64,000 nucleotides of DNA, from positions 124,001 to 188,000 of the forward strand of contig JAUYQQ010000019.1 of the NCBI GenBank assembly GCA_030697165.1. Direction: 5' to 3'. Every line of letters starts with the position of its first letter. Positions within the stretch are counted from its first letter, which is position 1. Made by a program: the position numbers and the translations under genes. This document shows, one piece after another, positions 1 through 64,000 of this stretch. Under the pieces are notes generated by a model. The model had not been told where the DNA came from, did not search any database, and saw only the letters and a list, made by a program, of their open reading frames with translations. Source of the DNA: Acidobacteriota bacterium (lineage in GTDB: Bacteria; Acidobacteriota; Vicinamibacteria; Vicinamibacterales; UBA2999).

Positions 1-2
1 CG

Positions 3-1013
3 CTGCCCATTCTCGCGTTTGCGCTGGTCATTCTGGCCCTGGCGGTGGTGGCCGGTCTCCTGACTACGCGGGGAGCGCGGCTGTTGCTGCGCCCACGGAT
101 CCGCGCGCCGCTCCTGCGCAACGTGATCGCCCGTGCGGCGGGTACGCTGGTGTTTCTCTCCGGCTTCTACATCATCCTGCGAGTGTCCGGCCTGACCCAA
201 CTGGCGCTAACGGTGGTCGGCGGCACCGGCCTGGTCGGGCTGGCCGTTGGCCTCGCATTCCGGGACATCACCGAGAACTTTCTGGCGAGCATCTTCCTCA
301 GCCTGCAACGGCCATTCGAGACGGGCGACCTGGTCGAGGTCTCCGGTGTAACCGGATATGTGCAGCAGTTGAACGTGCGCACCACCATCCTGATGAACCT
401 CGACGGCAACCTCGTCCAGATTCCGAACGCCACCGTCTACAAGAGCAACCTGAGGAATTTCACGACCAACGCCAACCGGCGCGAGAGCTTCGACGTCGGC
501 ATCGGCTACGACGATTCGATCACCGCGGCTCAGGAGATTGCCCGGCGGGTGCTGGCGGAGCACCCGGCCGTTCTGAACGACCCCGCGCCTTCGGTGCTCG
601 TTGATGGCCTGGGGCGCGCGACCATCAATCTGCGCGTCTACTTTTGGCTCAACGGCCACGAACACAGTTGGTTGAAGGTACGGTCGTCGGTGATCCGGCT
701 GGTGAAGGTCGCTTTTCAGAAACAGGGGATCTCAATGCCAGATGAGGCTCGCGAGGTGGTCTTTCCGCAAGGCGTCCCTGTCACGGTCCTCGCGGGGACG
801 CCCGAGGGCCCGCCCGTCGGTCAGCCAGGACAACAGCCGCCGGTTGAAGTGCCGGACGAGGAACTCGATGCCGTCTCCACGAAGGCCGAGGCCGGCCTAT
901 ACAGCGAAGCTGGGGTCATCGAAGAACAGGCTCGGCAGCTGCAACCGTTGAAGGACGAGGAGAATCTGCTGCGACGTGCTGACGGCATTCCTTCCTCTGA
1001 GGAACAGCCATAA
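3..1013 (+). CDS. MscS-family mechanosensitive channel (5' end outside window)
   Basis: Small-conductance mechanosensitive channel family, an inner-membrane pore that releases solutes on hypo-osmotic shock. The reading frame is open to the left edge and begins with a hydrophobic stretch, so the true start lies upstream. Visible parts are a second hydrophobic segment, the Gly/Ala-rich pore helix (GLVGLAVGLAF, near codon 70) and the beta domain (RPFETGDLVEVSG, then GNLVQIPNA). An alpha/beta domain follows, and the C-terminal tail of about 90 residues is acidic and Pro/Gln-rich. The next gene is convergent. The family call is secure; the tail is not recognised. Confidence 0.9.
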   Translation: MPILAFALVILALAVVAGLLTTRGARLLLRPRIRAPLLRNVIARAAGTLVFLSGFYIILRVSGLTQLALTVVGGTGLVGLAVGLAFRDITENFLASIFLSLQRPFETGDLVEVSGVTGYVQQLNVRTTILMNLDGNLVQIPNATVYKSNLRNFTTNANRRESFDVGIGYDDSITAAQEIARRVLAEHPAVLNDPAPSVLVDGLGRATINLRVYFWLNGHEHSWLKVRSSVIRLVKVAFQKQGISMPDEAREVVFPQGVPVTVLAGTPEGPPVGQPGQQPPVEVPDEELDAVSTKAEAGLYSEAGVIEEQARQLQPLKDEENLLRRADGIPSSEEQP

Positions 1014-1106
1014 CACCGGTAGGAAGTCGAACCTCGGCTGTGGCCGTGCTGTTCTCTGTACTCGCCCACCTACGTCTAAGGTAAGCGGTCGGTCATCGAC
1101 GAGTTG

Positions 1107-2403
<1,297 letters not shown>

Positions 2404-2420
<17 letters not shown>

Positions 2421-2640
2421 GGCCGCTCACCTCCCCTGTCTCTCCGTCCCGTTCCGTCAAGATCTCGATGCCCGCGGCGCGGAGATATTCGACCAGGCGG
2501 CCGGGCTCTGGCGCGTGAATCGCGCGAAGGCCGACGGCCCGCGCTCTCGCCACGTTCTCCGCGCGATCGTCCACGAACAGGCTGGCCGCGGGCTCCGCCT
2601 TACGGTGACCGTACAGCGGTAGCCACAGCCGCCACTGTTC
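2404..2640 (-). pseudogene. C-terminal remnant of a HAD-family hydrolase
   Basis: A minus-strand frame contains LFVDDRAENVARARAVGL followed by RAIHAPEPGRLVEYLRAAGI. This is the typical motif-IV end of HAD-superfamily phosphatases of the YihX/epoxide-hydrolase-N type, where the DD pair binds Mg. Its stop lies inside the DUF2254 start, a 17-bp overlap. The frame stays open upstream into the P-ATPase promoter, but that part has no HAD nucleophile motif (DxDxT/V) and no plausible start. I read it as the last 60-70 residues of a gene cut by rearrangement. The exact left boundary is uncertain. Confidence 0.6.
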
Positions 2641-2723
2641 ACAAACGCACAGTCGTCGGCTGGGTGTTCCCGCAAACTGAGAGTTGCAGCGAAGGACTCA
2701 TCCTGTCAGATGGGGAAACCGCG

Positions 2724-4751
2724 ATGAAGCGACACGAACACCCGGCACCGAGCACCGAGCCGTCGCATGACCCCGTGGCCGGGAAGGCACACGCTGGGCC
2801 GACCCACCATGCGCACATGGCGGCGGATTTCCGCAAGCGGTTCTGGATCTCACTGGTCCTGACGGTACCGATTCTCCTCCTGTCGCCGATGCTCCAGTCA
2901 CTGGTGGGGCTCCGGGACGCCATCCAGTTTCCGGGGGACCTGTACGTGCTGTTCGGTCTGTCTTCCGCAGTCTTCTGGTATGGCGGTTGGCCGTTTCTCC
3001 AGGGCTTCGTCAAGGAACTGACCTCCCGCCGGCCCGGGATGATGACCCTCGTCTCGGTCGCCATCGCCACGGCATATCTCTACAGCAGCGCTGTCGTCTT
3101 CGGTCTGACAGGAAAGATGTTCTTCTGGGAACTGGCCTCCCTCGTCGACATCATGCTGCTCGGGCACTGGATCGAGATGAAGTCCGTGATGGGCGCGTCG
3201 CGAGCGTTGGAGGAGCTGGCCAAACTCATGCCCTCCGATGCCCACAAGCTCATGCCCGACGGCAGCGTGACGGACGTGCCGCTCAGCGAACTGGCGGTGG
3301 ATGACAAGGTCCTAATCAAGCCCGGTGAGAAGATTCCCGCCGACGGTGTGATCGTGGCCGGCGACAGTTCGGTCGATGAGGCGATGCTCACCGGTGAATC
3401 CACCCCCGTGGCCAAGGCGACCGGCGGCGAGGTCATTGGCGGATCCATCAACGGCGAAGGGTCGCTGACCATCCAGGTCAAAGGCACTGGCAGGGATTCG
3501 TTTCTGTCGCAGGTCATCGATCTCGTCAAACAGGCCCAGGACAGCAAATCAAAGACTCAGGACCTCGCCAACACCGCGGCGATGTGGCTCACCGTCGTCG
3601 CCCTGGGTGGCGGCGCGATCACCTTCTTTATCTGGCAGGTGATCGTGGGCCGGGACTTCGCGTTCGCCATCGAACGCACCGTCACCGTCATGGTCATTGC
3701 CTGCCCGCATGCCCTGGGCCTCGCCGTGCCGCTGGTGGTGGCCGTCTCTACTGCGCTGGCGGCCAGCAACGGCCTGCTCATTCGCAATCGCGTGGCGTTC
3801 GAGGGCGCGCGGAACTTGCAGGCCATCATCTTCGACAAGACCGGCACGCTCACCGAGGGCCGGTTCGGCGTGTCCGACACATTGGTCCTTGGTGAGGACA
3901 TCACCGAAGAAACCCTGCGCACCTACGCCGCCTCCGTCGATGCGCATTCCGAACACCCCATCGCCAAAGCCATTGCCGCCGCCTCGGAGCAGAAGCTGCC
4001 GGTGGACGGTTTTCAAAGCATCACCGGCAAGGGAGCCGAGGGCCGGGTCGACGGCAAAGACATCAAGGTCGTCAGTCCCGGCTACTTGCGAGAACAGAAC
4101 ATCGCGCTCACCGACCCGCGCGTGGAGCCGCTGCAGGCCCAGGGCAAGACCGTCGTATTCATTCTCGTCGACGGAGCGTTGAAAGGCGCGATGGCGCTGG
4201 CCGATATCGTGCGACCGGAGGCGAAGCAAGCGATCGATGCCCTCAAGGCGCTCGACATCCGCTGCCTGATGCTGACCGGCGACAACCAGGCGACGGCCAA
4301 GTGGGTCTCGGACCAGGTCGGCCTGGATGAGTACTTCGCCGAAGTCCTGCCCAAGGACAAAGCGGCCAAGGTGAAAGAGGTCCAATCGCGTGGCGTGTTG
4401 GTGGCCATGACTGGCGACGGCGTGAACGATGCCCCGGCCCTGGCGCAGGCAGATGTCGGCATCGCCATTGGCGCCGGTTCCGACGTGGCGGTCGAAACCG
4501 CGGACGTGATCCTGGTGCGGAGCAATCCGCTGGATGTCGTGGCCATTGTGCAGCTCTCGCGTGCCACGCATCGCAAGATGGTCCAGAACCTGCTCTGGGC
4601 CACCGGCTACAACGTGGTCGCCCTGCCGCTGGCGGCCGGAGCCCTGTATGCCTGGGGCGTGCTGCTGACTCCGGCGCTCGGCGCGGTGCTGATGTCCGCG
4701 AGCACGGTGATCGTCGCCGTCAACGCACGGCTGTTGAAATTGCAGAAATGA
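2724..4751 (+). CDS. copB: Heavy-metal translocating P1B-type ATPase (CopB-like, CPH motif)
   Basis: 675-residue metal-exporting P-type ATPase of the inner membrane. The N-terminus is His-rich ([19 protein letters not shown]) and lacks a CxxC metal-binding domain. In order it shows the actuator motif MLTGESTP, the transmembrane metal site ACPHALG, phosphorylation site DKTGT, nucleotide-binding SEHPIAKAI, hinge [10 protein letters not shown] and a C-terminal [15 protein letters not shown] with a His-rich N-terminus is known from the P1B-3 group (Cu/Ag export), so copper or silver is the likely substrate. I chose ATG 2724 because GGGGA lies about 8 nt upstream. An in-frame GTG at 2664 has no support. 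Confidence 0.93.
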
Positions 4752-4843
4752 ACCGTCGCGGGGACGATTTGCCGTCGCCTGACCGAGTAAGGTCGAAGGG
4801 TGGCGGCAGGGTCCGGCATCATGCGCGAGGGGGGCGTCTGGCG

Positions 4844-5362
4844 TTAGTCGTCGACCACGAACGAGAACAGCTTGTAGCGGCCGTCCTTGACCATCGCGGA
4901 ACCGAAGAGGCGCAGCACCAGCTCGCGGCCGGTGTCGTCGGCCGCCACGATCTCGCTTTCCCGCATCACCGAGAACGTTTCGTATTTCGTCGCTTCGCCC
5001 GTGTACTTCGTGCTGACGAACCTCAGCTTCTGCCCGGCATAGCGGCCGACAGTGGTGTCGAGATAGCCGTCGCTGCGCTGCTTCAGCTGGCCCCAGGCGT
5101 ACTCGAACGGCACGTTCCGCTCGGGCCGGCTGGTGTCGAGTTCAGGCCAGACGTGGTCTTTGAACTCCTGCTCGGACAAAGCCAGGGCCTTCAAACCGTC
5201 GACGTCGCGGCGTGCCAGCCGATCCAGCACGGCCTGCGCCAACGCTTCAGGAGTCTCAAAGGTATTGGAGAGAGGGTTCTTGCTGGCGGGCGCGGCGGGC
5301 TGGGTGCAGCCGGCCATCGCTAAGGCGATGACCACGACACCCAGCCCGAGAATTGCCTTCAC
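4844..5362 (-). CDS. Predicted lipoprotein of unknown function
   Basis: 172 residues with a signal peptide ending in the lipobox AMAGC (Cys19), so probably lipid-anchored after export. The mature part begins with a Pro/Ala linker, then a helical stretch (TPEALAQAVLDRLARRD) of the type seen in small secreted proteins that tolerate NTF2-like or SnoaL-like folds. I do not recognise the family. It lies 10 bp downstream of the beta-helix-like gene on the same strand and may be co-transcribed with it and the TonB receptor. Confidence 0.7.
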   Translation of the reverse strand: MKAILGLGVVVIALAMAGCTQPAAPASKNPLSNTFETPEALAQAVLDRLARRDVDGLKALALSEQEFKDHVWPELDTSRPERNVPFEYAWGQLKQRSDGYLDTTVGRYAGQKLRFVSTKYTGEATKYETFSVMRESEIVAADDTGRELVLRLFGSAMVKDGRYKLFSFVVDD

Positions 5363-5372
5363 GAACGCTATC

Positions 5373-6698
5373 CTAACGCTGCTCGAACGACGTCCAACCG
5401 GTCATCCAGTTGTCGGCCGGTGCGGGCGGCACGGCGCCGATGAAGGTCACCGCTTCGAAGAAGCCGTCGTTGGGCGGTTGAATCGGCGCAATCTGCCCGC
5501 CTGCCAACGTCGCGACGCCAGTCGGCTGGAAGTTGTGGTTCTCGTGGTTCGAGCAGCCGGCCATCGAGATGCCGACTTCCGCATCCGTCGCCCCGACCCG
5601 GATGTTCGGGAACTGGCCGCCGGTGATGAAGGCCATCACGCTCGAGTGCATGTTGGTCGGCATTCCCCACGCCACGCCGGCGCCCATGTGCGAGGTGCCG
5701 TTGGTGACCTGCGCGCTGGTCGACGCGTCGCTGATCTGGAAACCGACGTTCTTGAAGCCGGTGACCAGGAAGTTACGCACCGTGAACGCGGTGCCACGAC
5801 GGAAGTTCGCGCCACGCGGACCCTCACTGCCCTCGTTGCGGTCGGGGTCACCGCACAAGGTGATGTTGTAAATCTGCGGGTTCGAGCGCGGCAACAGGTT
5901 GTTGTTGAACTCGTTGTTGTCGGCCTCGATGCCGTTGTCGGCATCGTCGCCGCGCTGGGTGATGGCGATGAACTGCGCGCGGCCGGACCAGCCAAAAGTC
6001 CAGTCGAAGCTGTCGTCGGCCGCATTCGAGACGACGGCGTATTTGATATCCGCGGTGCCGCCGAACCATTCCAGACCGTCGTCGCGAGCCATGTGCACCT
6101 GGATGTATTCGTAGGAGCCGCCGCGGCCAACCCCCTGGAAAGCAATGCCGTTCAGCTCGTTGTCCGGGCTGAACTCGGTGCCGCCGTACTCGACCCGCAC
6201 GTAGCGCATGGTCCCGCTGCTGTCGTTCGGGCTGTTGCCGCCGTAGATGCCGGTATCGCCTTCACCGGCGCCTTCGCCGCCTTCCAGGTTGACCGGCGCG
6301 CGGCCGTTCAGGATGATGCCGCCCCAGTCGCCGCGGGCGCGACTGCCGATGGCCTGGTCACTGGTGAACACGATCGGCGCCGTCCGCGTGCCAATCGCGT
6401 TGAGCCGGCCGCCACGCTCCACGATCAGGGTACCCACACTGCCCGCCTCGCCGATCACACGGGTGCCGGCGGCGATGTTCAGCGTCCCGCCGTCTCGCAC
6501 GAACACCGCGCCGCGCAGGACGTAGTAGAAGTTGCTGGTCCAGTTCACGGTGCTGGTGATCTCACCGGTCACGACGATCACCGGCTTGTCGATGCCGGGC
6601 ACGTTGGTCTGGGTCGATACCGGCGCCACGCCGCCCGTCAACATCGCCACCACCATGGCGAGCCCGGCCAGCCTGTAAGACATCTGTTTCATGATCAT
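5373..6698 (-). CDS. Secreted right-handed beta-helix-like protein
   Basis: About 441 residues with a signal peptide (MKQMSYRLAGLAMVVAML...). The mature part begins ITSTVNWTSNFYYVLRG then VFVRDGGTLNIAAGT. This is the repeat pattern of secreted beta-helix proteins often encoded beside TonB-dependent receptors in Bacteroidota and Acidobacteriota. It is rich in Gly, Asn and Asp, with turns such as GDDADNGIEADNN. A GGAG precedes ATGATCATG, so the start is 6698 or 6692; the open frame up to 6722 lacks a ribosome site. It follows the receptor gene by about 30 bp and is probably part of its operon. Substrate unknown. Confidence 0.75.
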   Translation of the reverse strand: MIMKQMSYRLAGLAMVVAMLTGGVAPVSTQTNVPGIDKPVIVVTGEITSTVNWTSNFYYVLRGAVFVRDGGTLNIAAGTRVIGEAGSVGTLIVERGGRLNAIGTRTAPIVFTSDQAIGSRARGDWGGIILNGRAPVNLEGGEGAGEGDTGIYGGNSPNDSSGTMRYVRVEYGGTEFSPDNELNGIAFQGVGRGGSYEYIQVHMARDDGLEWFGGTADIKYAVVSNAADDSFDWTFGWSGRAQFIAITQRGDDADNGIEADNNEFNNNLLPRSNPQIYNITLCGDPDRNEGSEGPRGANFRRGTAFTVRNFLVTGFKNVGFQISDASTSAQVTNGTSHMGAGVAWGMPTNMHSSVMAFITGGQFPNIRVGATDAEVGISMAGCSNHENHNFQPTGVATLAGGQIAPIQPPNDGFFEAVTFIGAVPPAPADNWMTGWTSFEQR

Positions 6699-6725
6699 GC
6701 TTCTCCGCTGTGCGTATGCCATGGC

Positions 6726-9536
6726 CTAGAACACATCCACGCCGAACGAGAACCCATAGGTCTGTCCGAGCTTGTAGGAGCGCTGGCGCGAGCTGCCCTG
6801 GTTGAAGAGATATTCGGCGTCGGTCAGGTTCTCGACGCTGAAGCGCAGGTTGTAGCGCGAGCCGAAGCGCTGTAACAGCACCAGGTCCACGGTCGCGCGG
6901 CCCTGTTCGACGATGTCGGGCGCGCCGTTCGAGCCGACGTCCGAAATGCGGTCGCCGACGAAGTTGACCAGGCCGCGCACCGAGAACCCGCCGCGCGCGA
7001 ACTCGCCGGTGAGGTTGAACAGGTTGTTCGACTGGCCGGCCAGCGACCGCTCGAGCGAGGTCTGCACCGTCTGCTGCTCGGGCAGCAGGGTGATTTTCGA
7101 GTCCACGTAGGTGTAGTTCGCGTTCATGAAGAAACCGCCGCCGAGCTCAAACGCGGTTTCGAACTCGAGGCCGAAGTTGCGGGCCTTGTCGGCGTTCTGG
7201 AACGTGGTAATCGGGTTGGCCGCCGCGATCACGACGCGCTCGATCGGCTGGTCGAAGTACTTGAAGAAGGTGCTCGCCGACACGATGCTGCGGCCGCCCG
7301 GGAAGAGTTCCCAGCGGGCGTCGACGTTCTGGATCAGCGCGCGCTTCAGGTTGGGATTGCCGCGCGTGGCTCGGCTGCCCACCACGTCGGTGAACTCGAA
7401 CTCGGCCAGCTCGCGGAACTCGGGACGGTTCACCGTCGTGCTATAGCCCAGCCGGATGTTCTGCCGGGCGCCGACCGACTGCACGAAGTTGACCGACGGA
7501 AAAATGTCGGTGTTCTTGTTCTCGGCGGTGATGGTGCGCTGGAACAAGCCGAACGGGTCGAACGTGTTGACGGTCTGCTCGAAGTTTTCGACCCGGGCGC
7601 CGGCGATCAGGCGGCTGCGCGCCGACAGCGTCATGTCCATCATGCCGTAACCGGCCATGGTGGTCTGCTCGCCATTGTAGGCGTCGACCGGGCGGGTTTC
7701 CTCGTTGAAGCGAAACGCCGTGCCGATGTTGTTCGAGGTGTAGAGCTGCTCCGGCGTCTGGGTCAGGTCAACCGGCGACGCGCCGTCCTTGGTGGCCACG
7801 ATCGGGATGAACCGGAAGCGGCGGGACGAGAAGTCGCGGGTCCGCTCAACGTAGTTGACGCCGAACTTGAACTGGGTCGGCCGGGCGCCGGTCGTTTTGA
7901 ACGCCGCATAGTTGGCCGCCAGGTCGAGCGTCTCGTCGTCCAGTTCCTGGAACAGGCGGAAGCCGCTCTGCGATTCGTCGGCGAGGACCGGCCGGACCGC
8001 CGGGTTCGGCTCCAAGGTCCCTGACCGGAATGGCTGCTGATACAACGTCTCGCGCAGGTCCGGCTCGTCGCGGTTGGCGCGCGCCAGGTTCACCCGCCAG
8101 TCAATACGGCTGTTGGACGCACCCGGAAAAAAGTGGTCGCCGGAGAGAGCCGTTGACAACAGGCCCTCTTCGACGAAGGCCAGGCGCGAGTTGCGGTAGT
8201 AGAAGACGTTCTCGGTATTGGGCCCCTCGAAGGTGCGGCCCTCGTCCTTGCCGCTGTGGCTGTAGAAGTTCTCCAACGAGATCCGGTTGTTGGAGTTCAT
8301 CTGGTACGCGAAGTTGGCCACCGCACCAATCTGTGCGCGCTGGGTGCCGTACTTCATGTCGTAGTCACTGACCGCCTCGAGCTCGTCGTCGTCGCCAATA
8401 CGGTAGAACGCGCGCTGTTCCTCGACGTACTGCTCCTTGTACGACTGCGTGAAGCTGGTCACCACGCCGACCTTGCCGAAGCGATTGCCGAACACCGCGC
8501 CCCAGTTCTGGCCGGGCGCGCCATCCGCCGCCGTGGGGCTCCACGTATTCCCCAGCTGCCGGCCGTACTCGGTAATCTGTTCCGGCGTGTAGCCGACGTC
8601 AGGGGTGTAGATGCCGCGCCGGACCACTTTGTTGCCGGGAATGCCGCCCGGCAGCGCCCGCAGCCCGTTGTCGAAACCGAGGAAGTCACGCCCGTTGAGC
8701 GGGCTCAGCGGAATCGACTTGCCGGTCGCGGTCGAGTAGCCACTCAGGCCATACGAAAACGACATCACGGCGCGGCTCGGGAACTTGAGGGGGTTGATCT
8801 GCACCAGGCCGCCGGCGAACTCGGCCGAGCGATCCGGCGAGTACGACTTGCTGACCTGCACGCTGTCGAGCAGGCCGGCCGGGAACAGGTCCAGCGGCAC
8901 GACCTTCTTGTCGGGTTCGGTCGTCGGCAGCGTCGAACCCGAGAGCGTGGTGTTGCTGTAGCGCTCGCCCAGGCCGCGGACGAACACATACTGGTTGTCA
9001 ACCACCGACAGCCCGGTGACGCGCGACATCGCCGCGGCCGCGTCGGAGTCGGCGTTCTTCTTCATTTCCTGCGAGCCCAGGTTGTCGGTGATGACCGGCG
9101 CCGCCTTGCGCTCAACCATCTGCGCTTCGGCCGACGAGGTCACCGCGCCGAGGAACGCGTCGGCCGTGACGGTCACGGTTTCGGCGAACCGGCTCATCTG
9201 CAGGGCGACGTTGGCGTCGATCACGCGCGCGCCGGCCGGCACCACGACCTTGATCACCTGGGTGTCGTAACCCTCCATCGCGACCTTGATCTCGTGGGTG
9301 CCCGGAGGCAACTCGAACAGGAAGCGGCCGTCCACGTCGGTATAGACCGTCGCGGCACCCGCCACTTCAACCGGAATGCCCGGTAACGTGATGTTGTTGG
9401 ATTCGTCCTTGACGATACCCGTCACGCGCACTTTGCGGGCCGTCGTGGCCTGGGACGCCTGTTCGGCGGCCGCGAGAGCGACCGGGCTGGACAGCAACAG
9501 GCCGATTAGGGCCGCCGCGCCTACATTTCGATTCAT
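6726..9536 (-). CDS. TonB-dependent receptor with N-terminal carboxypeptidase-regulatory domain
   Basis: 936-residue outer-membrane receptor. After a signal peptide (MNRNVGAAALIGLLLSSPVA) comes a carboxypeptidase-regulatory-like Ig fold (VRVTGIVKDESNN to about residue 105). Next is the plug domain (ITDNLGSQEMKKNADSDAAA, SVVDNQYVFVRGLGERYSNT) and a long beta barrel ending in the aromatic motif FSFGVDVF. The start was placed at ATG 9536, preceded by GAGGGG; the frame extends further without a ribosome site. Receptors of this layout import large or complexed nutrients. The following genes encode a beta-helix-like secreted protein and a lipoprotein, possible surface partners. Ligand unknown. Confidence 0.92.
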   Translation of the reverse strand: MNRNVGAAALIGLLLSSPVALAAAEQASQATTARKVRVTGIVKDESNNITLPGIPVEVAGAATVYTDVDGRFLFELPPGTHEIKVAMEGYDTQVIKVVVPAGARVIDANVALQMSRFAETVTVTADAFLGAVTSSAEAQMVERKAAPVITDNLGSQEMKKNADSDAAAAMSRVTGLSVVDNQYVFVRGLGERYSNTTLSGSTLPTTEPDKKVVPLDLFPAGLLDSVQVSKSYSPDRSAEFAGGLVQINPLKFPSRAVMSFSYGLSGYSTATGKSIPLSPLNGRDFLGFDNGLRALPGGIPGNKVVRRGIYTPDVGYTPEQITEYGRQLGNTWSPTAADGAPGQNWGAVFGNRFGKVGVVTSFTQSYKEQYVEEQRAFYRIGDDDELEAVSDYDMKYGTQRAQIGAVANFAYQMNSNNRISLENFYSHSGKDEGRTFEGPNTENVFYYRNSRLAFVEEGLLSTALSGDHFFPGASNSRIDWRVNLARANRDEPDLRETLYQQPFRSGTLEPNPAVRPVLADESQSGFRLFQELDDETLDLAANYAAFKTTGARPTQFKFGVNYVERTRDFSSRRFRFIPIVATKDGASPVDLTQTPEQLYTSNNIGTAFRFNEETRPVDAYNGEQTTMAGYGMMDMTLSARSRLIAGARVENFEQTVNTFDPFGLFQRTITAENKNTDIFPSVNFVQSVGARQNIRLGYSTTVNRPEFRELAEFEFTDVVGSRATRGNPNLKRALIQNVDARWELFPGGRSIVSASTFFKYFDQPIERVVIAAANPITTFQNADKARNFGLEFETAFELGGGFFMNANYTYVDSKITLLPEQQTVQTSLERSLAGQSNNLFNLTGEFARGGFSVRGLVNFVGDRISDVGSNGAPDIVEQGRATVDLVLLQRFGSRYNLRFSVENLTDAEYLFNQGSSRQRSYKLGQTYGFSFGVDVF

Positions 9537-9645
9537 ACACCCCTCAACATGGACTCGGGAAGACTCGCCACACAGGACCGTCGATGGGCCTGGCGGCAAC
9601 CTGCTCAGGTTAGACAGGGGGCATGAATCGCGAATGACGGGTGTG

Positions 9646-9662
9646 TTACAACCGGGTTAAAC
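9646..9662 (+). promoter_or_regulatory. Possible PhoB/PhoP-type direct repeat (weak)
   Basis: TTACAA-N5-TTAAAC, an 11-bp-period direct repeat in the divergent region between the TonB receptor and sodC. It resembles the better TTAACA-N5-TTAACA element upstream of pstS at 25763. Two half-sites with mismatches can arise by chance, so this is only a candidate. Confidence 0.25.
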
Positions 9663-9796
9663 GATCGCCGGCAGGGCGGCGCAAACGGGCCCCGGCCGGG
9701 CTGGCTGGCGGCGAGTGTGCGATTATGGACGGGGGCGTGACCGGCCCGGTGCCGGCCCCCGCGAACTACGGCGAACACGTTTCTCGAGGATCACTA

Positions 9797-10309
9797 ATGA
9801 CCCGGACACTTTCAGCACTTGCAATCGCATCACTCATGACGTTGGGCCTGTCGGCGCAAGGCATGAAGCACGTCGACCTCAAGGACGCCAAGGGCGCGGC
9901 GGTCGGCATGGCCATGATTTCAGCCGCCAAGGACGGCGGCATCTCGATCGAACTCGACGTGAAGGGCCTGACGCCCGGCGAGCACGCCATTCACATCCAC
10001 CAGATTCCCAAGTGCGAAGGGCCGGCCTTCCTGAGCGCCGGACCGCATTTCAACCCGGCCGGCAAGAAGCACGGCTTGCAGAGCCCCGACGGCCCGCACG
10101 CCGGCGACATGATGAACTTCACCGTGGCGGCGAACGGCACGGCCAAGGCCACCATCTCCAACAAGGCCGTGACGATGGCTGATGGCGCCAATTCGATTTA
10201 CGCCAACGGCGGCACGGCGCTGATGATTCACGCCGCGGCCGACGACATGAAGTCGGATCCGGGCGGCGCGGCCGGCGACCGGATCGCGTGCGGCGTGATC
10301 GTCAAGTAA
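9797..10309 (+). CDS. sodC: Cu/Zn superoxide dismutase, exported
   Basis: 170 residues with a signal peptide ([20 protein letters not shown]). It dismutates superoxide in the periplasm. Copper ligands are visible in HAIHIHQ (second and third His) and MIHAAADD; the bridging His is in GPHFNP. Zinc ligands are in KKHGL and GPHAGD (His and Asp). The disulfide pair is KCEG and ACGV, and the substrate-guiding Arg is in DRIACG. ATG 9797 has GAGGA six bases upstream. An in-frame upstream extension to 9641 reads repeat-rich intergenic DNA and is not credible. Complete and likely active. Confidence 0.95.
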
Positions 10310-10318
10310 CAAGTAATA

Positions 10319-10391
10319 CCGACGGGAGGACACCTCTCGTCGGGAGGGCACCGCTTGTCGGGGGGCAATCCTTGTCGGGATTGCCTCCCGA
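10319..10391. repeat. 18-bp-period repeat array, copy 1 (sodC/MFS intergenic)
   Basis: Four CGGGAGG-like cores begin at 10323, 10341, 10359 and 10377, exactly 18 bp apart. One inverted core (CCTCCCG) follows at 10384-10390 and could pair with the last forward unit. About 9 bp are conserved and 9 bp vary per unit. It fills the gap between two convergent genes. Same family as 10959, 13032 and 56433. Confidence 0.85.
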
Positions 10392-10393
10392 TT

Positions 10394-11584
10394 CTATTTT
10401 CGGCGCCATCTCCCGGACAACGCCACCAGCACGGCCACCATCAAGGCCGCGAGAATCCCGAATACCACGCCGTAACCCGTAACGCCGGCCAGCGCCGCCG
10501 CCGCCACCGGCCCGGCCGCGCGTGCCAGTTGTTGCGGACGGGCGAACACGCCGTTCATCTCACCGGCGCGGTCCTGGCCATAGAACACCAGCACGAGGTA
10601 CGGCCTCGCGACGGTCGCCAATCCCGAACCACACGCAAACAGCGCCACACCGCCGGCAATGGGCGCGAACGAGTCTGACGCCGCGAGGACCAACAGCCCT
10701 GCGACCTGCAAGCCAACGCTCGTGGCCAGCAATGCCCGTGGGCTGATGGCGCCGGTGCGTCGGGCAAACAGAAGCCGGCCAGGCAGTTGCATGATGCCGA
10801 AGACGCCGCCGAGCGCTGCCGCCGCCCTCGGCAGCAGCCCGCGATCCACCAAGGCCGGAACCAGGTTGGTCGCGAGGGCGGCCCCGGCGAAACTCGAGAC
10901 GGTGAAGATCGCGATCAGTGCTGCCTGCTTGCCCGCCGTAGCGCGCAGCGCGAAGGTGGGACGGGAAGGCACATCCTGTCGGGAGGGCAAGCTCTGTCGG
11001 GAGGGTGCCACTGGTCGGGAGGGTGCGTTGCCTGCGAACACCAAACGGTGGACCGCGACGGTCGCGATTGCGAGCAGTGCGGCCAGGATGCCGACCGCCG
11101 GACGCCAGCCCAGGCCATCGACCAGTGCGCCAGTCAGGGGCAGGAACACCGTGCTGGCGAGGCCGCCGAAGACGGTGATCGTGGCGATGGCGCGCAGGCG
11201 ATCGCCGGCGTCGGCCACGGCTTTGCCGACCATACCGAAGATGGGCTCGTAGAGCACGGCGGCCATGCAGACGCCGAGCGCGGCCCAGATCAGGTACGAA
11301 AGCACGACGTTCGGCACGAGCGCCCACACCGCGAGCAGGGCCGCCGCGGCGAGGCCACCGGCCTGCACCACGAACGGACCCTGCCCGCGATCGACGAGCC
11401 TGCCGACCGGCGGTGACGCCACCGCCGACACCAACAGCGCCACCGAGAACGCACCGACCACCACCCAGCGCGCGACGCCAAGTTCGCGCTCGACTGGGAC
11501 GACCAGGACGCCAAAGGCGTAATACAACACGCCCCAGCTCACGCACTGGCCGAGGCCGGTGGCCCAGACCTCGCGGCGGGTCAT
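10394..11584 (-). CDS. MFS transporter in the arsenic-type locus, carrying an in-frame 18-bp repeat array
   Basis: 396-residue major facilitator with about twelve hydrophobic segments. It opens MTRREVWATGLGQCVSWGVL and has a loop 2-3 motif of the GRLVDRG type. The start ATG overlaps the stop of the upstream flavoprotein gene (ATGA), so the two are translationally coupled. This pairing, opposite arsR-arsC, suggests export of an arsenic compound, but I cannot name the substrate. The central loop between helices 6 and 7 holds four six-residue repeats with a PSR core (APSRPV, APSRQS, LPSRQD, VPSRPT), encoded by an 18-bp DNA repeat found elsewhere as non-coding arrays. Confidence 0.85.
   Translation of the reverse strand: MTRREVWATGLGQCVSWGVLYYAFGVLVVPVERELGVARWVVVGAFSVALLVSAVASPPVGRLVDRGQGPFVVQAGGLAAAALLAVWALVPNVVLSYLIWAALGVCMAAVLYEPIFGMVGKAVADAGDRLRAIATITVFGGLASTVFLPLTGALVDGLGWRPAVGILAALLAIATVAVHRLVFAGNAPSRPVAPSRQSLPSRQDVPSRPTFALRATAGKQAALIAIFTVSSFAGAALATNLVPALVDRGLLPRAAAALGGVFGIMQLPGRLLFARRTGAISPRALLATSVGLQVAGLLVLAASDSFAPIAGGVALFACGSGLATVARPYLVLVFYGQDRAGEMNGVFARPQQLARAAGPVAAAALAGVTGYGVVFGILAALMVAVLVALSGRWRRK
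10959..11036. repeat. 18-bp-period repeat array, copy 2, inside the MFS coding sequence
   Basis: CGGGA cores at 10962, 10980, 10998 and 11016, each 18 bp apart, with variable 9-bp partners. Because 18 is six codons, the array keeps the MFS frame and is read on the minus strand as xxPSRx repeats in the central cytoplasmic loop. The flanking transmembrane helices are intact. Confidence 0.9.
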
Positions 11585-12990
11585 GTGCGGGCGAGCGCGC
11601 CGATCTGCAGCAACTCCGGCGGCTCCGGCTGTGTGCCGCAGCCACACCCGCTCAGACCCGCCATCTTCGCGTCGGCGTCCTTCACGCAGCAGGCGTCCAC
11701 TTCGGCCGGGGCCGGCCCGTCGCAGCAGCCCGCCGCGCCGTCGGCGAGGGTGGTGTTGCACACACCGGTTTCCGGCAGCTCGAGCTCGACGCGAGCAGCC
11801 GCCGCGAAGTCGCCCGAAAGTTGAGCGACGACCGATCGGGCCTGCTCGAAGCCGGTCGCCAGCAGGAACGTCGGTGCACGGCCGTAGCTCTTCATCCCGA
11901 TGACGAAGAAATCCCTCTCGGGATGCGCCAGTTCGGTCGCGCCGTGCGGGCGGACGCTGCCACAACTGTGCTCGTTCGGATCGATCAGCGGCCCGAGCGC
12001 CGACGTGCATTCGAGCCAGGGATCCATGCCGATCCGGACTTCGCTCAGCATGGCCAGGTCCGGCCGGAAGCCCGTGCACACGATCATCTCGTCGGCATGG
12101 ACCGTGAACTCGACCCCGCGACGCGCGCCCGTGATCGCCAGTCCGCCACCAGTGCGGGCAATGGCACGAATGCGATACGGACTGAGCACCGTCAATTGCC
12201 CGGCTTCGACGGCTCGCTTCGCGCGCGCACCGAGCGCTCCGCGCGCCTCGAGTTGATCTGCCGCCCCGCCGCCCCACACCGTCTCCAGGTTCTCGCGCCG
12301 CATCACCCAGGTCACGTCAGTCCCCGGCGCCTGTGCCGCGAGCGTCAGCAAGTCGAGCACGACGTTGAACGCCGAGTGTCCGCTGCCGACAACCATTACC
12401 TTCTTGCCCGCATAGCGGGCTCGGGCGGCGCCGGCAACATCGGGAATGCCGTAGGCAATGCGATCGGCGTTGTCACGCTCCCCAGGCACCGCCAGGCCGC
12501 TCGACCCGGCCGGGTTGGGATGGCGCCAGGTCCCGCTGGCGTCAATCACCGCGCGGGCTTCGATCACCTCGCCCGATTCGAGATGCACCTCGAACGGTTG
12601 CTCGTCGCGGCCCTTCGTGCGGACCTTGTCGAAGTCTTTGCGGCCGATGGCCGTGACCCGCGCGTTCAGCCGCACATGCGGCGCAATCGCCGGATGACGC
12701 CCGAGCGGCGCCACGTAGCGGTCCACCAGTTCGTTACCGGTCGGCAGGGCCTCGTCTGGCGGCGCCTGCCACCCGGTGGCTTCAAGGAGGCGTCGCGCCT
12801 CCCGGTCGGCGGTGTAGCGCCACGGCGAAAACATCGCCACGTGGCCCCACTCGCGAATGGCGGCGCCCACTTCCCCACCGGCTTCGAGCACGATGAAGGG
12901 CTGGCGCCGGGACAGCAGGTGCGCCGCCGCCGTGAGGCCCACCGGGCCTGCGCCGACAATTGCGACTGGTAGTTGCGGACTCGCGTTCAT
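11581..12990 (-). CDS. FAD-dependent monooxygenase-like flavoprotein (ArsO-like) with Cys-rich tail
   Basis: 469 residues. The N-terminal Rossmann motif is VAIVGAGPVGLTAAAHL, a second dinucleotide-binding motif is VMVVGSGHSAFNVV, and an ATG-like region is MIVCTGFRPDL. This is the layout of flavin monooxygenases and ArsO-type proteins found in arsenic operons. The last 60 residues carry seven cysteines, including two adjacent pairs (GCCDG, DACCV) and SGCGCG. This is a plausible soft-metal or As(III) site, but that is inference. Divergent from arsR with 213 bp between, and coupled to the MFS gene. A purine-rich GAAGAG precedes the ATG. Confidence 0.8.
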   Translation of the reverse strand: MNASPQLPVAIVGAGPVGLTAAAHLLSRRQPFIVLEAGGEVGAAIREWGHVAMFSPWRYTADREARRLLEATGWQAPPDEALPTGNELVDRYVAPLGRHPAIAPHVRLNARVTAIGRKDFDKVRTKGRDEQPFEVHLESGEVIEARAVIDASGTWRHPNPAGSSGLAVPGERDNADRIAYGIPDVAGAARARYAGKKVMVVGSGHSAFNVVLDLLTLAAQAPGTDVTWVMRRENLETVWGGGAADQLEARGALGARAKRAVEAGQLTVLSPYRIRAIARTGGGLAITGARRGVEFTVHADEMIVCTGFRPDLAMLSEVRIGMDPWLECTSALGPLIDPNEHSCGSVRPHGATELAHPERDFFVIGMKSYGRAPTFLLATGFEQARSVVAQLSGDFAAAARVELELPETGVCNTTLADGAAGCCDGPAPAEVDACCVKDADAKMAGLSGCGCGTQPEPPELLQIGALART

Positions 12991-13031
12991 CTCTTCGCTC
13001 GCTTTCGCCGCACCTGGCGGGAAGGGGTTAC

Positions 13032-13157
13032 GTGTCGGGAGGACAATCCTTGTCGGGAGGACAATGCTTGTCGGGAGAAGTCAGGTTCTGATCCCGACAA
13101 GAGGTTCCCTCCCGTCAAGAAGTGCCGCCCCGTCAAGAATTGTCGTCCCGTCATATT
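13032..13157. repeat. 18-bp-period repeat array, copy 3 (divergent ars promoter region)
   Basis: Three forward TCGGGAG cores begin at 13035, 13053 and 13071. Four inverted CCCGWCA cores begin at 13093, 13111, 13129 and 13147. Spacing inside each set is exactly 18 bp. The first two forward units read TTGTC-GGGAG-GACAA, a 5-bp inverted repeat. The forward and inverted halves could also pair with each other. It lies between the flavoprotein and arsR starts, next to the arsR operator-like palindrome. Confidence 0.9.
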
Positions 13158-13163
13158 CGGTTT

Positions 13164-13191
13164 AGCGAATATATGGATCGATGATATATTT
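13164..13191. promoter_or_regulatory. ArsR operator-like inverted repeat
   Basis: AATATAT-N9-ATATATT lies in the divergent region about 20 bp before arsR. The arms extend with one mismatch (CGAATATAT and ATATATTTG). AT-rich palindromes at this position are typical binding sites of ArsR/SmtB repressors, so autoregulation of arsR-arsC and perhaps the divergent pair is likely. No footprint can be inferred beyond symmetry. Confidence 0.6.
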
Positions 13192-13203
13192 GTCAACACG
13201 AAT

Positions 13204-13581
13204 ATGTCAGCCCCCTGCTGCTCGGCCAAACCGGCGCCGAAAGTGAAGGATCTCGAGGCCTTGACCGGCGTCTATGCAGCGCTGGCGGACTCGACCCGCC
13301 TGCGCATTCTCGCGCTGCTGCGCGACGGCGAGGTCTGCGTGTGCGACATCCACGCCAGCCTTGACGTGCCGCAGCCCACCGCGTCGCGCCACCTCGCCTA
13401 CCTGCGCAAGGCCGGCCTGGTCGATGCCAGGCGTGATGGCACCTGGATGCACTATCGGCTGACGCCGATCGACAACCCGGTCGTGGCTGCCGTGGTCGAT
13501 GCGGCGCTGCATGCCCTGTCGCATACCGCCGCCAGCGTGACCGACGAGCGGCGCCTGCAGGTGGCGCGCAAGGCCTCGTGA
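13204..13581 (+). CDS. arsR: ArsR/SmtB-family metalloregulator
   Basis: 125-residue winged-helix repressor. The recognition region is QPTASRHLAYLRKAGLV, and the metal-sensing motif EVCVCDIH has Cys45 and Cys47 as in the As(III)/Sb(III)-sensing type (alpha-3 site). An extra CC pair sits at residues 5-6. A longer in-frame reading begins within the intergenic array and is rejected because ATG 13204 fits the family start. The stop overlaps the arsC start (GTGA). An AT-rich palindrome precedes the gene. Confidence 0.93.
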   Translation: MSAPCCSAKPAPKVKDLEALTGVYAALADSTRLRILALLRDGEVCVCDIHASLDVPQPTASRHLAYLRKAGLVDARRDGTWMHYRLTPIDNPVVAAVVDAALHALSHTAASVTDERRLQVARKAS

Positions 13582-13976
13582 TCACCGTCCTGTTCGCGTG
13601 CGTGCACAACGCCGGCCGGTCGCAGATCGCGGCGGCCCTGTTCAACCGCGCCGCCGATCCGGTCAAGGCTCGCGCGATTTCCGCCGGCACGCAGCCGGCC
13701 GATCGCGTCCATCCGGAAGTGGTGGCGGTGATGGGCGAGATGGGCATTGACCTGTCGGCCGAGCAGCCGCAGAAGTTCACCGAGACACTCGCCGCACAGG
13801 CGCAATGGCTCATCACGATGGGTTGCGGTGACGAGTGTCCCGTGGTTCCGGGGACGCGAAGAGACGATTGGCCGCTCCCCGATCCCAAGGGCCAACCACC
13901 CGCGATCGTGCGCAACATCGTCGACGACATCGACCGGAGAGTGCGGGCGCTGGTCCAGGCCAACGGCTGGCCGTAG
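13578..13976 (+). CDS. arsC: Arsenate reductase, low-molecular-weight phosphatase type
   Basis: 132 residues. The P-loop CVHNAGRS (Cys8 to Arg14, CX5R) is the arsenate-binding and nucleophilic site. MGCGDECP supplies Cys83 and Cys87, the extra thiols used in the thioredoxin- or mycothiol-coupled reduction. LPDP carries the general-acid Asp. Start GTG 13578 overlaps the arsR stop, so translation is coupled. It reduces As(V) to As(III) for export. Complete in length for the family. Confidence 0.92.
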   Translation: MITVLFACVHNAGRSQIAAALFNRAADPVKARAISAGTQPADRVHPEVVAVMGEMGIDLSAEQPQKFTETLAAQAQWLITMGCGDECPVVPGTRRDDWPLPDPKGQPPAIVRNIVDDIDRRVRALVQANGWP

Positions 13977-14027
13977 GGGGCCACTGGAAGGGCTCGCGGT
14001 TACCTACCAGTGGTACAAGACCAGGTC

Positions 14028-15053
14028 ATGGCGATCTTGTTAATCAGGGTGATGGCGTGCGCGGTCGCAATCTCCGCGTTGTTCGGCGCCGGCGAGCAAC
14101 CCGCGCCGGCCGGCGCGGCCTTCGGCGGCCGCACCCTGCTGCATGCCCACAATTGTTATCCGGAAAAAGGCCAGTGGCAGGATCGCCTCGACCGCGCGCT
14201 CGCGACCGGCGCCTCTCCGTTGGCGATTGAACAGGACCTCGCGTGGGCGCCCGCGGCCGGCGGCCGCCCCGGGCAGCCGGTGGTGTCGCACGACACCGAC
14301 CTCACCGGTTCTGAACCGTCCCTCGAGCAGCACTTCTTCGCGCGCATCCGGCCCTTGATGGAGCGCGCGCTCGCCGACAATCAGCGCGACCGGTGGCCGC
14401 TCGTGGTCCTCCACCTCGATTTCAAGTCGCATGAACCCGAACTTCACCAGGCCGTGTGGACTTTGCTCGCGCGTCATCGCGCGTGGTTGACGACGGCGGA
14501 GCGGGTAGCCGATGGGAGCCGCGTCATGCCCCTGTCGCGGGGGCCGCTGCTGGTGCTGACCGAGAACGGCGACGGCCAGGAGGCGGCGTTTTCGACGCGC
14601 GTTCCGGCCGGCGAGCGGTTGCTGATCTTCGGCACCACGCCGGGTCATGGGTTGGCCCTGCCGGATGATCCCGAGGCCCGCGCAGAACGGCTGGCCACTG
14701 CCCCGCCCGCATCGCTCGTGCCGTGGCCGGCGACCAACTACCGCCGCTGGACCAACTTCGCCTGGAACGTCGTCGAGCGCGGCGGCCAGGCCGGCGCCGG
14801 CCCGTGGAGCACGGAGGATGCCGCGCGGCTGGCCGCCATCGTGGGGCGTGCGCACGAACTGGGCCTGTGGGTTCGCTTCTACACCCTCAACGGCCACGAT
14901 GCGGCAGCCAACCAGGGTTGGACGAACAGCTACAATTTCGGCTCGGTCGCGGCGGTACGGCCGCGCTGGCAGGCCGCGATCGCAGCCGGCGTGGACTTCG
15001 TCGCCACCGATCAGTACGAGGAGTTCGCCGCGCTGCTGCCGGTCCGTCAGTGA
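14028..15053 (+). CDS. Secreted PI-PLC-like phosphodiesterase (TIM-barrel)
   Basis: About 341 residues with a signal peptide or N-terminal anchor (AILLIRVMACAVAISALFG). The core has LLHAHNCYPEKG, IEQDLAW and VVSHDTDLTG, matching the catalytic-His and acidic positions of PI-PLC/glycerophosphodiesterase-like barrels, and ends with GVDFVATDQYEEF. Likely cleaves a phosphodiester outside the cytoplasm, but the substrate is unknown. The start is uncertain: ATG 14028 has a weak AGG upstream, and ATG 14052 is an alternative. It lies just before a PhoX-family gene on the same strand, which fits phosphate scavenging. Confidence 0.75.
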   Translation: MAILLIRVMACAVAISALFGAGEQPAPAGAAFGGRTLLHAHNCYPEKGQWQDRLDRALATGASPLAIEQDLAWAPAAGGRPGQPVVSHDTDLTGSEPSLEQHFFARIRPLMERALADNQRDRWPLVVLHLDFKSHEPELHQAVWTLLARHRAWLTTAERVADGSRVMPLSRGPLLVLTENGDGQEAAFSTRVPAGERLLIFGTTPGHGLALPDDPEARAERLATAPPASLVPWPATNYRRWTNFAWNVVERGGQAGAGPWSTEDAARLAAIVGRAHELGLWVRFYTLNGHDAAANQGWTNSYNFGSVAAVRPRWQAAIAAGVDFVATDQYEEFAALLPVRQ

Positions 15054-15098
15054 TAGCGTCACTACGCTGTAACGTAAGACCGCTAAGCTGGACAGACC

Positions 15099-16463
15099 AT
15101 GACCACCCCCCGTCGAGAGTTTCTTTATAAGGCTGCGCTGCTCGGCGGCGCCGCCGTGACCGCGCCGCTCGAAGCGCTCGTGCAGCAGTCCGGCGTGGGC
15201 CGGTTGGTGGCCGATGACCCAGGCTACGGTCCCTTGCGGCCGGTCACCGACGAAACGACCGGCGTGCCGATGCTGCAGCTTCCCGAGGGCTTCCGCTATC
15301 GATCGTTTGGCTGGACCGGCGATCCCCTGGACTCCGGCGTGCGGACGCCCGGCGGTCACGACGGGATGGCGGCCTTCCCAGGGGCCAACGGCACCGTCGT
15401 CTTGATCCGCAACCACGAGCTGTCGCCCGGCATCGCGTTCGATCCAGCCATTGCCTACGACGCACAGGCAGGCGGCGGCACGACCAACATCACGTTCGAC
15501 CCAGCCACGGGACTGATGACGAGCGCGCGCACCAGCCTCGCCGGCACGCTTCGCAACTGCGCCGGCGGCATGACGCCCTGGAACAGCTGGCTCACGTGCG
15601 AAGAGACGACGCTTGGCCCCGAGGACAACCCGGCCCTCCAGTTCAAGCACGGTTATGTGTTCGACGTCCCGGTCGACGGCCGGCCGACCATGGAACCGCT
15701 GGTGGCGATGGGACGCTTCGTGCATGAAGCCGTCGCGGTGGATCCAGAGTCCGGCATCATTTACGAAACTGAGGACCAGCGCCGATCGGGGCTCTATCGG
15801 TTCACGCCGCGGTCGCCAAGGCGGCTTGCCGACGGCGGAAAGTTGCAGATGCTGGCCCTCGATGGCCGCCCGCGCGCCGACCTGCGCCTTAACCAGCGCG
15901 CTGGGGTCTCCCTCGGCATTCACTGGGTGGACATCGATCAGCCCGACAAGGCGCACGCCGACACGGCCGCCCGCAATGGCGGGGGCGTGTTCGCGCAGGG
16001 CTTTGAAAAGGGTGGCGCCATTTTCGGCCGGCTCGAGGGCGCGTGGTTCAGTGATGGCCGCGTGTTCGTCACCAGCACCGACGGCGGCAACGCAAAGATG
16101 GGCCAAGTGTGGGAGCTGGACATTCGCAACCAGGCCATCCGCTTGATCTACGAGTCGCCGGGCGCCGAAGTGCTCAACATGCCCGACAACCTGGTCGTCA
16201 GCCCGCGCGGCGGACTGGTGTTGTGCGAGGACGGCACCGCCAATCCGTGCGTGCATGGCCTGACCCGTGACGGAAAGATCGTCCGGTTCGCCCGCAACAA
16301 CATGGTGCTGAACGGCGAGCGCAATGGCTTCGCCGGCGATTTCCGCAATCGCGAGTTTGCCGGCGCCACCTTCAGCCCCGATGGCCGTTGGCTGTTTCTC
16401 AACATCCAAACTCCGGGGCTCACGCTGGCCATCACCGGCCCTTGGGAGCGCGGAATTCTCTAG
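15099..16463 (+). CDS. PhoX/DUF839 family phosphatase-like protein, Tat-exported
   Basis: 454 residues with a twin-arginine signal (RREFLYKAALLGGAAV), so exported folded. The body resembles DUF839/PhoX beta-propellers: GGHDGMAAFPG, IRNHELSPG, NCAGGMTPWNSWLTCEE, and later GGNAKMGQVWELD and LVLCEDGT. PhoX enzymes are Ca/Fe-dependent alkaline phosphatases, and several acidic metal positions look present. Activity on phosphate esters is inferred from family. Located between the PI-PLC-like gene and the DASS transporter, in the same direction. Confidence 0.85.
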   Translation: MTTPRREFLYKAALLGGAAVTAPLEALVQQSGVGRLVADDPGYGPLRPVTDETTGVPMLQLPEGFRYRSFGWTGDPLDSGVRTPGGHDGMAAFPGANGTVVLIRNHELSPGIAFDPAIAYDAQAGGGTTNITFDPATGLMTSARTSLAGTLRNCAGGMTPWNSWLTCEETTLGPEDNPALQFKHGYVFDVPVDGRPTMEPLVAMGRFVHEAVAVDPESGIIYETEDQRRSGLYRFTPRSPRRLADGGKLQMLALDGRPRADLRLNQRAGVSLGIHWVDIDQPDKAHADTAARNGGGVFAQGFEKGGAIFGRLEGAWFSDGRVFVTSTDGGNAKMGQVWELDIRNQAIRLIYESPGAEVLNMPDNLVVSPRGGLVLCEDGTANPCVHGLTRDGKIVRFARNNMVLNGERNGFAGDFRNREFAGATFSPDGRWLFLNIQTPGLTLAITGPWERGIL

Positions 16464-16496
16464 GAGCGGCTCGAGTCCGAGTAGAATTCAGCGCAA

Positions 16497-17897
16497 ATGT
16501 CGCGCACTCGCGGTTTGGCCGCGCTGGTCCTGCTCTACTTCGTTCTCGGCCACTTGATTCCTCCGCCGGAGACCATCACGCCGCAAGGCTGGCGGCAAAC
16601 TGCGATCTTCATCACCGTGATCGCCGGCATGGTCACCGAACCCTTACCGGCGTCGGCCCTCGTGTTGATGGGCCTCACCGCCATGGCTGCCAACGGCATC
16701 CCCATGCGCGACGTGCTGGGCGGGTTCGCGCAGCCGTCGGTGTGGCTGGTGATCATCGCCATGCTGATCGCCAAGGTGATGCTCGACTGCGGCCTCGCCC
16801 GTCGCATTGCCCTGTTGTTCGTCCGCGCGGTCGGCCGCACCTCGCTCGGCGTGGCCTACGCGCTGCAGATGACCGACGTCACGCTCGCCTCGGGCGTGCC
16901 GTCGATCACGGCGCGCAGCGCCGGCATGATCCTGCCGATCGCCCGCAGCATCGCGGAGTTGTTTGATTCGCGTCCCGGCCCCACCGGCAAGCGCCTGGGC
17001 GGCTTCCTGATCGCCGCGATGTACCAAGGCTCCGCGGTCGCGTGCGCGATGTTCCTCACCGGGCAGGCCAGCAACCTGCTCGGCGCCGACCTGGCGCTGA
17101 AGCTCGTCAACGTCGAGGTGACGTGGGTCAGCTGGTTCGTGGCGGCCATCGTGCCCGGCCTGCTGTCGTGCGCGGTCGTGCCGTGGATTGCCTATCGGCT
17201 GCTCAAGCCCGAGGTCACCACCACGCCCGAAGCGCCAATCTTTGCCGCCGGCGAGCTCAAGAAGATGGGCCCCCTCAGCCGCGACGAGTGGGTCACGCTG
17301 CTCGTGTTCGTCGGCGTCGGGCTGATGTGGATCACCTCGGCGTGGCATCGGCTGGACGTCACGTTCGTGGCCATGGTGGGCATTGGCGTGCTGCTGGCGA
17401 CGGGCACGCTCACGTGGCACGCGGCCGCGAGCGAGCGCGCCGCCTGGGACGTGTTCGTCTGGTACGGCGGCATGTTGCAAATGGGCGACCTGCTGAACCG
17501 GACCGGCTCGACGCGCGTGCTGGCCGAGAACGTCGCGGGCCTCTTCGCCGGCATCCCGTGGGTGGTCGTGTTCATCGGGATCCTGATCATCTACTTCTAC
17601 GCGCACTACTTCTTCGCCAGCATCACGGCCCACCTGCTGGCCATGTTCCCGCCGTTTGTCGCAGTGATGATCGGCATTGGCGTCCCGCCGCAATTGGCGG
17701 TCTACAGCCTGCTGTGCACGGCCAACCTCACCGCCGGCCTCACCCACTACGGTACGACGACGGGCCCGATCCTGTTTGGGGTGGGCTACGTGTCGCGCGG
17801 CGACTGGTGGAAGGTAGGCTTCTTCACGTCGGTCGCCAACATCGTGATCTGGCTGACGGCGGGCGCCGCGTGGTGGAAGTGGCTGGGATTCTGGTAG
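16497..17897 (+). CDS. DASS/CitT-family anion transporter
   Basis: 466 residues with many hydrophobic segments in a two-fold repeat. Each half ends with a family-type region: DVTLASGVPSITARSAGMIL in the first, TANLTAGLTHYGTTTGPILF in the second. These match the SNT-like re-entrant loops of divalent anion:sodium symporters of the SodiT1/CitT branch. The likely cargo is a dicarboxylate such as malate or 2-oxoglutarate; the exact substrate is unknown. Start ATG 16497. It ends at the edge of a repeat-B block. Confidence 0.88.
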   Translation: MSRTRGLAALVLLYFVLGHLIPPPETITPQGWRQTAIFITVIAGMVTEPLPASALVLMGLTAMAANGIPMRDVLGGFAQPSVWLVIIAMLIAKVMLDCGLARRIALLFVRAVGRTSLGVAYALQMTDVTLASGVPSITARSAGMILPIARSIAELFDSRPGPTGKRLGGFLIAAMYQGSAVACAMFLTGQASNLLGADLALKLVNVEVTWVSWFVAAIVPGLLSCAVVPWIAYRLLKPEVTTTPEAPIFAAGELKKMGPLSRDEWVTLLVFVGVGLMWITSAWHRLDVTFVAMVGIGVLLATGTLTWHAAASERAAWDVFVWYGGMLQMGDLLNRTGSTRVLAENVAGLFAGIPWVVVFIGILIIYFYAHYFFASITAHLLAMFPPFVAVMIGIGVPPQLAVYSLLCTANLTAGLTHYGTTTGPILFGVGYVSRGDWWKVGFFTSVANIVIWLTAGAAWWKWLGFW

Positions 17898-18120
17898 GCG
17901 CGCGCTTTCAGCGCGCGTAGGGCTCGCGCCTCCGGCGCTCGTCGGGGTCGCTCGCTCCGCTCGCGTCCTGGGGCTTGACGCTCCGCGCCTTGTGGGGGTG
18001 GCTCTGTTCGCTAAGAGGTACTCCCCTACGAGCGGCGAAGCCGCGAGCCCTACGATGGCGCGCAGCGCCGAGCCCGACGAGTGGCGCAGCCACGAGCCCC
18101 ACCGCGCCCGAAGGGCGCGG
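17896..18120. repeat. Repeat family B: variable-stem hairpins with GNA triloops
   Basis: A run of short hairpins with different stems. CGCGCGCT-TTC-AGCGCGCG is at 17899-17917. GCGGC-GAA-GCCGC starts at about 18032, GGCGC-GCA-GCGCC is at 18057-18069, GTGGC-GCA-GCCAC at 18081-18093 and CGCGCCC-GAA-GGGCGCG at 18103-18119. The linkers are nearly constant (GAGCCC then TACGA, GACGA or CACC). The left part has the reverse orientation. It fills the gap between the transporter and the PHP gene. Confidence 0.85.
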
Positions 18121-18133
18121 CCCCCGCCGACGC

Positions 18134-18724
18134 CTACGCGGCGAGCACGCCCGCCACTCGCGAAGCTTCGGCGGGCTCTGCGGTGTGCGAGTCGCCACCA
18201 CCAAGCAGATGCTTGCCGGTGGCGCGGGCCAGGCACATCGCGGTGCGATTCTGCGACGGCAACCGCGTGCCGTTGATCACCTCGAGCCCGTCGACCCACG
18301 GCAGGACGGCCGCGAGGTGGGCGGCGGTCAGCGGCCCGTTGATGCCGGAGGCCACGTGGTTGAGTGAGGTGTAGATGCCTTCGCGACCGAGGTACGGCAT
18401 CAACTGGCGCACGTCCTGCCGCAGACGCTGGATCTCGTCGTGCTGGGCCGGCGTGATGTCGAGAACGTTGAGGTGCACGCACAGGTCCACATCCGTGAAC
18501 TCTGCCGTGACCTCACAGCCCACCAGCACATCCGGCTGGTGAGCAATGTCGAGGGCGCCGCTGACCTGGTCGTGGTCGGTGACCGTGACCAGATCCATGC
18601 CGCGCCGTTTCGCGGTGTCATACACGCCCTGGGGCGTGTTGTAACACTCGCGCATGAAGTGATTAAAGGGGAACACCGTGGCGTCGCCTGAGTGAAATGT
18701 GTGGACATGTGTATCAAGCCTCAC
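18134..18724 (-). CDS. PHP-domain metal-dependent phosphoesterase, C-terminus apparently shortened
   Basis: 196 residues. N-terminal metal motif DTHVHTFHSGD, then VTDHDQVSGA and GCEVTAEF, as in PHP phosphoesterases; GGGDSHT is the last metal motif. Family members usually continue 60 or more residues past this point. Here the protein ends after TAEPAEASRVAGVLAA, encoded by a copy of dispersed repeat F next to a large repeat-B block. I infer that repeat insertion or recombination replaced the original 3' end. All recognisable metal motifs remain, so activity may persist. Confidence 0.75.
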   Translation of the reverse strand: MRLDTHVHTFHSGDATVFPFNHFMRECYNTPQGVYDTAKRRGMDLVTVTDHDQVSGALDIAHQPDVLVGCEVTAEFTDVDLCVHLNVLDITPAQHDEIQRLRQDVRQLMPYLGREGIYTSLNHVASGINGPLTAAHLAAVLPWVDGLEVINGTRLPSQNRTAMCLARATGKHLLGGGDSHTAEPAEASRVAGVLAA

Positions 18725-18804
18725 CGCTCACCTCCCATTGCTTCACGCAGTGTCGCAAGGGCAAATGGCAAAACCGTGGCGATCACATCTCCAATACGCA
18801 ACAT

Positions 18805-19536
18805 TTAGGGGCGCACATCCAGATGCACCGTATCCTTGGGGCGGTGATGAAGCAGTTCTGACACGAAGTTGCGCACATACAACCGGAACACCGCGCCCTT
18901 CCCCATCGCGTTGTAGCGTCTTGCCGAGGTATAGAGGAAGCAGTCGTAGCGCAGTTCCACGCGCCCGACGCGCGACAAGCGGCGGCCCAGGTTGGTGTCT
19001 TCGCCGTGGAACTCGATCGAGGTGTCGAAGCCGCCGATGAGTTCAAGCGCCTCGCGACGCACTGCGAAGTTGCCGCCGTAGAACACCACGCCAATTCGCA
19101 GCACGTACTTGACGAGAATGTGCGTGGCCGGGCCCAACGTGAAGTCGTACGCCCGCAACAGCGCACGGCCCCACCAGTCCCAATCGTAGAATCGGTAGTT
19201 CCCCGACAGCGCGATCAGGCTGGCATCGCCGCGGAATCGGCGCTCGATGCGCTCGAGCCACCTGTGCGGCGCCCGGCAATCGGCATCGACATAGACCAGC
19301 ACATCGCCGGTCGCCTCCTGCCGGCCGCGCTCGCGCGCGATCACCAGGCCCTCGCGAGGTTCGTCAACCACGCGCACGCTGGCAATGGCGCGGGCGACGG
19401 CGCCCGTGCGATCGGAGCTCGCGTTGTCGATCACGATGATGTCGTCGGGGGGCCGGCTCTGCGATAGCAGCGACTGCAGGCACGGCGCAAGGTAGTGCTC
19501 TTCGTTATAGGCGCAGACGATGACGCTGATGGTCAC
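18805..19536 (-). CDS. Family 2 glycosyltransferase
   Basis: 243 residues. Nucleotide-sugar site SVIVCAYNEEHYL, then VIDNASSDRT, and the metal-binding acidic motif VDADCRAP in the DxD position. GGNFAVRREALELIGGFD and EDTNLGRRLSR match GT-A fold acceptor regions. There is no transmembrane segment, so probably cytosolic or peripheral. Acceptor and sugar are unknown. The PHP gene follows on the same strand with an 80-bp gap in which I see no feature. Confidence 0.85.
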   Translation of the reverse strand: MTISVIVCAYNEEHYLAPCLQSLLSQSRPPDDIIVIDNASSDRTGAVARAIASVRVVDEPREGLVIARERGRQEATGDVLVYVDADCRAPHRWLERIERRFRGDASLIALSGNYRFYDWDWWGRALLRAYDFTLGPATHILVKYVLRIGVVFYGGNFAVRREALELIGGFDTSIEFHGEDTNLGRRLSRVGRVELRYDCFLYTSARRYNAMGKGAVFRLYVRNFVSELLHHRPKDTVHLDVRP

Positions 19537-19603
19537 TCTGGAGGCACAGGTTACGGGACCGCCGTGACGGGACGATCACGGACGCGTGACGGACCGGTTA
19601 ATC

Positions 19604-19703
19604 CCCACGAAGACGCGAAGCGCCGAGCCCTACGATGGCGGCGCAGCCGCCGAGCCCCACGAGCGCCGACTTGTCCCGCCGTAGCCTTGGCGAAGGTGGA
19701 AGG
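19604..19703. repeat. Repeat families B and F between GT2 and phoB
   Basis: GAGCCCTACGAT then GGCGGC-GCA-GCCGCC (19637-19651) then GAGCCCCACGAG repeats the family-B layout of 17896-18120 with another stem. A family-F element, TCCCGCCGTAGCCTTGGCG, follows at 19674-19692. The rest of the 247-bp gap holds only the phoB leader. Confidence 0.8.
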
Positions 19704-19783
19704 CGCGAGCCCCAACCGTTACCCAGAATTAACGCCCCCGTCACCGGCCGGAAACCTGCACTGACTACTGTGGGAGTGTCCTC

Positions 19784-20581
19784 ATGCAGGCAAAGGAACG
19801 CCGGATGCAACAGAACAGCTTGGTACGTGCCGATCAACCCTCGTCTTCGCCACGCCCCAGAGTCTCGGGCAGTCCCGGGGGCAATCCCAAGACGCGCGTC
19901 CTGGTCGTGGAGGATGAAAAGGACATCTCGGGCCTGATCAAGCACACCCTCGAGCGCAGCGGCGATACCATTGTCGAGATCGCCGCCAGCGGCGACCAGG
20001 CGCTCAAGCTGGCCAGCGAGCAGCAAGTCGACCTGATCATCCTCGACCTCAACCTGCCGGTACTGGGAGGCCTCGAAGTCTGCCGCCTGCTGCGGACGCG
20101 GCCGGGCACCGCCAAGACCCCGATCATCATGCTGACGGCGCGCAGCAGCGAGAGCGACCGCGTGGTCGGCCTCGACGCGGGTGCCGACGACTACGTCACC
20201 AAGCCCTTTAGTCCCCGCGAACTCTCAGCCCGCGTGCGTGCGGTATTACGCCGCGGCCGTCCCGAAGAGGCCGGTCCGCCGCCGATCTACCGCGGCGAGC
20301 ACCTGGTGGCCGACTTTGATGCGGTATCCATTGCCGTGGATGGCGTGTCGGTGCGGTTGACGCGGCGCGAGTTCGAACTGCTGCGCCACCTGGTCGAGAA
20401 CAAGAACCGCGTGCTGTCGCGAGATCGCCTGCTGGAACGAGTGTGGGGCTACGATCGGATGATCGAAACGCGTTCGGTGGACGTCCACGTCGGCCGCCTG
20501 CGCGGCAAGCTGGGCGCCGCCGGCAAGCAGATCGAAACCGTGGTCGGGCTGGGCTACCGGTTTATTGAGTCTGAGAAGTAG
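19784..20581 (+). CDS. phoB: OmpR/PhoB-type response regulator
   Basis: 265 residues. After about 37 polar residues comes a receiver domain (VLVVEDEKDIS, phospho-acceptor Asp88 in LIILDLNLP, Lys140 in DYVTKPFSP). A winged-helix output domain follows (VRLTRREFELLRHLVENK, SVDVHVGRLRGKLG, VGLGYRF). GGGAG precedes ATG 19784; ATG 19805 would trim seven residues. Position at the head of a block with SixA, CHAD, Ppx and PstSCAB-PhoU supports the phosphate-starvation regulator. No sensor kinase PhoR lies in the window. It converges on a small gene, with a 20-bp overlap of 3' ends. Confidence 0.88.
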   Translation: MQAKERRMQQNSLVRADQPSSSPRPRVSGSPGGNPKTRVLVVEDEKDISGLIKHTLERSGDTIVEIAASGDQALKLASEQQVDLIILDLNLPVLGGLEVCRLLRTRPGTAKTPIIMLTARSSESDRVVGLDAGADDYVTKPFSPRELSARVRAVLRRGRPEEAGPPPIYRGEHLVADFDAVSIAVDGVSVRLTRREFELLRHLVENKNRVLSRDRLLERVWGYDRMIETRSVDVHVGRLRGKLGAAGKQIETVVGLGYRFIESEK

Positions 20582-20795
20582 CGGCGACTTCGACCCAGCC
20601 CTTGGTGCGAAGCTCGTCCAGCTCGCTCGCGATCGAACGCTTGGCGCGTTCGACGCGGTGCCAGTCCTGATAGTGCGCCTGGCGCACCACCTCGCTATCG
20701 CGTTCCTCTTTCACGACCCAGCCCTCATCAGTCACCGAAATCGAGTAGTGGCGCGTGTGATCGAGAAACTGCAGTTTCTTGGTGAAGGCGTCCAT
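20562..20795 (-). CDS. Small conserved-looking hypothetical protein
   Basis: 77 residues, charged and probably cytosolic: MDAFTKKLQFLDHTRHY, then a helical C-terminal half (RVERAKRSIASELDELRTKG). A strong GAGGAG lies just before ATG 20795. I do not recognise the family; the compact sheet-then-helix pattern could be a single small domain. Its 3' end overlaps the convergent phoB end by 20 bp. Confidence 0.6.
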   Translation of the reverse strand: MDAFTKKLQFLDHTRHYSISVTDEGWVVKEERDSEVVRQAHYQDWHRVERAKRSIASELDELRTKGWVEVAATSQTQ

Positions 20796-20884
20796 TACTC
20801 CTCGATGGTGGCTCGAACGGACGCTGCGCTGGTGTAAATTCTTCGCGACAAGTCCTCGGTCAAATGAGATAACTCGCTGAGCCA

Positions 20885-21778
20885 TCAGGACTTAACTCGC
20901 ACGACCAGCGTTCGCGGACGGGTGCGTAACTGGATCGTTTTCGACCCGCGGCGCGGTTCTCCGTCCACGTGAAACCAGATGTCGCTGTCCGACGAAATGG
21001 CCGCCTGCGCGGCCGTGCGCATCAACACGCTCTCGTCGGCTTTCAAGGTGCCGTTGAAAAACGCGGGGATGCGCGACGCCATCCCGATCAGTGAAAGCGG
21101 CCTCACCAAGACGACGTCGATCTGACCGTCGTCGAGAAGCGCGTGTGGAGCAATCTGCGCGCCGTTGCCGTACTGCCGCGAGTTGGCAAGCGCCACGAAC
21201 AACGCGGGCGACGCCATCGGCGCGGCCTCGCTCTCCGGAAACGTGATCGCGTAGTCGCGTGCCCGATAGGCTGGCAGTTCGCTCATCGTGGCGACCACAT
21301 ACCCCAGCAGGCCCCGGCGAGCACCCGGCAGGGCCATGCGATTGGCGATGCTGGCATCCAGCCCAATACCGGCGACGTTGAAGAACAGCGAGCCGTCCAG
21401 CTCGCCCGCATCGATCGAGCGAGTCGTGCCCGTGGCTGCCACCTCGAAGGCCGCAGCCGCATCGAGTGGCACGCCGAGGTCCCGCGCCAATCCGTTGCCC
21501 GATCCACCGGGGATGATCGCCATCGCGACCGGTGAGCCTGCCAGGCCGGCACCGACACCATTGACCGTGCCGTCGCCACCCCACGCCGCCACCAGAGTGT
21601 GGCCGGCACTGACCGCCGCCGCGGCAAACCGCTGCGCATCGTCCGGACCGGTGGTGATGTGGACGTCAACTTCGAATCCCGCGCGGCCGAGCGACTCGCG
21701 GGCGAGCGCAGCGCAAGCGTCCAGCGTGCGCGACCGGCCAGGGCCCGCGATTGGGTTGACGACGACGGTCGCCTTCAT
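20885..21778 (-). CDS. Diacylglycerol/lipid kinase family protein
   Basis: 297 residues of the DagK/YegS/sphingosine-kinase superfamily. Start motif VVVNPIAGPGRS, nucleotide loop GGDGTVNGVGAGL, PGGSGNGLARDLGVPLD and the C-terminal LLDDGQIDVVLVRP and DIWFHVDGEP are all in place. It would phosphorylate a membrane lipid with ATP at the inner leaflet. ATG 21778 fits the family start; the frame extends further upstream through a repeat-E element and is rejected there. Second gene of a minus-strand group with sixA and the CHAD gene. Confidence 0.88.
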   Translation of the reverse strand: MKATVVVNPIAGPGRSRTLDACAALARESLGRAGFEVDVHITTGPDDAQRFAAAAVSAGHTLVAAWGGDGTVNGVGAGLAGSPVAMAIIPGGSGNGLARDLGVPLDAAAAFEVAATGTTRSIDAGELDGSLFFNVAGIGLDASIANRMALPGARRGLLGYVVATMSELPAYRARDYAITFPESEAAPMASPALFVALANSRQYGNGAQIAPHALLDDGQIDVVLVRPLSLIGMASRIPAFFNGTLKADESVLMRTAAQAAISSDSDIWFHVDGEPRRGSKTIQLRTRPRTLVVRVKS

Positions 21779-21779
21779 G

Positions 21780-21836
21780 GCCACAGATTCCACCGAGTCG
21801 CCTTCACAGCCACAGATTCCACCGATTAGGCACAGA
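21780..21836. repeat. Repeat family E, copy 1
   Basis: CCACAGATTCCACCGA occurs twice, at 21781 and 21810, with GATTAGGCACAGAG after the second. On the minus strand this reads GTGCCTAATCGGTGGAATC then TGTGGC. A near-identical element is at 45903. It lies directly before the lipid-kinase ATG. Confidence 0.7.
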
Positions 21837-21849
21837 GTCCTGACGGGGG

Positions 21850-22362
21850 TTAGCGAGCGAGGGCGCGGAGGGTCCGCGGCGTGAGGTGCCAGCGCAACGT
21901 GCCGGGCCCTCCTGGCGTCGCGCCGTCCAGGTCGATGGCGCACACGGCGCCCTTCTTGAACTGGATGATGCCGCGGGCGCCCAGGAGGCGGGCCGCCAGT
22001 TCGCCGAGATCCGGCTCGTGCCCGACCAGGGCGAGGCGGCGATGTCGCTTCGCCGCGTGGGTCTTAATCGCCTCGAGGATCGCCTGGTGCCGCCCGCCCG
22101 GAGCCAGTGCCGCCACTTCGGCAATGGCCGGCTTCGGCTTCAGTCCCGCAGCCAGCAGGGTGGCGGTGTCGCGCGCGCGGACCAGCGGGCTGGTCAGCAC
22201 AAAATCGATCACGACATCCAGTTCGAGCAAGCCCGGCACCGAAGACGCGAATTTCCTGACGCCCTCAGGGGTCAGCGGCCGCAGGGTATCGTCGGGGTAC
22301 TTCGGTCCACGCTCGGCGGCCAGGCCGTGGCGGACGAGGTACAGCTCAATGGTGGCGGCCAT
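21850..22362 (-). CDS. sixA: SixA-like phosphohistidine phosphatase
   Basis: 170-residue histidine phosphatase. Catalytic motif YLVRHGLAAERG near the N-terminus (His of RHG is phosphorylated), then TPEGVRK, LTSPLVRARDTA, and the second catalytic His in LVGHEPDLGELA. SixA proteins dephosphorylate His-phosphorylated proteins or small phospho-substrates. It is 13 bp from the CHAD gene on the same strand. SixA-CHAD-Ppx neighbours are commonly linked to polyphosphate handling. Confidence 0.9.
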   Translation of the reverse strand: MAATIELYLVRHGLAAERGPKYPDDTLRPLTPEGVRKFASSVPGLLELDVVIDFVLTSPLVRARDTATLLAAGLKPKPAIAEVAALAPGGRHQAILEAIKTHAAKRHRRLALVGHEPDLGELAARLLGARGIIQFKKGAVCAIDLDGATPGGPGTLRWHLTPRTLRALAR

Positions 22363-22374
22363 GGATGTTCCGGT

Positions 22375-23262
22375 TCAGGCCGCCGTCGCGCGAAATTGCC
22401 CGGCGGAGTCGACGACCGACTCGCACAGTTTCAACAGCGACGGCCTGGCGTGCATGTAGGCGGCGTGCCCCTCGCGGCACTCGTCCTCGAGCACGCGGAT
22501 CAGCGCATCCAGTTCGGCCATGCTGCGGCGGTTGCGGGCCGGCAGCGATGCCTGGACGGTGCGCGTGCTCTCGATCAGGATCTCGAGGTCGTGCATGCGG
22601 CCCAACAGGTCCTGTTGGGTCTTCAGGCGGTTGAGGTGCAGTCGCGATCGCGAGCGCGCCAGCTCGCGCTGGATCTCGAGCGCGTAGCGCAGCTTTTTGG
22701 CCTCGATCCGGACCCGATGCAGCCGTTCGGCGAGGTAGATGCCGCCGGCGCGGATGATCGCGGCGCGCAACCGGCGGGCGCGCTTGCCGGCCTGGGCCAA
22801 GGCGTGGGCGACGGCATCGCCCGGCACCCCTGATCGCGTTTCCGGCGCCGCGACATCGACCAGGCGCTTGCGCAGCTTGTCGAGGCGCGACGGCGTGATC
22901 TCGTCGAGCATGTCGCGGCGGCGCTTCAGCCGTTCGGCGGTCACCGCCTCGCGCACGCGGCCAATCGCCGCCGCCGGGGCCACGCCGCGGCCTTCCAGTT
23001 CGGTCAGCAGCTGCAACGACACGTCCAACTCGCGCACCGGGCCAAGGGCCCGGGTAATGCGGCGGACGCGGCGATGGACGCGGTCGAGTGCATCGGCGTC
23101 GGCGCTCGCGCCCAGCATGGGCAGGGCGCCGCGCAGCCGGCGGGAGGCGACGCGCGCCTGGTGCACCGAGGTCTCGTCGCCCGACTGCGCAGCCGGCATC
23201 GCCGCCAGCAGCGAGATCAGGCGCTGGCGGAGAATCGCGACGGAGAGGGCGGAGGGCGCCAT
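22375..23262 (-). CDS. CHAD-domain protein (polyphosphate-binding)
   Basis: 295 residues, mostly helical and very rich in Arg, with conserved His positions in SVHQARVASRRLRGALPML and LHRVRIEAKKLRYALE. These are the two halves of a CHAD (conserved histidine alpha-helical) domain. CHAD proteins bind inorganic polyphosphate through a basic pore. No CYTH domain is fused. Divergent from ppx with an 87-bp gap, and head of the minus-strand group CHAD-sixA-lipid kinase. Confidence 0.92.
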   Translation of the reverse strand: MAPSALSVAILRQRLISLLAAMPAAQSGDETSVHQARVASRRLRGALPMLGASADADALDRVHRRVRRITRALGPVRELDVSLQLLTELEGRGVAPAAAIGRVREAVTAERLKRRRDMLDEITPSRLDKLRKRLVDVAAPETRSGVPGDAVAHALAQAGKRARRLRAAIIRAGGIYLAERLHRVRIEAKKLRYALEIQRELARSRSRLHLNRLKTQQDLLGRMHDLEILIESTRTVQASLPARNRRSMAELDALIRVLEDECREGHAAYMHARPSLLKLCESVVDSAGQFRATAA

Positions 23263-23349
23263 GCTAGGATCAGCGCCGATTATACCCTTCGACTCGGGAT
23301 TCGGGCCGTTCCGCCCGAATCCCTCGCTCAGGGCAAGCCCAGTCCCTAT

Positions 23350-24987
23350 ATGCGACTAGCCGCCATCGATATCGGTACCAACTCGGTCCACATGATCGTG
23401 GTGCGCGTACGGCCGGATTTCTCGTTCGAGGTCGTGGACCGCGAGAAGGAAATGGTCCGGCTGGGCGCCGGCGGCCTGGACGGCAAGAAGATGACGCCGG
23501 AATCGATGAACGCCGCGCTGCAGGCGCTGTCGAAGTTCCAGCGGCTGGCGACCTCCCACCAGGTGGACGAGATTCTCGCCGTGGCGACCAGCGCGACGCG
23601 CGAGGCCGAAAACGGCGGCGCGTTCCTCAAGGCCATCGAGCGCAAGACCGGCATTCGCGCGCGGTTGATTACGGGCACCGAAGAGGCCCGGTTGATCCAC
23701 CTGGCCGCGGTCTACGGCGTCGACACGCCGAAGCCGGCGGTGGTGATCGACATCGGCGGCGGCAGCGTGGAGATCACGCGCGGCAGCGGCCGCGAAATCG
23801 AGTTCGCGCGCAGCTTCAAGATGGGCGTGATCCGGCTGACAGAGCGCTACGTGGACTCCGACCCCATCTCCAGCCGCGACGAACGCAAGATGGTCGAGTT
23901 CATCAGCGAGCAGGCCGACCGCTATCTCGAGACCATCGTTGAAGCGGGTTACGACCGCGTCATCGGCACCTCCGGCACCATCCTGTCGCTCGGTACGGTC
24001 GCGACCGCCATCGATCGCGGCGCCGTGCCCACCGAGATTCGCAACCTGCGTGTGCCCGCCAAGAGCCTGCGCAAGCTGCGCAAGTCCGCGATCGACATGG
24101 ACCTCGAAGAGCGGATGCACCTCCCCGGCCTCGACCCGCGACGCGCCGACCTGATGGTGGCCGGGGCAATCCTGCTCGACACCATCCTGCGGCGGCTCGG
24201 CGCCGAGGAGATCACGCTCTGCGACCTCGCGCTGCGCGAAGGCGTGCTGCTCGATTACATCCACGGCCATCGCAAGCACATCACCCGCATCGATCGGTAC
24301 CCGGACGTGCGGCGCCGGTCGGTGATCGAGCTGGCGGAACGCTGCAGCTGGGAAGGCGAACACTCGCGCCAGGTGGCGGCGCTGGCGCTGACGATGTTCG
24401 ACCTGACCAAGCGCATTCATGGGCTGGGCGACCGGGAGCGGGAGTGGCTGGAGTATGCCGGCTTCCTGCACGACATCGGCAACCACATCAGCTACGAGAA
24501 GCACCATCGCCACTCGTACTACCTGATCAAGAACGGCGACCTGCGGGGCTTCGAACCGGACGAGATCGACATCATCGCGCTGGTGACGCGCTATCACCGC
24601 CGCGCCACGCCCAAGGACCACCACATCGGCCAGCAGGACCTGAACAAGGGCCAGCGCCGCGCGGTCGAGGTGCTGTCGGCGTTCTTGCGCCTGGCCGAAA
24701 CGCTGGACCGCAGCCGCCACGGCGTCATTCGCGGGCTCGAAATGCGCGAACGGCTCGGCCAGTTGCGCATCAAGGTGCAGGCGCTCGGCGACGCCGAGCT
24801 GGAAGTGTGGGCGGCGCACAAGCAGGCCAAGGCGCTCGAAGAAGTGCTCGACCGCAAGATCCGGATTGAGAAGGTCCCCTACCGCAAGGGACTGAAGTCG
24901 GTGGCGACCGAGTTGACGCGGCAGCGGCTCGCGCCGACCGGCCGTCCGCGCAGCGTGCCGCCCGGCGCCGCCAAGTCTCGCAAATAA
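23350..24987 (+). CDS. ppx: Exopolyphosphatase / pppGpp phosphatase with C-terminal HD domain
   Basis: 545 residues. ASKHA-type phosphatase core: LAAIDIGTNSVHMIVV, VATSATREAENG, catalytic-region ITGTEEARL, VVIDIGGGSVEI and IGTSGTILSLG. The C-terminal third is HD-like (GFLHDIGNHISYEKHH), as in long Ppx/GppA forms. It hydrolyses polyphosphate ends or pppGpp. ATG 23350 gives the usual family N-terminus; the frame is open further upstream but reads the antisense of the CHAD gene. The gene end is Pro/Arg-rich. Confidence 0.92.
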   Translation: MRLAAIDIGTNSVHMIVVRVRPDFSFEVVDREKEMVRLGAGGLDGKKMTPESMNAALQALSKFQRLATSHQVDEILAVATSATREAENGGAFLKAIERKTGIRARLITGTEEARLIHLAAVYGVDTPKPAVVIDIGGGSVEITRGSGREIEFARSFKMGVIRLTERYVDSDPISSRDERKMVEFISEQADRYLETIVEAGYDRVIGTSGTILSLGTVATAIDRGAVPTEIRNLRVPAKSLRKLRKSAIDMDLEERMHLPGLDPRRADLMVAGAILLDTILRRLGAEEITLCDLALREGVLLDYIHGHRKHITRIDRYPDVRRRSVIELAERCSWEGEHSRQVAALALTMFDLTKRIHGLGDREREWLEYAGFLHDIGNHISYEKHHRHSYYLIKNGDLRGFEPDEIDIIALVTRYHRRATPKDHHIGQQDLNKGQRRAVEVLSAFLRLAETLDRSRHGVIRGLEMRERLGQLRIKVQALGDAELEVWAAHKQAKALEEVLDRKIRIEKVPYRKGLKSVATELTRQRLAPTGRPRSVPPGAAKSRK

Positions 24988-25007
24988 CTTTGTGATATAA
25001 AGATTAT

Positions 25008-25766
25008 GTGACTCCGACCGCCCGGCGCACCCTGATCGGCCTGGGCGGCGCCGGCGTCGGGATCTCGCTGTTGCTCGCCAGCTACCTGTCGCTCGGCCTC
25101 TGGTTCGCGCCTCCGTGGCCGGCCCCGGCCCCCAACGGCACCGTCACGCCGCTGGCCGGCGAGGCTCTGTGGGCCCGCGCCGAAGGCGGCGCCGCGACCG
25201 ATCTCAATCCCTTCCGCCCCCTCAACCTGGCTCAGCTGCTCGTGTGCATCGCCCAGGCGGAGACCGCGGACGATCCGGATCTGCAGGCCGACGCCCAGGC
25301 TGCCTGCCGGACCCGGCACATGCCGGCGTTTGGTGCCGTGGTCCACCTCTCCCGGGAACACGTGCGCGCCGCAGGCCATGCGGAACCCGGCTTCCGCGAG
25401 GGTCACGCGCGGTTTGTGACCACGATCTGGCTGGCGCGATCGTGGACGAAGGCCGAGCTTCTGGCCACGCTGGCCGAGCGCGCGGAGTTTGGCATGGGCT
25501 TGCGCGGCCTGGAGGCGGCCGCGCACGGGTACTTCGGGCGGCCGGCGGCTGATCTAAGCCTGCCCCAGGTGGCGATGGTGGCGGCCCTGGCCGGCGATGT
25601 CGCCATCGACCCGTGGTGCGAGCCGGCCGAGGCAGCCGGCCTGCGGCATCGCATCCTCGAGCGCATGCGCGACAACCTGGCCATCGACGAGCAGGCGTTC
25701 CTGGCGGCCGACCGCAGCGACCTCGACCTTAGCGAGCGGTCCGATTCGGCGTGCCCAGGCCGTTAA
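25008..25766 (+). CDS. Membrane-anchored GT51-like (peptidoglycan transglycosylase) protein, divergent
   Basis: 252 residues. One N-terminal membrane helix (LIGLGGAGVGISLLLASYL) is followed by an exported domain. MGLRGLEAAAHGYFGRPAAD then LSLPQVAMVAALAG matches the conserved end of family 51 transglycosylases. The expected catalytic Glu motif near the start of that domain (EDxxFxxH) is not visible, and several early GT51 motifs are missing, so activity is doubtful. Start GTG 25008 follows an AT-rich stretch. It lies between ppx and pstS; a regulatory or structural role is possible but unsupported. Confidence 0.55.
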   Translation: MTPTARRTLIGLGGAGVGISLLLASYLSLGLWFAPPWPAPAPNGTVTPLAGEALWARAEGGAATDLNPFRPLNLAQLLVCIAQAETADDPDLQADAQAACRTRHMPAFGAVVHLSREHVRAAGHAEPGFREGHARFVTTIWLARSWTKAELLATLAERAEFGMGLRGLEAAAHGYFGRPAADLSLPQVAMVAALAGDVAIDPWCEPAEAAGLRHRILERMRDNLAIDEQAFLAADRSDLDLSERSDSACPGR

Positions 25767-25779
25767 CACGGATTTAACA
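25763..25779 (+). promoter_or_regulatory. Pho-box-like direct repeat upstream of pstS
   Basis: TTAACA-N5-TTAACA, two identical 6-bp half-sites with an 11-bp period, 45 bp before the pstS ATG. This matches the tandem layout bound by PhoP/PhoB-type regulators (the Bacillus PhoP box is TTAACA-like with the same period). The PhoB-like regulator 6 kb upstream is the natural candidate. Confidence 0.6.
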
Positions 25780-25823
25780 CGCCAGAAACTGCCGCGAAAC
25801 CCACAACGCGTACGCTATGGACC

Positions 25824-26846
25824 ATGTTGTTGTCCCTGTTTCGTCGCATTCTGCCCGTTGTGCTTTTGATCGCTACGCTGGCCGCCTGTGGCGGTGGTTC
25901 CGGCGGCGGAGGCTCGGCGCTCGTGACGCTCGACGGGTCCAGCACGGTTTTTCCCATTGGCGAAGCCGTCGCGGAGGAATTTCAGAAGGCCAACCAGGGC
26001 ATCAACGTGACCGTGGGTATCTCCGGCACCGGTGGCGGCTTCAAGAAGTTCTGCCGCGCCGAAATCGACATTGCCAACGCCTCGCGGCCGATCAGCGCCA
26101 GTGAAGTTGAGGCCTGCCGTCAGTCCGGCGTCGAGTTCATCGAGATGCCGGTGGCGTACGACGGCATTGCCATCGCGGTGCACCCGACGGCAAGCTGGGT
26201 GGACAAGATCACGGTCGCCGAGCTGAAGACACTCTTTGCCCCAGAGTCGCAGGGAAAAATCAAACGGTGGAACCAGGTCCGGTCCTCGTGGCCCGACCGT
26301 GAAATCCACCTGTTTGGCGCCGGCGTCGATTCAGGCACCTTCGATTACTTCACCGAAGCCATCATGGGCACGGCCAAGGCCAGCCGCGGCGACTTCACCT
26401 CGAGCGAAGACGACAACGTGCTGGTGCAGGGCGTCAGCAGCGATGAACTCGCGCTCGGCTTCCTGCCGTTTGCATACTACGAAGAGAACGCCGCGCGGCT
26501 GAAGCTGGTACCAGTGGACGATGAAAAGGCCGATAACGGCGCCGGGCCGATCCTGGCGTCGCCCGTCACCATCAAGGACGGCACGTACCAGCCGCTGTCG
26601 CGGCCGGTGTTCATCTACGTCGCCAAGAAGGCCGCCGACCGCCCCGAAGTACAGCGATTCATCGAGTTCTACATGCAGAATGCCGAAGAGCTGGTCCGTG
26701 AGGTGAACTACGTGGGCCTCGGCCCCGAGATCTACGGCCTGGTCACCGACCGGTTCGCCAAGCGCATCACCGGCTCGGCGTTTTCGGGCCAGCACACCGT
26801 GGGCGTGACCATCGATCAGCTGCTCAGCAAGGAACGCGCGCAGTAG
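25824..26846 (+). CDS. pstS: Phosphate ABC transporter substrate-binding lipoprotein
   Basis: 340 residues. Lipobox LAAC (Cys22) after a hydrophobic signal, then a Gly/Ser linker. Mature start [20 protein letters not shown] is the PstS phosphate-loop, with [11 protein letters not shown] and the Thr/Ser cluster [10 protein letters not shown] lining the phosphate site. It captures Pi in the periplasm for PstCAB. First gene of pstS-pstC-pstA-pstB-phoU; pstC follows after 9 bp. A Pho-box-like repeat precedes it. Confidence 0.95.
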
Positions 26847-26855
26847 CGCGGCCGC

Positions 26856-27779
26856 ATGTCCACCCCGACGCTCGCCTCTCGAAAAACTCGGGGCGCCCTG
26901 AGCCTGCCGAAGGGCGAATGGATCATCGAGCGGGTGCTGTTCCTGTGCGCAGCGCTCTCAGTACTCACGACCGGCGGCATCATCGCCGTCCTCGCGATTG
27001 AAACGTTCGAGTTTCTGCGCGAGGTGCCGCTCATCGACTTCCTGACCGGCACCGAGTGGACACCGCTGTTCTCGAGTAAGAAATTCGGGGTCCTGCCACT
27101 GGTCGTCGGCACCATGCTGGTGTCGAGCATCGCGATGGTGGTGGCGCTGCCCATGGGCCTGCTGTCGGCCATCTACCTCAGCGAGTACGCGCCAAGCGGC
27201 TTCCGGCGCGTCATCAAGCCGGTGCTCGAAATCCTGGCCGGCGTGCCGACGGTCGTCTACGGCTACTTTGCCCTCACGTTCGTGACGCCACTGCTGCAGC
27301 AGATCTTTCCCACCCTGTCGGGCTTCAACGCGCTCAGCCCGGGCCTGGTCATGGGCCTGATGATCCTGCCGCTGGTCTCGTCGCTGTCGGAGGATGCGAT
27401 GCGCGCCGTGCCGCAGGGCCTGCGCGAGGGCTCCTATGCCCTCGGCGCCACGCGCATGCAGACCGCCCTCAAGGTGGTCGTCCCGGCCGCCTTCTCGGGC
27501 ATCACCGCCGCCTTCATCCTGGCGGTGTCGCGGGCCATAGGCGAGACGATGATCGTCGCCATTGCCGCCGGCCAGCAGCCGCGCCTCACCGGCAACCCCT
27601 TCGTCCCGATCGAAACCATGACCGCCTACATCGTCCAGGTGTCGCTCGGCGACACGCCGCAGGGGACGATTGAATACCGGACGATCTTCGCGGTCGGCAT
27701 GCTGCTGTTCCTGATGACCTTCTCGCTCAACCTGATCAGCACCTGGCTGCGCGAGCGGTTCCGCGAGGAATACGCATGA
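26856..27779 (+). CDS. pstC: Phosphate ABC transporter permease PstC
   Basis: 307 residues with about six membrane helices. Family motifs are [26 protein letters not shown], and the EAA loop [20 protein letters not shown], which contacts PstB. It forms the transport channel with PstA. The stop overlaps the pstA start (ATGA). No truncation seen. Confidence 0.95.
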
Positions 27780-28614
27780 GGAAGCACGCCGATGTGATCT
27801 TCCAGTTCGTGTCGCTCGGCGCGTTGCTGGTCGCGCTGGCGGCGCTGGCGGCGCTGGTGTTCAACATCGTCTCGGACGGCGGCGGGCGCCTGAGCTTCCA
27901 GTTCCTGACCAGCATCGCGTCGCGCAACGCTGAGGACGCGGGCGTCTATCACGCGCTGATGGGCAGCATCTGGGTGATCGCGCTGACCGGTGCCATGGCG
28001 TTGCCGGCCGGCGTCGCCGCGGCGATCTATCTCGAAGAGTACGGCTCGCGCAGCCGGGTGGCGCGCTTCATCGAACTGAACATCTCGAACCTCGCGGCGG
28101 TGCCGTCGATTATCTACGGCCTGCTCGGCCTCGGGCTGTTCGTCCGCCTCATGGGCATGGGCCAGAGCGTCTTGGCGGGCGCCTCGACCCTGGCGCTGCT
28201 GGCGCTGCCGGTGGTGATCATGTCCACCCGCGAGGCGCTGCGCACGGTGCCCAGCTCGATTCGCGAAGGCTCCTACGCGCTCGGCGCCACCAAGTGGCAG
28301 ACCATCTGGAACCAGGTGCTGCCCATGGCCATGCCGGGCGTGCTGACCGGCCTGATCCTGGCGCTGTCGCGCGCGATCGGTGAAACCGCCCCGCTCATCA
28401 CCATTGGCGCCCTCACGTACATCCCGTTCGCGCCCGACGGGATCTGGTCGAAGTTCACCGTGCTGCCCATCCAGATCTTCAACTGGGTGTCGCGGCCACA
28501 ACCCGAGTTCAAGGCGAACGCCGCCGCTGCTATTCTGGTGCTTATGGTCCTGCTGCTCTCGATGAACGCGATCGCCATTATCGTGCGCGACCGCCAACAG
28601 CGCCGGGGGCGCAT

Positions 28615-28618
<4 letters not shown>
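27776..28618 (+). CDS. pstA: Phosphate ABC transporter permease PstA
   Basis: 280 residues with about six membrane helices. [20 protein letters not shown] and [17 protein letters not shown] are family motifs. The EAA loop is [20 protein letters not shown]. Partner permease of PstC. ATGA overlaps at both ends (with pstC and pstB) indicate tight translational coupling in one operon. Confidence 0.95.
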
Positions 28619-29456
<838 letters not shown>

Positions 29457-29457
<1 letters not shown>

Positions 29458-30140
29458 TGGAGCGCGTGTTTCGACACTTCCAGGACGATCTCGATGCCCT
29501 CAAGCAGCGCCTGCTGGCCATGGGCGGCCTGGCCGAGGAACGGGTGCGCGAGTCGGTCCGCGGCCTGATGGACCGCGACCTCGCCGCGCTCGACGCCGTG
29601 CTCGCCGGCGACCAGCCCATCAACGACCTGCACATCGAGATCGACGATCGCTGCTTCAAGCTGCTGGCCTTGCACCAGCCGATGGCGAACGACCTGCGCG
29701 TGATTGTCGCCGTCGTCAAGATCAACACCGACCTGGAACGGGTCGGCGACCTGGCGGTCAACATCGCCGAGGCCGGCAAGCGCTACCTGCGGCACGCCCC
29801 GGTCAAGCCGCTGATCGACATCCCGCGCATGGGCGAGCTGGCGCAGTCGATGTTGCGCGATGCGCTCGATGCGTTTGTCCGCCGCGACATCGCCCTGGCC
29901 GAAGCCGTCCTGGCCCAGGACGACATCGTCGACGGGCTCAAGTCCCAGATTTTCCGGGAACTGCTCACCTACATGCTGGCCGACCCAGCCACCATCGAGC
30001 CGGCGCTGGACCTGATCCTGATTTCCCGCCACCTCGAGCGCATTGGCGACCATGCGACCAACGTGGCCGAGGACGTCATCTTCATCCTGTCGGCCAAGGA
30101 CGTGCGCCACACCGGGGCCGGCCCGGCCAGGACCGAGTAG
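29457..30140 (+). CDS. phoU: Phosphate signalling accessory protein PhoU
   Basis: 227 residues, all-helical. Two PhoU repeats, each with a metal-binding E/DxxxD motif: TDLERVGDLAVNIAE and RHLERIGDHATNVAED. PhoU ties PstB activity to the PhoR sensor and limits Pi uptake. Start ATG 29457 overlaps the pstB stop; a GTG nine bases upstream is less likely. Last gene of the pst operon; citrate synthase begins 54 bp later. Confidence 0.94.
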
Positions 30141-30165
30141 AACTCTCTCCGTGACGGCAATGGGC

Positions 30166-30193
30166 GGGTGATCTAGAATGATCGGGATCACCC
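30166..30193. promoter_or_regulatory. Inverted repeat at the citrate synthase start
   Basis: GGGTGATC-N12-GATCACCC, an exact 8-bp inverted repeat ending one base before the gltA ATG. It covers the region where a ribosome site would be and no clear Shine-Dalgarno is seen. It may be an operator or an mRNA hairpin affecting initiation. The GTGATCT words also recur at 31479, so it may instead be repeat-derived. Confidence 0.4.
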
Positions 30194-30194
30194 T

Positions 30195-31478
<1,284 letters not shown>

Positions 31479-31513
31479 TCTCGTGATCTGGTGATCTAGC
31501 GAGCTGGTGATTC
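31479..31513. repeat. Imperfect GTGATCT tandem repeat
   Basis: GATCTCGT, GATCTGGT, GATCTAGC, GAGCTGGT then GATTCGT: about five 8-bp units filling the gap between gltA and the M28 peptidase gene. The last unit contains the peptidase GTG start. Confidence 0.6.
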
Positions 31514-32410
31514 GTGATTCGAAGACTGACTCTTGCCTGGTGCGCCCTGGTGGTGCTCGCCGTCTCCGGCGCGCACGGTCAGGGCGCCGTCGCATTCGAC
31601 AGCACAAGAGCCTGGGAGCATCTGCGCCAGCAGGTGGCCATCGGCCCGCGGCCGTCCGGGTCGCCGGGTAACGTCAAGAACCGCGAATACATCACCAAGA
31701 CGCTCGCCGCGATCGGCCTCAAGACCGTCGAACAGGCGTGGACGGCCACGACGCCGCTTGGCCCAATCAAGATGGTCAACCTGATCGCGTCCATCCCCGG
31801 CCAGCGGGCCGAGCGCATCATCATTGCCAGCCACTTCGACACCAAGCTGTTCCGGGAGTTCCGGTTCGTCGGCGCCAGCGACGGCGCGTCGAGCACGGCG
31901 GCGCTGCTGGAGCTGGCGCGGGTCATCAAGGCGCGGCCGACACTCCCCTTCACCATCGAGCTGCTGTTCCTCGACGGCGAGGAAGCCACCGGCGAGTGGG
32001 TGGGCACCGACAACACCTACGGCAGCCGCCACTACGTGGAGGTCGCCCGCAAGACCGGGACGCTGAAGTCGCTGCGGGCGATGATCCTGCTCGACATGAT
32101 TGGCGACCGCGACCTGAACATCCGCCGCGAGTCGAACTCCACGCCGTGGCTGACCGACATCGTCTGGAACGTGGCGCGCAGGCTCGGCCACCAGCGTCAT
32201 TTCATCGAGGAATCGATGGCGGTCGAAGACGACCACCTGCCCTTCCTGAAGGCCGGCGTGCCCGCGATCGACATCATCGACCTCGACTACCCGGCCTGGC
32301 ACACCGCGCAGGACACCCTCGACGCGGTATCGGCGCGCAGCCTGCAGATCGTGGGTGATGTGGTGGTGGCGGCCTTGCCGGAAATCGAAGCGCGACTGCT
32401 GAAGAACTGA
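31514..32410 (+). CDS. Secreted M28-family metallopeptidase / glutaminyl cyclase-like
   Basis: 298 residues with a signal peptide (LTLAWCALVVLAVSGAHG). Zinc-site motifs of the M28/glutaminyl-cyclase fold: SHFDTK, GASDGASSTAALLELAR, FLDGEEATGEW, LLDMIGDRDL and AWHTAQDT. Proteins of this shape are either aminopeptidases or glutaminyl-peptide cyclotransferases. The single-zinc pattern with a conserved Asp before GASST and the WHT motif favours the cyclase-like branch; not certain. Start GTG 31514 lies in a short tandem repeat and lacks a clear ribosome site. Confidence 0.8.
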   Translation: MIRRLTLAWCALVVLAVSGAHGQGAVAFDSTRAWEHLRQQVAIGPRPSGSPGNVKNREYITKTLAAIGLKTVEQAWTATTPLGPIKMVNLIASIPGQRAERIIIASHFDTKLFREFRFVGASDGASSTAALLELARVIKARPTLPFTIELLFLDGEEATGEWVGTDNTYGSRHYVEVARKTGTLKSLRAMILLDMIGDRDLNIRRESNSTPWLTDIVWNVARRLGHQRHFIEESMAVEDDHLPFLKAGVPAIDIIDLDYPAWHTAQDTLDAVSARSLQIVGDVVVAALPEIEARLLKN

Positions 32411-32416
32411 CTCTTG

Positions 32417-32494
32417 CGGTCCGGCTAGAGCCGGACTCTACATCTGCAATGTGGCGTCGCAGCTCCGATGTGGCGTCCGCCTTTAGGCGGACCG
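32417..32494. repeat. Repeat family C, two facing copies
   Basis: GTCCGGC-TAGA-GCCGGAC (32419-32436) followed by CTCTACATC, then GATGTGGC and GTCCGCC-TTTA-GGCGGAC (32475-32492). The copies face each other between the convergent M28 and LeuA-like genes, suiting a two-way terminator. A third copy is at 52828. Confidence 0.85.
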
Positions 32495-32495
32495 A

Positions 32496-33707
32496 CTACC
32501 GGTAGACTTCCGCGAGAATCTCGGCTTCGGTAAGGACGGTCGTCGATCCCTTCGCCTTGGCGAATACGCGATCGACCACCGGGTCGCTGGTCGGAATGCC
32601 GTGCTGCTCGAGCCAGAACAGCACGTTCGACTTGCCCGACATCGGCCCGACCTCGATCTCCTGCTGGCGGCCGACCAGGCTGGCCGGAATTGCCGAGTAG
32701 ACCGCGTCCATCAGCTCGCGATCGCCCATGCGCCACGCCTTGACCACGGCCGCGGCGTGCACGCCCGTGGCGGTGCGGAAGGCGTCGCGGCCAATCACCG
32801 GGTAGTTGTCGGGAATCGGCACGCCGCACGCCTCGGACACGGCCTCGCAGTACGGCATCAGCGGCGTGAGGTCGCGTTCGAGGAAGCCCATCAGCACGAA
32901 GTTGACGAGCAGCAAATCCATGGGGGTGTTGCCGACGCGTTCGCCGATGCCGAGCGCCGCGGCATGCACGCGCGAGGCGCCGGCCTCGAGCGCGGCAATG
33001 CTGTTGATGATCGCCAGGTCGCGGTCGCGGTGGCCGTGCCAGTCGATACCGACGTCGGCGCCCTCGTCCTTGATCACCTGCGCGGCAAACTTGACCACCG
33101 CGGTGGCGCCCCACGGCGTGGCGTGACCGACGGTGTCGGCCAGGCAAATGCGCTTGGCGCCGGCGCGGATGGCGCACACGTACAACTGGCGCAACGTCTC
33201 GGGATCGGCGCGGGTCGTGTCCTCGGTCACGTACATGACCTCGAGGCCCTCGCCGACCGCAAACGTGATCGCCTCTTCGGTGCTTTTCAGCAGCCAGTCA
33301 AGCGTCCAGCCCTCGGTATATTGCCGGATCGGCGACGAGCCGATGAAGGCGCCGACCTCGATCGGCAGGCCGGTCCGCTGGGTGATCTCGGCAATCGGGC
33401 GGATGTCGGTGATCGTGGTTCGCGCCGCGCAGTTCGCGCGGACCTTCAGTCGCGCGTCGACGATCTCGCGCGCCAGGCGCTCGACGTCGGCGGCCACGTG
33501 GGGACCGGCGCCGGGCAGGCCGATGTCAGCCGTGTCGATGCCGAGCTGGTCGATCAGGTGGAGGATCTTGATCTTCTGGGCAATGGTCGGCGTCTTCACC
33601 GACGGCGACTGCAAGCCGTCGCGCAACGTCTCGTCGTCCAGCATCACCCGCTTGGGGGCCGCCGGGGCGCCGATTTTGTTCCAGTCGTAAATCAGTTTAT
33701 CGAGCAT
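32496..33707 (-). CDS. Alpha-isopropylmalate/homocitrate synthase family (LeuA-like)
   Basis: 403 residues, DRE-TIM barrel. LDDETLRDGLQSPSV holds the metal Asp and catalytic Arg, GIDWHGHRDRDLAI the HxH metal ligands, and GERVGNTPMDLLLVN the Asn ligand region. It joins acetyl-CoA to a 2-oxo acid. The C-terminal LeuA regulatory domain is absent, as in short homologues. The substrate could be 2-oxoisovalerate, 2-oxoglutarate or another acid; no leucine or lysine gene is adjacent. Co-directional with the small gene 8 bp upstream. Confidence 0.8.
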   Translation of the reverse strand: MLDKLIYDWNKIGAPAAPKRVMLDDETLRDGLQSPSVKTPTIAQKIKILHLIDQLGIDTADIGLPGAGPHVAADVERLAREIVDARLKVRANCAARTTITDIRPIAEITQRTGLPIEVGAFIGSSPIRQYTEGWTLDWLLKSTEEAITFAVGEGLEVMYVTEDTTRADPETLRQLYVCAIRAGAKRICLADTVGHATPWGATAVVKFAAQVIKDEGADVGIDWHGHRDRDLAIINSIAALEAGASRVHAAALGIGERVGNTPMDLLLVNFVLMGFLERDLTPLMPYCEAVSEACGVPIPDNYPVIGRDAFRTATGVHAAAVVKAWRMGDRELMDAVYSAIPASLVGRQQEIEVGPMSGKSNVLFWLEQHGIPTSDPVVDRVFAKAKGSTTVLTEAEILAEVYR

Positions 33708-33715
33708 CGAGTTCT

Positions 33716-33994
33716 TCAGACTTCTTTTGACGTCCGGGTGGCCACGATGGTCGCGATCGCGCCGGTGCCCAGGATGAGGCCCAGCCAGCCGCTCGAGCGA
33801 ACGGCGGCGGCGCGGACCATCGGGCGGAAGCCATCGTTAATGGTGGCCACGGGCTGGCCGGCCGCGTGGCGGCGCGACTGCGCGCCCGCAAACTCCAGGC
33901 CCGCCAGGCGGGTCTGCCAGTCGAACGTCACGTTGAAGACCGCAACGGCGAACACCGCCCACAAGGCCATCGCGACACGTGCCCGCTTGGTCAT
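33716..33994 (-). CDS. Small membrane protein of unknown function
   Basis: 92 residues with two hydrophobic segments (VAMALWAVFAVAVFNVTF and WLGLILGTGAIATIVAT). The middle part is polar. ATGA overlap with the upstream phosphatase gene and an 8-bp gap to the LeuA-like gene place it in one operon. Family not recognised. Confidence 0.6.
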   Translation of the reverse strand: MTKRARVAMALWAVFAVAVFNVTFDWQTRLAGLEFAGAQSRRHAAGQPVATINDGFRPMVRAAAVRSSGWLGLILGTGAIATIVATRTSKEV

Positions 33995-35604
33995 GATGGG
34001 CCAATGTAGCGAATGACCAGGGCGGTGACGTCGTCATACTGCTCGGCGCCGCGCGCGAACTCGCTGACGGCCGCGATCAGCTTCTCGAGCACGACGGTGG
34101 CCGGTTCCTTGTGGTACTGCTCGAGCACCGCAGCCATGCGTTCTTCACCGAAGTCATCGCCCGCCACGTTCTGCGCTTCGGTCACGCCGTCGCTATACAA
34201 CACCATGGTGTCGCCGGGCTTCAGGTCGAGAGTATCGGCTGAATAGGGCGCCATCTCGAACAACCCCACGGGCATGCCGCCGCTCTCGATGCGCCGCAGG
34301 CCGTCGACGCCGTAGATCAACGGCGGGTTGTGGCCGGCGTTGCAGAACACCAGCTTGCCGGTGGGCGCCAACTGGCCGTACATCAGCGTCGCGTAGCGCG
34401 CGTCGATCTGGCGGCGGGTCAGCACCTTGTTGATGTGATCCACGGTCTGCGCCGGATCGTCGCCAATCGACGCGAACGCCGAGAAGATGCCCATGATCTT
34501 CGACGTCAGCAGGGCCGCCGCCGGCCCCTTGCCGGCGACGTCGCCGCACAGGAAGCCAAACATGCCGTCCGGGGTATCGATCAGGTCGAAGAAGTCGCCG
34601 CCAATCGACCGGGCCTGCAGCGAGGTGCCGGCCGACTGGAAGAACGTCCCGTTATGCGTGCCTTCGGGCAGCAACGCGCGCTGGATTTCGGCGGCGATCT
34701 TCAGCTCGTGCTCGAGGCGGGCCTTGTCGAGCGTCTGCCGGTACAGGCGCGCGTTCTCAATCGCGACACCGGCCTCGGTCGCCAGCGTATCGAGCGCGGT
34801 GCGCGTGTGCGGCGCCAGCAGGCTGCCCTTCTCGCGGCTGTCGAGATAGAGCACGCCGATGTTCTTGGTCTCGCTGGCCATGTCGGCGCGATCCAGGTAC
34901 CGCACCATGCGCAGCGGGATGCACGCGACGTGACGAATGCCCAGTGCGACCGTGCCCATGTGCACGTTGGCCAGGTCGCCGTCGAGCAGGTCGGCCACGA
35001 TCTTGAGTTCGCCGGTGGCGAACACCTCTTCGGGGATCTTCCGGCTGGTGTTGAAGCCGGTGTTCGGCAGCGTGATGCGTCCCTTGGCGCGGGCCAGCTT
35101 CAGTTCGAGCGGCGCGTTGTTCGACGACAGCATGATGAAGCCGCGTTCGGCGCCGGCCACGTCGATCGCGGCATCGAGTACGAGCGCCAGCACTTCATCG
35201 AGGACGCGGCCCGAGCCGAGCGCGCGCAGGCCTTCGAGCAGCGCGGCGAGCTGGCGCAGGTCGTTGACGGCGCTGGCGTGCGAGCGGTCGGTGTGGGCCG
35301 GCGCGTCGCCGGTCAAGAACACGACGTCGGCGCCGCTGGCGCGGCCGAACTGCACCTTGTCGCCGTGGGTGAGCTTGTGCTCGGAGACCGCTTCGCCGTT
35401 GACGTAGGTGCCGTAGCGCGACCCCTTGTCGCGCAGCAGCCACTCGCCGTTGACTTCCACGATCTCGGCGTGTTCGCGGGAGACGTCGCTGCCGACCAGG
35501 CGCAGGTCGCTCTCGGTCCGGCGACCGATCGTGAGCTGCGTCTTGGTGATCGGGACGATTCGCTGGCCGAGGCCGTCGTTTACTTCGAGCCGCGCATTTG
35601 CCAT
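33991..35604 (-). CDS. FHA-GAF-SpoIIE (PP2C-type) serine phosphatase
   Basis: 537 residues. FHA domain at the N-terminus (LTIGRRTESDLRLVGSDVSREHAEI, quoted in parts: IGRRTESD and VSREHAEI), a GAF domain in the middle (ALVLDAAIDVAGAERGFIML onward), then an RsbU/SpoIIE phosphatase from about residue 305 (SIGGDFFDLI, FGFLCGDVAGKGPAAALLTS, CNAGHNPPLIY, LYSDGVTEAQN). It likely dephosphorylates an anti-anti-sigma or partner protein in response to a phospho-Thr ligand and a small molecule. ATG 35604 fits the domain edge. A zinc-ribbon gene lies 40 bp upstream. Confidence 0.9.
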   Translation of the reverse strand: MANARLEVNDGLGQRIVPITKTQLTIGRRTESDLRLVGSDVSREHAEIVEVNGEWLLRDKGSRYGTYVNGEAVSEHKLTHGDKVQFGRASGADVVFLTGDAPAHTDRSHASAVNDLRQLAALLEGLRALGSGRVLDEVLALVLDAAIDVAGAERGFIMLSSNNAPLELKLARAKGRITLPNTGFNTSRKIPEEVFATGELKIVADLLDGDLANVHMGTVALGIRHVACIPLRMVRYLDRADMASETKNIGVLYLDSREKGSLLAPHTRTALDTLATEAGVAIENARLYRQTLDKARLEHELKIAAEIQRALLPEGTHNGTFFQSAGTSLQARSIGGDFFDLIDTPDGMFGFLCGDVAGKGPAAALLTSKIMGIFSAFASIGDDPAQTVDHINKVLTRRQIDARYATLMYGQLAPTGKLVFCNAGHNPPLIYGVDGLRRIESGGMPVGLFEMAPYSADTLDLKPGDTMVLYSDGVTEAQNVAGDDFGEERMAAVLEQYHKEPATVVLEKLIAAVSEFARGAEQYDDVTALVIRYIGPS

Positions 35605-35644
35605 AGGGACTGGCGGGCACCGTCGCGGGGGCCCGAACGCCTCA

Positions 35645-35845
35645 TCATAACAGGCTTCCGCACGCCACCTGGCGCACGACCGCGGCCAGCGCCAGGCCCA
35701 GCAGCACGAGGCCGGCCACCGAGACGCGCGAGCGCCGTGGGCGCGATGCGGGCGGGGTGATTCGCGGCTCCGACGTGGCGGTGCCACACTTGTAGCAAAT
35801 CAGTGCGTTGGCCGCGATTTCGGCGCCGCATGAGCGACAGGTCAT
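35645..35845 (-). CDS. Zinc-ribbon membrane-anchored small protein
   Basis: 66 residues. MTCRSCGAEIAANALICYKC is a CxxC-x11-CxxC zinc ribbon; a Pro/Arg linker and one hydrophobic segment (VAGLVLLGLALAAVV) follow. Such proteins are small membrane-linked adaptors of unknown role. Same strand as the FHA-SpoIIE gene, 40 bp before it, so probably co-transcribed. Confidence 0.75.
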   Translation of the reverse strand: MTCRSCGAEIAANALICYKCGTATSEPRITPPASRPRRSRVSVAGLVLLGLALAAVVRQVACGSLL

Positions 35846-35872
35846 CGTTATTGACTATTCTAGCTGAAGCCC

Positions 35873-36574
<702 letters not shown>

Positions 36575-36588
36575 TCCTTGTCTCCTGT

Positions 36589-37554
36589 TTAGGATTTTTT
36601 CCTGATCTCAGCTGAGACTTGCGCCAGCTCTAGCATCAGCTTCTCGAACTGGGCATTCCACTCCGCGTCGGGCATCACGCCCTTCAACTGCTTGTGCTCT
36701 TCGGCCTGCAACTCGAGCGTGCGGCGGCGCTTGGCCAGCGCCGCCAGTTCCGGGTTCGCTGATTCGGCGGCCGGTTCGGCATCGAGATACGAGAGGCGGG
36801 CCACGCTGCCGTCGGGACCCTCGGTCAGGGCCTCGACGCCCTTGCCGTCGCCGTTGTCGTCAAGCACGGCGCGCTCGGTCGCCAGTTGGCCCTTCTGCTC
36901 GTAGTGCTGCTTCACCGACGCGCTGGCCACGGTGAAGACCTCGAACAACGAGGTCCGGCCGTTCTTGTCAAGGTCGGTGGACGCTTCGCGGATTGCCTTC
37001 ACGAAGTACTCGGGGAACACGGTCGCGTACTTCTGCGCCGCCGAATCGGTTGCCGTGATCACGACGCGGCCCTTGGCGGTAAGCGCTTCCAGGAACGGAA
37101 AGCTCGCCGCGGTCGTGTTCACCACGGCCAGGCGGCCCGGTACGCCCGCCAGGACGCCGGTCCAATCACGAGCGCTGAGGTCGGGGCCGACCAGGTTGAA
37201 CTTGGCGACGTCACCGTCGTACGTGCCATGCCCCAGCAGCACCACCAGCACGAGGTCGTCCTTGGTACCGGCCTTCTTCAGCTCGGCAAAGACCCTGCGG
37301 ACGTTCTCGGCGGTGCCCTTCTCCCCGCTCGGGGCCGTCTCGTCCACCAGGAGACGAACCTGTTCGGGCTTGAACCCGTAGCGATCGACCATCGCCGACC
37401 GCAGGCCCTCGCGCCAGTCGCGCATCTGCTCGGCGTACTTCTCGCCGCCCGAGGCTCCGGAAATGATCACGGCCCAGCGCGCCTGGGCTTCGGCCGAGGC
37501 AGGCGACAACGCGAGCACGACGAGCACCGCCCCAACGAACGTTTTCATCGTCAT
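36589..37554 (-). CDS. Exported caspase-fold (C13-like) protein without a visible catalytic Cys
   Basis: 321 residues with a signal peptide (MKTFVGAVLVVLALSPASA). The fold resembles legumain/caspase-type peptidases: WAVIISGASGGEKYAEQM, LVLVVLLGHGTYDG (catalytic-His position) and RLAVVNTTAASFPF. The last is where the catalytic Cys usually sits after a hydrophobic strand, but here it reads NTTAASF. It is probably a non-peptidase homologue. The C-terminal 60 residues are charged and helical. Last gene of the MoxR-type operon; 20 bp after the VWA gene. Confidence 0.7.
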   Translation of the reverse strand: MTMKTFVGAVLVVLALSPASAEAQARWAVIISGASGGEKYAEQMRDWREGLRSAMVDRYGFKPEQVRLLVDETAPSGEKGTAENVRRVFAELKKAGTKDDLVLVVLLGHGTYDGDVAKFNLVGPDLSARDWTGVLAGVPGRLAVVNTTAASFPFLEALTAKGRVVITATDSAAQKYATVFPEYFVKAIREASTDLDKNGRTSLFEVFTVASASVKQHYEQKGQLATERAVLDDNGDGKGVEALTEGPDGSVARLSYLDAEPAAESANPELAALAKRRRTLELQAEEHKQLKGVMPDAEWNAQFEKLMLELAQVSAEIRKKS

Positions 37555-37574
37555 CGCCAAATCACCAAATCCGG

Positions 37575-39794
37575 TTACGACATCCCTGCGCGCCGCCGCA
37601 GCAGCCACTCGGCACCAAGCAGGGTGACCAGCACGAGAAAGCTCCAGCCATTGTGCCAGAGGTCGCGTTGCTCGGGCGTACCGGCGGCCACCCGCGACTC
37701 GCGCAGCAACTCGGCCAACTCGCCGGCCCGCTCTGCCGGCAGGTAGTGGCCCGCGGTCTCGGCCGCCAGCCGCTGCAGCACGGCCTCGTTCAACCGGGGC
37801 TGCGCCATCTCGAGGTCGGTGCCGCCGACCAGCACCTGGCGTGAGGCGGCACCCAGGCGAATGCCTGCGCGATCGGCGGTGGCGTCGAGGCGATAGACCC
37901 CCGGCTGGTCGAACCGGGCCGCGACCCCGTAGCGGCCCTGCTGCGGGCTCGACAACGCCGGCGCGAGGATCCGCGACTCGCCGTTGGGCGCGGTCAGTGC
38001 CAGCGACACCTCGGCGTTGGCCACCGGACTGAAGGCCGCGTCGCGGACCGTCATCGAAATCAACTCGGTCACGCCCGGCACGGTCGGCGTCAGCGGGGCA
38101 ATGGCAACCGGTGCCGCCGCGCCGGCGGTGATCCAGCGCGCCAGTTGCCGCCAGATCGTTTCGTAGCTCAGGTCCGTCGCCGGCCGCATCATGCGCCAGC
38201 GCCACGAGGCCTCGCCGGCAAACACCAGCGATCGGCCCTGGCCGTACCGCTGCGCCGCAATCAGCGGCTGTGGGGCGCCGCCGCCACTGGGCGCCACGAC
38301 CAGCACCTGCGCGCCCGGCCGGGGGCCGCCCACCGCCGCCACCGACGCGAGCGCGGGCAGCTGGGCCCACCGCTGGCGGCTCTCATCCATCGACGGAGCC
38401 AGGCGGGTCGCCGGGTGCAGCGCGCCGTCGGGCGTCAGCGCCGGCGCGTTGGCCGCCATCGGCGCGAACGCGTTCGAGGCGAGCGCAACCGTCGCGCGGC
38501 GATCGGTGAGGTCGATCGGCAGCACTTCTTCGAGCGGCGTGCCCGACAGGCCCTGGCGTTCGAACGACCGCCCGCCGAGCACCAGCAGCCCGCCGCCGCG
38601 CTCGGCCACGAAGGCTGCGGTCAGCGACAGCTGGTCGCGCGTAAAGAAATCCGCCGCGATGTTGCCAAAGATGATCGCGTCATACACGAACAGCTCGGCC
38701 CGCGTGGACGGATAGCCGCTCGTGAGCGCCGCCACGCGATCCGGCGCGGCCTGCACATAGAACGTGTCGCGCCCATCGTCGTTCTGGCCCTTGCGCACGA
38801 CCGCATCGATGTCGAGGCCCGGATCCTGGGCCAGGGCCCGCTTGAGGAAGGTGTGTTCGTAGCCAGGCGCGCCTTCGACCATCAGGATCTTGCGGCGGCC
38901 CGATTGCGCCGGCACCAGCACGCTGCGCGCGTTGTTCTCGGCGGCAAGCTCGCCGCCAGCCACCGGGATCTCGACGGAGTACACCGTGGCGACGCCGGGC
39001 GCCGGCGACACCGTGAACACCTCGTGAACGGGCGCACCCTCGGCCTGAGGGGTGACACGGCGCACCTCGATGGGCCGGCCATTCGCGCTGACGCGCAGCT
39101 CGACCGGTTCGGTTCCAAATCCGGTGCTGATCGCCGAGACGCTGAGGTCCACCGAGGCGCCGGCGAGGAGTGGCTCGCCCGCGGTCAGGTTCAACACCTC
39201 GCGATCGCGGCCGCCGTCGGCGCGGCCCATGCCGACCGCCACCACCGGCGCCTCGCCCACTCGTGGCGCCGGGTGTTCCTGCGGCGACGTGTCACCGCCG
39301 TCCGATAGCACCACGACGCCGGCGACCCGGCCGCGGCGGTGCCGCTCGGCCAGGTCGGCCAGGGCCCCGCTCAGGTCGCTGCGCCGGGCCGTGGCGGTCA
39401 TGGTCGCGACGTCGCCGGGCGCGAGCGCTTCGCCGAAGGTCAGCAACTCGATCGAGTACTCACCCGAGAGCCGGGCTTGCAGGTCGCGAACGATTTCGCG
39501 GGCGCGGTCGAGCCGCGACGGGCCGTCGCCATCGGCCAGCCGCATGCTCCTCGACACGTCCACGAGCACGGGCAACAGGCTGTTGTTGGCCGCTGCGGGC
39601 GGGATCATCACCACCGGGCGCAGCAGGATGGCAATCAGCAGCACCATGGTGACGGCGCGCAACCCGGTGAGCAGCCCGCGCATGCCCCGCGACAGCGCCA
39701 CCGGCACCCGCGCATAGGCCAGCCACGCCAGCACCAGCGCGCTGCCGAACACGAGCACATAACCCCACCACGGGAGGACGACGGCGAACCTCAT
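37575..39794 (-). CDS. VWA-domain membrane protein with GATase1-like C-terminal part
   Basis: 739 residues. Two N-terminal membrane helices, then a von Willebrand A domain with MIDAS motif LVDVSRSMRL, an Ig-like middle, and a class I glutamine-amidotransferase-like region (KILMVEGAPGYEHTFLKRAL onward). This layout is common in BatA-type operons. A C-terminal helix (LWHNGWSFLVLVTLLGAEWL) closes it. Its start overlaps the DUF4175 stop by one base. Likely part of a membrane complex sampled by the MoxR chaperone. Confidence 0.82.
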   Translation of the reverse strand: MRFAVVLPWWGYVLVFGSALVLAWLAYARVPVALSRGMRGLLTGLRAVTMVLLIAILLRPVVMIPPAAANNSLLPVLVDVSRSMRLADGDGPSRLDRAREIVRDLQARLSGEYSIELLTFGEALAPGDVATMTATARRSDLSGALADLAERHRRGRVAGVVVLSDGGDTSPQEHPAPRVGEAPVVAVGMGRADGGRDREVLNLTAGEPLLAGASVDLSVSAISTGFGTEPVELRVSANGRPIEVRRVTPQAEGAPVHEVFTVSPAPGVATVYSVEIPVAGGELAAENNARSVLVPAQSGRRKILMVEGAPGYEHTFLKRALAQDPGLDIDAVVRKGQNDDGRDTFYVQAAPDRVAALTSGYPSTRAELFVYDAIIFGNIAADFFTRDQLSLTAAFVAERGGGLLVLGGRSFERQGLSGTPLEEVLPIDLTDRRATVALASNAFAPMAANAPALTPDGALHPATRLAPSMDESRQRWAQLPALASVAAVGGPRPGAQVLVVAPSGGGAPQPLIAAQRYGQGRSLVFAGEASWRWRMMRPATDLSYETIWRQLARWITAGAAAPVAIAPLTPTVPGVTELISMTVRDAAFSPVANAEVSLALTAPNGESRILAPALSSPQQGRYGVAARFDQPGVYRLDATADRAGIRLGAASRQVLVGGTDLEMAQPRLNEAVLQRLAAETAGHYLPAERAGELAELLRESRVAAGTPEQRDLWHNGWSFLVLVTLLGAEWLLRRRAGMS

Positions 39795-42700
39795 TACGGC
39801 TTGGGCTTTCGCGGCGCAGCCAGCGACTGGTAATAGCGCTCCACCAGCTGACGATAGGTCTCGGCCACGGCCTCGTGGCGGCCGGCATTCAATCGTTCAC
39901 GGTTCTCGCGCGCCCGCAATTGGTCCGACAGCTGCGACTCGGTGCGATCGAGGGCCGTCAACAGGTTCTTCTTCAGCGACTCCCAGTTCGAAAAATCCTG
40001 CTTGAACGCTTCGGTGCCTGGCGCCGACACGCCGCGCTCCCACTGTTCCGGCGTGGCACCGCGGGGCATCTGGGGATTCTCGCGCTGCACGCCCTCGGCC
40101 AGCTTCTGCGCCTCGCGCATCTGGTTGTCGGCATCGCGCTGCAAACGCGCCACCGATTCGGCCCGGTCCGCGGCCGCGCGGCCCTGCTGGCCGGTGGCAC
40201 CTGGCTGCTGACCGGCTGATCCCTGCTCCCGCGCGAGCGCGTCCATCGTCCGCTGCAACTCGCCGAGCCGATCGCGCAATTCCTGTGTGCGCGCCAGCTG
40301 TTCCGACAGCTTCGCCGACTCGCGGTCCTGCGCGCCGCTGGCGGAACCCAGCCGCTCGGCCACCTTGTCGAGCGCGCGCGCCAGTTCTTCGGGCTGCCCG
40401 GCGCCGTCGCCGCCCGGCGACGTCTGCCGCAGCGACTGCGCCGACTGGCGCATGCGCTCGGCAATCTTCTGCTGATCGATCTCACGCGACGCGTCGGTGA
40501 TCGCCTGGCGATCCTCGGCATCCGCCGCACCGGTCCTGGCCATCTGCTTCACCGACTCACCCAGCCGCTCCGCGCGCTCGGCCAGGCGCTCCTGTTCCGC
40601 GGCCAGCCGCCGCCGCGCATCGTCGCCGGCGCCGGTGCGCCCGGCCTCGTTGCCCAGCCGGCGCTCGGCCTCGGCCAGTTGCCGCGCTTCCATCTGCAGG
40701 TCGCCAATCGCCCGGCGGCGTTCGTCGGGCCGCGCGCCCTGCATCTGCTGTTCGAGGTTGCGTAGCTGCTGCGATGCGCGCTCGCCGCGGGCACTGGCCT
40801 GTTGCGGATCCTGCTGGCGCAGGTCCCCTTCGGCCTTGCGCATCTCGTCGGTGATCTCGCGCAGCGACTGGCCCTGGCCGCTTGACGGCGACGACGATGG
40901 CGAGCTGCCGGGGCTTTGGGCTTGCGATGCCTTCTGCATCTGCTGTGACAGCTCTTCGGCTTGCTTCCGCAACTCGTTCTGATCGCGAGTCAGGCGTTCG
41001 AGCTGCCGCTTGATCTCTTCGGCGGTCAGTCCCGACTGGTTCTTGGCCAGCTCGCGCTGCTGGCGGGCCAATGCCTCCTGTCGCCGAGCCAGTTCGCGAA
41101 TGCCCGCGAGCGGGTCGTCTTCGGTGCCCGTTTCTTCGGCGCGCGATTCGCTCGTGGACGGCGTCTCGTAGTTGGTCTGCTGGCGCTTGCGCAGTTCCTG
41201 CTCGAACAGGGTCGACAAGTCGAGCGATTGGCGATTACCGTTGCCGCCGCCCCCCTGGGCCTGTTGCATGGCGACCTGGCGCCGGCGTATCTCGGCCTGC
41301 GCCTTCAGCAGGTGGCCGAGCGCCGTTTCTTCAAACGGCAGGGCCTTCGCGGTGCTGAAGCGTTGCAGCTCGCCGACGGCCTGCCCCATGGCCGTTACGG
41401 CCTGGGCCAGCGGATCGTCGGCGCCGGCCCGCGACAACCCCGGCGGCACGCCGCGGCCGCGGCGCCGCTGCGCCAACCGGGCGGCGGCCATCTCGCCGGC
41501 CAGTTCTTCAGCCTTGTCCCTGACGGCGGTTTGCGCCGCGGCCACGGCCGTGATGTCGCCCTCGGACCGGGCATCGCGCGCGCGCCGGGCCCTGGCGTCG
41601 AGCTTCCACGTCGCCGCCAGAATGTCCTTCTGTTGGGCAATCAGGTCCTCAAGGCCGGTCTGCTCGCCCGGCATCCCGCCCATGGCCTGGCTTTCAGCGG
41701 CCGTGAACTCTTCCTCGTAGGGCGTGACCTCGAGGAAGAAGATGTCGCTGCGCGACTCGGTCGAGCGCCGGCCGCGGCCGACGTCGCGGGCCCGCGCGTG
41801 ATAGGTCACGAAGTCGCCGGGCACCACGCCCAGGTCTTCGAGATAGACGGTGTGGGAGCCGGCCGCCGCCGCACCGCTGATCGGCCGGCCGAGCGGCACC
41901 ACCGTCTGCTTGCCGGTCGAGGCCTTGATCACCAGTTCCAGGGCCTGGACACCGTAGTCATCCTCGGCGCTCGCCTCGATCGCGACCTCTTCGAGCGGCG
42001 ACACCTGCTTGTCGCCGGCCGGCCGCAGAATGCGCACCTCGGGCGGCCGGTCGTTCAGCATGCGGATGAAGTACTCGGTGCCTTCGCTCGCGAGGCCATC
42101 CACGTCGTTCAGCGCAATGCGATACGAGCCGTCCTTCGACACGGTGAGCGCCGCCGACAGCGTCGTCGCACGGCCGCCGAGCGCGACGGCGGTACCGTCA
42201 GACAGCTTGAGTTGTCCCTGCCGCACCGGCTTGTCGGTGGTGATCGTGAGGTGCGCCGTGGTGCCGGCCGGCGCGTAGATGTCGCCGGTGTCTTCTTCGG
42301 TCTGCGTCGGCAGGCCCACGCCCTGCGGATACTCGTAGCGCACATCGACGCGCGCCACGCGGACCGGACGGATCACATCAACGTCGAACTGCGCGGATTG
42401 GGCAGCGCCAAGCGACACCAGGTACGCGAACGACATCTCGATGTTGCTCAGGGTGAACGTGAACTCACCGGGGGCCTCGCCCGGCGTCATGCGCGCCGAC
42501 CGCGCCGCCGCGCCGGTGCCGACCGTCAGGTCCGGCACCAGTCCGCCGTCGATGCCGGGGATGCGCGCGATCACCGTCAACGGCTGGCCCGCAGGGAGCT
42601 TCACCGACCCCGGCGCCACTTCGATGACGTACCGTTTCGGGAACAGGTACGCGCCCACGACATCGGCGGCGCGACCGGCCGACGGCGCAAACAACACGAC

Positions 42701-43177
42701 CGCGCCGGCGAGCACGAGGCTGCCCACCGCGGCACCGGCCATGGCGCGTCTCACGGTGCCGGTTGCAATGATGGTCTCGAACGGTTGCGACCGTGCCGTG
42801 CGCAGCGCCTCGGCCACCAACAACTCGGTCAGGGCCGACCTTGCCGCGCCGGCCTTCTCGACGGCCGTAACGAGAACATCGTCCAACCCGCCGGCCTGTT
42901 CCTCGATGAACCGGGCGACCTGGCGATCTGAGGGCGGCTTGCGAAGGGGGGCCAGCGCGAACACCAGCGCGGTGACGGCGACGGCGCTGACGGCGAGGAC
43001 CGCGAGCACGAGCGGGACGCCTTCGCGGGCAACGAGCCAGATGGCCAGCAGCCCGACTAGCAACATCGCGGCGGCCGTGACCGCGCCAAGCGTCCACGCG
43101 CGCAGGAAGGCGCGGCGCATCCATCGCGCCCTGACGTCGGCGAGAAGGGTCCGAAGTTCGCCGAACCGATCGCTCAT
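39794..43177 (-). CDS. DUF4175 family giant coiled-coil membrane protein
   Basis: 1127 residues. Two N-terminal membrane helices, an ordered beta-rich region (residues about 180-520, with several Ig-like strands), then a long Gln/Arg/Glu-rich coiled-coil region (about 640-1080), for example QLERLTRDQNELRKQAEEL. This matches the DUF4175 family seen next to MoxR/BatA genes. It probably spans or organises the envelope; the function is unknown. The Gln-rich region gives long artificial frames on the opposite strand. Confidence 0.85.
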   Translation of the reverse strand: MSDRFGELRTLLADVRARWMRRAFLRAWTLGAVTAAAMLLVGLLAIWLVAREGVPLVLAVLAVSAVAVTALVFALAPLRKPPSDRQVARFIEEQAGGLDDVLVTAVEKAGAARSALTELLVAEALRTARSQPFETIIATGTVRRAMAGAAVGSLVLAGAVVLFAPSAGRAADVVGAYLFPKRYVIEVAPGSVKLPAGQPLTVIARIPGIDGGLVPDLTVGTGAAARSARMTPGEAPGEFTFTLSNIEMSFAYLVSLGAAQSAQFDVDVIRPVRVARVDVRYEYPQGVGLPTQTEEDTGDIYAPAGTTAHLTITTDKPVRQGQLKLSDGTAVALGGRATTLSAALTVSKDGSYRIALNDVDGLASEGTEYFIRMLNDRPPEVRILRPAGDKQVSPLEEVAIEASAEDDYGVQALELVIKASTGKQTVVPLGRPISGAAAAGSHTVYLEDLGVVPGDFVTYHARARDVGRGRRSTESRSDIFFLEVTPYEEEFTAAESQAMGGMPGEQTGLEDLIAQQKDILAATWKLDARARRARDARSEGDITAVAAAQTAVRDKAEELAGEMAAARLAQRRRGRGVPPGLSRAGADDPLAQAVTAMGQAVGELQRFSTAKALPFEETALGHLLKAQAEIRRRQVAMQQAQGGGGNGNRQSLDLSTLFEQELRKRQQTNYETPSTSESRAEETGTEDDPLAGIRELARRQEALARQQRELAKNQSGLTAEEIKRQLERLTRDQNELRKQAEELSQQMQKASQAQSPGSSPSSSPSSGQGQSLREITDEMRKAEGDLRQQDPQQASARGERASQQLRNLEQQMQGARPDERRRAIGDLQMEARQLAEAERRLGNEAGRTGAGDDARRRLAAEQERLAERAERLGESVKQMARTGAADAEDRQAITDASREIDQQKIAERMRQSAQSLRQTSPGGDGAGQPEELARALDKVAERLGSASGAQDRESAKLSEQLARTQELRDRLGELQRTMDALAREQGSAGQQPGATGQQGRAAADRAESVARLQRDADNQMREAQKLAEGVQRENPQMPRGATPEQWERGVSAPGTEAFKQDFSNWESLKKNLLTALDRTESQLSDQLRARENRERLNAGRHEAVAETYRQLVERYYQSLAAPRKPKP

Positions 43178-43207
43178 GGGTTCGCGGTCTCTCTGCCCAA
43201 TCCTAGC

Positions 43208-45004
43208 TCACGCTGCCCGTCGCCCAACCAGCGCTTCACCGGCCAGCGCGGCCAGCATCACCAGCAATCCAACCTGCCACCACCGCTGCTGATCTTCCAC
43301 CTCGTGCGCTACGGTCATCGCCTCGGTCCGCTCGACGCGAGCCGTCCTCGTGATGCCGTTGATGAACTCATCCACGCTGGTCGCCGCCGGGTTCGATTCA
43401 CCGGCGCCAGTGACCACATCAGTGACCGGCTGCCGTCCCGCGGTCAGGTAACGCGCAGTTTCGATGGCAAACGGCACGAACGACGGATGCAGCGGGAAAC
43501 GATTCCATTGGTTGTCGAGATCCGATGTGAACACCAACAGCCGCCCCTGCCCGACCACCTGTTCCGTGAGCGCAGCGTCGCCTCCAGACAGCCGCGCGAG
43601 CACGGTCCGGCCCTCCTGGTTCTTTAGACGCCGGTGCTGGTCAATCTGGACGTCGCCAAGCGCCCCCGACGGAATGACGAATGGCCGAAAGATGGGATGA
43701 CGGCTGTCGCTGGCCACCAAGGTGGCGCCGGGCTGGCGGACCGGCGCCGGCGACAGGCCAAGGTCGACGCCAACGACGTCGCCCAGCGTCCCCGGGTCAA
43801 CGTCGGGCCCCAGGGTCAGCAGCACCGGTCCGCCACCGGCCAGGTAGGCCTTCACCAACTCCCGGCCGGTTCGGTCGAGCGTGCGCGTACCGAGGATGAC
43901 CAGCGCCGCGTGCCGGGTCATCTCGGCAGCCGTCCATTTCGAGAGGACACGGCCGTCGGCCACGGTCACGGCAAACTCACGTCCCTCGTCCGCCACCGAC
44001 AAGGCGCGCTCGATATAGATGCCGCCAGTCGCGCCGGTCGGGTCGGCGACCAGCGCGGCAATGGCCACGGCAGGCGGCGGACTGAGCGCCACGAGTCGAA
44101 CGTTGTCGGCCTGGTAGCCGGCGGCGTCGTCGATCACGACCTGCGCCTCGGCGGCCTCACCGAAGCCGCCACGCAGTTCGACATCGGCCGCGGCCTGCGG
44201 CGCCATGGTCGCAACCGCGCCGGCGACGGGTTGCCCATCGACCATCAGCGTGACGGACGTCTTCGCCTCGTCCGGACCGTAATTCTGGACGGTGGCGACC
44301 ACCACGCGGTCGCGACGCGCAGCGGACGTCACGGCGAGGTTGCCGGCAGGTCGCGCCACCGGAACGACCTCCACCTCGATGCCGTCCGGAATGCCACCGT
44401 CGTCGTTCGCTTCCCATCCCGCCTGCTGCAGGTCGGTCACGATCACCACGCGGCCGTCGCGCGCGCCAATCACCTCGCTGGCGGCCGCGAGGGCGGTGCG
44501 GTACCGGGTGCCGCCAGCGCCCACGGTCGCGCCGCTGATGGCCGCCCGTGCGGCGTCGCGGTCGGTCGTGGGCGGCGCGGCCACCGTCGCGGCGTCGGCA
44601 AATGCAATCACCGCGACGGCGTGCGAGGCCGGCGCCGAGGCCACCGCCTGCACCGCCGCCTGCTGCGCCCGCGCGAACTGGCCCGGCGCCGACAGGCTCA
44701 TCGACGTATCGAGCGCGATCACCGTCACCGGCGCCGATAGCGGCGCGGTCGCGCCGGCGAGATACGGCCGCGCGAACGACACCGCCAGCAGCACGAGCGC
44801 CGCGACCCGCAGGGCCAGCAGGATCAACTCGCGCAGTTGCCGGCGCCGATGCTGCTGCACCGGTGCGCGCGTCAGCAGCTTGACCGACGGAAAGTCGATC
44901 ACCACCTCGGTCTTGCGATGGAACAGGTGCAGCAGGATCGGCACCGCCGCCGCCAGCGCGCCAACCAGGAACAACGGGGAGAGAAAAGACACCCCAAACA
45001 TCAC
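43208..45004 (-). CDS. BatA-like protein with VWA and membrane segments
   Basis: 598 residues. Standard BatA opening (FLSPLFLVGALAAAVPILLHLFHR) and a second helix, then a VWA core with MIDAS-like VIALDTSMSLS, and a GATase-like latter half (LVILGTRTLDRTGRELVKAYL). The start overlaps the DUF58 stop (ATGA). Works with MoxR and the DUF58 protein; the target process is not known. Confidence 0.85.
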   Translation of the reverse strand: MMFGVSFLSPLFLVGALAAAVPILLHLFHRKTEVVIDFPSVKLLTRAPVQQHRRRQLRELILLALRVAALVLLAVSFARPYLAGATAPLSAPVTVIALDTSMSLSAPGQFARAQQAAVQAVASAPASHAVAVIAFADAATVAAPPTTDRDAARAAISGATVGAGGTRYRTALAAASEVIGARDGRVVIVTDLQQAGWEANDDGGIPDGIEVEVVPVARPAGNLAVTSAARRDRVVVATVQNYGPDEAKTSVTLMVDGQPVAGAVATMAPQAAADVELRGGFGEAAEAQVVIDDAAGYQADNVRLVALSPPPAVAIAALVADPTGATGGIYIERALSVADEGREFAVTVADGRVLSKWTAAEMTRHAALVILGTRTLDRTGRELVKAYLAGGGPVLLTLGPDVDPGTLGDVVGVDLGLSPAPVRQPGATLVASDSRHPIFRPFVIPSGALGDVQIDQHRRLKNQEGRTVLARLSGGDAALTEQVVGQGRLLVFTSDLDNQWNRFPLHPSFVPFAIETARYLTAGRQPVTDVVTGAGESNPAATSVDEFINGITRTARVERTEAMTVAHEVEDQQRWWQVGLLVMLAALAGEALVGRRAA

Positions 45005-45894
45005 GGCATCCGGCGGCGCGTCATCAGGTACGCCATCAACCCCAGTTCGAGTGGCTGTGACGTGTCGAGCAGGCAGTAATCGATGCCGGCGAGCGACAAC
45101 TCGCGCTGGTAGTGCGCGATCATCGCCTGCATCCGCTCGAGGTAGTCCTTCCGGACGTTGGCCGGCACGGCCATGACCTCGGCCGCGGTTTCCATGTCGC
45201 GGAAGCGGGCGGCGCCCTCGAACGGGAACTTCAGTTCGTCGGGATCGAGCACCTGGAACACGACCACGTCGGTGCCACGGTAGCGGAAGTGCTTGAGGCC
45301 CTCGAGCACCTGCGCCGGATCATCGAGCAGGTCCGAGACCAGCACGACCAGTCCGCGACGGCGCACCGCCGCGGCGAAGTCGTGCAGCGGCTTGGCGACG
45401 TCGGTGCGGGCGCCCAGCTTCAGGCGCTCCAGCGCCAGCAACACCGCCCGCAGGTGGCCGGTGCGCGCGCTGGCCGGCACCAGCGAGGCAATGCGATCGT
45501 CAAACGCGATCAACCCGAAGGCATCACGCTGGCGGTTCATCAGGTAGGCGAGCGCGCCGGTGAGGTACGACCCGTACTGCAGTTTTGTGATGCCGCGCGA
45601 GCCATAGCCCATCGAGGCGCTGACATCGAGCAGCAGGTGGCAGGCGAGGTTGGTTTCCTCTTCGTACTTCTTGACGAAGTGCCGGTCCGAGCGCGCGTAG
45701 ACCTTCCAGTCGAGCGTGGCCAGGTCGTCGCCGGGCAGGTACTGACGATACTCGGCGAACTCGACGCTGAATCCCTTGTACGGGCTGCGATGCAGCCCGG
45801 TCAGGAAACCCTCGACGATGGTCCGCGCCTTCAGGTCGATCGTGCCGAGCCGCGCGACGACCGCCGGGTCGAGAAACCTTGCTTCACCAGCCAC
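45001..45894 (-). CDS. DUF58 family protein
   Basis: 297 residues. Signature YKGFSVEFAEYRQYLPGDDL followed by ATLDWKVYAR defines DUF58. A VWA-like core with LLLDVSASMG (MIDAS) follows. DUF58 proteins pair with MoxR AAA ATPases, which load or remodel VWA substrates. Co-directional; MoxR lies 35 bp upstream, with a repeat-E element between. Confidence 0.93.
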   Translation of the reverse strand: MAGEARFLDPAVVARLGTIDLKARTIVEGFLTGLHRSPYKGFSVEFAEYRQYLPGDDLATLDWKVYARSDRHFVKKYEEETNLACHLLLDVSASMGYGSRGITKLQYGSYLTGALAYLMNRQRDAFGLIAFDDRIASLVPASARTGHLRAVLLALERLKLGARTDVAKPLHDFAAAVRRRGLVVLVSDLLDDPAQVLEGLKHFRYRGTDVVVFQVLDPDELKFPFEGAARFRDMETAAEVMAVPANVRKDYLERMQAMIAHYQRELSLAGIDYCLLDTSQPLELGLMAYLMTRRRMP

Positions 45895-45902
45895 GTTCGT
45901 CA

Positions 45903-45929
45903 GTGCCTAATCGGTGTCAATCGGTGGCC
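45903..45929. repeat. Repeat family E, copy 2
   Basis: GTGCCTAATCGGTGTCAATC followed by GGTGGC, lying between the DUF58 start and MoxR stop. Matches the element at 21780-21836 on the other strand. Confidence 0.6.
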
Positions 45930-46940
<1,011 letters not shown>

Positions 46941-46946
46941 GAGACC

Positions 46947-47741
46947 TCAGTGTGTCAGCGAATAAATCACTTCATTGATGAGCATCTGGTAGGCCAGCGC
47001 GGTATGCCGGATGTACCCCGGGTACTCCTGCGCGTTCGACCATTCCACACCGTCGCCCATGTCGGTGTTCCAGTTGATCAGCACCATGGGCCGGCCGGCG
47101 TCATCGAGAATGCCGCGCAGCCGCGCCACGAAACCACCCTTTTCCCAGGTCCGGCCGCTCAGGAACGAGCCGAGGCCGGGAATCTGCGGGTACTTATCGA
47201 GGCGATAGAAGCAGCTGTAGATCGGGTGCGGCGGCGCAATCTCGACGACCTGTCGATCCGGAAACACGCGCTGCAACTGGCGCATGGTGAGGTCCCACTC
47301 GTAGGGGCCATGAAAATCATCGAGCGTGAGCGTGCCTCCGCGCAGCAGGAACTCGCGCAGGATCACCACTTCCTTCTCCGTCAGCACCAGGTTGCTGGGC
47401 TCGACGATGTAAATCCAGGGGTATTCGAAGAGCTTCTCGTCTTCGAGCGTCAGCACCTGCGGCTCGCCCACTTCGATGGCGGTCACTGACTTGATGCGGC
47501 GCGACAGGTTCTGTTCGGCCGCCGGCGCGTCAATCGCCCACGGGTCGTCCCAGTACGCCAGCTGCGAATTCCTGGCGGCGCCCTCGCCCTGGTACGACCC
47601 GTATTTGATGCGCACGAAGGTCCAGGTCAGCCCCTGGAACTTGTCGCCGCCAATGACCGGGATCTGGGCGCTCACCTCGGTGGCGAGCCACACCGCCGCC
47701 ACCAGCAGGGCGATGGCAGCAACCCATCGCGGCTGGCGCAT
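46947..47741 (-). CDS. DUF4159 domain protein, exported
   Basis: 264 residues with a signal peptide (WVAAIALLVAAVWLATEVSA). The body holds YIVEPSNLVLTEKEVVILRE, GGTLTLDDFHGPYEWDL and NWNTDMGDGVEWSNA, matching DUF4159, a GATase1-like fold of unknown function. Start overlaps the TPR-peptidase stop by one base. Part of the same operon. Confidence 0.88.
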   Translation of the reverse strand: MRQPRWVAAIALLVAAVWLATEVSAQIPVIGGDKFQGLTWTFVRIKYGSYQGEGAARNSQLAYWDDPWAIDAPAAEQNLSRRIKSVTAIEVGEPQVLTLEDEKLFEYPWIYIVEPSNLVLTEKEVVILREFLLRGGTLTLDDFHGPYEWDLTMRQLQRVFPDRQVVEIAPPHPIYSCFYRLDKYPQIPGLGSFLSGRTWEKGGFVARLRGILDDAGRPMVLINWNTDMGDGVEWSNAQEYPGYIRHTALAYQMLINEVIYSLTH

Positions 47742-50242
47742 CAGCGGCTTCCTTGCGCGAGCTTGAGCAGCAGGTCCTGTGCCCGGGTGTAAGTTGGCGC
47801 CACCTCGAGAGCCGCGAGCGCCTGCTTCCTGGCCTCGTCGCGCTGCCCGGCTTCGGCGAGCGCCTCGCCCAGGTCGGCGTGCGCACTCGCGCGATCAAGC
47901 GGCTTGGCGGCCAGCGCGACCCGGAACATCCGGATGGCGTCGTCCAGCCGCTTCGCTTCGAAATCGAGGCGGCCGAGAGTGGCATGCGCCGCCCCGTCGA
48001 ACGGGTCGATGGCGACGACGCTCTTCAGCGCGACCTGTAAGTGGCTGCGATCGCGCGCGGGGTCGACCAGCGTTGCCAGTTGCCGGGCCGAAGCAATGTC
48101 GGTATTGCTCATGGCGGTCAGGGTCGCCAGGGCCGCCGCGGCGCGGGGCTGGTCGCCCTTCTTGGCGGCCACAGCGGCAATCAAGGCGTAGGGGCTGTCT
48201 CCGCCGGTCACGTTAGGCACCAGCTTCGCCGCGCGCTCGAAGGCGGCCATCGCGGCGTCGGGATCGCTCGCGGCGAGCGCTTCACCGAGCGCCATCTGCG
48301 CGGTGTAGTTGTCCGGGTTGGCTGACGCAATCGTCTTCACCTGTTCGAGCGGCGTATCAGCGGTCAGCCCCTTGGGCACGGCCAGCGCGCGGCGCACGCC
48401 GGCATACCGGCTTTCGAGGAACGCGTCGAAGCTTGCCTGCAGCGTGTCGAGATCGACGCCCAGGGCCTTCTTGATCGCAGTCTCCGTATCGGAGCCGTCA
48501 CCGTAAGCCACCACCAACGCGCGCAGCTTAGGCTGCCCGTACACGTCAACGATGTGCTCGACGACGAGTGACGCCTGGTAGTAGGAGTACGAAATCTGCT
48601 CCGCGCTGCTGAAACCGGAGTTGAGGTCGCGCAGGCTGATCAGCTTGCCCTTGTCCATGTAGCGGGCGAACGGGATGTCCATTTCCCGTCCCCATTCCTG
48701 GCGCGCGCGCCGTTCTTCGTAGACCGACGCGCCTTCGCTCAGCCACCGCGGCAGGCGGTTGTTCGACAACTGCAACGTGATGACGTGCGCCATCTCGTGC
48801 CACAGGGTCTCGGCCCAGTTGAAGCTGCCCGGAGGGCGCGCTCTCGGCGAGTCCATGGTCACGACCTGGCCGAAGCACGCGCCGAGCGCGCCGATCATGC
48901 CTGGCAAGCCGAGCGTGCGCACCGCGAAGTCGTCGTGGTTGGGGAACAGTTGGACCAGGATGGGCCCCTTCGGCGTGAACTCCCACCGCTTGGTGAGGGC
49001 CGCCATCGACTCCTTGGCCAGCTGCGGCACGTACTGCCGCAGCACGGCCTGCTCGTCGGGATGCAGGCGAATCACCATGTCCCCTTCGTGAATGGTGTCG
49101 AAGGGCTCCAGCGTGTCGAGCAGCTGCAGCAGGTTGTAGGTGACCACGTTCCACGGGTCCACCTTGAACGCGGTTTCGAGCGCGCGCCGGGCGTTGCGCT
49201 CGTCGCCGGTGCGCATCAGGTGCGCGCCCAGGTCGGCGTACGACTTCGGATTGGCTTGATCGAGCGCAATGCCCTGGCGCACGTGCTCGACCGCTTCGTC
49301 GAAGCGGTAGTAGTGCGCGGTGATCGATCCCACCACCCGGTGAATCTCGCCGTAGGTGGGGTGGATCTTCAGGGCCGCGGCGACCGCCGCGTCGTAGTCG
49401 GCCATGCGGCCGTCGACGTAGGCCAGCGCTGCCTGCATCGACAGCGCCTCGAGGTGCCGTGGGTTGACCGCGAGCACCTGGTCGATCGAGGCGAGCGCAT
49501 CTTTCTTCTTGTCCTGGTAGATCGCCATCTCGGCGACGAACAGGTGCGCGCCCGGATCAATCGGGTTCTGCTTGAGAGCCTGCTGCGCGAGGCCGACGGC
49601 CTGTGGCGGATTCTGGTCGGCCACCGAGCGGGCCAGGCCGAGCAGCGCGGGACCGTAGTCAGGATCGGCCTTCAGCGCCTCCTGGAACGAACGGGCCGCG
49701 TCCTGGTTGTTGTACTTCTCGACGAACAGGTTGCCCCACTCGGTGTTAATCACCGGGTCGTTGGGCGCCATGCCATCGGCATCGCGAAAGAACGCGTTGG
49801 CATCGTCGAAGCGGCCCAGGGCGCGGGCGGCCCGGGCGGCGCGCAGGTAGTCGCGAGCGGTGGGACTGCGTTGCTGGCCGAGCATGACCACCTGGAGGGC
49901 GCGGCGCGCATCGTTGCGGCGTCCCACCAGCTGGTGCAGCAAGCCCGCTTCGAGCGACGCATCGCCAGCCGGGTTGGCCGCGGCAAACGGCTGCAGCACC
50001 GCGTCGGCGCGCGCGTAGTCGCCGCGCGCGGCGATGGCCTTAGCCCGCAACACCGCCAGCTGTTCATCTTTCGGGAAGGCGTCGGCGAACTTCTCGATCT
50101 CGTCGAGACGGCCGGCGCGCCACGACTGTTCGGCGTTGGTGCGCGCAGCGGCCACCGTCGGCGATTGCTCGGCCGTCACGAACGGCGCGAGACCAATCGT
50201 GAGGACGACCGGACCCAGGAGCAACCAGAGACGGCGAGACAT
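47741..50242 (-). CDS. TPR protein with peptidase-MA-like zinc metallopeptidase domain
   Basis: 833 residues. Signal peptide (LWLLLGPVVLTIGLAPF), N-terminal TPR repeats (to about residue 380), then a metallopeptidase domain with zinc motif LWHEMAHVIT (HExxH) and downstream WLSEGASVYEERR (Glu ligand), then more TPRs. Peptidase MA domains are secreted gluzincins. ATG 50242 was chosen over the open frame to 50272, which lacks a signal peptide. First gene of the MoxR-type operon. Confidence 0.87.
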   Translation of the reverse strand: MSRRLWLLLGPVVLTIGLAPFVTAEQSPTVAAARTNAEQSWRAGRLDEIEKFADAFPKDEQLAVLRAKAIAARGDYARADAVLQPFAAANPAGDASLEAGLLHQLVGRRNDARRALQVVMLGQQRSPTARDYLRAARAARALGRFDDANAFFRDADGMAPNDPVINTEWGNLFVEKYNNQDAARSFQEALKADPDYGPALLGLARSVADQNPPQAVGLAQQALKQNPIDPGAHLFVAEMAIYQDKKKDALASIDQVLAVNPRHLEALSMQAALAYVDGRMADYDAAVAAALKIHPTYGEIHRVVGSITAHYYRFDEAVEHVRQGIALDQANPKSYADLGAHLMRTGDERNARRALETAFKVDPWNVVTYNLLQLLDTLEPFDTIHEGDMVIRLHPDEQAVLRQYVPQLAKESMAALTKRWEFTPKGPILVQLFPNHDDFAVRTLGLPGMIGALGACFGQVVTMDSPRARPPGSFNWAETLWHEMAHVITLQLSNNRLPRWLSEGASVYEERRARQEWGREMDIPFARYMDKGKLISLRDLNSGFSSAEQISYSYYQASLVVEHIVDVYGQPKLRALVVAYGDGSDTETAIKKALGVDLDTLQASFDAFLESRYAGVRRALAVPKGLTADTPLEQVKTIASANPDNYTAQMALGEALAASDPDAAMAAFERAAKLVPNVTGGDSPYALIAAVAAKKGDQPRAAAALATLTAMSNTDIASARQLATLVDPARDRSHLQVALKSVVAIDPFDGAAHATLGRLDFEAKRLDDAIRMFRVALAAKPLDRASAHADLGEALAEAGQRDEARKQALAALEVAPTYTRAQDLLLKLAQGSR

Positions 50243-50353
50243 GGTCTGGGGTCGAGTATAGCCTCGGCGCATGTGATTTGGACGCCGGAACCGGCGTGCA
50301 GGCCGGGCTCGAAGCTCTGCGGGTCAGATGCGAAATCCGTCTAGGATGGTTGG

Positions 50354-50770
50354 GTGCCGCCCACGCCCCGCCCCACCCGCACCGCCGTCGCCGCCGACAC
50401 GACCGAGGCCGTCGATCGGTTCATGGTCACGCTCGAACACCCGCACAAGGATGCGATCCAGCTGATCCGCCGGATCATGTGCAGCGCCGATCCGGCGATT
50501 GCCGAAGGCGTGAAATGGAACGCGCCGAGCTTCCGGACCACGGGGTACTTCGCGACCACGCACCTGCGCACGAAAGAGGGCATCGGCATCGTCATGCACC
50601 TCGGCGCAAAGGTCCGCGAGGTCCCGGCGTTTCAGCTCGAGGATCCACAGGGCCTGCTCAAGTGGCTGGCGAAGGATCGCGCGCTGATGAACTTTGCCGG
50701 GATTGAGGATGTGAAGGCGCACGAGGAATCGATCCAGCACATCGTGCGGCAGTGGATCGCCGCTTACTAA
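50354..50770 (+). CDS. DUF1801 family protein
   Basis: 138 residues. KWNAPSFRTTGYFATTHLR and GIGIVMHLGAKV match DUF1801 (YdhG-like), a small alpha/beta domain of unknown function resembling iron-chaperone or frataxin-like folds. Start GTG 50354. Its 3' end overlaps the convergent PIG-V gene by 4 bp, and it diverges from the TPR peptidase gene. Confidence 0.8.
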   Translation: MPPTPRPTRTAVAADTTEAVDRFMVTLEHPHKDAIQLIRRIMCSADPAIAEGVKWNAPSFRTTGYFATTHLRTKEGIGIVMHLGAKVREVPAFQLEDPQGLLKWLAKDRALMNFAGIEDVKAHEESIQHIVRQWIAAY

Positions 50771-52179
50771 AACAACGGGCGCCAGGTAAAGAACATCACC
50801 GCGACGAACCCCTGCAGGCACGCGAAGCAGGCAATCCACGCGGTGCGGTGGCGCTCGGGAATGGCGTCGCCCATCCACAAGAAGGCCGGAAACAGCACTG
50901 CGGTCACGCGGCCCATTGAAAGCATGCCACCCGCCGCCATCGGCGGCAGCAAGTTGACGAGCAGCAGCACCGCATAGGGCAGGCCGAAGCGGCGATAGAC
51001 CGGCCACGCGGCACCCAGCATGAACAACACCCCGAGCAGGTAGAACAGATCGATGGTCTGCGTCGACGCGTAGCTGTAAAGGCCGTTGCTGGCAATGTAA
51101 TCGACCCGGTCCAACACCAGCGAGTCGAGGCCGCGGTAGACCCGCCCCCACGCCACGTTCTGCAGCGTCCACTTGAACGGGTTGCCGGTAAGTTGATAGA
51201 TGAAGGCCGAGAACGCGAGCATGCCGAAACCCGGCGCCGCGGCCGACAGCAGGCGCTTGCCAATCTGCGGCCAGCCCGTGGGCGGCGGCAGGATCGGTCG
51301 CCAGCGCACGGCATCCCACATCGGCGCCACCGCCATCAGGCCGAGCACGATCGAAAGAAAAGCACCGTTCGGCCGGGTCAGGCCGCACCCGAAGCCCCAG
51401 GCGGCGGCGCGCCAGAGCTGGCCGTGACGGAAGTGATAGACCGCGCCGACCAGGGTCAGCAGGAACAGGGCCTCGGTGTAGGCGGCACTGAAGAACACCG
51501 CGAACGGATACGCGGCCAGCAGCATGACCGCCGTCGCGGCGGCCGCATCATCGCGCAGCTCGTCGCGCGCCAGCCGCAGGAAGTAGCCGAGCGCGAGAAA
51601 GAACGCGACCAGCGAGATGCCCACGCCGGTCCAGAGCGGCTGGTGGCCGAGCACCGCCGACAGGTAGCGCATGGCCATCGGGTACGCCGGAAAGAATGCG
51701 ATGTTCTGCTGGACGTTGGCGTCGACGGCCGGGTCGAAGCGATACCCCTGCATCGCAATGCCGAGATACCAGCCGGTGTCCCAGCGGGCCGGCAGGTCGA
51801 GGAAGTCGTTGGAGTAAATGCGCCAGCGCGACGTGGCCTCTGCCGGGAAGCCGATCAGAATCACCGCGAGAAACCCGACCGCCAGCACGCCGCCGCGGGT
51901 CGCAATGTGAATGGGCAACACGGTCCTGGTCACCGGATCGCGCCACCAGCGGACGACCGCTTGCACCACCCGTTGTGGCAGCGGCAGTTGCCGCACCAGC
52001 GCGTGGCGAACGATCATCGCCACGGTGCTCCACAGCGCGGGACGCCACCAGTCGGTGACTGACAGCCGCACGTCGAACACGTTGACCCGGAAACCGCCGC
52101 CAATGATCACCGAGAGCGCAACGATGGCCATCACGACGGCAACCACGTCGAGCGCCGTCGCCCATTTGGGCAGTTTCAC
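50767..52179 (-). CDS. PIG-V-like membrane mannosyltransferase
   Basis: 470 residues with about ten membrane helices. The first outer loop holds SRWRIYSNDFLDLPARWDTG and IAFFPAYPMAMRYL, the RWD and FFPxYP patterns of PIG-V/GT-C enzymes (GPI mannosyltransferase 2-like, GT76). It probably uses a polyprenyl-phosphate sugar on the outer face. Acceptor unknown. Standalone. Confidence 0.82.
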   Translation of the reverse strand: MKLPKWATALDVVAVVMAIVALSVIIGGGFRVNVFDVRLSVTDWWRPALWSTVAMIVRHALVRQLPLPQRVVQAVVRWWRDPVTRTVLPIHIATRGGVLAVGFLAVILIGFPAEATSRWRIYSNDFLDLPARWDTGWYLGIAMQGYRFDPAVDANVQQNIAFFPAYPMAMRYLSAVLGHQPLWTGVGISLVAFFLALGYFLRLARDELRDDAAAATAVMLLAAYPFAVFFSAAYTEALFLLTLVGAVYHFRHGQLWRAAAWGFGCGLTRPNGAFLSIVLGLMAVAPMWDAVRWRPILPPPTGWPQIGKRLLSAAAPGFGMLAFSAFIYQLTGNPFKWTLQNVAWGRVYRGLDSLVLDRVDYIASNGLYSYASTQTIDLFYLLGVLFMLGAAWPVYRRFGLPYAVLLLVNLLPPMAAGGMLSMGRVTAVLFPAFLWMGDAIPERHRTAWIACFACLQGFVAVMFFTWRPLF

Positions 52180-52191
52180 GCTGAGTATTGT

Positions 52192-52222
52192 AGTCCGCCT
52201 ACGCCAAGGCTTCGGCGGGACA
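52192..52222. repeat. Repeat family F
   Basis: GTCCGCCTACGCCAAGGCTT then CGGCGGGAC, an imperfect palindrome around CCAAGG. Other copies are at 18130, 19671 and 61236. Between the ICMT-like and PIG-V genes. Confidence 0.7.
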
Positions 52223-52243
52223 AGTCGGTGGCGAGCTACCGCT

Positions 52244-52768
52244 TCACGGAAGGCGGCCGAGCGCCCGATCTTCCACGCGGATGCGGGCGCGCATCAGCAT
52301 GCCGAACGCGAAGGTCGCCAGCACGCCCGTGATCGGCGCAGCCACGATCATCGCCACGCTGACCAGCTCCCCCACCACAGCCAGGTAGTTGGGGTGGGCG
52401 ATGAGGCGATAGGGACCGGTGGTCACGAGCGGCACACCGGGAAGAATCAGCACGCGGTAACTCCAGCGCGGGCCAAGCGACGAGATCGCCCACACCTTGA
52501 GCGCCTTCGCGAGCCCGAACAGCACCAACCCGCCAGCCAGGAAGGCGTTGGGACTGGGGCCGGCGATCGCGCCTTCGACGGCCATGGCCACAAACGAGAG
52601 TGGATAGACCCAGCGCATGGTGGCAATGACGTCGCCCGGCGGCTCGACCGCGCCCTTCGCGCGCAGTTGGCGCTCGTTGAACGACGACAGCACCAACTCG
52701 CCGGCCATCATCAACAACGCGGCCACGACGGTCAGGACGGCAATGGCAAGGGCTTGATTGGTCATCAC
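52244..52768 (-). CDS. ICMT-family membrane methyltransferase
   Basis: 174 residues with four or five membrane helices. TTGPYRLIAHPNYLAVVGEL is the SAM/lipid motif of isoprenylcysteine carboxyl methyltransferase-like enzymes; short relatives methylate alkylresorcinols and other lipids in polyketide loci. Next to a flavoprotein and a ketosynthase on the same strand, suggesting tailoring of a lipid or polyketide product. Confidence 0.82.
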   Translation of the reverse strand: MMTNQALAIAVLTVVAALLMMAGELVLSSFNERQLRAKGAVEPPGDVIATMRWVYPLSFVAMAVEGAIAGPSPNAFLAGGLVLFGLAKALKVWAISSLGPRWSYRVLILPGVPLVTTGPYRLIAHPNYLAVVGELVSVAMIVAAPITGVLATFAFGMLMRARIRVEDRALGRLP

Positions 52769-52776
52769 TCTCTGCT

Positions 52777-52850
52777 GTGGCGTCCGGCCTGATTGATGTG
52801 GCGTCCGGGTCTATTCTCTGATGTAGCGTCCGGCTTTAGCCGGACCCGTC
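52777..52850. repeat. Repeat family C, third locus
   Basis: GATGTAGC then GTCCGGC-TTTA-GCCGGAC (52828-52845), preceded by two degraded copies of TGTGGCGTCCGG at about 52776 and 52797. The intact copy encodes the last residues of the flavoprotein gene. Confidence 0.85.
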
Positions 52851-53983
52851 CCACAATCCCCAGCGTAGCGGATGACGGCCTGGAACACCGACGGCATCAC
52901 GCGAGCCGCGAGCGCGGCGGTCGTCACGCCCTGGGGATACGTCACCAGTGACCGGAGGGTGCGGTTGAACCGCCATTTGGCGGCGAACGCGGTGCGCCGG
53001 CGCCGGGCCAGTTCGACGTGGGCGGCCAGCGGGGAGAGTCGGCCGGCCAGGACTTCGAGGGCAACGGCGGCGGCATGCTCCGCACCCGCCAGCGCCAGCC
53101 GCAAACCGTCGCCCGTCATCGGATCGATGAAGCCCGCCGCATCACCGGCCAACAAGAGTCCCGGTTCGCCGGCGGCGTCGGCATCGACCGCCATCGGCCC
53201 CAGCATCACCGGCTCACCGACTGGCCGTGCCGCCGCACAGCGATCGCGTAGTCCGGGATCGGCGTCGAGCCGCGAACGAATCAGGTCCATGGGCGATCCG
53301 AATGGCGGGTCGCCGGCCGCGTGCGGCATCACCACGCACACGTTGGTCAGGCCCCCGGGCACCGGCGCGACCCCAATGTAGTGGCCCGCGCGCACGTGCA
53401 TCTCACCAACGGTGCTGCACCCGGCGACATCGGTGAAATAGGCGCCGATGGCCCACCGCCGTGGCCGCGCCGGCTGGCGCGCCAGGCCGCGGGTAAACGC
53501 GAGCGTCGAGCGACGCCCGTCGGCGGCGATCACCATGCGACCCGGGTGGGTCATGGCCCCACCGTCGTCGCGCGCTACCATCACGCCACTCACCCGCCCC
53601 TCAACGACGAGGGCGCCCTTGATGGCAGCGCCCTCTTCGACCTGTGCGCCCGCCGCGGCCGCCGCGCGAAGCAACCACTCATCGAAGACGCTGCGCGTCA
53701 CGGCGCGCCCCGTGACGCCGCCGCCGTACACCCCGCGGACCGCGACGCGCCCCGGGCCGGTAATCAGCATGCCGTGAATGTCATCACTCTTCGCCACCAG
53801 CGGCGCCGTCTCGACGTGGCGCGCCAGCATGGCCAGCGCGCCGGGGTTCAACGTGTCGCCGCACAGCTTGTGCCGGGGAAAGCGCGCTCGCTCGAAGACG
53901 CGCACGCGGGCGCCGGCTCGCGCGAGGATCAGTGCCGCGAACGCGCCGGCGGGGCCGCCGCCGGCAATGACCACGTCATCCAT
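52811..53983 (-). CDS. FAD-dependent oxidoreductase, geranylgeranyl-reductase-like
   Basis: 390 residues. FAD motif VVIAGGGPAGAFAALILARA, LCGDTLNPGALAML, and the GD motif LLLAGDAAGFIDPMTGDG. This group reduces polyprenyl chains or hydroxylates aromatic and polyketide substrates. The C-terminal tail GPAKAGRYIRE is encoded by repeat C, so the native end was probably earlier. It overlaps the ketosynthase stop by 8 bp. Confidence 0.85.
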   Translation of the reverse strand: MDDVVIAGGGPAGAFAALILARAGARVRVFERARFPRHKLCGDTLNPGALAMLARHVETAPLVAKSDDIHGMLITGPGRVAVRGVYGGGVTGRAVTRSVFDEWLLRAAAAAGAQVEEGAAIKGALVVEGRVSGVMVARDDGGAMTHPGRMVIAADGRRSTLAFTRGLARQPARPRRWAIGAYFTDVAGCSTVGEMHVRAGHYIGVAPVPGGLTNVCVVMPHAAGDPPFGSPMDLIRSRLDADPGLRDRCAAARPVGEPVMLGPMAVDADAAGEPGLLLAGDAAGFIDPMTGDGLRLALAGAEHAAAVALEVLAGRLSPLAAHVELARRRRTAFAAKWRFNRTLRSLVTYPQGVTTAALAARVMPSVFQAVIRYAGDCGTGPAKAGRYIRE

Positions 53984-55243
53984 GGGAACGGCCGAGCACG
54001 AGCGCGCTGTTCTTCGAGCCGAAGCCGAGGCAGTTGCAGAGCGCCGCCTCGGGTTGCGCGGCGCGGCCGTGGGTGGGGATGAAATCGAGATCGCAGGCGG
54101 GATCGGGATCGGTGAGGTTGATCGTCGGTGGCAGGAAGCCGCGCGACAACGCCAGGGCGGTGGCCACCACGCCGGCCGCGCCGCTGGCGCCCTGCGGGTG
54201 GCCGATCATCGACTTGGTGGACGAACCGGGGATGCGATCGGCCGCGCCGCCGAACGCCAGGCGGGTGCAGCGCGCCTCGATGGTGTCGTTCAACTGCGTC
54301 GAGGTGCCGTGGTAGTTGATGTAGCCAATGTCGGCGGGGTGCCGTCCGGCGCGGGCGATGGCCGTGTGCATGCAGCGCACGATCTGCTCGCCGTCCGGGT
54401 CCATCTGCACGCGGTGGTATGCGCACAGGTCGAGGCATAGCCGTCGATGGTCGCGTAGACCGCGGCGCCGCGCGCGCGGGCGCGCTCCTCCAGTTCCAGG
54501 GTCAACATCCACGCGCCCTCGCCCAGAACGAAGCCGTCGCGTCCGCGATCGAACGGCCGCGAGGCCTCGGCACCGCGATCGTTGTAGTGGGTCGAGACGG
54601 CGCGCATGCGCGAGAAGCCGAAGATCATGCCCGGCAGCACGCAGCCATCGGTGCCGCCCGACAGCAGCACGTCGCACTCGCCCTGGCGCAGCAGCATGCA
54701 CGCGTAGCCCAGCGCATCGGTCGAACTGGTGCAGCCAGTGGACATGACATGGCTGATGCCGCGCACCCCGAGCGCGATCGAGATCTCGCTCGACACCATG
54801 CCGCAAATGCCGAGGGCAATGGCGTAGGGCGTCACGTTCTTGCCGCCGGTGGTGAAAAAATCCTGGTATTGCCGCTCGCCGACGTCGATGCCGCCGCCGC
54901 CACTGCCGATGATCACGCCGGCATTCGCCTCGCCGAAGACCAGGCCGGCGTCGTTCCAGGCCTCGCGGGCCGCGATCACGCCGAACAGTGCGGCACGGGA
55001 GTAACGCTTGGGATCGGCGTGCGAGTCCCTGGCGCTGGCTTCGCCGCTCAGGGGCTGGGCGGCGGTGATGTCCAGGGGCGGCACGGGCGCCGCCACCTTG
55101 CAGGGGTAGGTCGAGACGTCGAACTCGGTGATGGCGCGGGTGCCACTGCGCCCCTGGCGAATGGCGTCCCAGTACACCTCGCGCCCGGCCCCGAAGGCCG
55201 AGACGACCCCAATGCCCGTGATGGCCACGCGCGGCACGCTCAC
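53976..55243 (-). pseudogene. Beta-ketoacyl-ACP synthase (FabF/KAS II-like), broken by one frameshift
   Basis: About 422 residues if repaired. The 5' part has VAITGIGVVSAFG and the active-site Cys in STGCTSSTDALG. Near 54423 the frame breaks, and after a +1 shift the protein resumes with YHRVQMDPDGEQ, then active-site His in YHGTSTQLND and SMIGHPQGASGAAG. The text reads STC-AYH, where homologues usually have DAYH; losing one base of the Asp codon explains it. The break separates Cys from both His, so the encoded protein would be inactive unless this is a sequencing error. The start is placed at GTG 55243. Confidence 0.75.
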
Positions 55244-55245
55244 CC

Positions 55246-55289
55246 GCTGAACCCCCTGAACCCGTGAACCCGTGAACCCGTGAACCATT
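55246..55289. repeat. TGAACCCG 8-bp tandem repeat
   Basis: TGAACCCG three times plus TGAACC at 55257-55286, with a related TGAACCCC just before. It sits at the ketosynthase 5' end and makes falsely extended N-termini (HGFTGSRV) in longer frames. Confidence 0.8.
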
Positions 55290-55310
55290 AATCCCGTCCA
55301 TAATACGTCC

Positions 55311-55997
55311 GTGCGAACGGCATTTGTCTGGATCGGCGCGCTGCTCTTCGCGGTGTCACTGGCGTCGGGGGCGCTGGTCTACGGGCTCCACCTCGGCGTG
55401 CCCGCGCCGCCAGCGGAGCCGCTGTGGCCGGCCGTGGCCATCAACGTCGCGCTGTTCACGGTGTTCGCGCTGCATCACAGCCTGCTGGCGAGGACCGGCG
55501 CCAAGGCGTGGATCACGCGCAGCGTGCCGGCGGACCTCGAGCGCAGTGTTTACGTGTGGGTCGCCAGCTTGTTATTCATCGCCGTCTGCTGGCTCTGGCA
55601 ACCCCTGCCTGGCGTGGCGTGGACCTTCAGCGGCGTCTGGAGCTGGGGCATGTGGTTGGTGGTGTTGACCGGCGCCTCAATGACGGGGCGCGCCGCAAGC
55701 GCGATCGGGGTATGGGAACTGGCGGGCGTTCGCGTGCCGGCGCCCGACCGCCCGGTCGTGTTCACGACCACCGGGCTGTTCGGCTTCGTCCGGCATCCGA
55801 TCTACCTGGCGTGGATCCTGATGGTGTTCGCGGTGCACCCCATGACCAACAGCCGGCTGCTGTTCGCGGTGATCAGCACGGTGTACCTGATCGTGGCCAT
55901 TCCGCTCGAAGAAGCGTCGCTGGTGGAAGCGTTCGGCGACAGGTACCGCACGTACCAGAAAGAGGTGCGATCGCGCCTGTTGCCCGGTATCTGGTAG
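55311..55997 (+). CDS. ICMT/NnrU-like membrane methyltransferase
   Basis: 228 residues with about six membrane helices. FALHHSLLARTGAK, and TTTGLFGFVRHPIYLAWILM (SAM-binding region) match the isoprenylcysteine-methyltransferase-like superfamily. The closing EEASLVEAFGDRYRTYQKEV is the typical C-terminal motif. Divergent from the ketosynthase; possibly a second tailoring enzyme of that cluster. Confidence 0.82.
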   Translation: MRTAFVWIGALLFAVSLASGALVYGLHLGVPAPPAEPLWPAVAINVALFTVFALHHSLLARTGAKAWITRSVPADLERSVYVWVASLLFIAVCWLWQPLPGVAWTFSGVWSWGMWLVVLTGASMTGRAASAIGVWELAGVRVPAPDRPVVFTTTGLFGFVRHPIYLAWILMVFAVHPMTNSRLLFAVISTVYLIVAIPLEEASLVEAFGDRYRTYQKEVRSRLLPGIW

Positions 55998-56399
55998 TTA
56001 CCCTCTCCAACCCTTGGTGGGCCGCGTGAAGCGTGCCGGGAGGGCGGCGCGGGTGGTCGCGTCCATCGGCTTCGCCGGCGCGTCGGCCGCCTCGCCTTCC
56101 TCGGTCTCGACGTCCTTCGGCAGGCCGTCGATTTGATCGAGGAACATCATCGAGTGCAGCGACGGGATCTCGAACTTCTTGCCGCAGGTCTTGCACGTCA
56201 CCTCATCGTCCAGGCGCAGCAGGTGATCGCGCAGCTTGTCGAACTTCTTGCGGTCGTCAGCGTTCTGCGGCGCACCCTTCTTGGTGCGGCGCACCCAGCG
56301 GATGGTGTAGTCGTTGGTCCGCTTGCAGCGCGGGCACGGGTACTTGGCCGGGCGGGACTCGGGCTTCTCGCTGAAGAAGGCGCGTTCGTCAAAGCTCAC
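55998..56399 (-). CDS. Zinc-finger protein of unknown function
   Basis: 133 residues. Two cysteine pairs, CPRCKRTNDY and CKTCGKKFEIP, likely fold one zinc site across about 50 residues. The C-terminal tail is acidic. GTG 56399 is the best start; the frame extends upstream into repeat array A. Family not recognised. Confidence 0.6.
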   Translation of the reverse strand: MSFDERAFFSEKPESRPAKYPCPRCKRTNDYTIRWVRRTKKGAPQNADDRKKFDKLRDHLLRLDDEVTCKTCGKKFEIPSLHSMMFLDQIDGLPKDVETEEGEAADAPAKPMDATTRAALPARFTRPTKGWRG

Positions 56400-56432
56400 G
56401 ACTTCATTGTAGCTTGCCGGGCGGCCGATCTG

Positions 56433-56541
56433 GGACGGGGATGCACCATCTGACGGGGTGACGCCACGCAACGGGACTGTCCCGACCAATGGCACCGCCC
56501 CGTCGAGCAGTGTCCTCCCGTCAAGTCGTGCCTCCCGTCAT
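56433..56541. repeat. 18-bp-period repeat array, copy 4
   Basis: Three forward CGGG cores at 56436, 56454 and 56472. Four inverted CCCG cores follow at 56481, 56499, 56517 and 56534 (last step 17 bp). This is the same 3-forward plus 4-inverted layout as copy 3, again in a divergent promoter region. Confidence 0.85.
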
Positions 56542-56551
56542 AATCACCAGT

Positions 56552-57622
56552 GTGACAGTCGCGTTCTACATCTCTGGCCACGGGTTTGGTCACGCCTCCC
56601 GGTCGATCGAGGTCATCAACGCCCTGGTTGACCGGCACCCTGGCGTGCGCGTGGTCATCCGCTCCGCCGTGGCGCCGTGTCTCGTCAGCCGCACGGCGCG
56701 GCCAGGGGTCGTGCTCGAACCGGTCGAGACCGACACGGGCGTGATCCAGCTCGACAGCCTCAACCTGGACGAAGCCGCCACCCTCGTCCGCGCGCGGGAG
56801 TTCATGGCCACGTTTCCGGAGCGCGTCGCGGGCGAAGTGGCATACCTGAGGCAGGCCGGCGTGACGGCCGTGGTCGCCGACATTCCGGCACTGGGCATCG
56901 CCGCGGCGCATGCGGCGGGCGTGCCGGGCATTGCCCTCGGCAACTTTACCTGGGACTGGATTTATTCGGGCTACGCCGGCAGCGCCGACCTGGCCGACGC
57001 GATCGGCGCCGTGTACCGGCACACCACGCTCGCGCTGCGGCTTCCCATGTGGGGCGGGTTCGCCACCATGCCGGCGGTGCTTGACGTGCCGTTTGTCGCG
57101 CGGCGGTCGTCACGCGACCCGGCGGAGGTCCGCCGCCTGCTGGGCCTGCCGGCGGACGAGCGCCTGGTCCTCGTCTCGTTTGGTGGCTACGGGGTGGAGG
57201 GGTTGAACGTCGCGGCCCTGCGCCAACTGGCCGGCTACCGGGCGCTGCTGCCGGGAGATGTCGACGAGGCCGCGATGTACGCCAAGGGCTTACGCTACGA
57301 AGACCTCGTGCGCGCGGTCGAGGTCGTCGTCAGCAAGCCCGGTTACGGCATCGTGTCCGAATGCCTGGCCAACGAGACCGCCCTGCTCTACACGTCGCGG
57401 GGACACTTCATCGAGTACGACGTCCTCGTGGCGGCGATGCCGCGATTCCTGCGAGCCGCCTTCATCGACCAGGCCCACTTGTTTGGCGGCCACTGGCGTC
57501 CGCACCTCGATGCGCTGCTGGCGCAGCCGGCGCCACCCGAGCACCCGCCGACCAACGGCGCGGAAGTCGCGGCCGACCGGATTCTGGAAATTACAGGAGA
57601 TCAAGAGATCAGGAATAAGTAA
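56552..57622 (+). CDS. MurG/GT28-like glycosyltransferase
   Basis: 356 residues. N-terminal VAFYISGHGFGHASRSIEV is the opening of GT-B enzymes related to MurG and the N-terminal half of L-arabinokinase-type proteins. The second half has LVSFGGYGVEGLNV and VVVSKPGYGIVSECLANETA, the nucleotide-sugar site. Sugar and acceptor unknown. GTG 56552 was chosen because upstream codons read array A. Its C-terminus, TGDQEIRNK, comes from repeat D. Confidence 0.82.
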   Translation: MTVAFYISGHGFGHASRSIEVINALVDRHPGVRVVIRSAVAPCLVSRTARPGVVLEPVETDTGVIQLDSLNLDEAATLVRAREFMATFPERVAGEVAYLRQAGVTAVVADIPALGIAAAHAAGVPGIALGNFTWDWIYSGYAGSADLADAIGAVYRHTTLALRLPMWGGFATMPAVLDVPFVARRSSRDPAEVRRLLGLPADERLVLVSFGGYGVEGLNVAALRQLAGYRALLPGDVDEAAMYAKGLRYEDLVRAVEVVVSKPGYGIVSECLANETALLYTSRGHFIEYDVLVAAMPRFLRAAFIDQAHLFGGHWRPHLDALLAQPAPPEHPPTNGAEVAADRILEITGDQEIRNK

Positions 57623-57654
57623 TGAACAACTCCTGAACTCCTGATCTCCTGTTT
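57593..57654. repeat. Repeat family D, copy 2 (22-bp inverted repeat)
   Basis: The left arm starts ACAGGAGATCAAGAGATCAG and the right arm ends CTCCTGATCTCCTGT; 20 of 22 bases pair around a 16-base loop. It joins the convergent ends of the glycosyltransferase and thioesterase genes and suits a two-way terminator. Confidence 0.85.
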
Positions 57655-58117
57655 ATGTCTTGTTGAGCGCGTCCTCGCGCAGCACGATGAACAGCCCGTC
57701 GGACTCGGCCACGCGCCGTGCGCCATCGATCAACACCGCCCGCACGTAGACCTTCCGCCCGTCCACGCGCTCGATCCGCGACTCGACCGTCGTCTCGGTC
57801 TCGAGCTTCACCATTTCGAGGAACGACACCGAGATCTTCGCGGCCACAGTCCGGTGGCCGTTCATCCAGCACGCGCCGCCCATGGTTTCGTCGAGCACGG
57901 CCGCCATCGCGCCGCCGTGCACATGCCCGGGCGGTCCCTGCGTCTCGCGGCCGAACCAGGCCTTTGCGTACAGCACCCCCGGCTCGGGTCCGCGGAAATA
58001 AGCAATGCGCACGCTCTCACCCGACGGGTTGGCGACGAGAAACGAATGGGAGTCCAGAGACGGAAACGGCTGGACGGGTGTCCAGCCGGTTTCAGGATTC
58101 GCGGGCGGTGGTAACAC
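57653..58117 (-). CDS. PaaI-type hotdog thioesterase
   Basis: 154 residues. GHVHGGAMAAVLDETMGGAC is the PaaI hotdog motif with a catalytic Asp/Glu region; FLEMVKLETETTVESRIERV follows. It hydrolyses an acyl-CoA or aryl-CoA. Seven bases after the methyltransferase gene on the same strand. Confidence 0.82.
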   Translation of the reverse strand: MLPPPANPETGWTPVQPFPSLDSHSFLVANPSGESVRIAYFRGPEPGVLYAKAWFGRETQGPPGHVHGGAMAAVLDETMGGACWMNGHRTVAAKISVSFLEMVKLETETTVESRIERVDGRKVYVRAVLIDGARRVAESDGLFIVLREDALNKT

Positions 58118-58124
58118 CGAACTG

Positions 58125-58808
58125 TTAGTCTTTGACGACCGTGATCAGCGTCCACATTTTCGGGATGTTGACCTTCTCGAGCGACACCGGGTTCAGTTCG
58201 GCCTGCGCGAGGAACCCCGGCAAGTCGAGGTCGGCGGTGAAGCCGATGTGCACCGTCGCGGGCGAGATCACTTTTTCGATCCAGCCCATCACGCGGTTGG
58301 CACTCTTGAAGTGATTGAGGATGATGACGCGGCCACCGGGCCGGCACACGCGATACATTTCGCGCGCCACCTTCACCGGTTCCGGCACCACGCTGATCAC
58401 GTACGGCGCGTAGACGACGTCGAAGGAGTCGTCAGCGAACTTGAGCTGGGTCGCGTCCATCTCGGCGAGGTCGCAGTGGTGCAGCCCCTTCTCGTCGATG
58501 CGGCCCTGGGCCTTGGCGAGCATCTTGCTCGACAGATCGATGCCGGTAATGCGGCAATTGCGCGGATACAAGGCGAGGTTGATGCCGGTGCCGACGCCCA
58601 CTTCGAGAACGTGGGTGCCGGCACGAAGCGCCATCTTCTCCATGGCCTCGAGCCGGCCGGGATGAAGTGTCGGGCCATACGTGTAGTCGTACGCCGCGGC
58701 AATGCCTTGATAGACCTTCTCGACAAAATCGGTCTCGACTGTGGTGACCGACAGGGCCCTGGTGGCCGCATCGCCCGAACGCCGCGTTTCTGCGTCAAAT
58801 AGGCCCAT
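58125..58808 (-). CDS. SAM-dependent methyltransferase (PmtA-like)
   Basis: 227 residues. LEVGVGTGINLALYP is SAM motif I and ITGIDLSSKMLAKAQ motif II; FDVVYAPYVISVVPEP and LNHFKSANRVMGWIEKV fit phosphatidylethanolamine N-methyltransferase PmtA-type enzymes. The first 20 residues (AETRRSGDAATR) look low-complexity and may be repeat-derived, so the start could be later. Confidence 0.82.
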   Translation of the reverse strand: MGLFDAETRRSGDAATRALSVTTVETDFVEKVYQGIAAAYDYTYGPTLHPGRLEAMEKMALRAGTHVLEVGVGTGINLALYPRNCRITGIDLSSKMLAKAQGRIDEKGLHHCDLAEMDATQLKFADDSFDVVYAPYVISVVPEPVKVAREMYRVCRPGGRVIILNHFKSANRVMGWIEKVISPATVHIGFTADLDLPGFLAQAELNPVSLEKVNIPKMWTLITVVKD

Positions 58809-58836
58809 TTTTTAACAGTCTCCGAACCGAATCGGA

Positions 58837-60696
58837 CTATACCACGTCGAGCACATCGAGGGCGGAGTCCAACCGGCCCGACGGCGTTGAGATCTGCACA
58901 CCCGCAGCCATACCCTTGATGGCTTCCACGAGTTCTCGCGCCACTTTCACGCCCTCGGCGGCCGCGCTGTCGGCGCTGGTCGTCCGGCGCATCCGTTCGA
59001 CGATGGCATCGGGCACCGTCACGCCGGGCACTTCATTCGCCATGAACTCGGCGTTCAGTGCGCTTTCGAATGGCCAGATGCCGACAATGATCGGCACGCC
59101 GAGCGGTGTGACACGGGCCAGGAACCGTTCGAAAGTGGACACATCGAACACCGGTCTCGTCACCGCGAATTCCGCGCCGGCCTCGACCTTGAACTCGAGG
59201 CGCCGCATCTCCTGATCGAGATCGCGCGACGGGTTGACCATCACGCCGGTGTGGAACGAGGTCGGCTCGCCGATCGACTGGCCGCCGATGTCGAGCCCAT
59301 GATTGAGCCGCGTGATCACGTTGGTGAGTCCGATCGAGTCGACGTCGAACACGGCGGTCGCGTCGGGGATGTCCCCCAGGCTGCGCACATCACCGGTGAT
59401 GCCGAGCAGGTTGCGCACGCCCATGGCATGCGCGCCGAGCAGGTCTGACTGGATGCCCAGCAGGTTGCGATCGCGACAGGAGTACTGCAGCAGCACTTCC
59501 ACGGTGGCATGCTGCTGGACCAGCACCGCCAGCGACAACGCGCTCATGCGCGCGCCCGATCGCGGGCCGTCGGGAATGGTCACGACATCCACGCCGCGCT
59601 GGGCGAGGCGCGCCGCGTCGGCCAGCGCCGCGTTAAAGACGTGCCCGCGGGGCGGCACCAGCTCGATGGCGCGGATGAAACCGCCATTGGCCAGCTTGCG
59701 GCCCATGGCCGACTTCGACTCGCGCGGCAGGGCCGGGCGCGCGTTGGGCTGGCTCGCCACCGGGGTGCGCACCTCGGCGGTGCCGGCGTGGCGCGCCAGC
59801 CCCGGCGCCATCGACTTCGCTGCCAGCGCAATCTGGCGAATGTGCTCGGGCGTCGTGCCGCAGCAGCCGCCCACCAGCCGCACCCCCGACGCGATGAACC
59901 GGCGCGCGTACGATGCCATGTATTCCGGCGAACACAAGTACAGGTTGCGGCCCTCGATATCACGGGGCCGGCCGGCGTTGGGCAGCGCCGACAACCACAC
60001 ATCGGTGATGTCGCTGATGCGCTCGATGGTCTCGAGCATCGGCGCCGGGCCGACGCTGCAATTGACGCCGACAACGCTCGCGCCGCGCGCGATCAGCTCG
60101 GGCGCAAACTGTTCGGGCGGCGCGCCGTCGAGGCTGGCGCCGTCTTCCTCAGTGGTCATCTGCGCGACGATCGGCAGGTCGCACACGCTGCGCACGGCCG
60201 CGATTGCGGCGCCAATCTCGTTCAGGTCGCGAAAGGTTTCGAGGATGAAGAGATCGACACGGCCATCGAACAGCGCCTGAGCCTGCTCGCGGAACATCGC
60301 CTCGGCTTCGTCCACGCCGGTCTTGCCCCACGGCTCAATGCGCACGCCAAGCGGGCCGATGGCCCCGGCGACGTAGGCGGGCTGCCCCGACTTCTCGACC
60401 GCGCGCCGCGCCAGCGTGGCGCCGGCCAAGTTGATCTCGCGCACCTGATCGCCCAGGCCAAAGCCGCGCAGCTTCATGCGGTTGGCGCCAAAGGTGTTGG
60501 TCTCGATGACGTCGGCGCCGGCCTTCAGGTAATCGCCATGGACGTCGACGACCAGGTCGGGCTGGGTCTGGTTGAGCGACTCGAAACAGCGGTTGATGAA
60601 TACGCCCTTGGCGTACAGCATGGTGCCCATCGCGCCATCGCACACGAGCACACGTTCATCCAACGCAGTTAAAAAGGGTTTCACTCGAGGTAACAC
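58837..60696 (-). CDS. Bifunctional homocysteine S-methyltransferase / methylenetetrahydrofolate reductase
   Basis: 619 residues. N-terminal betaine/homocysteine methyltransferase barrel: VCDGAMGTMLY, ETNTFGANR and the zinc ligands in VGGCCGTTPEHIRQ. C-terminal MTHFR barrel from about residue 335 (FIRAIELVPPRGH, LLGITGD) ending with LVEAIKGMAAGVQI. The fusion supplies methyl-folate and uses it, or SAM-type donors, to make methionine. YitJ-like arrangement. Complete. Confidence 0.93.
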   Translation of the reverse strand: MLPRVKPFLTALDERVLVCDGAMGTMLYAKGVFINRCFESLNQTQPDLVVDVHGDYLKAGADVIETNTFGANRMKLRGFGLGDQVREINLAGATLARRAVEKSGQPAYVAGAIGPLGVRIEPWGKTGVDEAEAMFREQAQALFDGRVDLFILETFRDLNEIGAAIAAVRSVCDLPIVAQMTTEEDGASLDGAPPEQFAPELIARGASVVGVNCSVGPAPMLETIERISDITDVWLSALPNAGRPRDIEGRNLYLCSPEYMASYARRFIASGVRLVGGCCGTTPEHIRQIALAAKSMAPGLARHAGTAEVRTPVASQPNARPALPRESKSAMGRKLANGGFIRAIELVPPRGHVFNAALADAARLAQRGVDVVTIPDGPRSGARMSALSLAVLVQQHATVEVLLQYSCRDRNLLGIQSDLLGAHAMGVRNLLGITGDVRSLGDIPDATAVFDVDSIGLTNVITRLNHGLDIGGQSIGEPTSFHTGVMVNPSRDLDQEMRRLEFKVEAGAEFAVTRPVFDVSTFERFLARVTPLGVPIIVGIWPFESALNAEFMANEVPGVTVPDAIVERMRRTTSADSAAAEGVKVARELVEAIKGMAAGVQISTPSGRLDSALDVLDVV

Positions 60697-60751
60697 TGAT
60701 ACAGACGGCCATCACCCGGACCGGGTTCGCGCCACGCCAGCCGGCGGCCGG

Positions 60752-61216
60752 CTACCGCACCGGCATCGGCGCCTTCTGATCGGCCGCGGCGGGCACCAGC
60801 AGCTCGGTCTTGTCCCACACGAAGTCGTCTTTGCTGTACACGGCCAACTCGTAATCCTTGCCCATGAAGATTGCCGCCACCGGGCAGGCTTCTTCGCAGT
60901 ACCCGCAGAAAATGCAGCGCGTCTTGTGGATCTGGTAGGTCGACGCATAGCGCGGGCCCGCCATCACCGTGCCGTCGTTCTCGGCCGCCTCGAGGTAGAT
61001 CGCGTCGGCCGGGCAGGCCACCGCGCACAGCCCGCAGGCCACGCACTTCTCGAGGCCCGCCTCGTCACGCATCAGGACCTGCTTGCCGCGATACCGCGGA
61101 AACATCGGGACCTTCTGGTCCGGATAGTTCACCGTGATGGGACGGCGGAACAGGTGTTTGAAGGTGAGGGCAAAGCCTTTCGCGAGCGGACCGATCATAG
61201 AAGGAAATGATACCAT
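60752..61216 (-). CDS. nuoI: NADH-quinone oxidoreductase subunit I
   Basis: 154 residues. Two 4Fe-4S motifs, CVACGLCAVACP and CIFCGYCEEACP; preceded by FKHLFRRPITVNYPDQKVP. It carries electrons to the quinone site of complex I. ATG 61216 and ATG 61198 are both possible; the second gives the usual family start. No other nuo gene is in the window. Confidence 0.9.
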   Translation of the reverse strand: MVSFPSMIGPLAKGFALTFKHLFRRPITVNYPDQKVPMFPRYRGKQVLMRDEAGLEKCVACGLCAVACPADAIYLEAAENDGTVMAGPRYASTYQIHKTRCIFCGYCEEACPVAAIFMGKDYELAVYSKDDFVWDKTELLVPAAADQKAPMPVR

Positions 61217-61235
61217 TTCGTCCGCCTGCGCTCGC

Positions 61236-61303
61236 CAGGATAGTGCGCGAGCTACGGCGGACGCCCGCCGTAGCGGCCAACGGCCGCGAAGGCGGGCGGA
61301 CCA
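61236..61303. repeat. Repeat family F-like double hairpin
   Basis: Two imperfect hairpins: GTCCGCCTGCGCTCGC paired with GCGAGCTACGGCGGAC, and GCCCGCCGTAGCGGCC paired with GGCCGCGAAGGCGGGC. They occupy the nuoI-lytS divergent gap just before the LytS-like ATG. Confidence 0.6.
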
Positions 61304-61305
61304 GC

Positions 61306-62625
61306 ATGCTGCAAGAACCCAGATTCCTCTCCGCCACGCAGTTCCTGCTGACGACCCTGGTCGTCAAGCTCGCGGCCATGGCCGCGCTCGCGACCATGCT
61401 CGCCCGTTACCGGCGCTTTCGTCACATCCTGATCTTCGAGCAGCGCAACTGGCCCGACCGGCTGGTGTTCGCCCTGGGCCTGGGGTTGCCGCTCACGGCC
61501 GGGGTCGCGGCCCGCGTGCTGCTCAACTACGACGCCGCCGACCTGATGCTCGAGGGCGCGTTTCTCGCCGGCCTGATCGCCGGCCCCTACACCGGCGCGC
61601 TGGTGGGCCTGGCCATCGCCTTGCCGGCGCTGGCCGCCGGCGAGTACGGCGCGCCGTTCTTTGCCGTCGGGTGCGGCTTTGCCGGCGGCGGGTTGCGCGA
61701 GGCGTGCCCCAAGGCCGAAATCTGGAACTTCTCGCCGTTCGTGTTGCTAAGCATGCCGCGCCGCGTCTGGAACATGGTCCGCCGCCTCGAGGTGAACTGG
61801 CCGGTGGTGCTGCTGCTGGCCATCATCAGCCTCGAAACCCTGCGACAGGCCGTCGGCGCCCGCTACTCGGCACGCCTGTTCGTGCTGTCGAGCCCCTCGG
61901 CCTGGATCACGCTGGTCGTCTACCTCGCCACGATCATCATCGTGTCCACGCCGATCAAGATCTGGAACAACGCCCGCATCGAGCATCGCCTGCAGGAACA
62001 GGAAAAGCTGCTGCTGGCCGCCAAGGTCGAAGCCCTCAAGAGCCAGATCAATCCGCATTTCCTGTTCAACACGCTGGCCTCGGTCTCGTCGCTGATCCGC
62101 CTGCAGCCCGAAACCGCGCGCGAGGTGATCCAGAAGCTGTCGGGCCTGCTCCGCAAGCTGATGAGCAACCAGGTGCAGTTCGTCACGCTGCGCGAAGAGC
62201 TGGCCGCGCTCGACGAATATCTCGACATCGAGGTGATCCGGTTCGGGCCGCGGCTGGCCGTCCGCAAGTCGATCGCGCCCGACACGCTCGACATCATCAT
62301 CCCCAGCCTCCTGCTGCAGCCGCTCGTCGAGAACTGCATCAAGCACGGCTTTGCCCGCAAGGTCGGGCCCGGCACCATCACCATCCGGAGCTGGCGTGAA
62401 AGCCGCCAGGTGTTCATCGAGGTCACCGACGATGGCCTGGGCATTTCGGAAGAGCGTCTCGTGGACGCGCTGTCGAGCGGCATCGGCCTGAGCAACGTCA
62501 ACGAGCGCCTGCGCGTGTTGTACGGGGCGATGGGCCGCCTCGAGCTGACCGGCTCGCCCGGACGCGGGGCGTGCGCGCGGGTCCAGATCCCACTCGACCT
62601 CGCCAGCGAAAGAATCACCGCATGA
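61306..62625 (+). CDS. LytS-like sensor histidine kinase
   Basis: 439 residues. Five or six N-terminal membrane helices of the LytS 5TM type (GAFLAGLIAGPYTGALVGLA), then a His_kinase domain with INPHFLFNTLASVSSLI (phospho-His) and ATPase motifs LLLQPLVENCIKHGF and DDGLGISEERL and GIGLSNVNERL. ATG 61306; frame open upstream through a repeat. ATGA overlap with the LytTR regulator makes them a two-component pair. Confidence 0.92.
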   Translation: MLQEPRFLSATQFLLTTLVVKLAAMAALATMLARYRRFRHILIFEQRNWPDRLVFALGLGLPLTAGVAARVLLNYDAADLMLEGAFLAGLIAGPYTGALVGLAIALPALAAGEYGAPFFAVGCGFAGGGLREACPKAEIWNFSPFVLLSMPRRVWNMVRRLEVNWPVVLLLAIISLETLRQAVGARYSARLFVLSSPSAWITLVVYLATIIIVSTPIKIWNNARIEHRLQEQEKLLLAAKVEALKSQINPHFLFNTLASVSSLIRLQPETAREVIQKLSGLLRKLMSNQVQFVTLREELAALDEYLDIEVIRFGPRLAVRKSIAPDTLDIIIPSLLLQPLVENCIKHGFARKVGPGTITIRSWRESRQVFIEVTDDGLGISEERLVDALSSGIGLSNVNERLRVLYGAMGRLELTGSPGRGACARVQIPLDLASERITA

Positions 62626-63401
62626 CCCCGGTCGCCCCCCTGACCGCCGTCGTGGCCGACGATGAGCAGCTGGCCCGTGACGAGTTGTGCTTTCTCTTGA
62701 ACCAGCTGGGGACGGTCGAGGTCGTCGCTCGCGCCGCCAACGGCCCCGAGGCCCTCGACGAAATCGCGCGCCACGCGCCCGACGTCGCTTTCCTGGACGT
62801 GCAAATGCCGGGGCTGACCGGCTTCGAGGTCGCCCGGCAGTTGCTCGACCAGGGAACCGGACCGGGTGTGATCTTCGTCACAGCTTACGACCAGCGGGCC
62901 ATCGAGGCGTTCGAGGTCAACGCCGTCGACTACCTGCTGAAGCCAATCGACGTGCGGCGGCTGGAGACCGCCGTGGCCCGGGTGCGGGAGCGCAAGGGAC
63001 GAACCGACCCCCTGGCGGGCCAGTTGGACCGCCTGGTGCGGATGATGGCCGGCCAGAAAGACCGCCGGGACCAGGTGGCGGTTAAGGTCAGCGACCGGTT
63101 CGTGCTGGTCAAGGCCGACGACATCATCCATGCGTCGCTGGTCGAGGATTCGATTAATATTGTGACGAGCCAGGTCGCGGGAACGTCGAACGATCGCACC
63201 CTGGACGAGTTGCACGCGCGGCTCGACCCGGAGGTATTCTGGCGGGTTCACCGCTCGCACCTGGTCAATATCAACAAGGTCAAGGAGATCGTCCCTTGGT
63301 TCAGCCGGAACTACATCCTGAGGATGACAGACGCGAACGCGACCGAGATCCCGGTCAGCCGTTCGCAGACGCGCCGTCTTCGGGATTACCTGAAGCTGTA
63401 G
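62622..63401 (+). CDS. LytTR-family response regulator
   Basis: 259 residues. Receiver domain with AVVADDEQLARDEL, phospho-acceptor Asp59 (FLDVQMPG) and Lys107 (YLLKPID). C-terminal LytTR DNA-binding domain (FWRVHRSHLVNINKVKEIVP). Cognate regulator of the LytS-like kinase. Its stop overlaps the signal peptidase GTG by one base. Confidence 0.94.
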   Translation: MTPVAPLTAVVADDEQLARDELCFLLNQLGTVEVVARAANGPEALDEIARHAPDVAFLDVQMPGLTGFEVARQLLDQGTGPGVIFVTAYDQRAIEAFEVNAVDYLLKPIDVRRLETAVARVRERKGRTDPLAGQLDRLVRMMAGQKDRRDQVAVKVSDRFVLVKADDIIHASLVEDSINIVTSQVAGTSNDRTLDELHARLDPEVFWRVHRSHLVNINKVKEIVPWFSRNYILRMTDANATEIPVSRSQTRRLRDYLKL

Positions 63402-64000
63402 TGCTGTTTGCCGATCCCGGCGACGAGACGACGCCGCTGCCGCCCGTGACGGCGGCCGACGCGATCGCGCGCGAGACCCCGTTGACCCTGGCCGTGGAGC
63501 AGGACCCGGCGCAGGTGGTGCGCCGCATGGAAGTGTGGCGCGACGAGTTCTTCGCGTGGGTGCGCACGCTGGCCTCGGCGGCGGTCTACGCCACGCTGAT
63601 CGTCACGTTCGGCTTCCAGGTCGCCCGCGTCGAGGGCCTCAGCATGGCGCCGACCCTGGCCGATCAGGACCGCCTGATCGTCAACAAGCTGCGCTACCGC
63701 CTCACCTCGCCGCAGCGCGGCGACATCGTGATGCTCTACTACCCCGTCAACCCCGACAAGTCGTTCGTCAAGCGCGTGATCGCGGAAGACGGCGACACCG
63801 TGCGGGTGGTCGACGGCCGCGTCTACGTCAACGACGTGCCGATGCGCGACGACTTCGTGCCGGCCGAGTACCGCAGCCACGACGACTGGGGCCCGCAGGT
63901 CATCCCCGAGGGCTACTACTTCGTGATGGGCGACCACCGGAACAACAGCCTCGACAGCCGGCACTGGGGCTTCGTGCCGAAGAAATACATCATCGGCAAG
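63401..64000 (+). CDS. lepB: Signal peptidase I (3' end outside window)
   Basis: 200 codons visible, open to the right edge. One membrane helix (LASAAVYATLIVTFGFQVA), catalytic Ser in VEGLSMAPTL, catalytic Lys in KSFVKRVIAEDGD, and the later box FVMGDHRNNSLDSRHWGFV. It removes signal peptides from exported proteins. GTG 63401 overlaps the LytTR stop. The first 60 residues are a charged cytosolic extension. This position suggests control by the upstream pair or co-transcription with it. Confidence 0.93.
   Translation, partial: MLFADPGDETTPLPPVTAADAIARETPLTLAVEQDPAQVVRRMEVWRDEFFAWVRTLASAAVYATLIVTFGFQVARVEGLSMAPTLADQDRLIVNKLRYRLTSPQRGDIVMLYYPVNPDKSFVKRVIAEDGDTVRVVDGRVYVNDVPMRDDFVPAEYRSHDDWGPQVIPEGYYFVMGDHRNNSLDSRHWGFVPKKYIIGK

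Follow-up and report, generated by a model that had tools for sequence, protein, structure and literature searches.

The STRR heptanucleotide repeats of heterocystous cyanobacteria are short tandem repeats lying between genes, and the RPE palindromes of Rickettsia occur inside genes as well. A CRISPR array consists of long conserved repeats with unique spacers and is accompanied by cas genes. The closest described counterpart of the arrays reported here is found in Xanthomonas and Nostoc, whose GGGAATC and GGGGA(C/T)T heptads are, in the sections of Rehm et al. (2015, PMC4692102) cited here, dispersed, mostly intergenic and without known function. According to the same sections, the Xanthomonas heptads lie nearer to the 5′ ORF (28 versus 160 nt on average), form convergent inverted pairs and most commonly have four units, and their positions are mostly conserved between two species while their length varies. 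The position rule holds irrespective of ORF direction; it also holds in Nostoc, where inverted pairs are few. In these sections the position rule is left without an explanation for both genera, and the four-copy preference in Xanthomonas is explained by quadruplex formation only (PMC4692102).

In the present study, a stretch of 64,000 nucleotides (the window) from an uncultured Acidobacteriota genome was found to carry arrays of a GNCGGGA core with a period of 18 bp. Like the heptads as described in those sections, the 18-bp arrays lie nearer to the 5′ gene (the median distance is 14 bp to the gene behind, on the 5′ side, and 93 bp to the gene ahead), form convergent pairs and prefer four units, and all six arms in the window have four cores. 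Unlike the heptads, they have a period of 18 rather than 7 bp, a constant core with a semi-variable 11-bp linker, a distinct first core and a fixed 3′ end; they are common between divergent genes, where heptads are rare, and neither sequence nor host is related. The unit is CTTGTCGGGAGGGCACTN and lacks the GGGNATC heptamer of GGGAATC-type repeats. Outward G-strand, convergent pairs and four-copy preference therefore match what was already known from the cited part of the Xanthomonas work, and the new features are the 18-bp (once 22-bp) period, the fixed end, a first core that differs from the others, and sites that suggest growth from it. No description of this array family was found in searches of open-access PMC papers. 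The view in the initial annotation that no named element has this form thus holds for the 18-bp form within the searched literature, but the GGGAATC heptads, as far as the cited sections go, obey the same main rules (PMC4692102). That these rules appear in another phylum with an 18-bp unit suggests a class of repeats rather than a single heptamer, and a quadruplex with short loops becomes less adequate as a simple explanation. How an array is born can be predicted in concrete, testable terms from its fixed end, its marked first core and the orthologous sites with a lone first core.

Other dispersed repeats share some of these features. The STRR repeats are likewise dispersed intergenic tandem repeats, but have 7-bp units and another sequence. 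The TAACTGA repeats of Beggiatoaceae, with 169 direct sets and one indirect set in the genome described, are also dispersed short direct-repeat arrays near start codons; they differ, in the part of the paper cited, by a 7-bp unit, another sequence and a place mostly just upstream of starts (PMC4679880). Borg tandem repeats, which belong to giant archaeal elements, are A-enriched and arise independently; they lie between genes and in ORFs like the 18-bp arrays, and the abstract mentions no outward rule (PMC9879509). REP sequences of the GTAG and CGTC types occur in genes too, many of them for replication and repair, and the CGTC type is without known transposase in the cited part of PMC3733652. 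REP elements, as far as that part goes, and RPE elements are stem-loops of 20–40 bp tagged with a tetranucleotide, whereas the 18-bp arrays are direct repeats without such a unit stem. No REP-type palindrome of 20–40 bp with a GTAG or CGTC tag was present in the profile of 208 inner units, and CGTC occurs in the arrays only on the complement of GAC-type cores.

Four-core arms in the window

The window was searched for chains of the core GNCGGGA (at most one mismatch, spacing of 17–19 bp, at least three cores). Six chains were found, each of exactly four cores (Table 1). The chance level, from 60 first-order Markov shuffles, was 0.03 chains of at least four cores and 1.35 chains of three per window. 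Core triples occur 10 times at exactly 18 bp and once at twelve other spacings combined.

Table 1. Arms of the 18-bp arrays in the window
Feature	Coordinates	Strand	Cores
Single arm, four cores	10321..10380	+	GACGGGA 10321, GTCGGGA 10339, GTCGGGG 10357, GTCGGGA 10374 (last step 17 bp)
Single arm, four cores	10960..11020	+	10960, 10978, 10996, 11014
ars array, forward arm	13016..13076	+	GGCGGGA 13016, GTCGGGA 13034, 13052, 13070
ars array, inverted arm	13092..13152	-	GACGGGA 13146, GACGGGG 13128, GACGGGA 13110, GTCGGGA 13092 (G strand)
Forward arm	56416..56476	+	GCCGGGC 56416, GACGGGG 56434, GACGGGG 56452, AACGGGA 56470
Inverted arm, four cores	56480..56539	-	GACGGGA 56533, 56516, 56498, 56480

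The initial annotation had described a phased array of three forward and four inverted units with a strict 18-bp period in the ars promoter region. The array is present, but it has four cores in each arm (13016–13152), because the core at 13016, 16 bp to the left of the start first assigned, had been missed. The period is 18 bp throughout the window except for two steps of 17 bp, and is thus not perfectly strict. A like architecture about 43 kb away (56433–56541) was found as described, except that the arm beginning at 56416 also has four cores. The arrays noted at 10319 and 10959 are real as well; each is a four-core arm, one after a stop codon and the other inside an MFS gene.

Genes were called with a simple in-house caller, and their starts are approximate. 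The first core of the forward ars arm lies 25 bp outside the ATG (12990, − strand) of a flavoprotein gene with a Pyr_redox_3 match. The inverted arm adjoins an ATATTCG..CGAATAT dyad, followed by the ATG at 13204 of an arsR-family gene, whose regulator product matches HTH_5; the dyad is probably the operator of this gene. An LMWPc gene (family match), presumably arsenate-reductase-like, is located near the array. No plasmid relatives of the ars array were found in the search. The 10321 arm starts 11 bp past the stop codon of a Cu/Zn superoxide dismutase gene, and one inverted core-like TCCCGAT lies near 10386. The 10960 arm lies within the coding sequence of the MFS transporter (a − strand gene), where the reading frame is open across the array. 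A relative, G006, has an array at the matching place, with one flank only, because the contig ends there. The next gene has its called GTG start at 56552, 12 bp from the first core of the 56480 inverted arm, and the orthologous gaps in G005 and G008 are without an array.

Distribution and anatomy of the arrays

Is this array confined to a few loci? In the genome of the window (G000, 5.39 Mb), the exact pair GTCGGGAGG-N8..12-GTCGGGAGG occurs 48 times, of which 46 are at an 18-bp period, and the reversed control occurs 0 times; the four loci noted at first are thus not the only ones. With a three-core pattern (GNCGGGR-N11; overlapping matches on both strands, so that a four-core array is counted twice), matches and control matches were 108/9 in G000, 164/0 in G006, 128/0 in G007, 13/2 in G001, 8/0 in G008, 7/0 in G003, 4/0 in G005, 1/0 in G002 and 7/4 in G040. 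G004, of the same genus, has 0 three-core matches and 0 control matches. Within the taxonomic family, 7 of the 43 genomes have the exact pair (control, 1 match), and a CTTG-anchored relaxed pair is found in 9 of 43 (control, 5 matches); one of the nine lies outside the genus and has a single match. In the phylum, a strict three-core pattern is found in 5 of 396 genomes, namely G000, G006, G007 and two with one match each; its control gave six matches in three genomes. The 18-bp arrays are therefore a genome-wide, nearly genus-restricted family, far above chance. G040, from another genus, has 23 exact pairs with irregular spacing and other linkers, and so may carry a separate family. Coding-repeat matches elsewhere cover at least 118 stretches, with 80 loci listed; by eye, and among the matches listed, the linker is seen only on the ND5_Bin_50 and E14_maxbin.140 contigs, and three other Acidobacteriota records and other phyla have different linkers. 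The G006 contigs C6, C26, C41, C43, C45, C54 and C55 start or stop inside arrays or within a few dozen bases of them, and arrays thus probably break short-read assemblies and are undercounted.

The anatomy was analysed in 82 arrays (at least three cores, at least two of them exact, steps of 16–20 bp allowed) from the window and 20 stretches each of G000 and G006; except for the window, the stretches were picked around arrays. An array has a first core GNCGGGA, where N is mostly not T, followed by (11-bp linker + GTCGGGA)n, and stops exactly after GGGA. Among 300 steps, 279 are of 18 bp, 18 of 17 bp and 3 of 19 bp. The inner unit (208 units) reads, in per cent, C 97, T 82, T 71, G 99, T 87, C 100, G 100, G 100, G 100, A 96, G 89, G 95, G 90, C 65, A 82, C 75 and T 62, followed by a free base. 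The second base of the first core is A in 40%, C in 27%, G in 15% and T in 19%, compared with 87% T in the inner cores; in 19 arrays of G007 it is A in 9, T in 6, C in 3 and G in 1. Past the last GTCGGGA, the information falls from 1.77 to 0.04 bits (81 arrays). Agreement with the linker consensus is 3.06 of 11 positions for the 11 nt beyond the last core and 8.01 of 11 for true linkers inside arrays; at least seven matches are seen in 3 of 82 post-array 11-mers versus 242 of 300 real linkers. This sharp stop after the last GGGA means that an array is core-(linker-core)n, with a core at both ends. The fixed end phase, together with an orientation rule over many loci, bears out the earlier suggestion of a genuine element beyond random slippage.

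Four cores are found in 30 of 44 arrays of G000 (the geometric expectation is 10.8), 13 of 38 of G006 and 8 of 19 of G007, which has five cores in another 7; these counts rest on chains of at least three cores, and the 44 arrays of G000 are those of the stretches read, not the genome total. Many arrays are single arms. Linkers differ at 2.7 of 11 positions within an array and 4.0 of 11 between arrays, so that arrays are partly homogenised locally. The arrays do not have the form of a CRISPR array, since they have a 7-bp core and an 11-bp linker with a consensus of its own. Rfam searches at the gathering score in the window, L068, L063, L094 and L092 gave one tRNA and no match at the arrays. 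A pure 7-bp GTCGGGA repeat lies directly after a stop codon at L066:16733–16790, and may link the 18-bp family to the heptads.

Arrays at the edges of genes and inside them

Of the 82 arrays, 61 are intergenic with both neighbours known; 18 called in-gene and 3 at contig ends were left out. The G-rich strand points outward: 43 of the 61 are nearer to the 5′ gene and 17 nearer to the 3′ gene, with 1 tie. Of the arrays next to a stop codon, 25 of 28 lie no more than 15 bp from it, and of those next to a start, 17 of 33 no more than 30 bp. In 7 of 32 cases, the final A of GGGA adjoins the stop codon of a convergent gene, and some arrays abut the start codon directly (CCCGTC|ATG). Divergent genes flank 13 of 64 intergenic arrays. 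A general strand bias of intergenic DNA was rejected as the source of the orientation rule: across all intergenic DNA, the left half of the gap is the more G-skewed one in 117 of 201 gaps of G000, 84 of 157 of G006, 24 of 44 of G005, 33 of 55 of G002 and 16 of 34 of G034. This skew is only weak, and the outward rule thus belongs mainly to the repeats.

Some of the 18 in-gene calls stem from mis-set starts. In family searches, MnmE, Mfd, HpnC and an error-prone DNA polymerase, which I take to be of the DnaE2 type, scored above the curated cut-offs; an STT3-like protein reached 426.8 bits against a cut-off of 450, and a protein related to 3-hydroxy-D-aspartate aldolase 149–161 bits against 690. 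In all family-checked cases, the frame is open through the array. A specific tie to ars or to promoters is not supported: arrays also follow stops, precede starts and sit within these genes. The MnmE loop has an array in G000 and G007 and none in seven other genomes. An array is also present in the HpnC loop of G000, G006, G007 and G008; in G040 the cores of this loop are irregular, and five further genomes have none there. In the polymerase loop, G006 and G007 have the 18-bp array, and nine further genomes have a different repeat or none; this variable loop is a recurrent repeat hot spot, with different families by species (L238 of G040, L231 of G001, L232 of G002 and L235 of G005). Annotators should note that conserved proteins become longer where an array lies in frame, and that an intergenic array can pass for a regulator box.

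Orthologous sites in relatives

Where both genomes carry an array, several arrays have a common position and common borders but differ in copy number. L073 and L094 have 4 and 6 cores upstream of the same gene, and the 4 cores at the arsR-family gene of the window correspond to 3 cores at the orthologous position in G006 (L087). In seven aligned orthologous arms, one of them trimmed to the fitting register, 6 of 182 core sites and 77 of 187 linker sites had changed; the core constancy is inflated because the arrays were found by their cores.

An unconditioned comparison was made with nine gaps of G000 queried in four genomes, eight of them comparable. Among the matches listed, the relative has an array in 5 of 21 anchored comparisons, one with a 22-bp period. 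In the other 16 of 21, again among the matches listed, the gap is near-empty or holds other sequence, often head-to-head tandem repeats. The initial annotation had suggested a maintained element, which is right for some arrays at a shared position across species, but not in general, given 5 of 21 comparisons among the matches listed. CCGGGAT-type heptads take the place of the array in the L060 gap of G006 and G003 and the L068 gap of G003, and CAGATGACG nonamers in the L061 gap of G006; the L083 gap has heptads in G003, G007 and G008. In the MnmE loop and the L083 gap, sequence is replaced in relatives, not simply interrupted.

Three gaps have single cores or a common outermost core without common inner units. 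At the L069 gap, the four-core array of G000 is matched in G003 and G006 by its exact start alone, gattctaGCCGGGAtggcac.gcgg. At the L060 gap, G000 and G007 have in common the two outermost inverted cores, which are separated by a 22-bp step; the inner units have 18-bp steps in G000, whereas all five G007 cores step by 22. At the L068 gap, where G000 has nine forward and four inverted cores, G007 has one of each. Growth from an old outer core predicts these patterns, and contraction to a single core would look alike. With other repeats or a lone first core in relatives, the arrays look like opportunistic extensions of a pre-existing core, not like dedicated ars regulators.

At L369 (G007:C34), five copies of the same core lie at 336, 358, 380, 402 and 424, a 22-bp period, where G000 has an 18-bp array. 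Between the genes flanking L056:7055–7324, the gap holds an array in G000 and G006 and a small ORF in G007 (L362), which presumably encodes a four-helix-bundle (23S-intervening-type) protein. This gap also contains a terminator-like hairpin with a T tract, which is conserved in G000 and G006, together with the array, and in G007 (L056 ~7090–7140, L361, L362). The array is thus probably not the terminator there.

How the arrays may arise

On balance, it seems probable that the arrays are a dispersed, nearly genus-restricted tandem-repeat family of the same general kind as the outward GGGAATC heptads, with replicator-like growth from cores. Their spread is probably that of a replicator-like or neutral sequence, not of sites that regulate particular genes. 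Growth would start at a pre-existing GNCGGGA core in dispensable DNA, at the border of an intergenic gap or in a variable protein loop, and would add whole units of an 11-bp linker plus GTCGGGA on the 3′ side, as read on the G-rich strand. The units would be copied from other units, by slippage in cis or by template switching or gene conversion in trans, with the core as a priming, recognition or landing motif, and the product would be tolerated at gene edges and in loops. Such a role of the core would account for fixed cores, drifting linkers and arrays that start and end on cores, and two arms growing from both edges of one gap would give the head-to-head four-plus-four hairpin. The growth direction is suggested by three loci; core-primed growth toward 3′, copying in trans and the lack of a gene-specific function are what I infer. 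Open-ended growth would not predict the four-core mode, which is weaker in G006 (13/38). In G007 the first core is less clearly marked (T in 6/19), and core constancy in orthologous arrays also suits selection for a function.

Because conservation per position is so uneven (97% at C(−3), 99% at G0 and 100% in CGGG beside a free position), protein binding is a serious rival, possible although I hold it to be doubtful. A host protein, perhaps a tetramer, would bind four in-phase cores at gene borders as an insulator, a terminator aid or a nucleoid mark, with selection holding the cores while the linkers drift. The four-core mode, the orientation rule and the orthologous arrays with unchanged cores and changed linkers (arrays having been found by their cores) are consistent with such binding. 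It is harder to reconcile with arrays in the middle of coding sequences, with relatives that lack the array at orthologous borders in 16 of 21 comparisons among the matches listed, and with G004, which has no three-core match within the same genus.

Selection for a non-B DNA or RNA structure, that is, a predicted G-quadruplex of four GGG tracts or a head-to-head hairpin acting in transcription or at mRNA ends, is quite unlikely. Four G-tracts are favoured as in the GGGAATC repeats, which form G-quadruplexes in vitro according to the cited sections of PMC4692102, but a quadruplex does not require the conserved C at −3 and +2 or the conserved G at 0, and the loops from GGG to GGG would be 15 nt. 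In a folding test of six sequences against dinucleotide shuffles, z was −5.41 (+) and −5.48 (−) for the ars array, −4.11 for the 56416 array and −5.50 for 10319–10390, but a modest −2.43 for the 10959 single arm and −2.41 for the two-armed L063 array. Besides, many arrays have a single arm, and hairpins follow from the inverted order anyway. Very unlikely is a transposase-moved miniature element, REP/RAYT- or RPE-like, inserting in tandem 3′ of a CGGGA target. A fixed 3′ boundary, a target-like first core, copies within genes as for REPs (in the cited part of PMC3733652) and slightly closer same-index linkers in the pooled set (permutation p 0.002) would suit it. Against this, linker order has an effect of 0.08 mismatches, which is not seen when G000 is taken by itself (p 0.26), the unit does not form a 20–40 bp stem-loop, the MnmE loop and the L083 gap are replaced rather than interrupted, and Y1 transposases do not track the arrays: each of the ten genomes tested has them, even those poor in arrays (46 matches in total), and no three-core chain was seen in about 1.5 kb on each side of all 12 Y1 loci of G000, G006 and G007.

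Several specific sources of the arrays were rejected. Since Y1 genes are unlinked to arrays where read, a REP/RAYT driver was discarded; of the first 20 Y1 loci scanned for core pairs, two were positive, L332, at a distance of more than 1 kb, and L348, in C-rich sequence some 250 bp beyond the called ORF. A whole-array mobile element from a four-core ancestor was discarded because same-index linkers are hardly closer than different-index ones. The mismatches in G000 are 4.76, 4.75 and 4.71 versus 4.78 (permutation p 0.26), and p is 0.02 in G006 and 0.002 in the pooled set for the difference of 0.08, so that any signal of such an ancestor is at most faint. RVT_1 (PF00078, E ≤ 0.001) has no match in G000, G006 and G001 and one in G007; with no match in three array-bearing genomes, telomerase- or DRT-like reverse-transcribed arrays were rejected. 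By eye, the arms of L063 are not mirror copies, which speaks against a fold-back origin of the inverted arm, and no covariation was seen that would make the first-core bases hairpin partners between arms.

Growth from cores may also be put in a wider form, which I regard as unlikely. A general bacterial process would add whole units to the outward 3′ end of G-rich cores at gene edges, in a telomere-like direction and apparently without a recognisable reverse transcriptase. The units would be lineage-specific (18 bp here, 22 bp at one G007 site, 7–9 or 14 bp in other families), addition would tend to stop at four, and the Xanthomonas and Nostoc heptads and the 18-bp arrays would be products of the same process.

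Other tandem repeats in the same genomes

Tandem Repeats Finder detected many other intergenic families of 7, 8, 9 and 14 bp in the stretches of G000, G006, G005, G002 and G034. Oriented by the G-richer strand, which for some is richer by a small margin, 102 are nearer to the 5′ ORF and 58 nearer to the 3′ ORF (12 versus 9 in G034 alone). Further families of G000 include the octamers GGTTCACG, TGATCTCG and CAGGAGTT and GGATCAG heptamers (window 55242–55286, 31476–31518 and 57628–57651; L066:7056–7141). Many of these families likewise have the G-rich strand outward.
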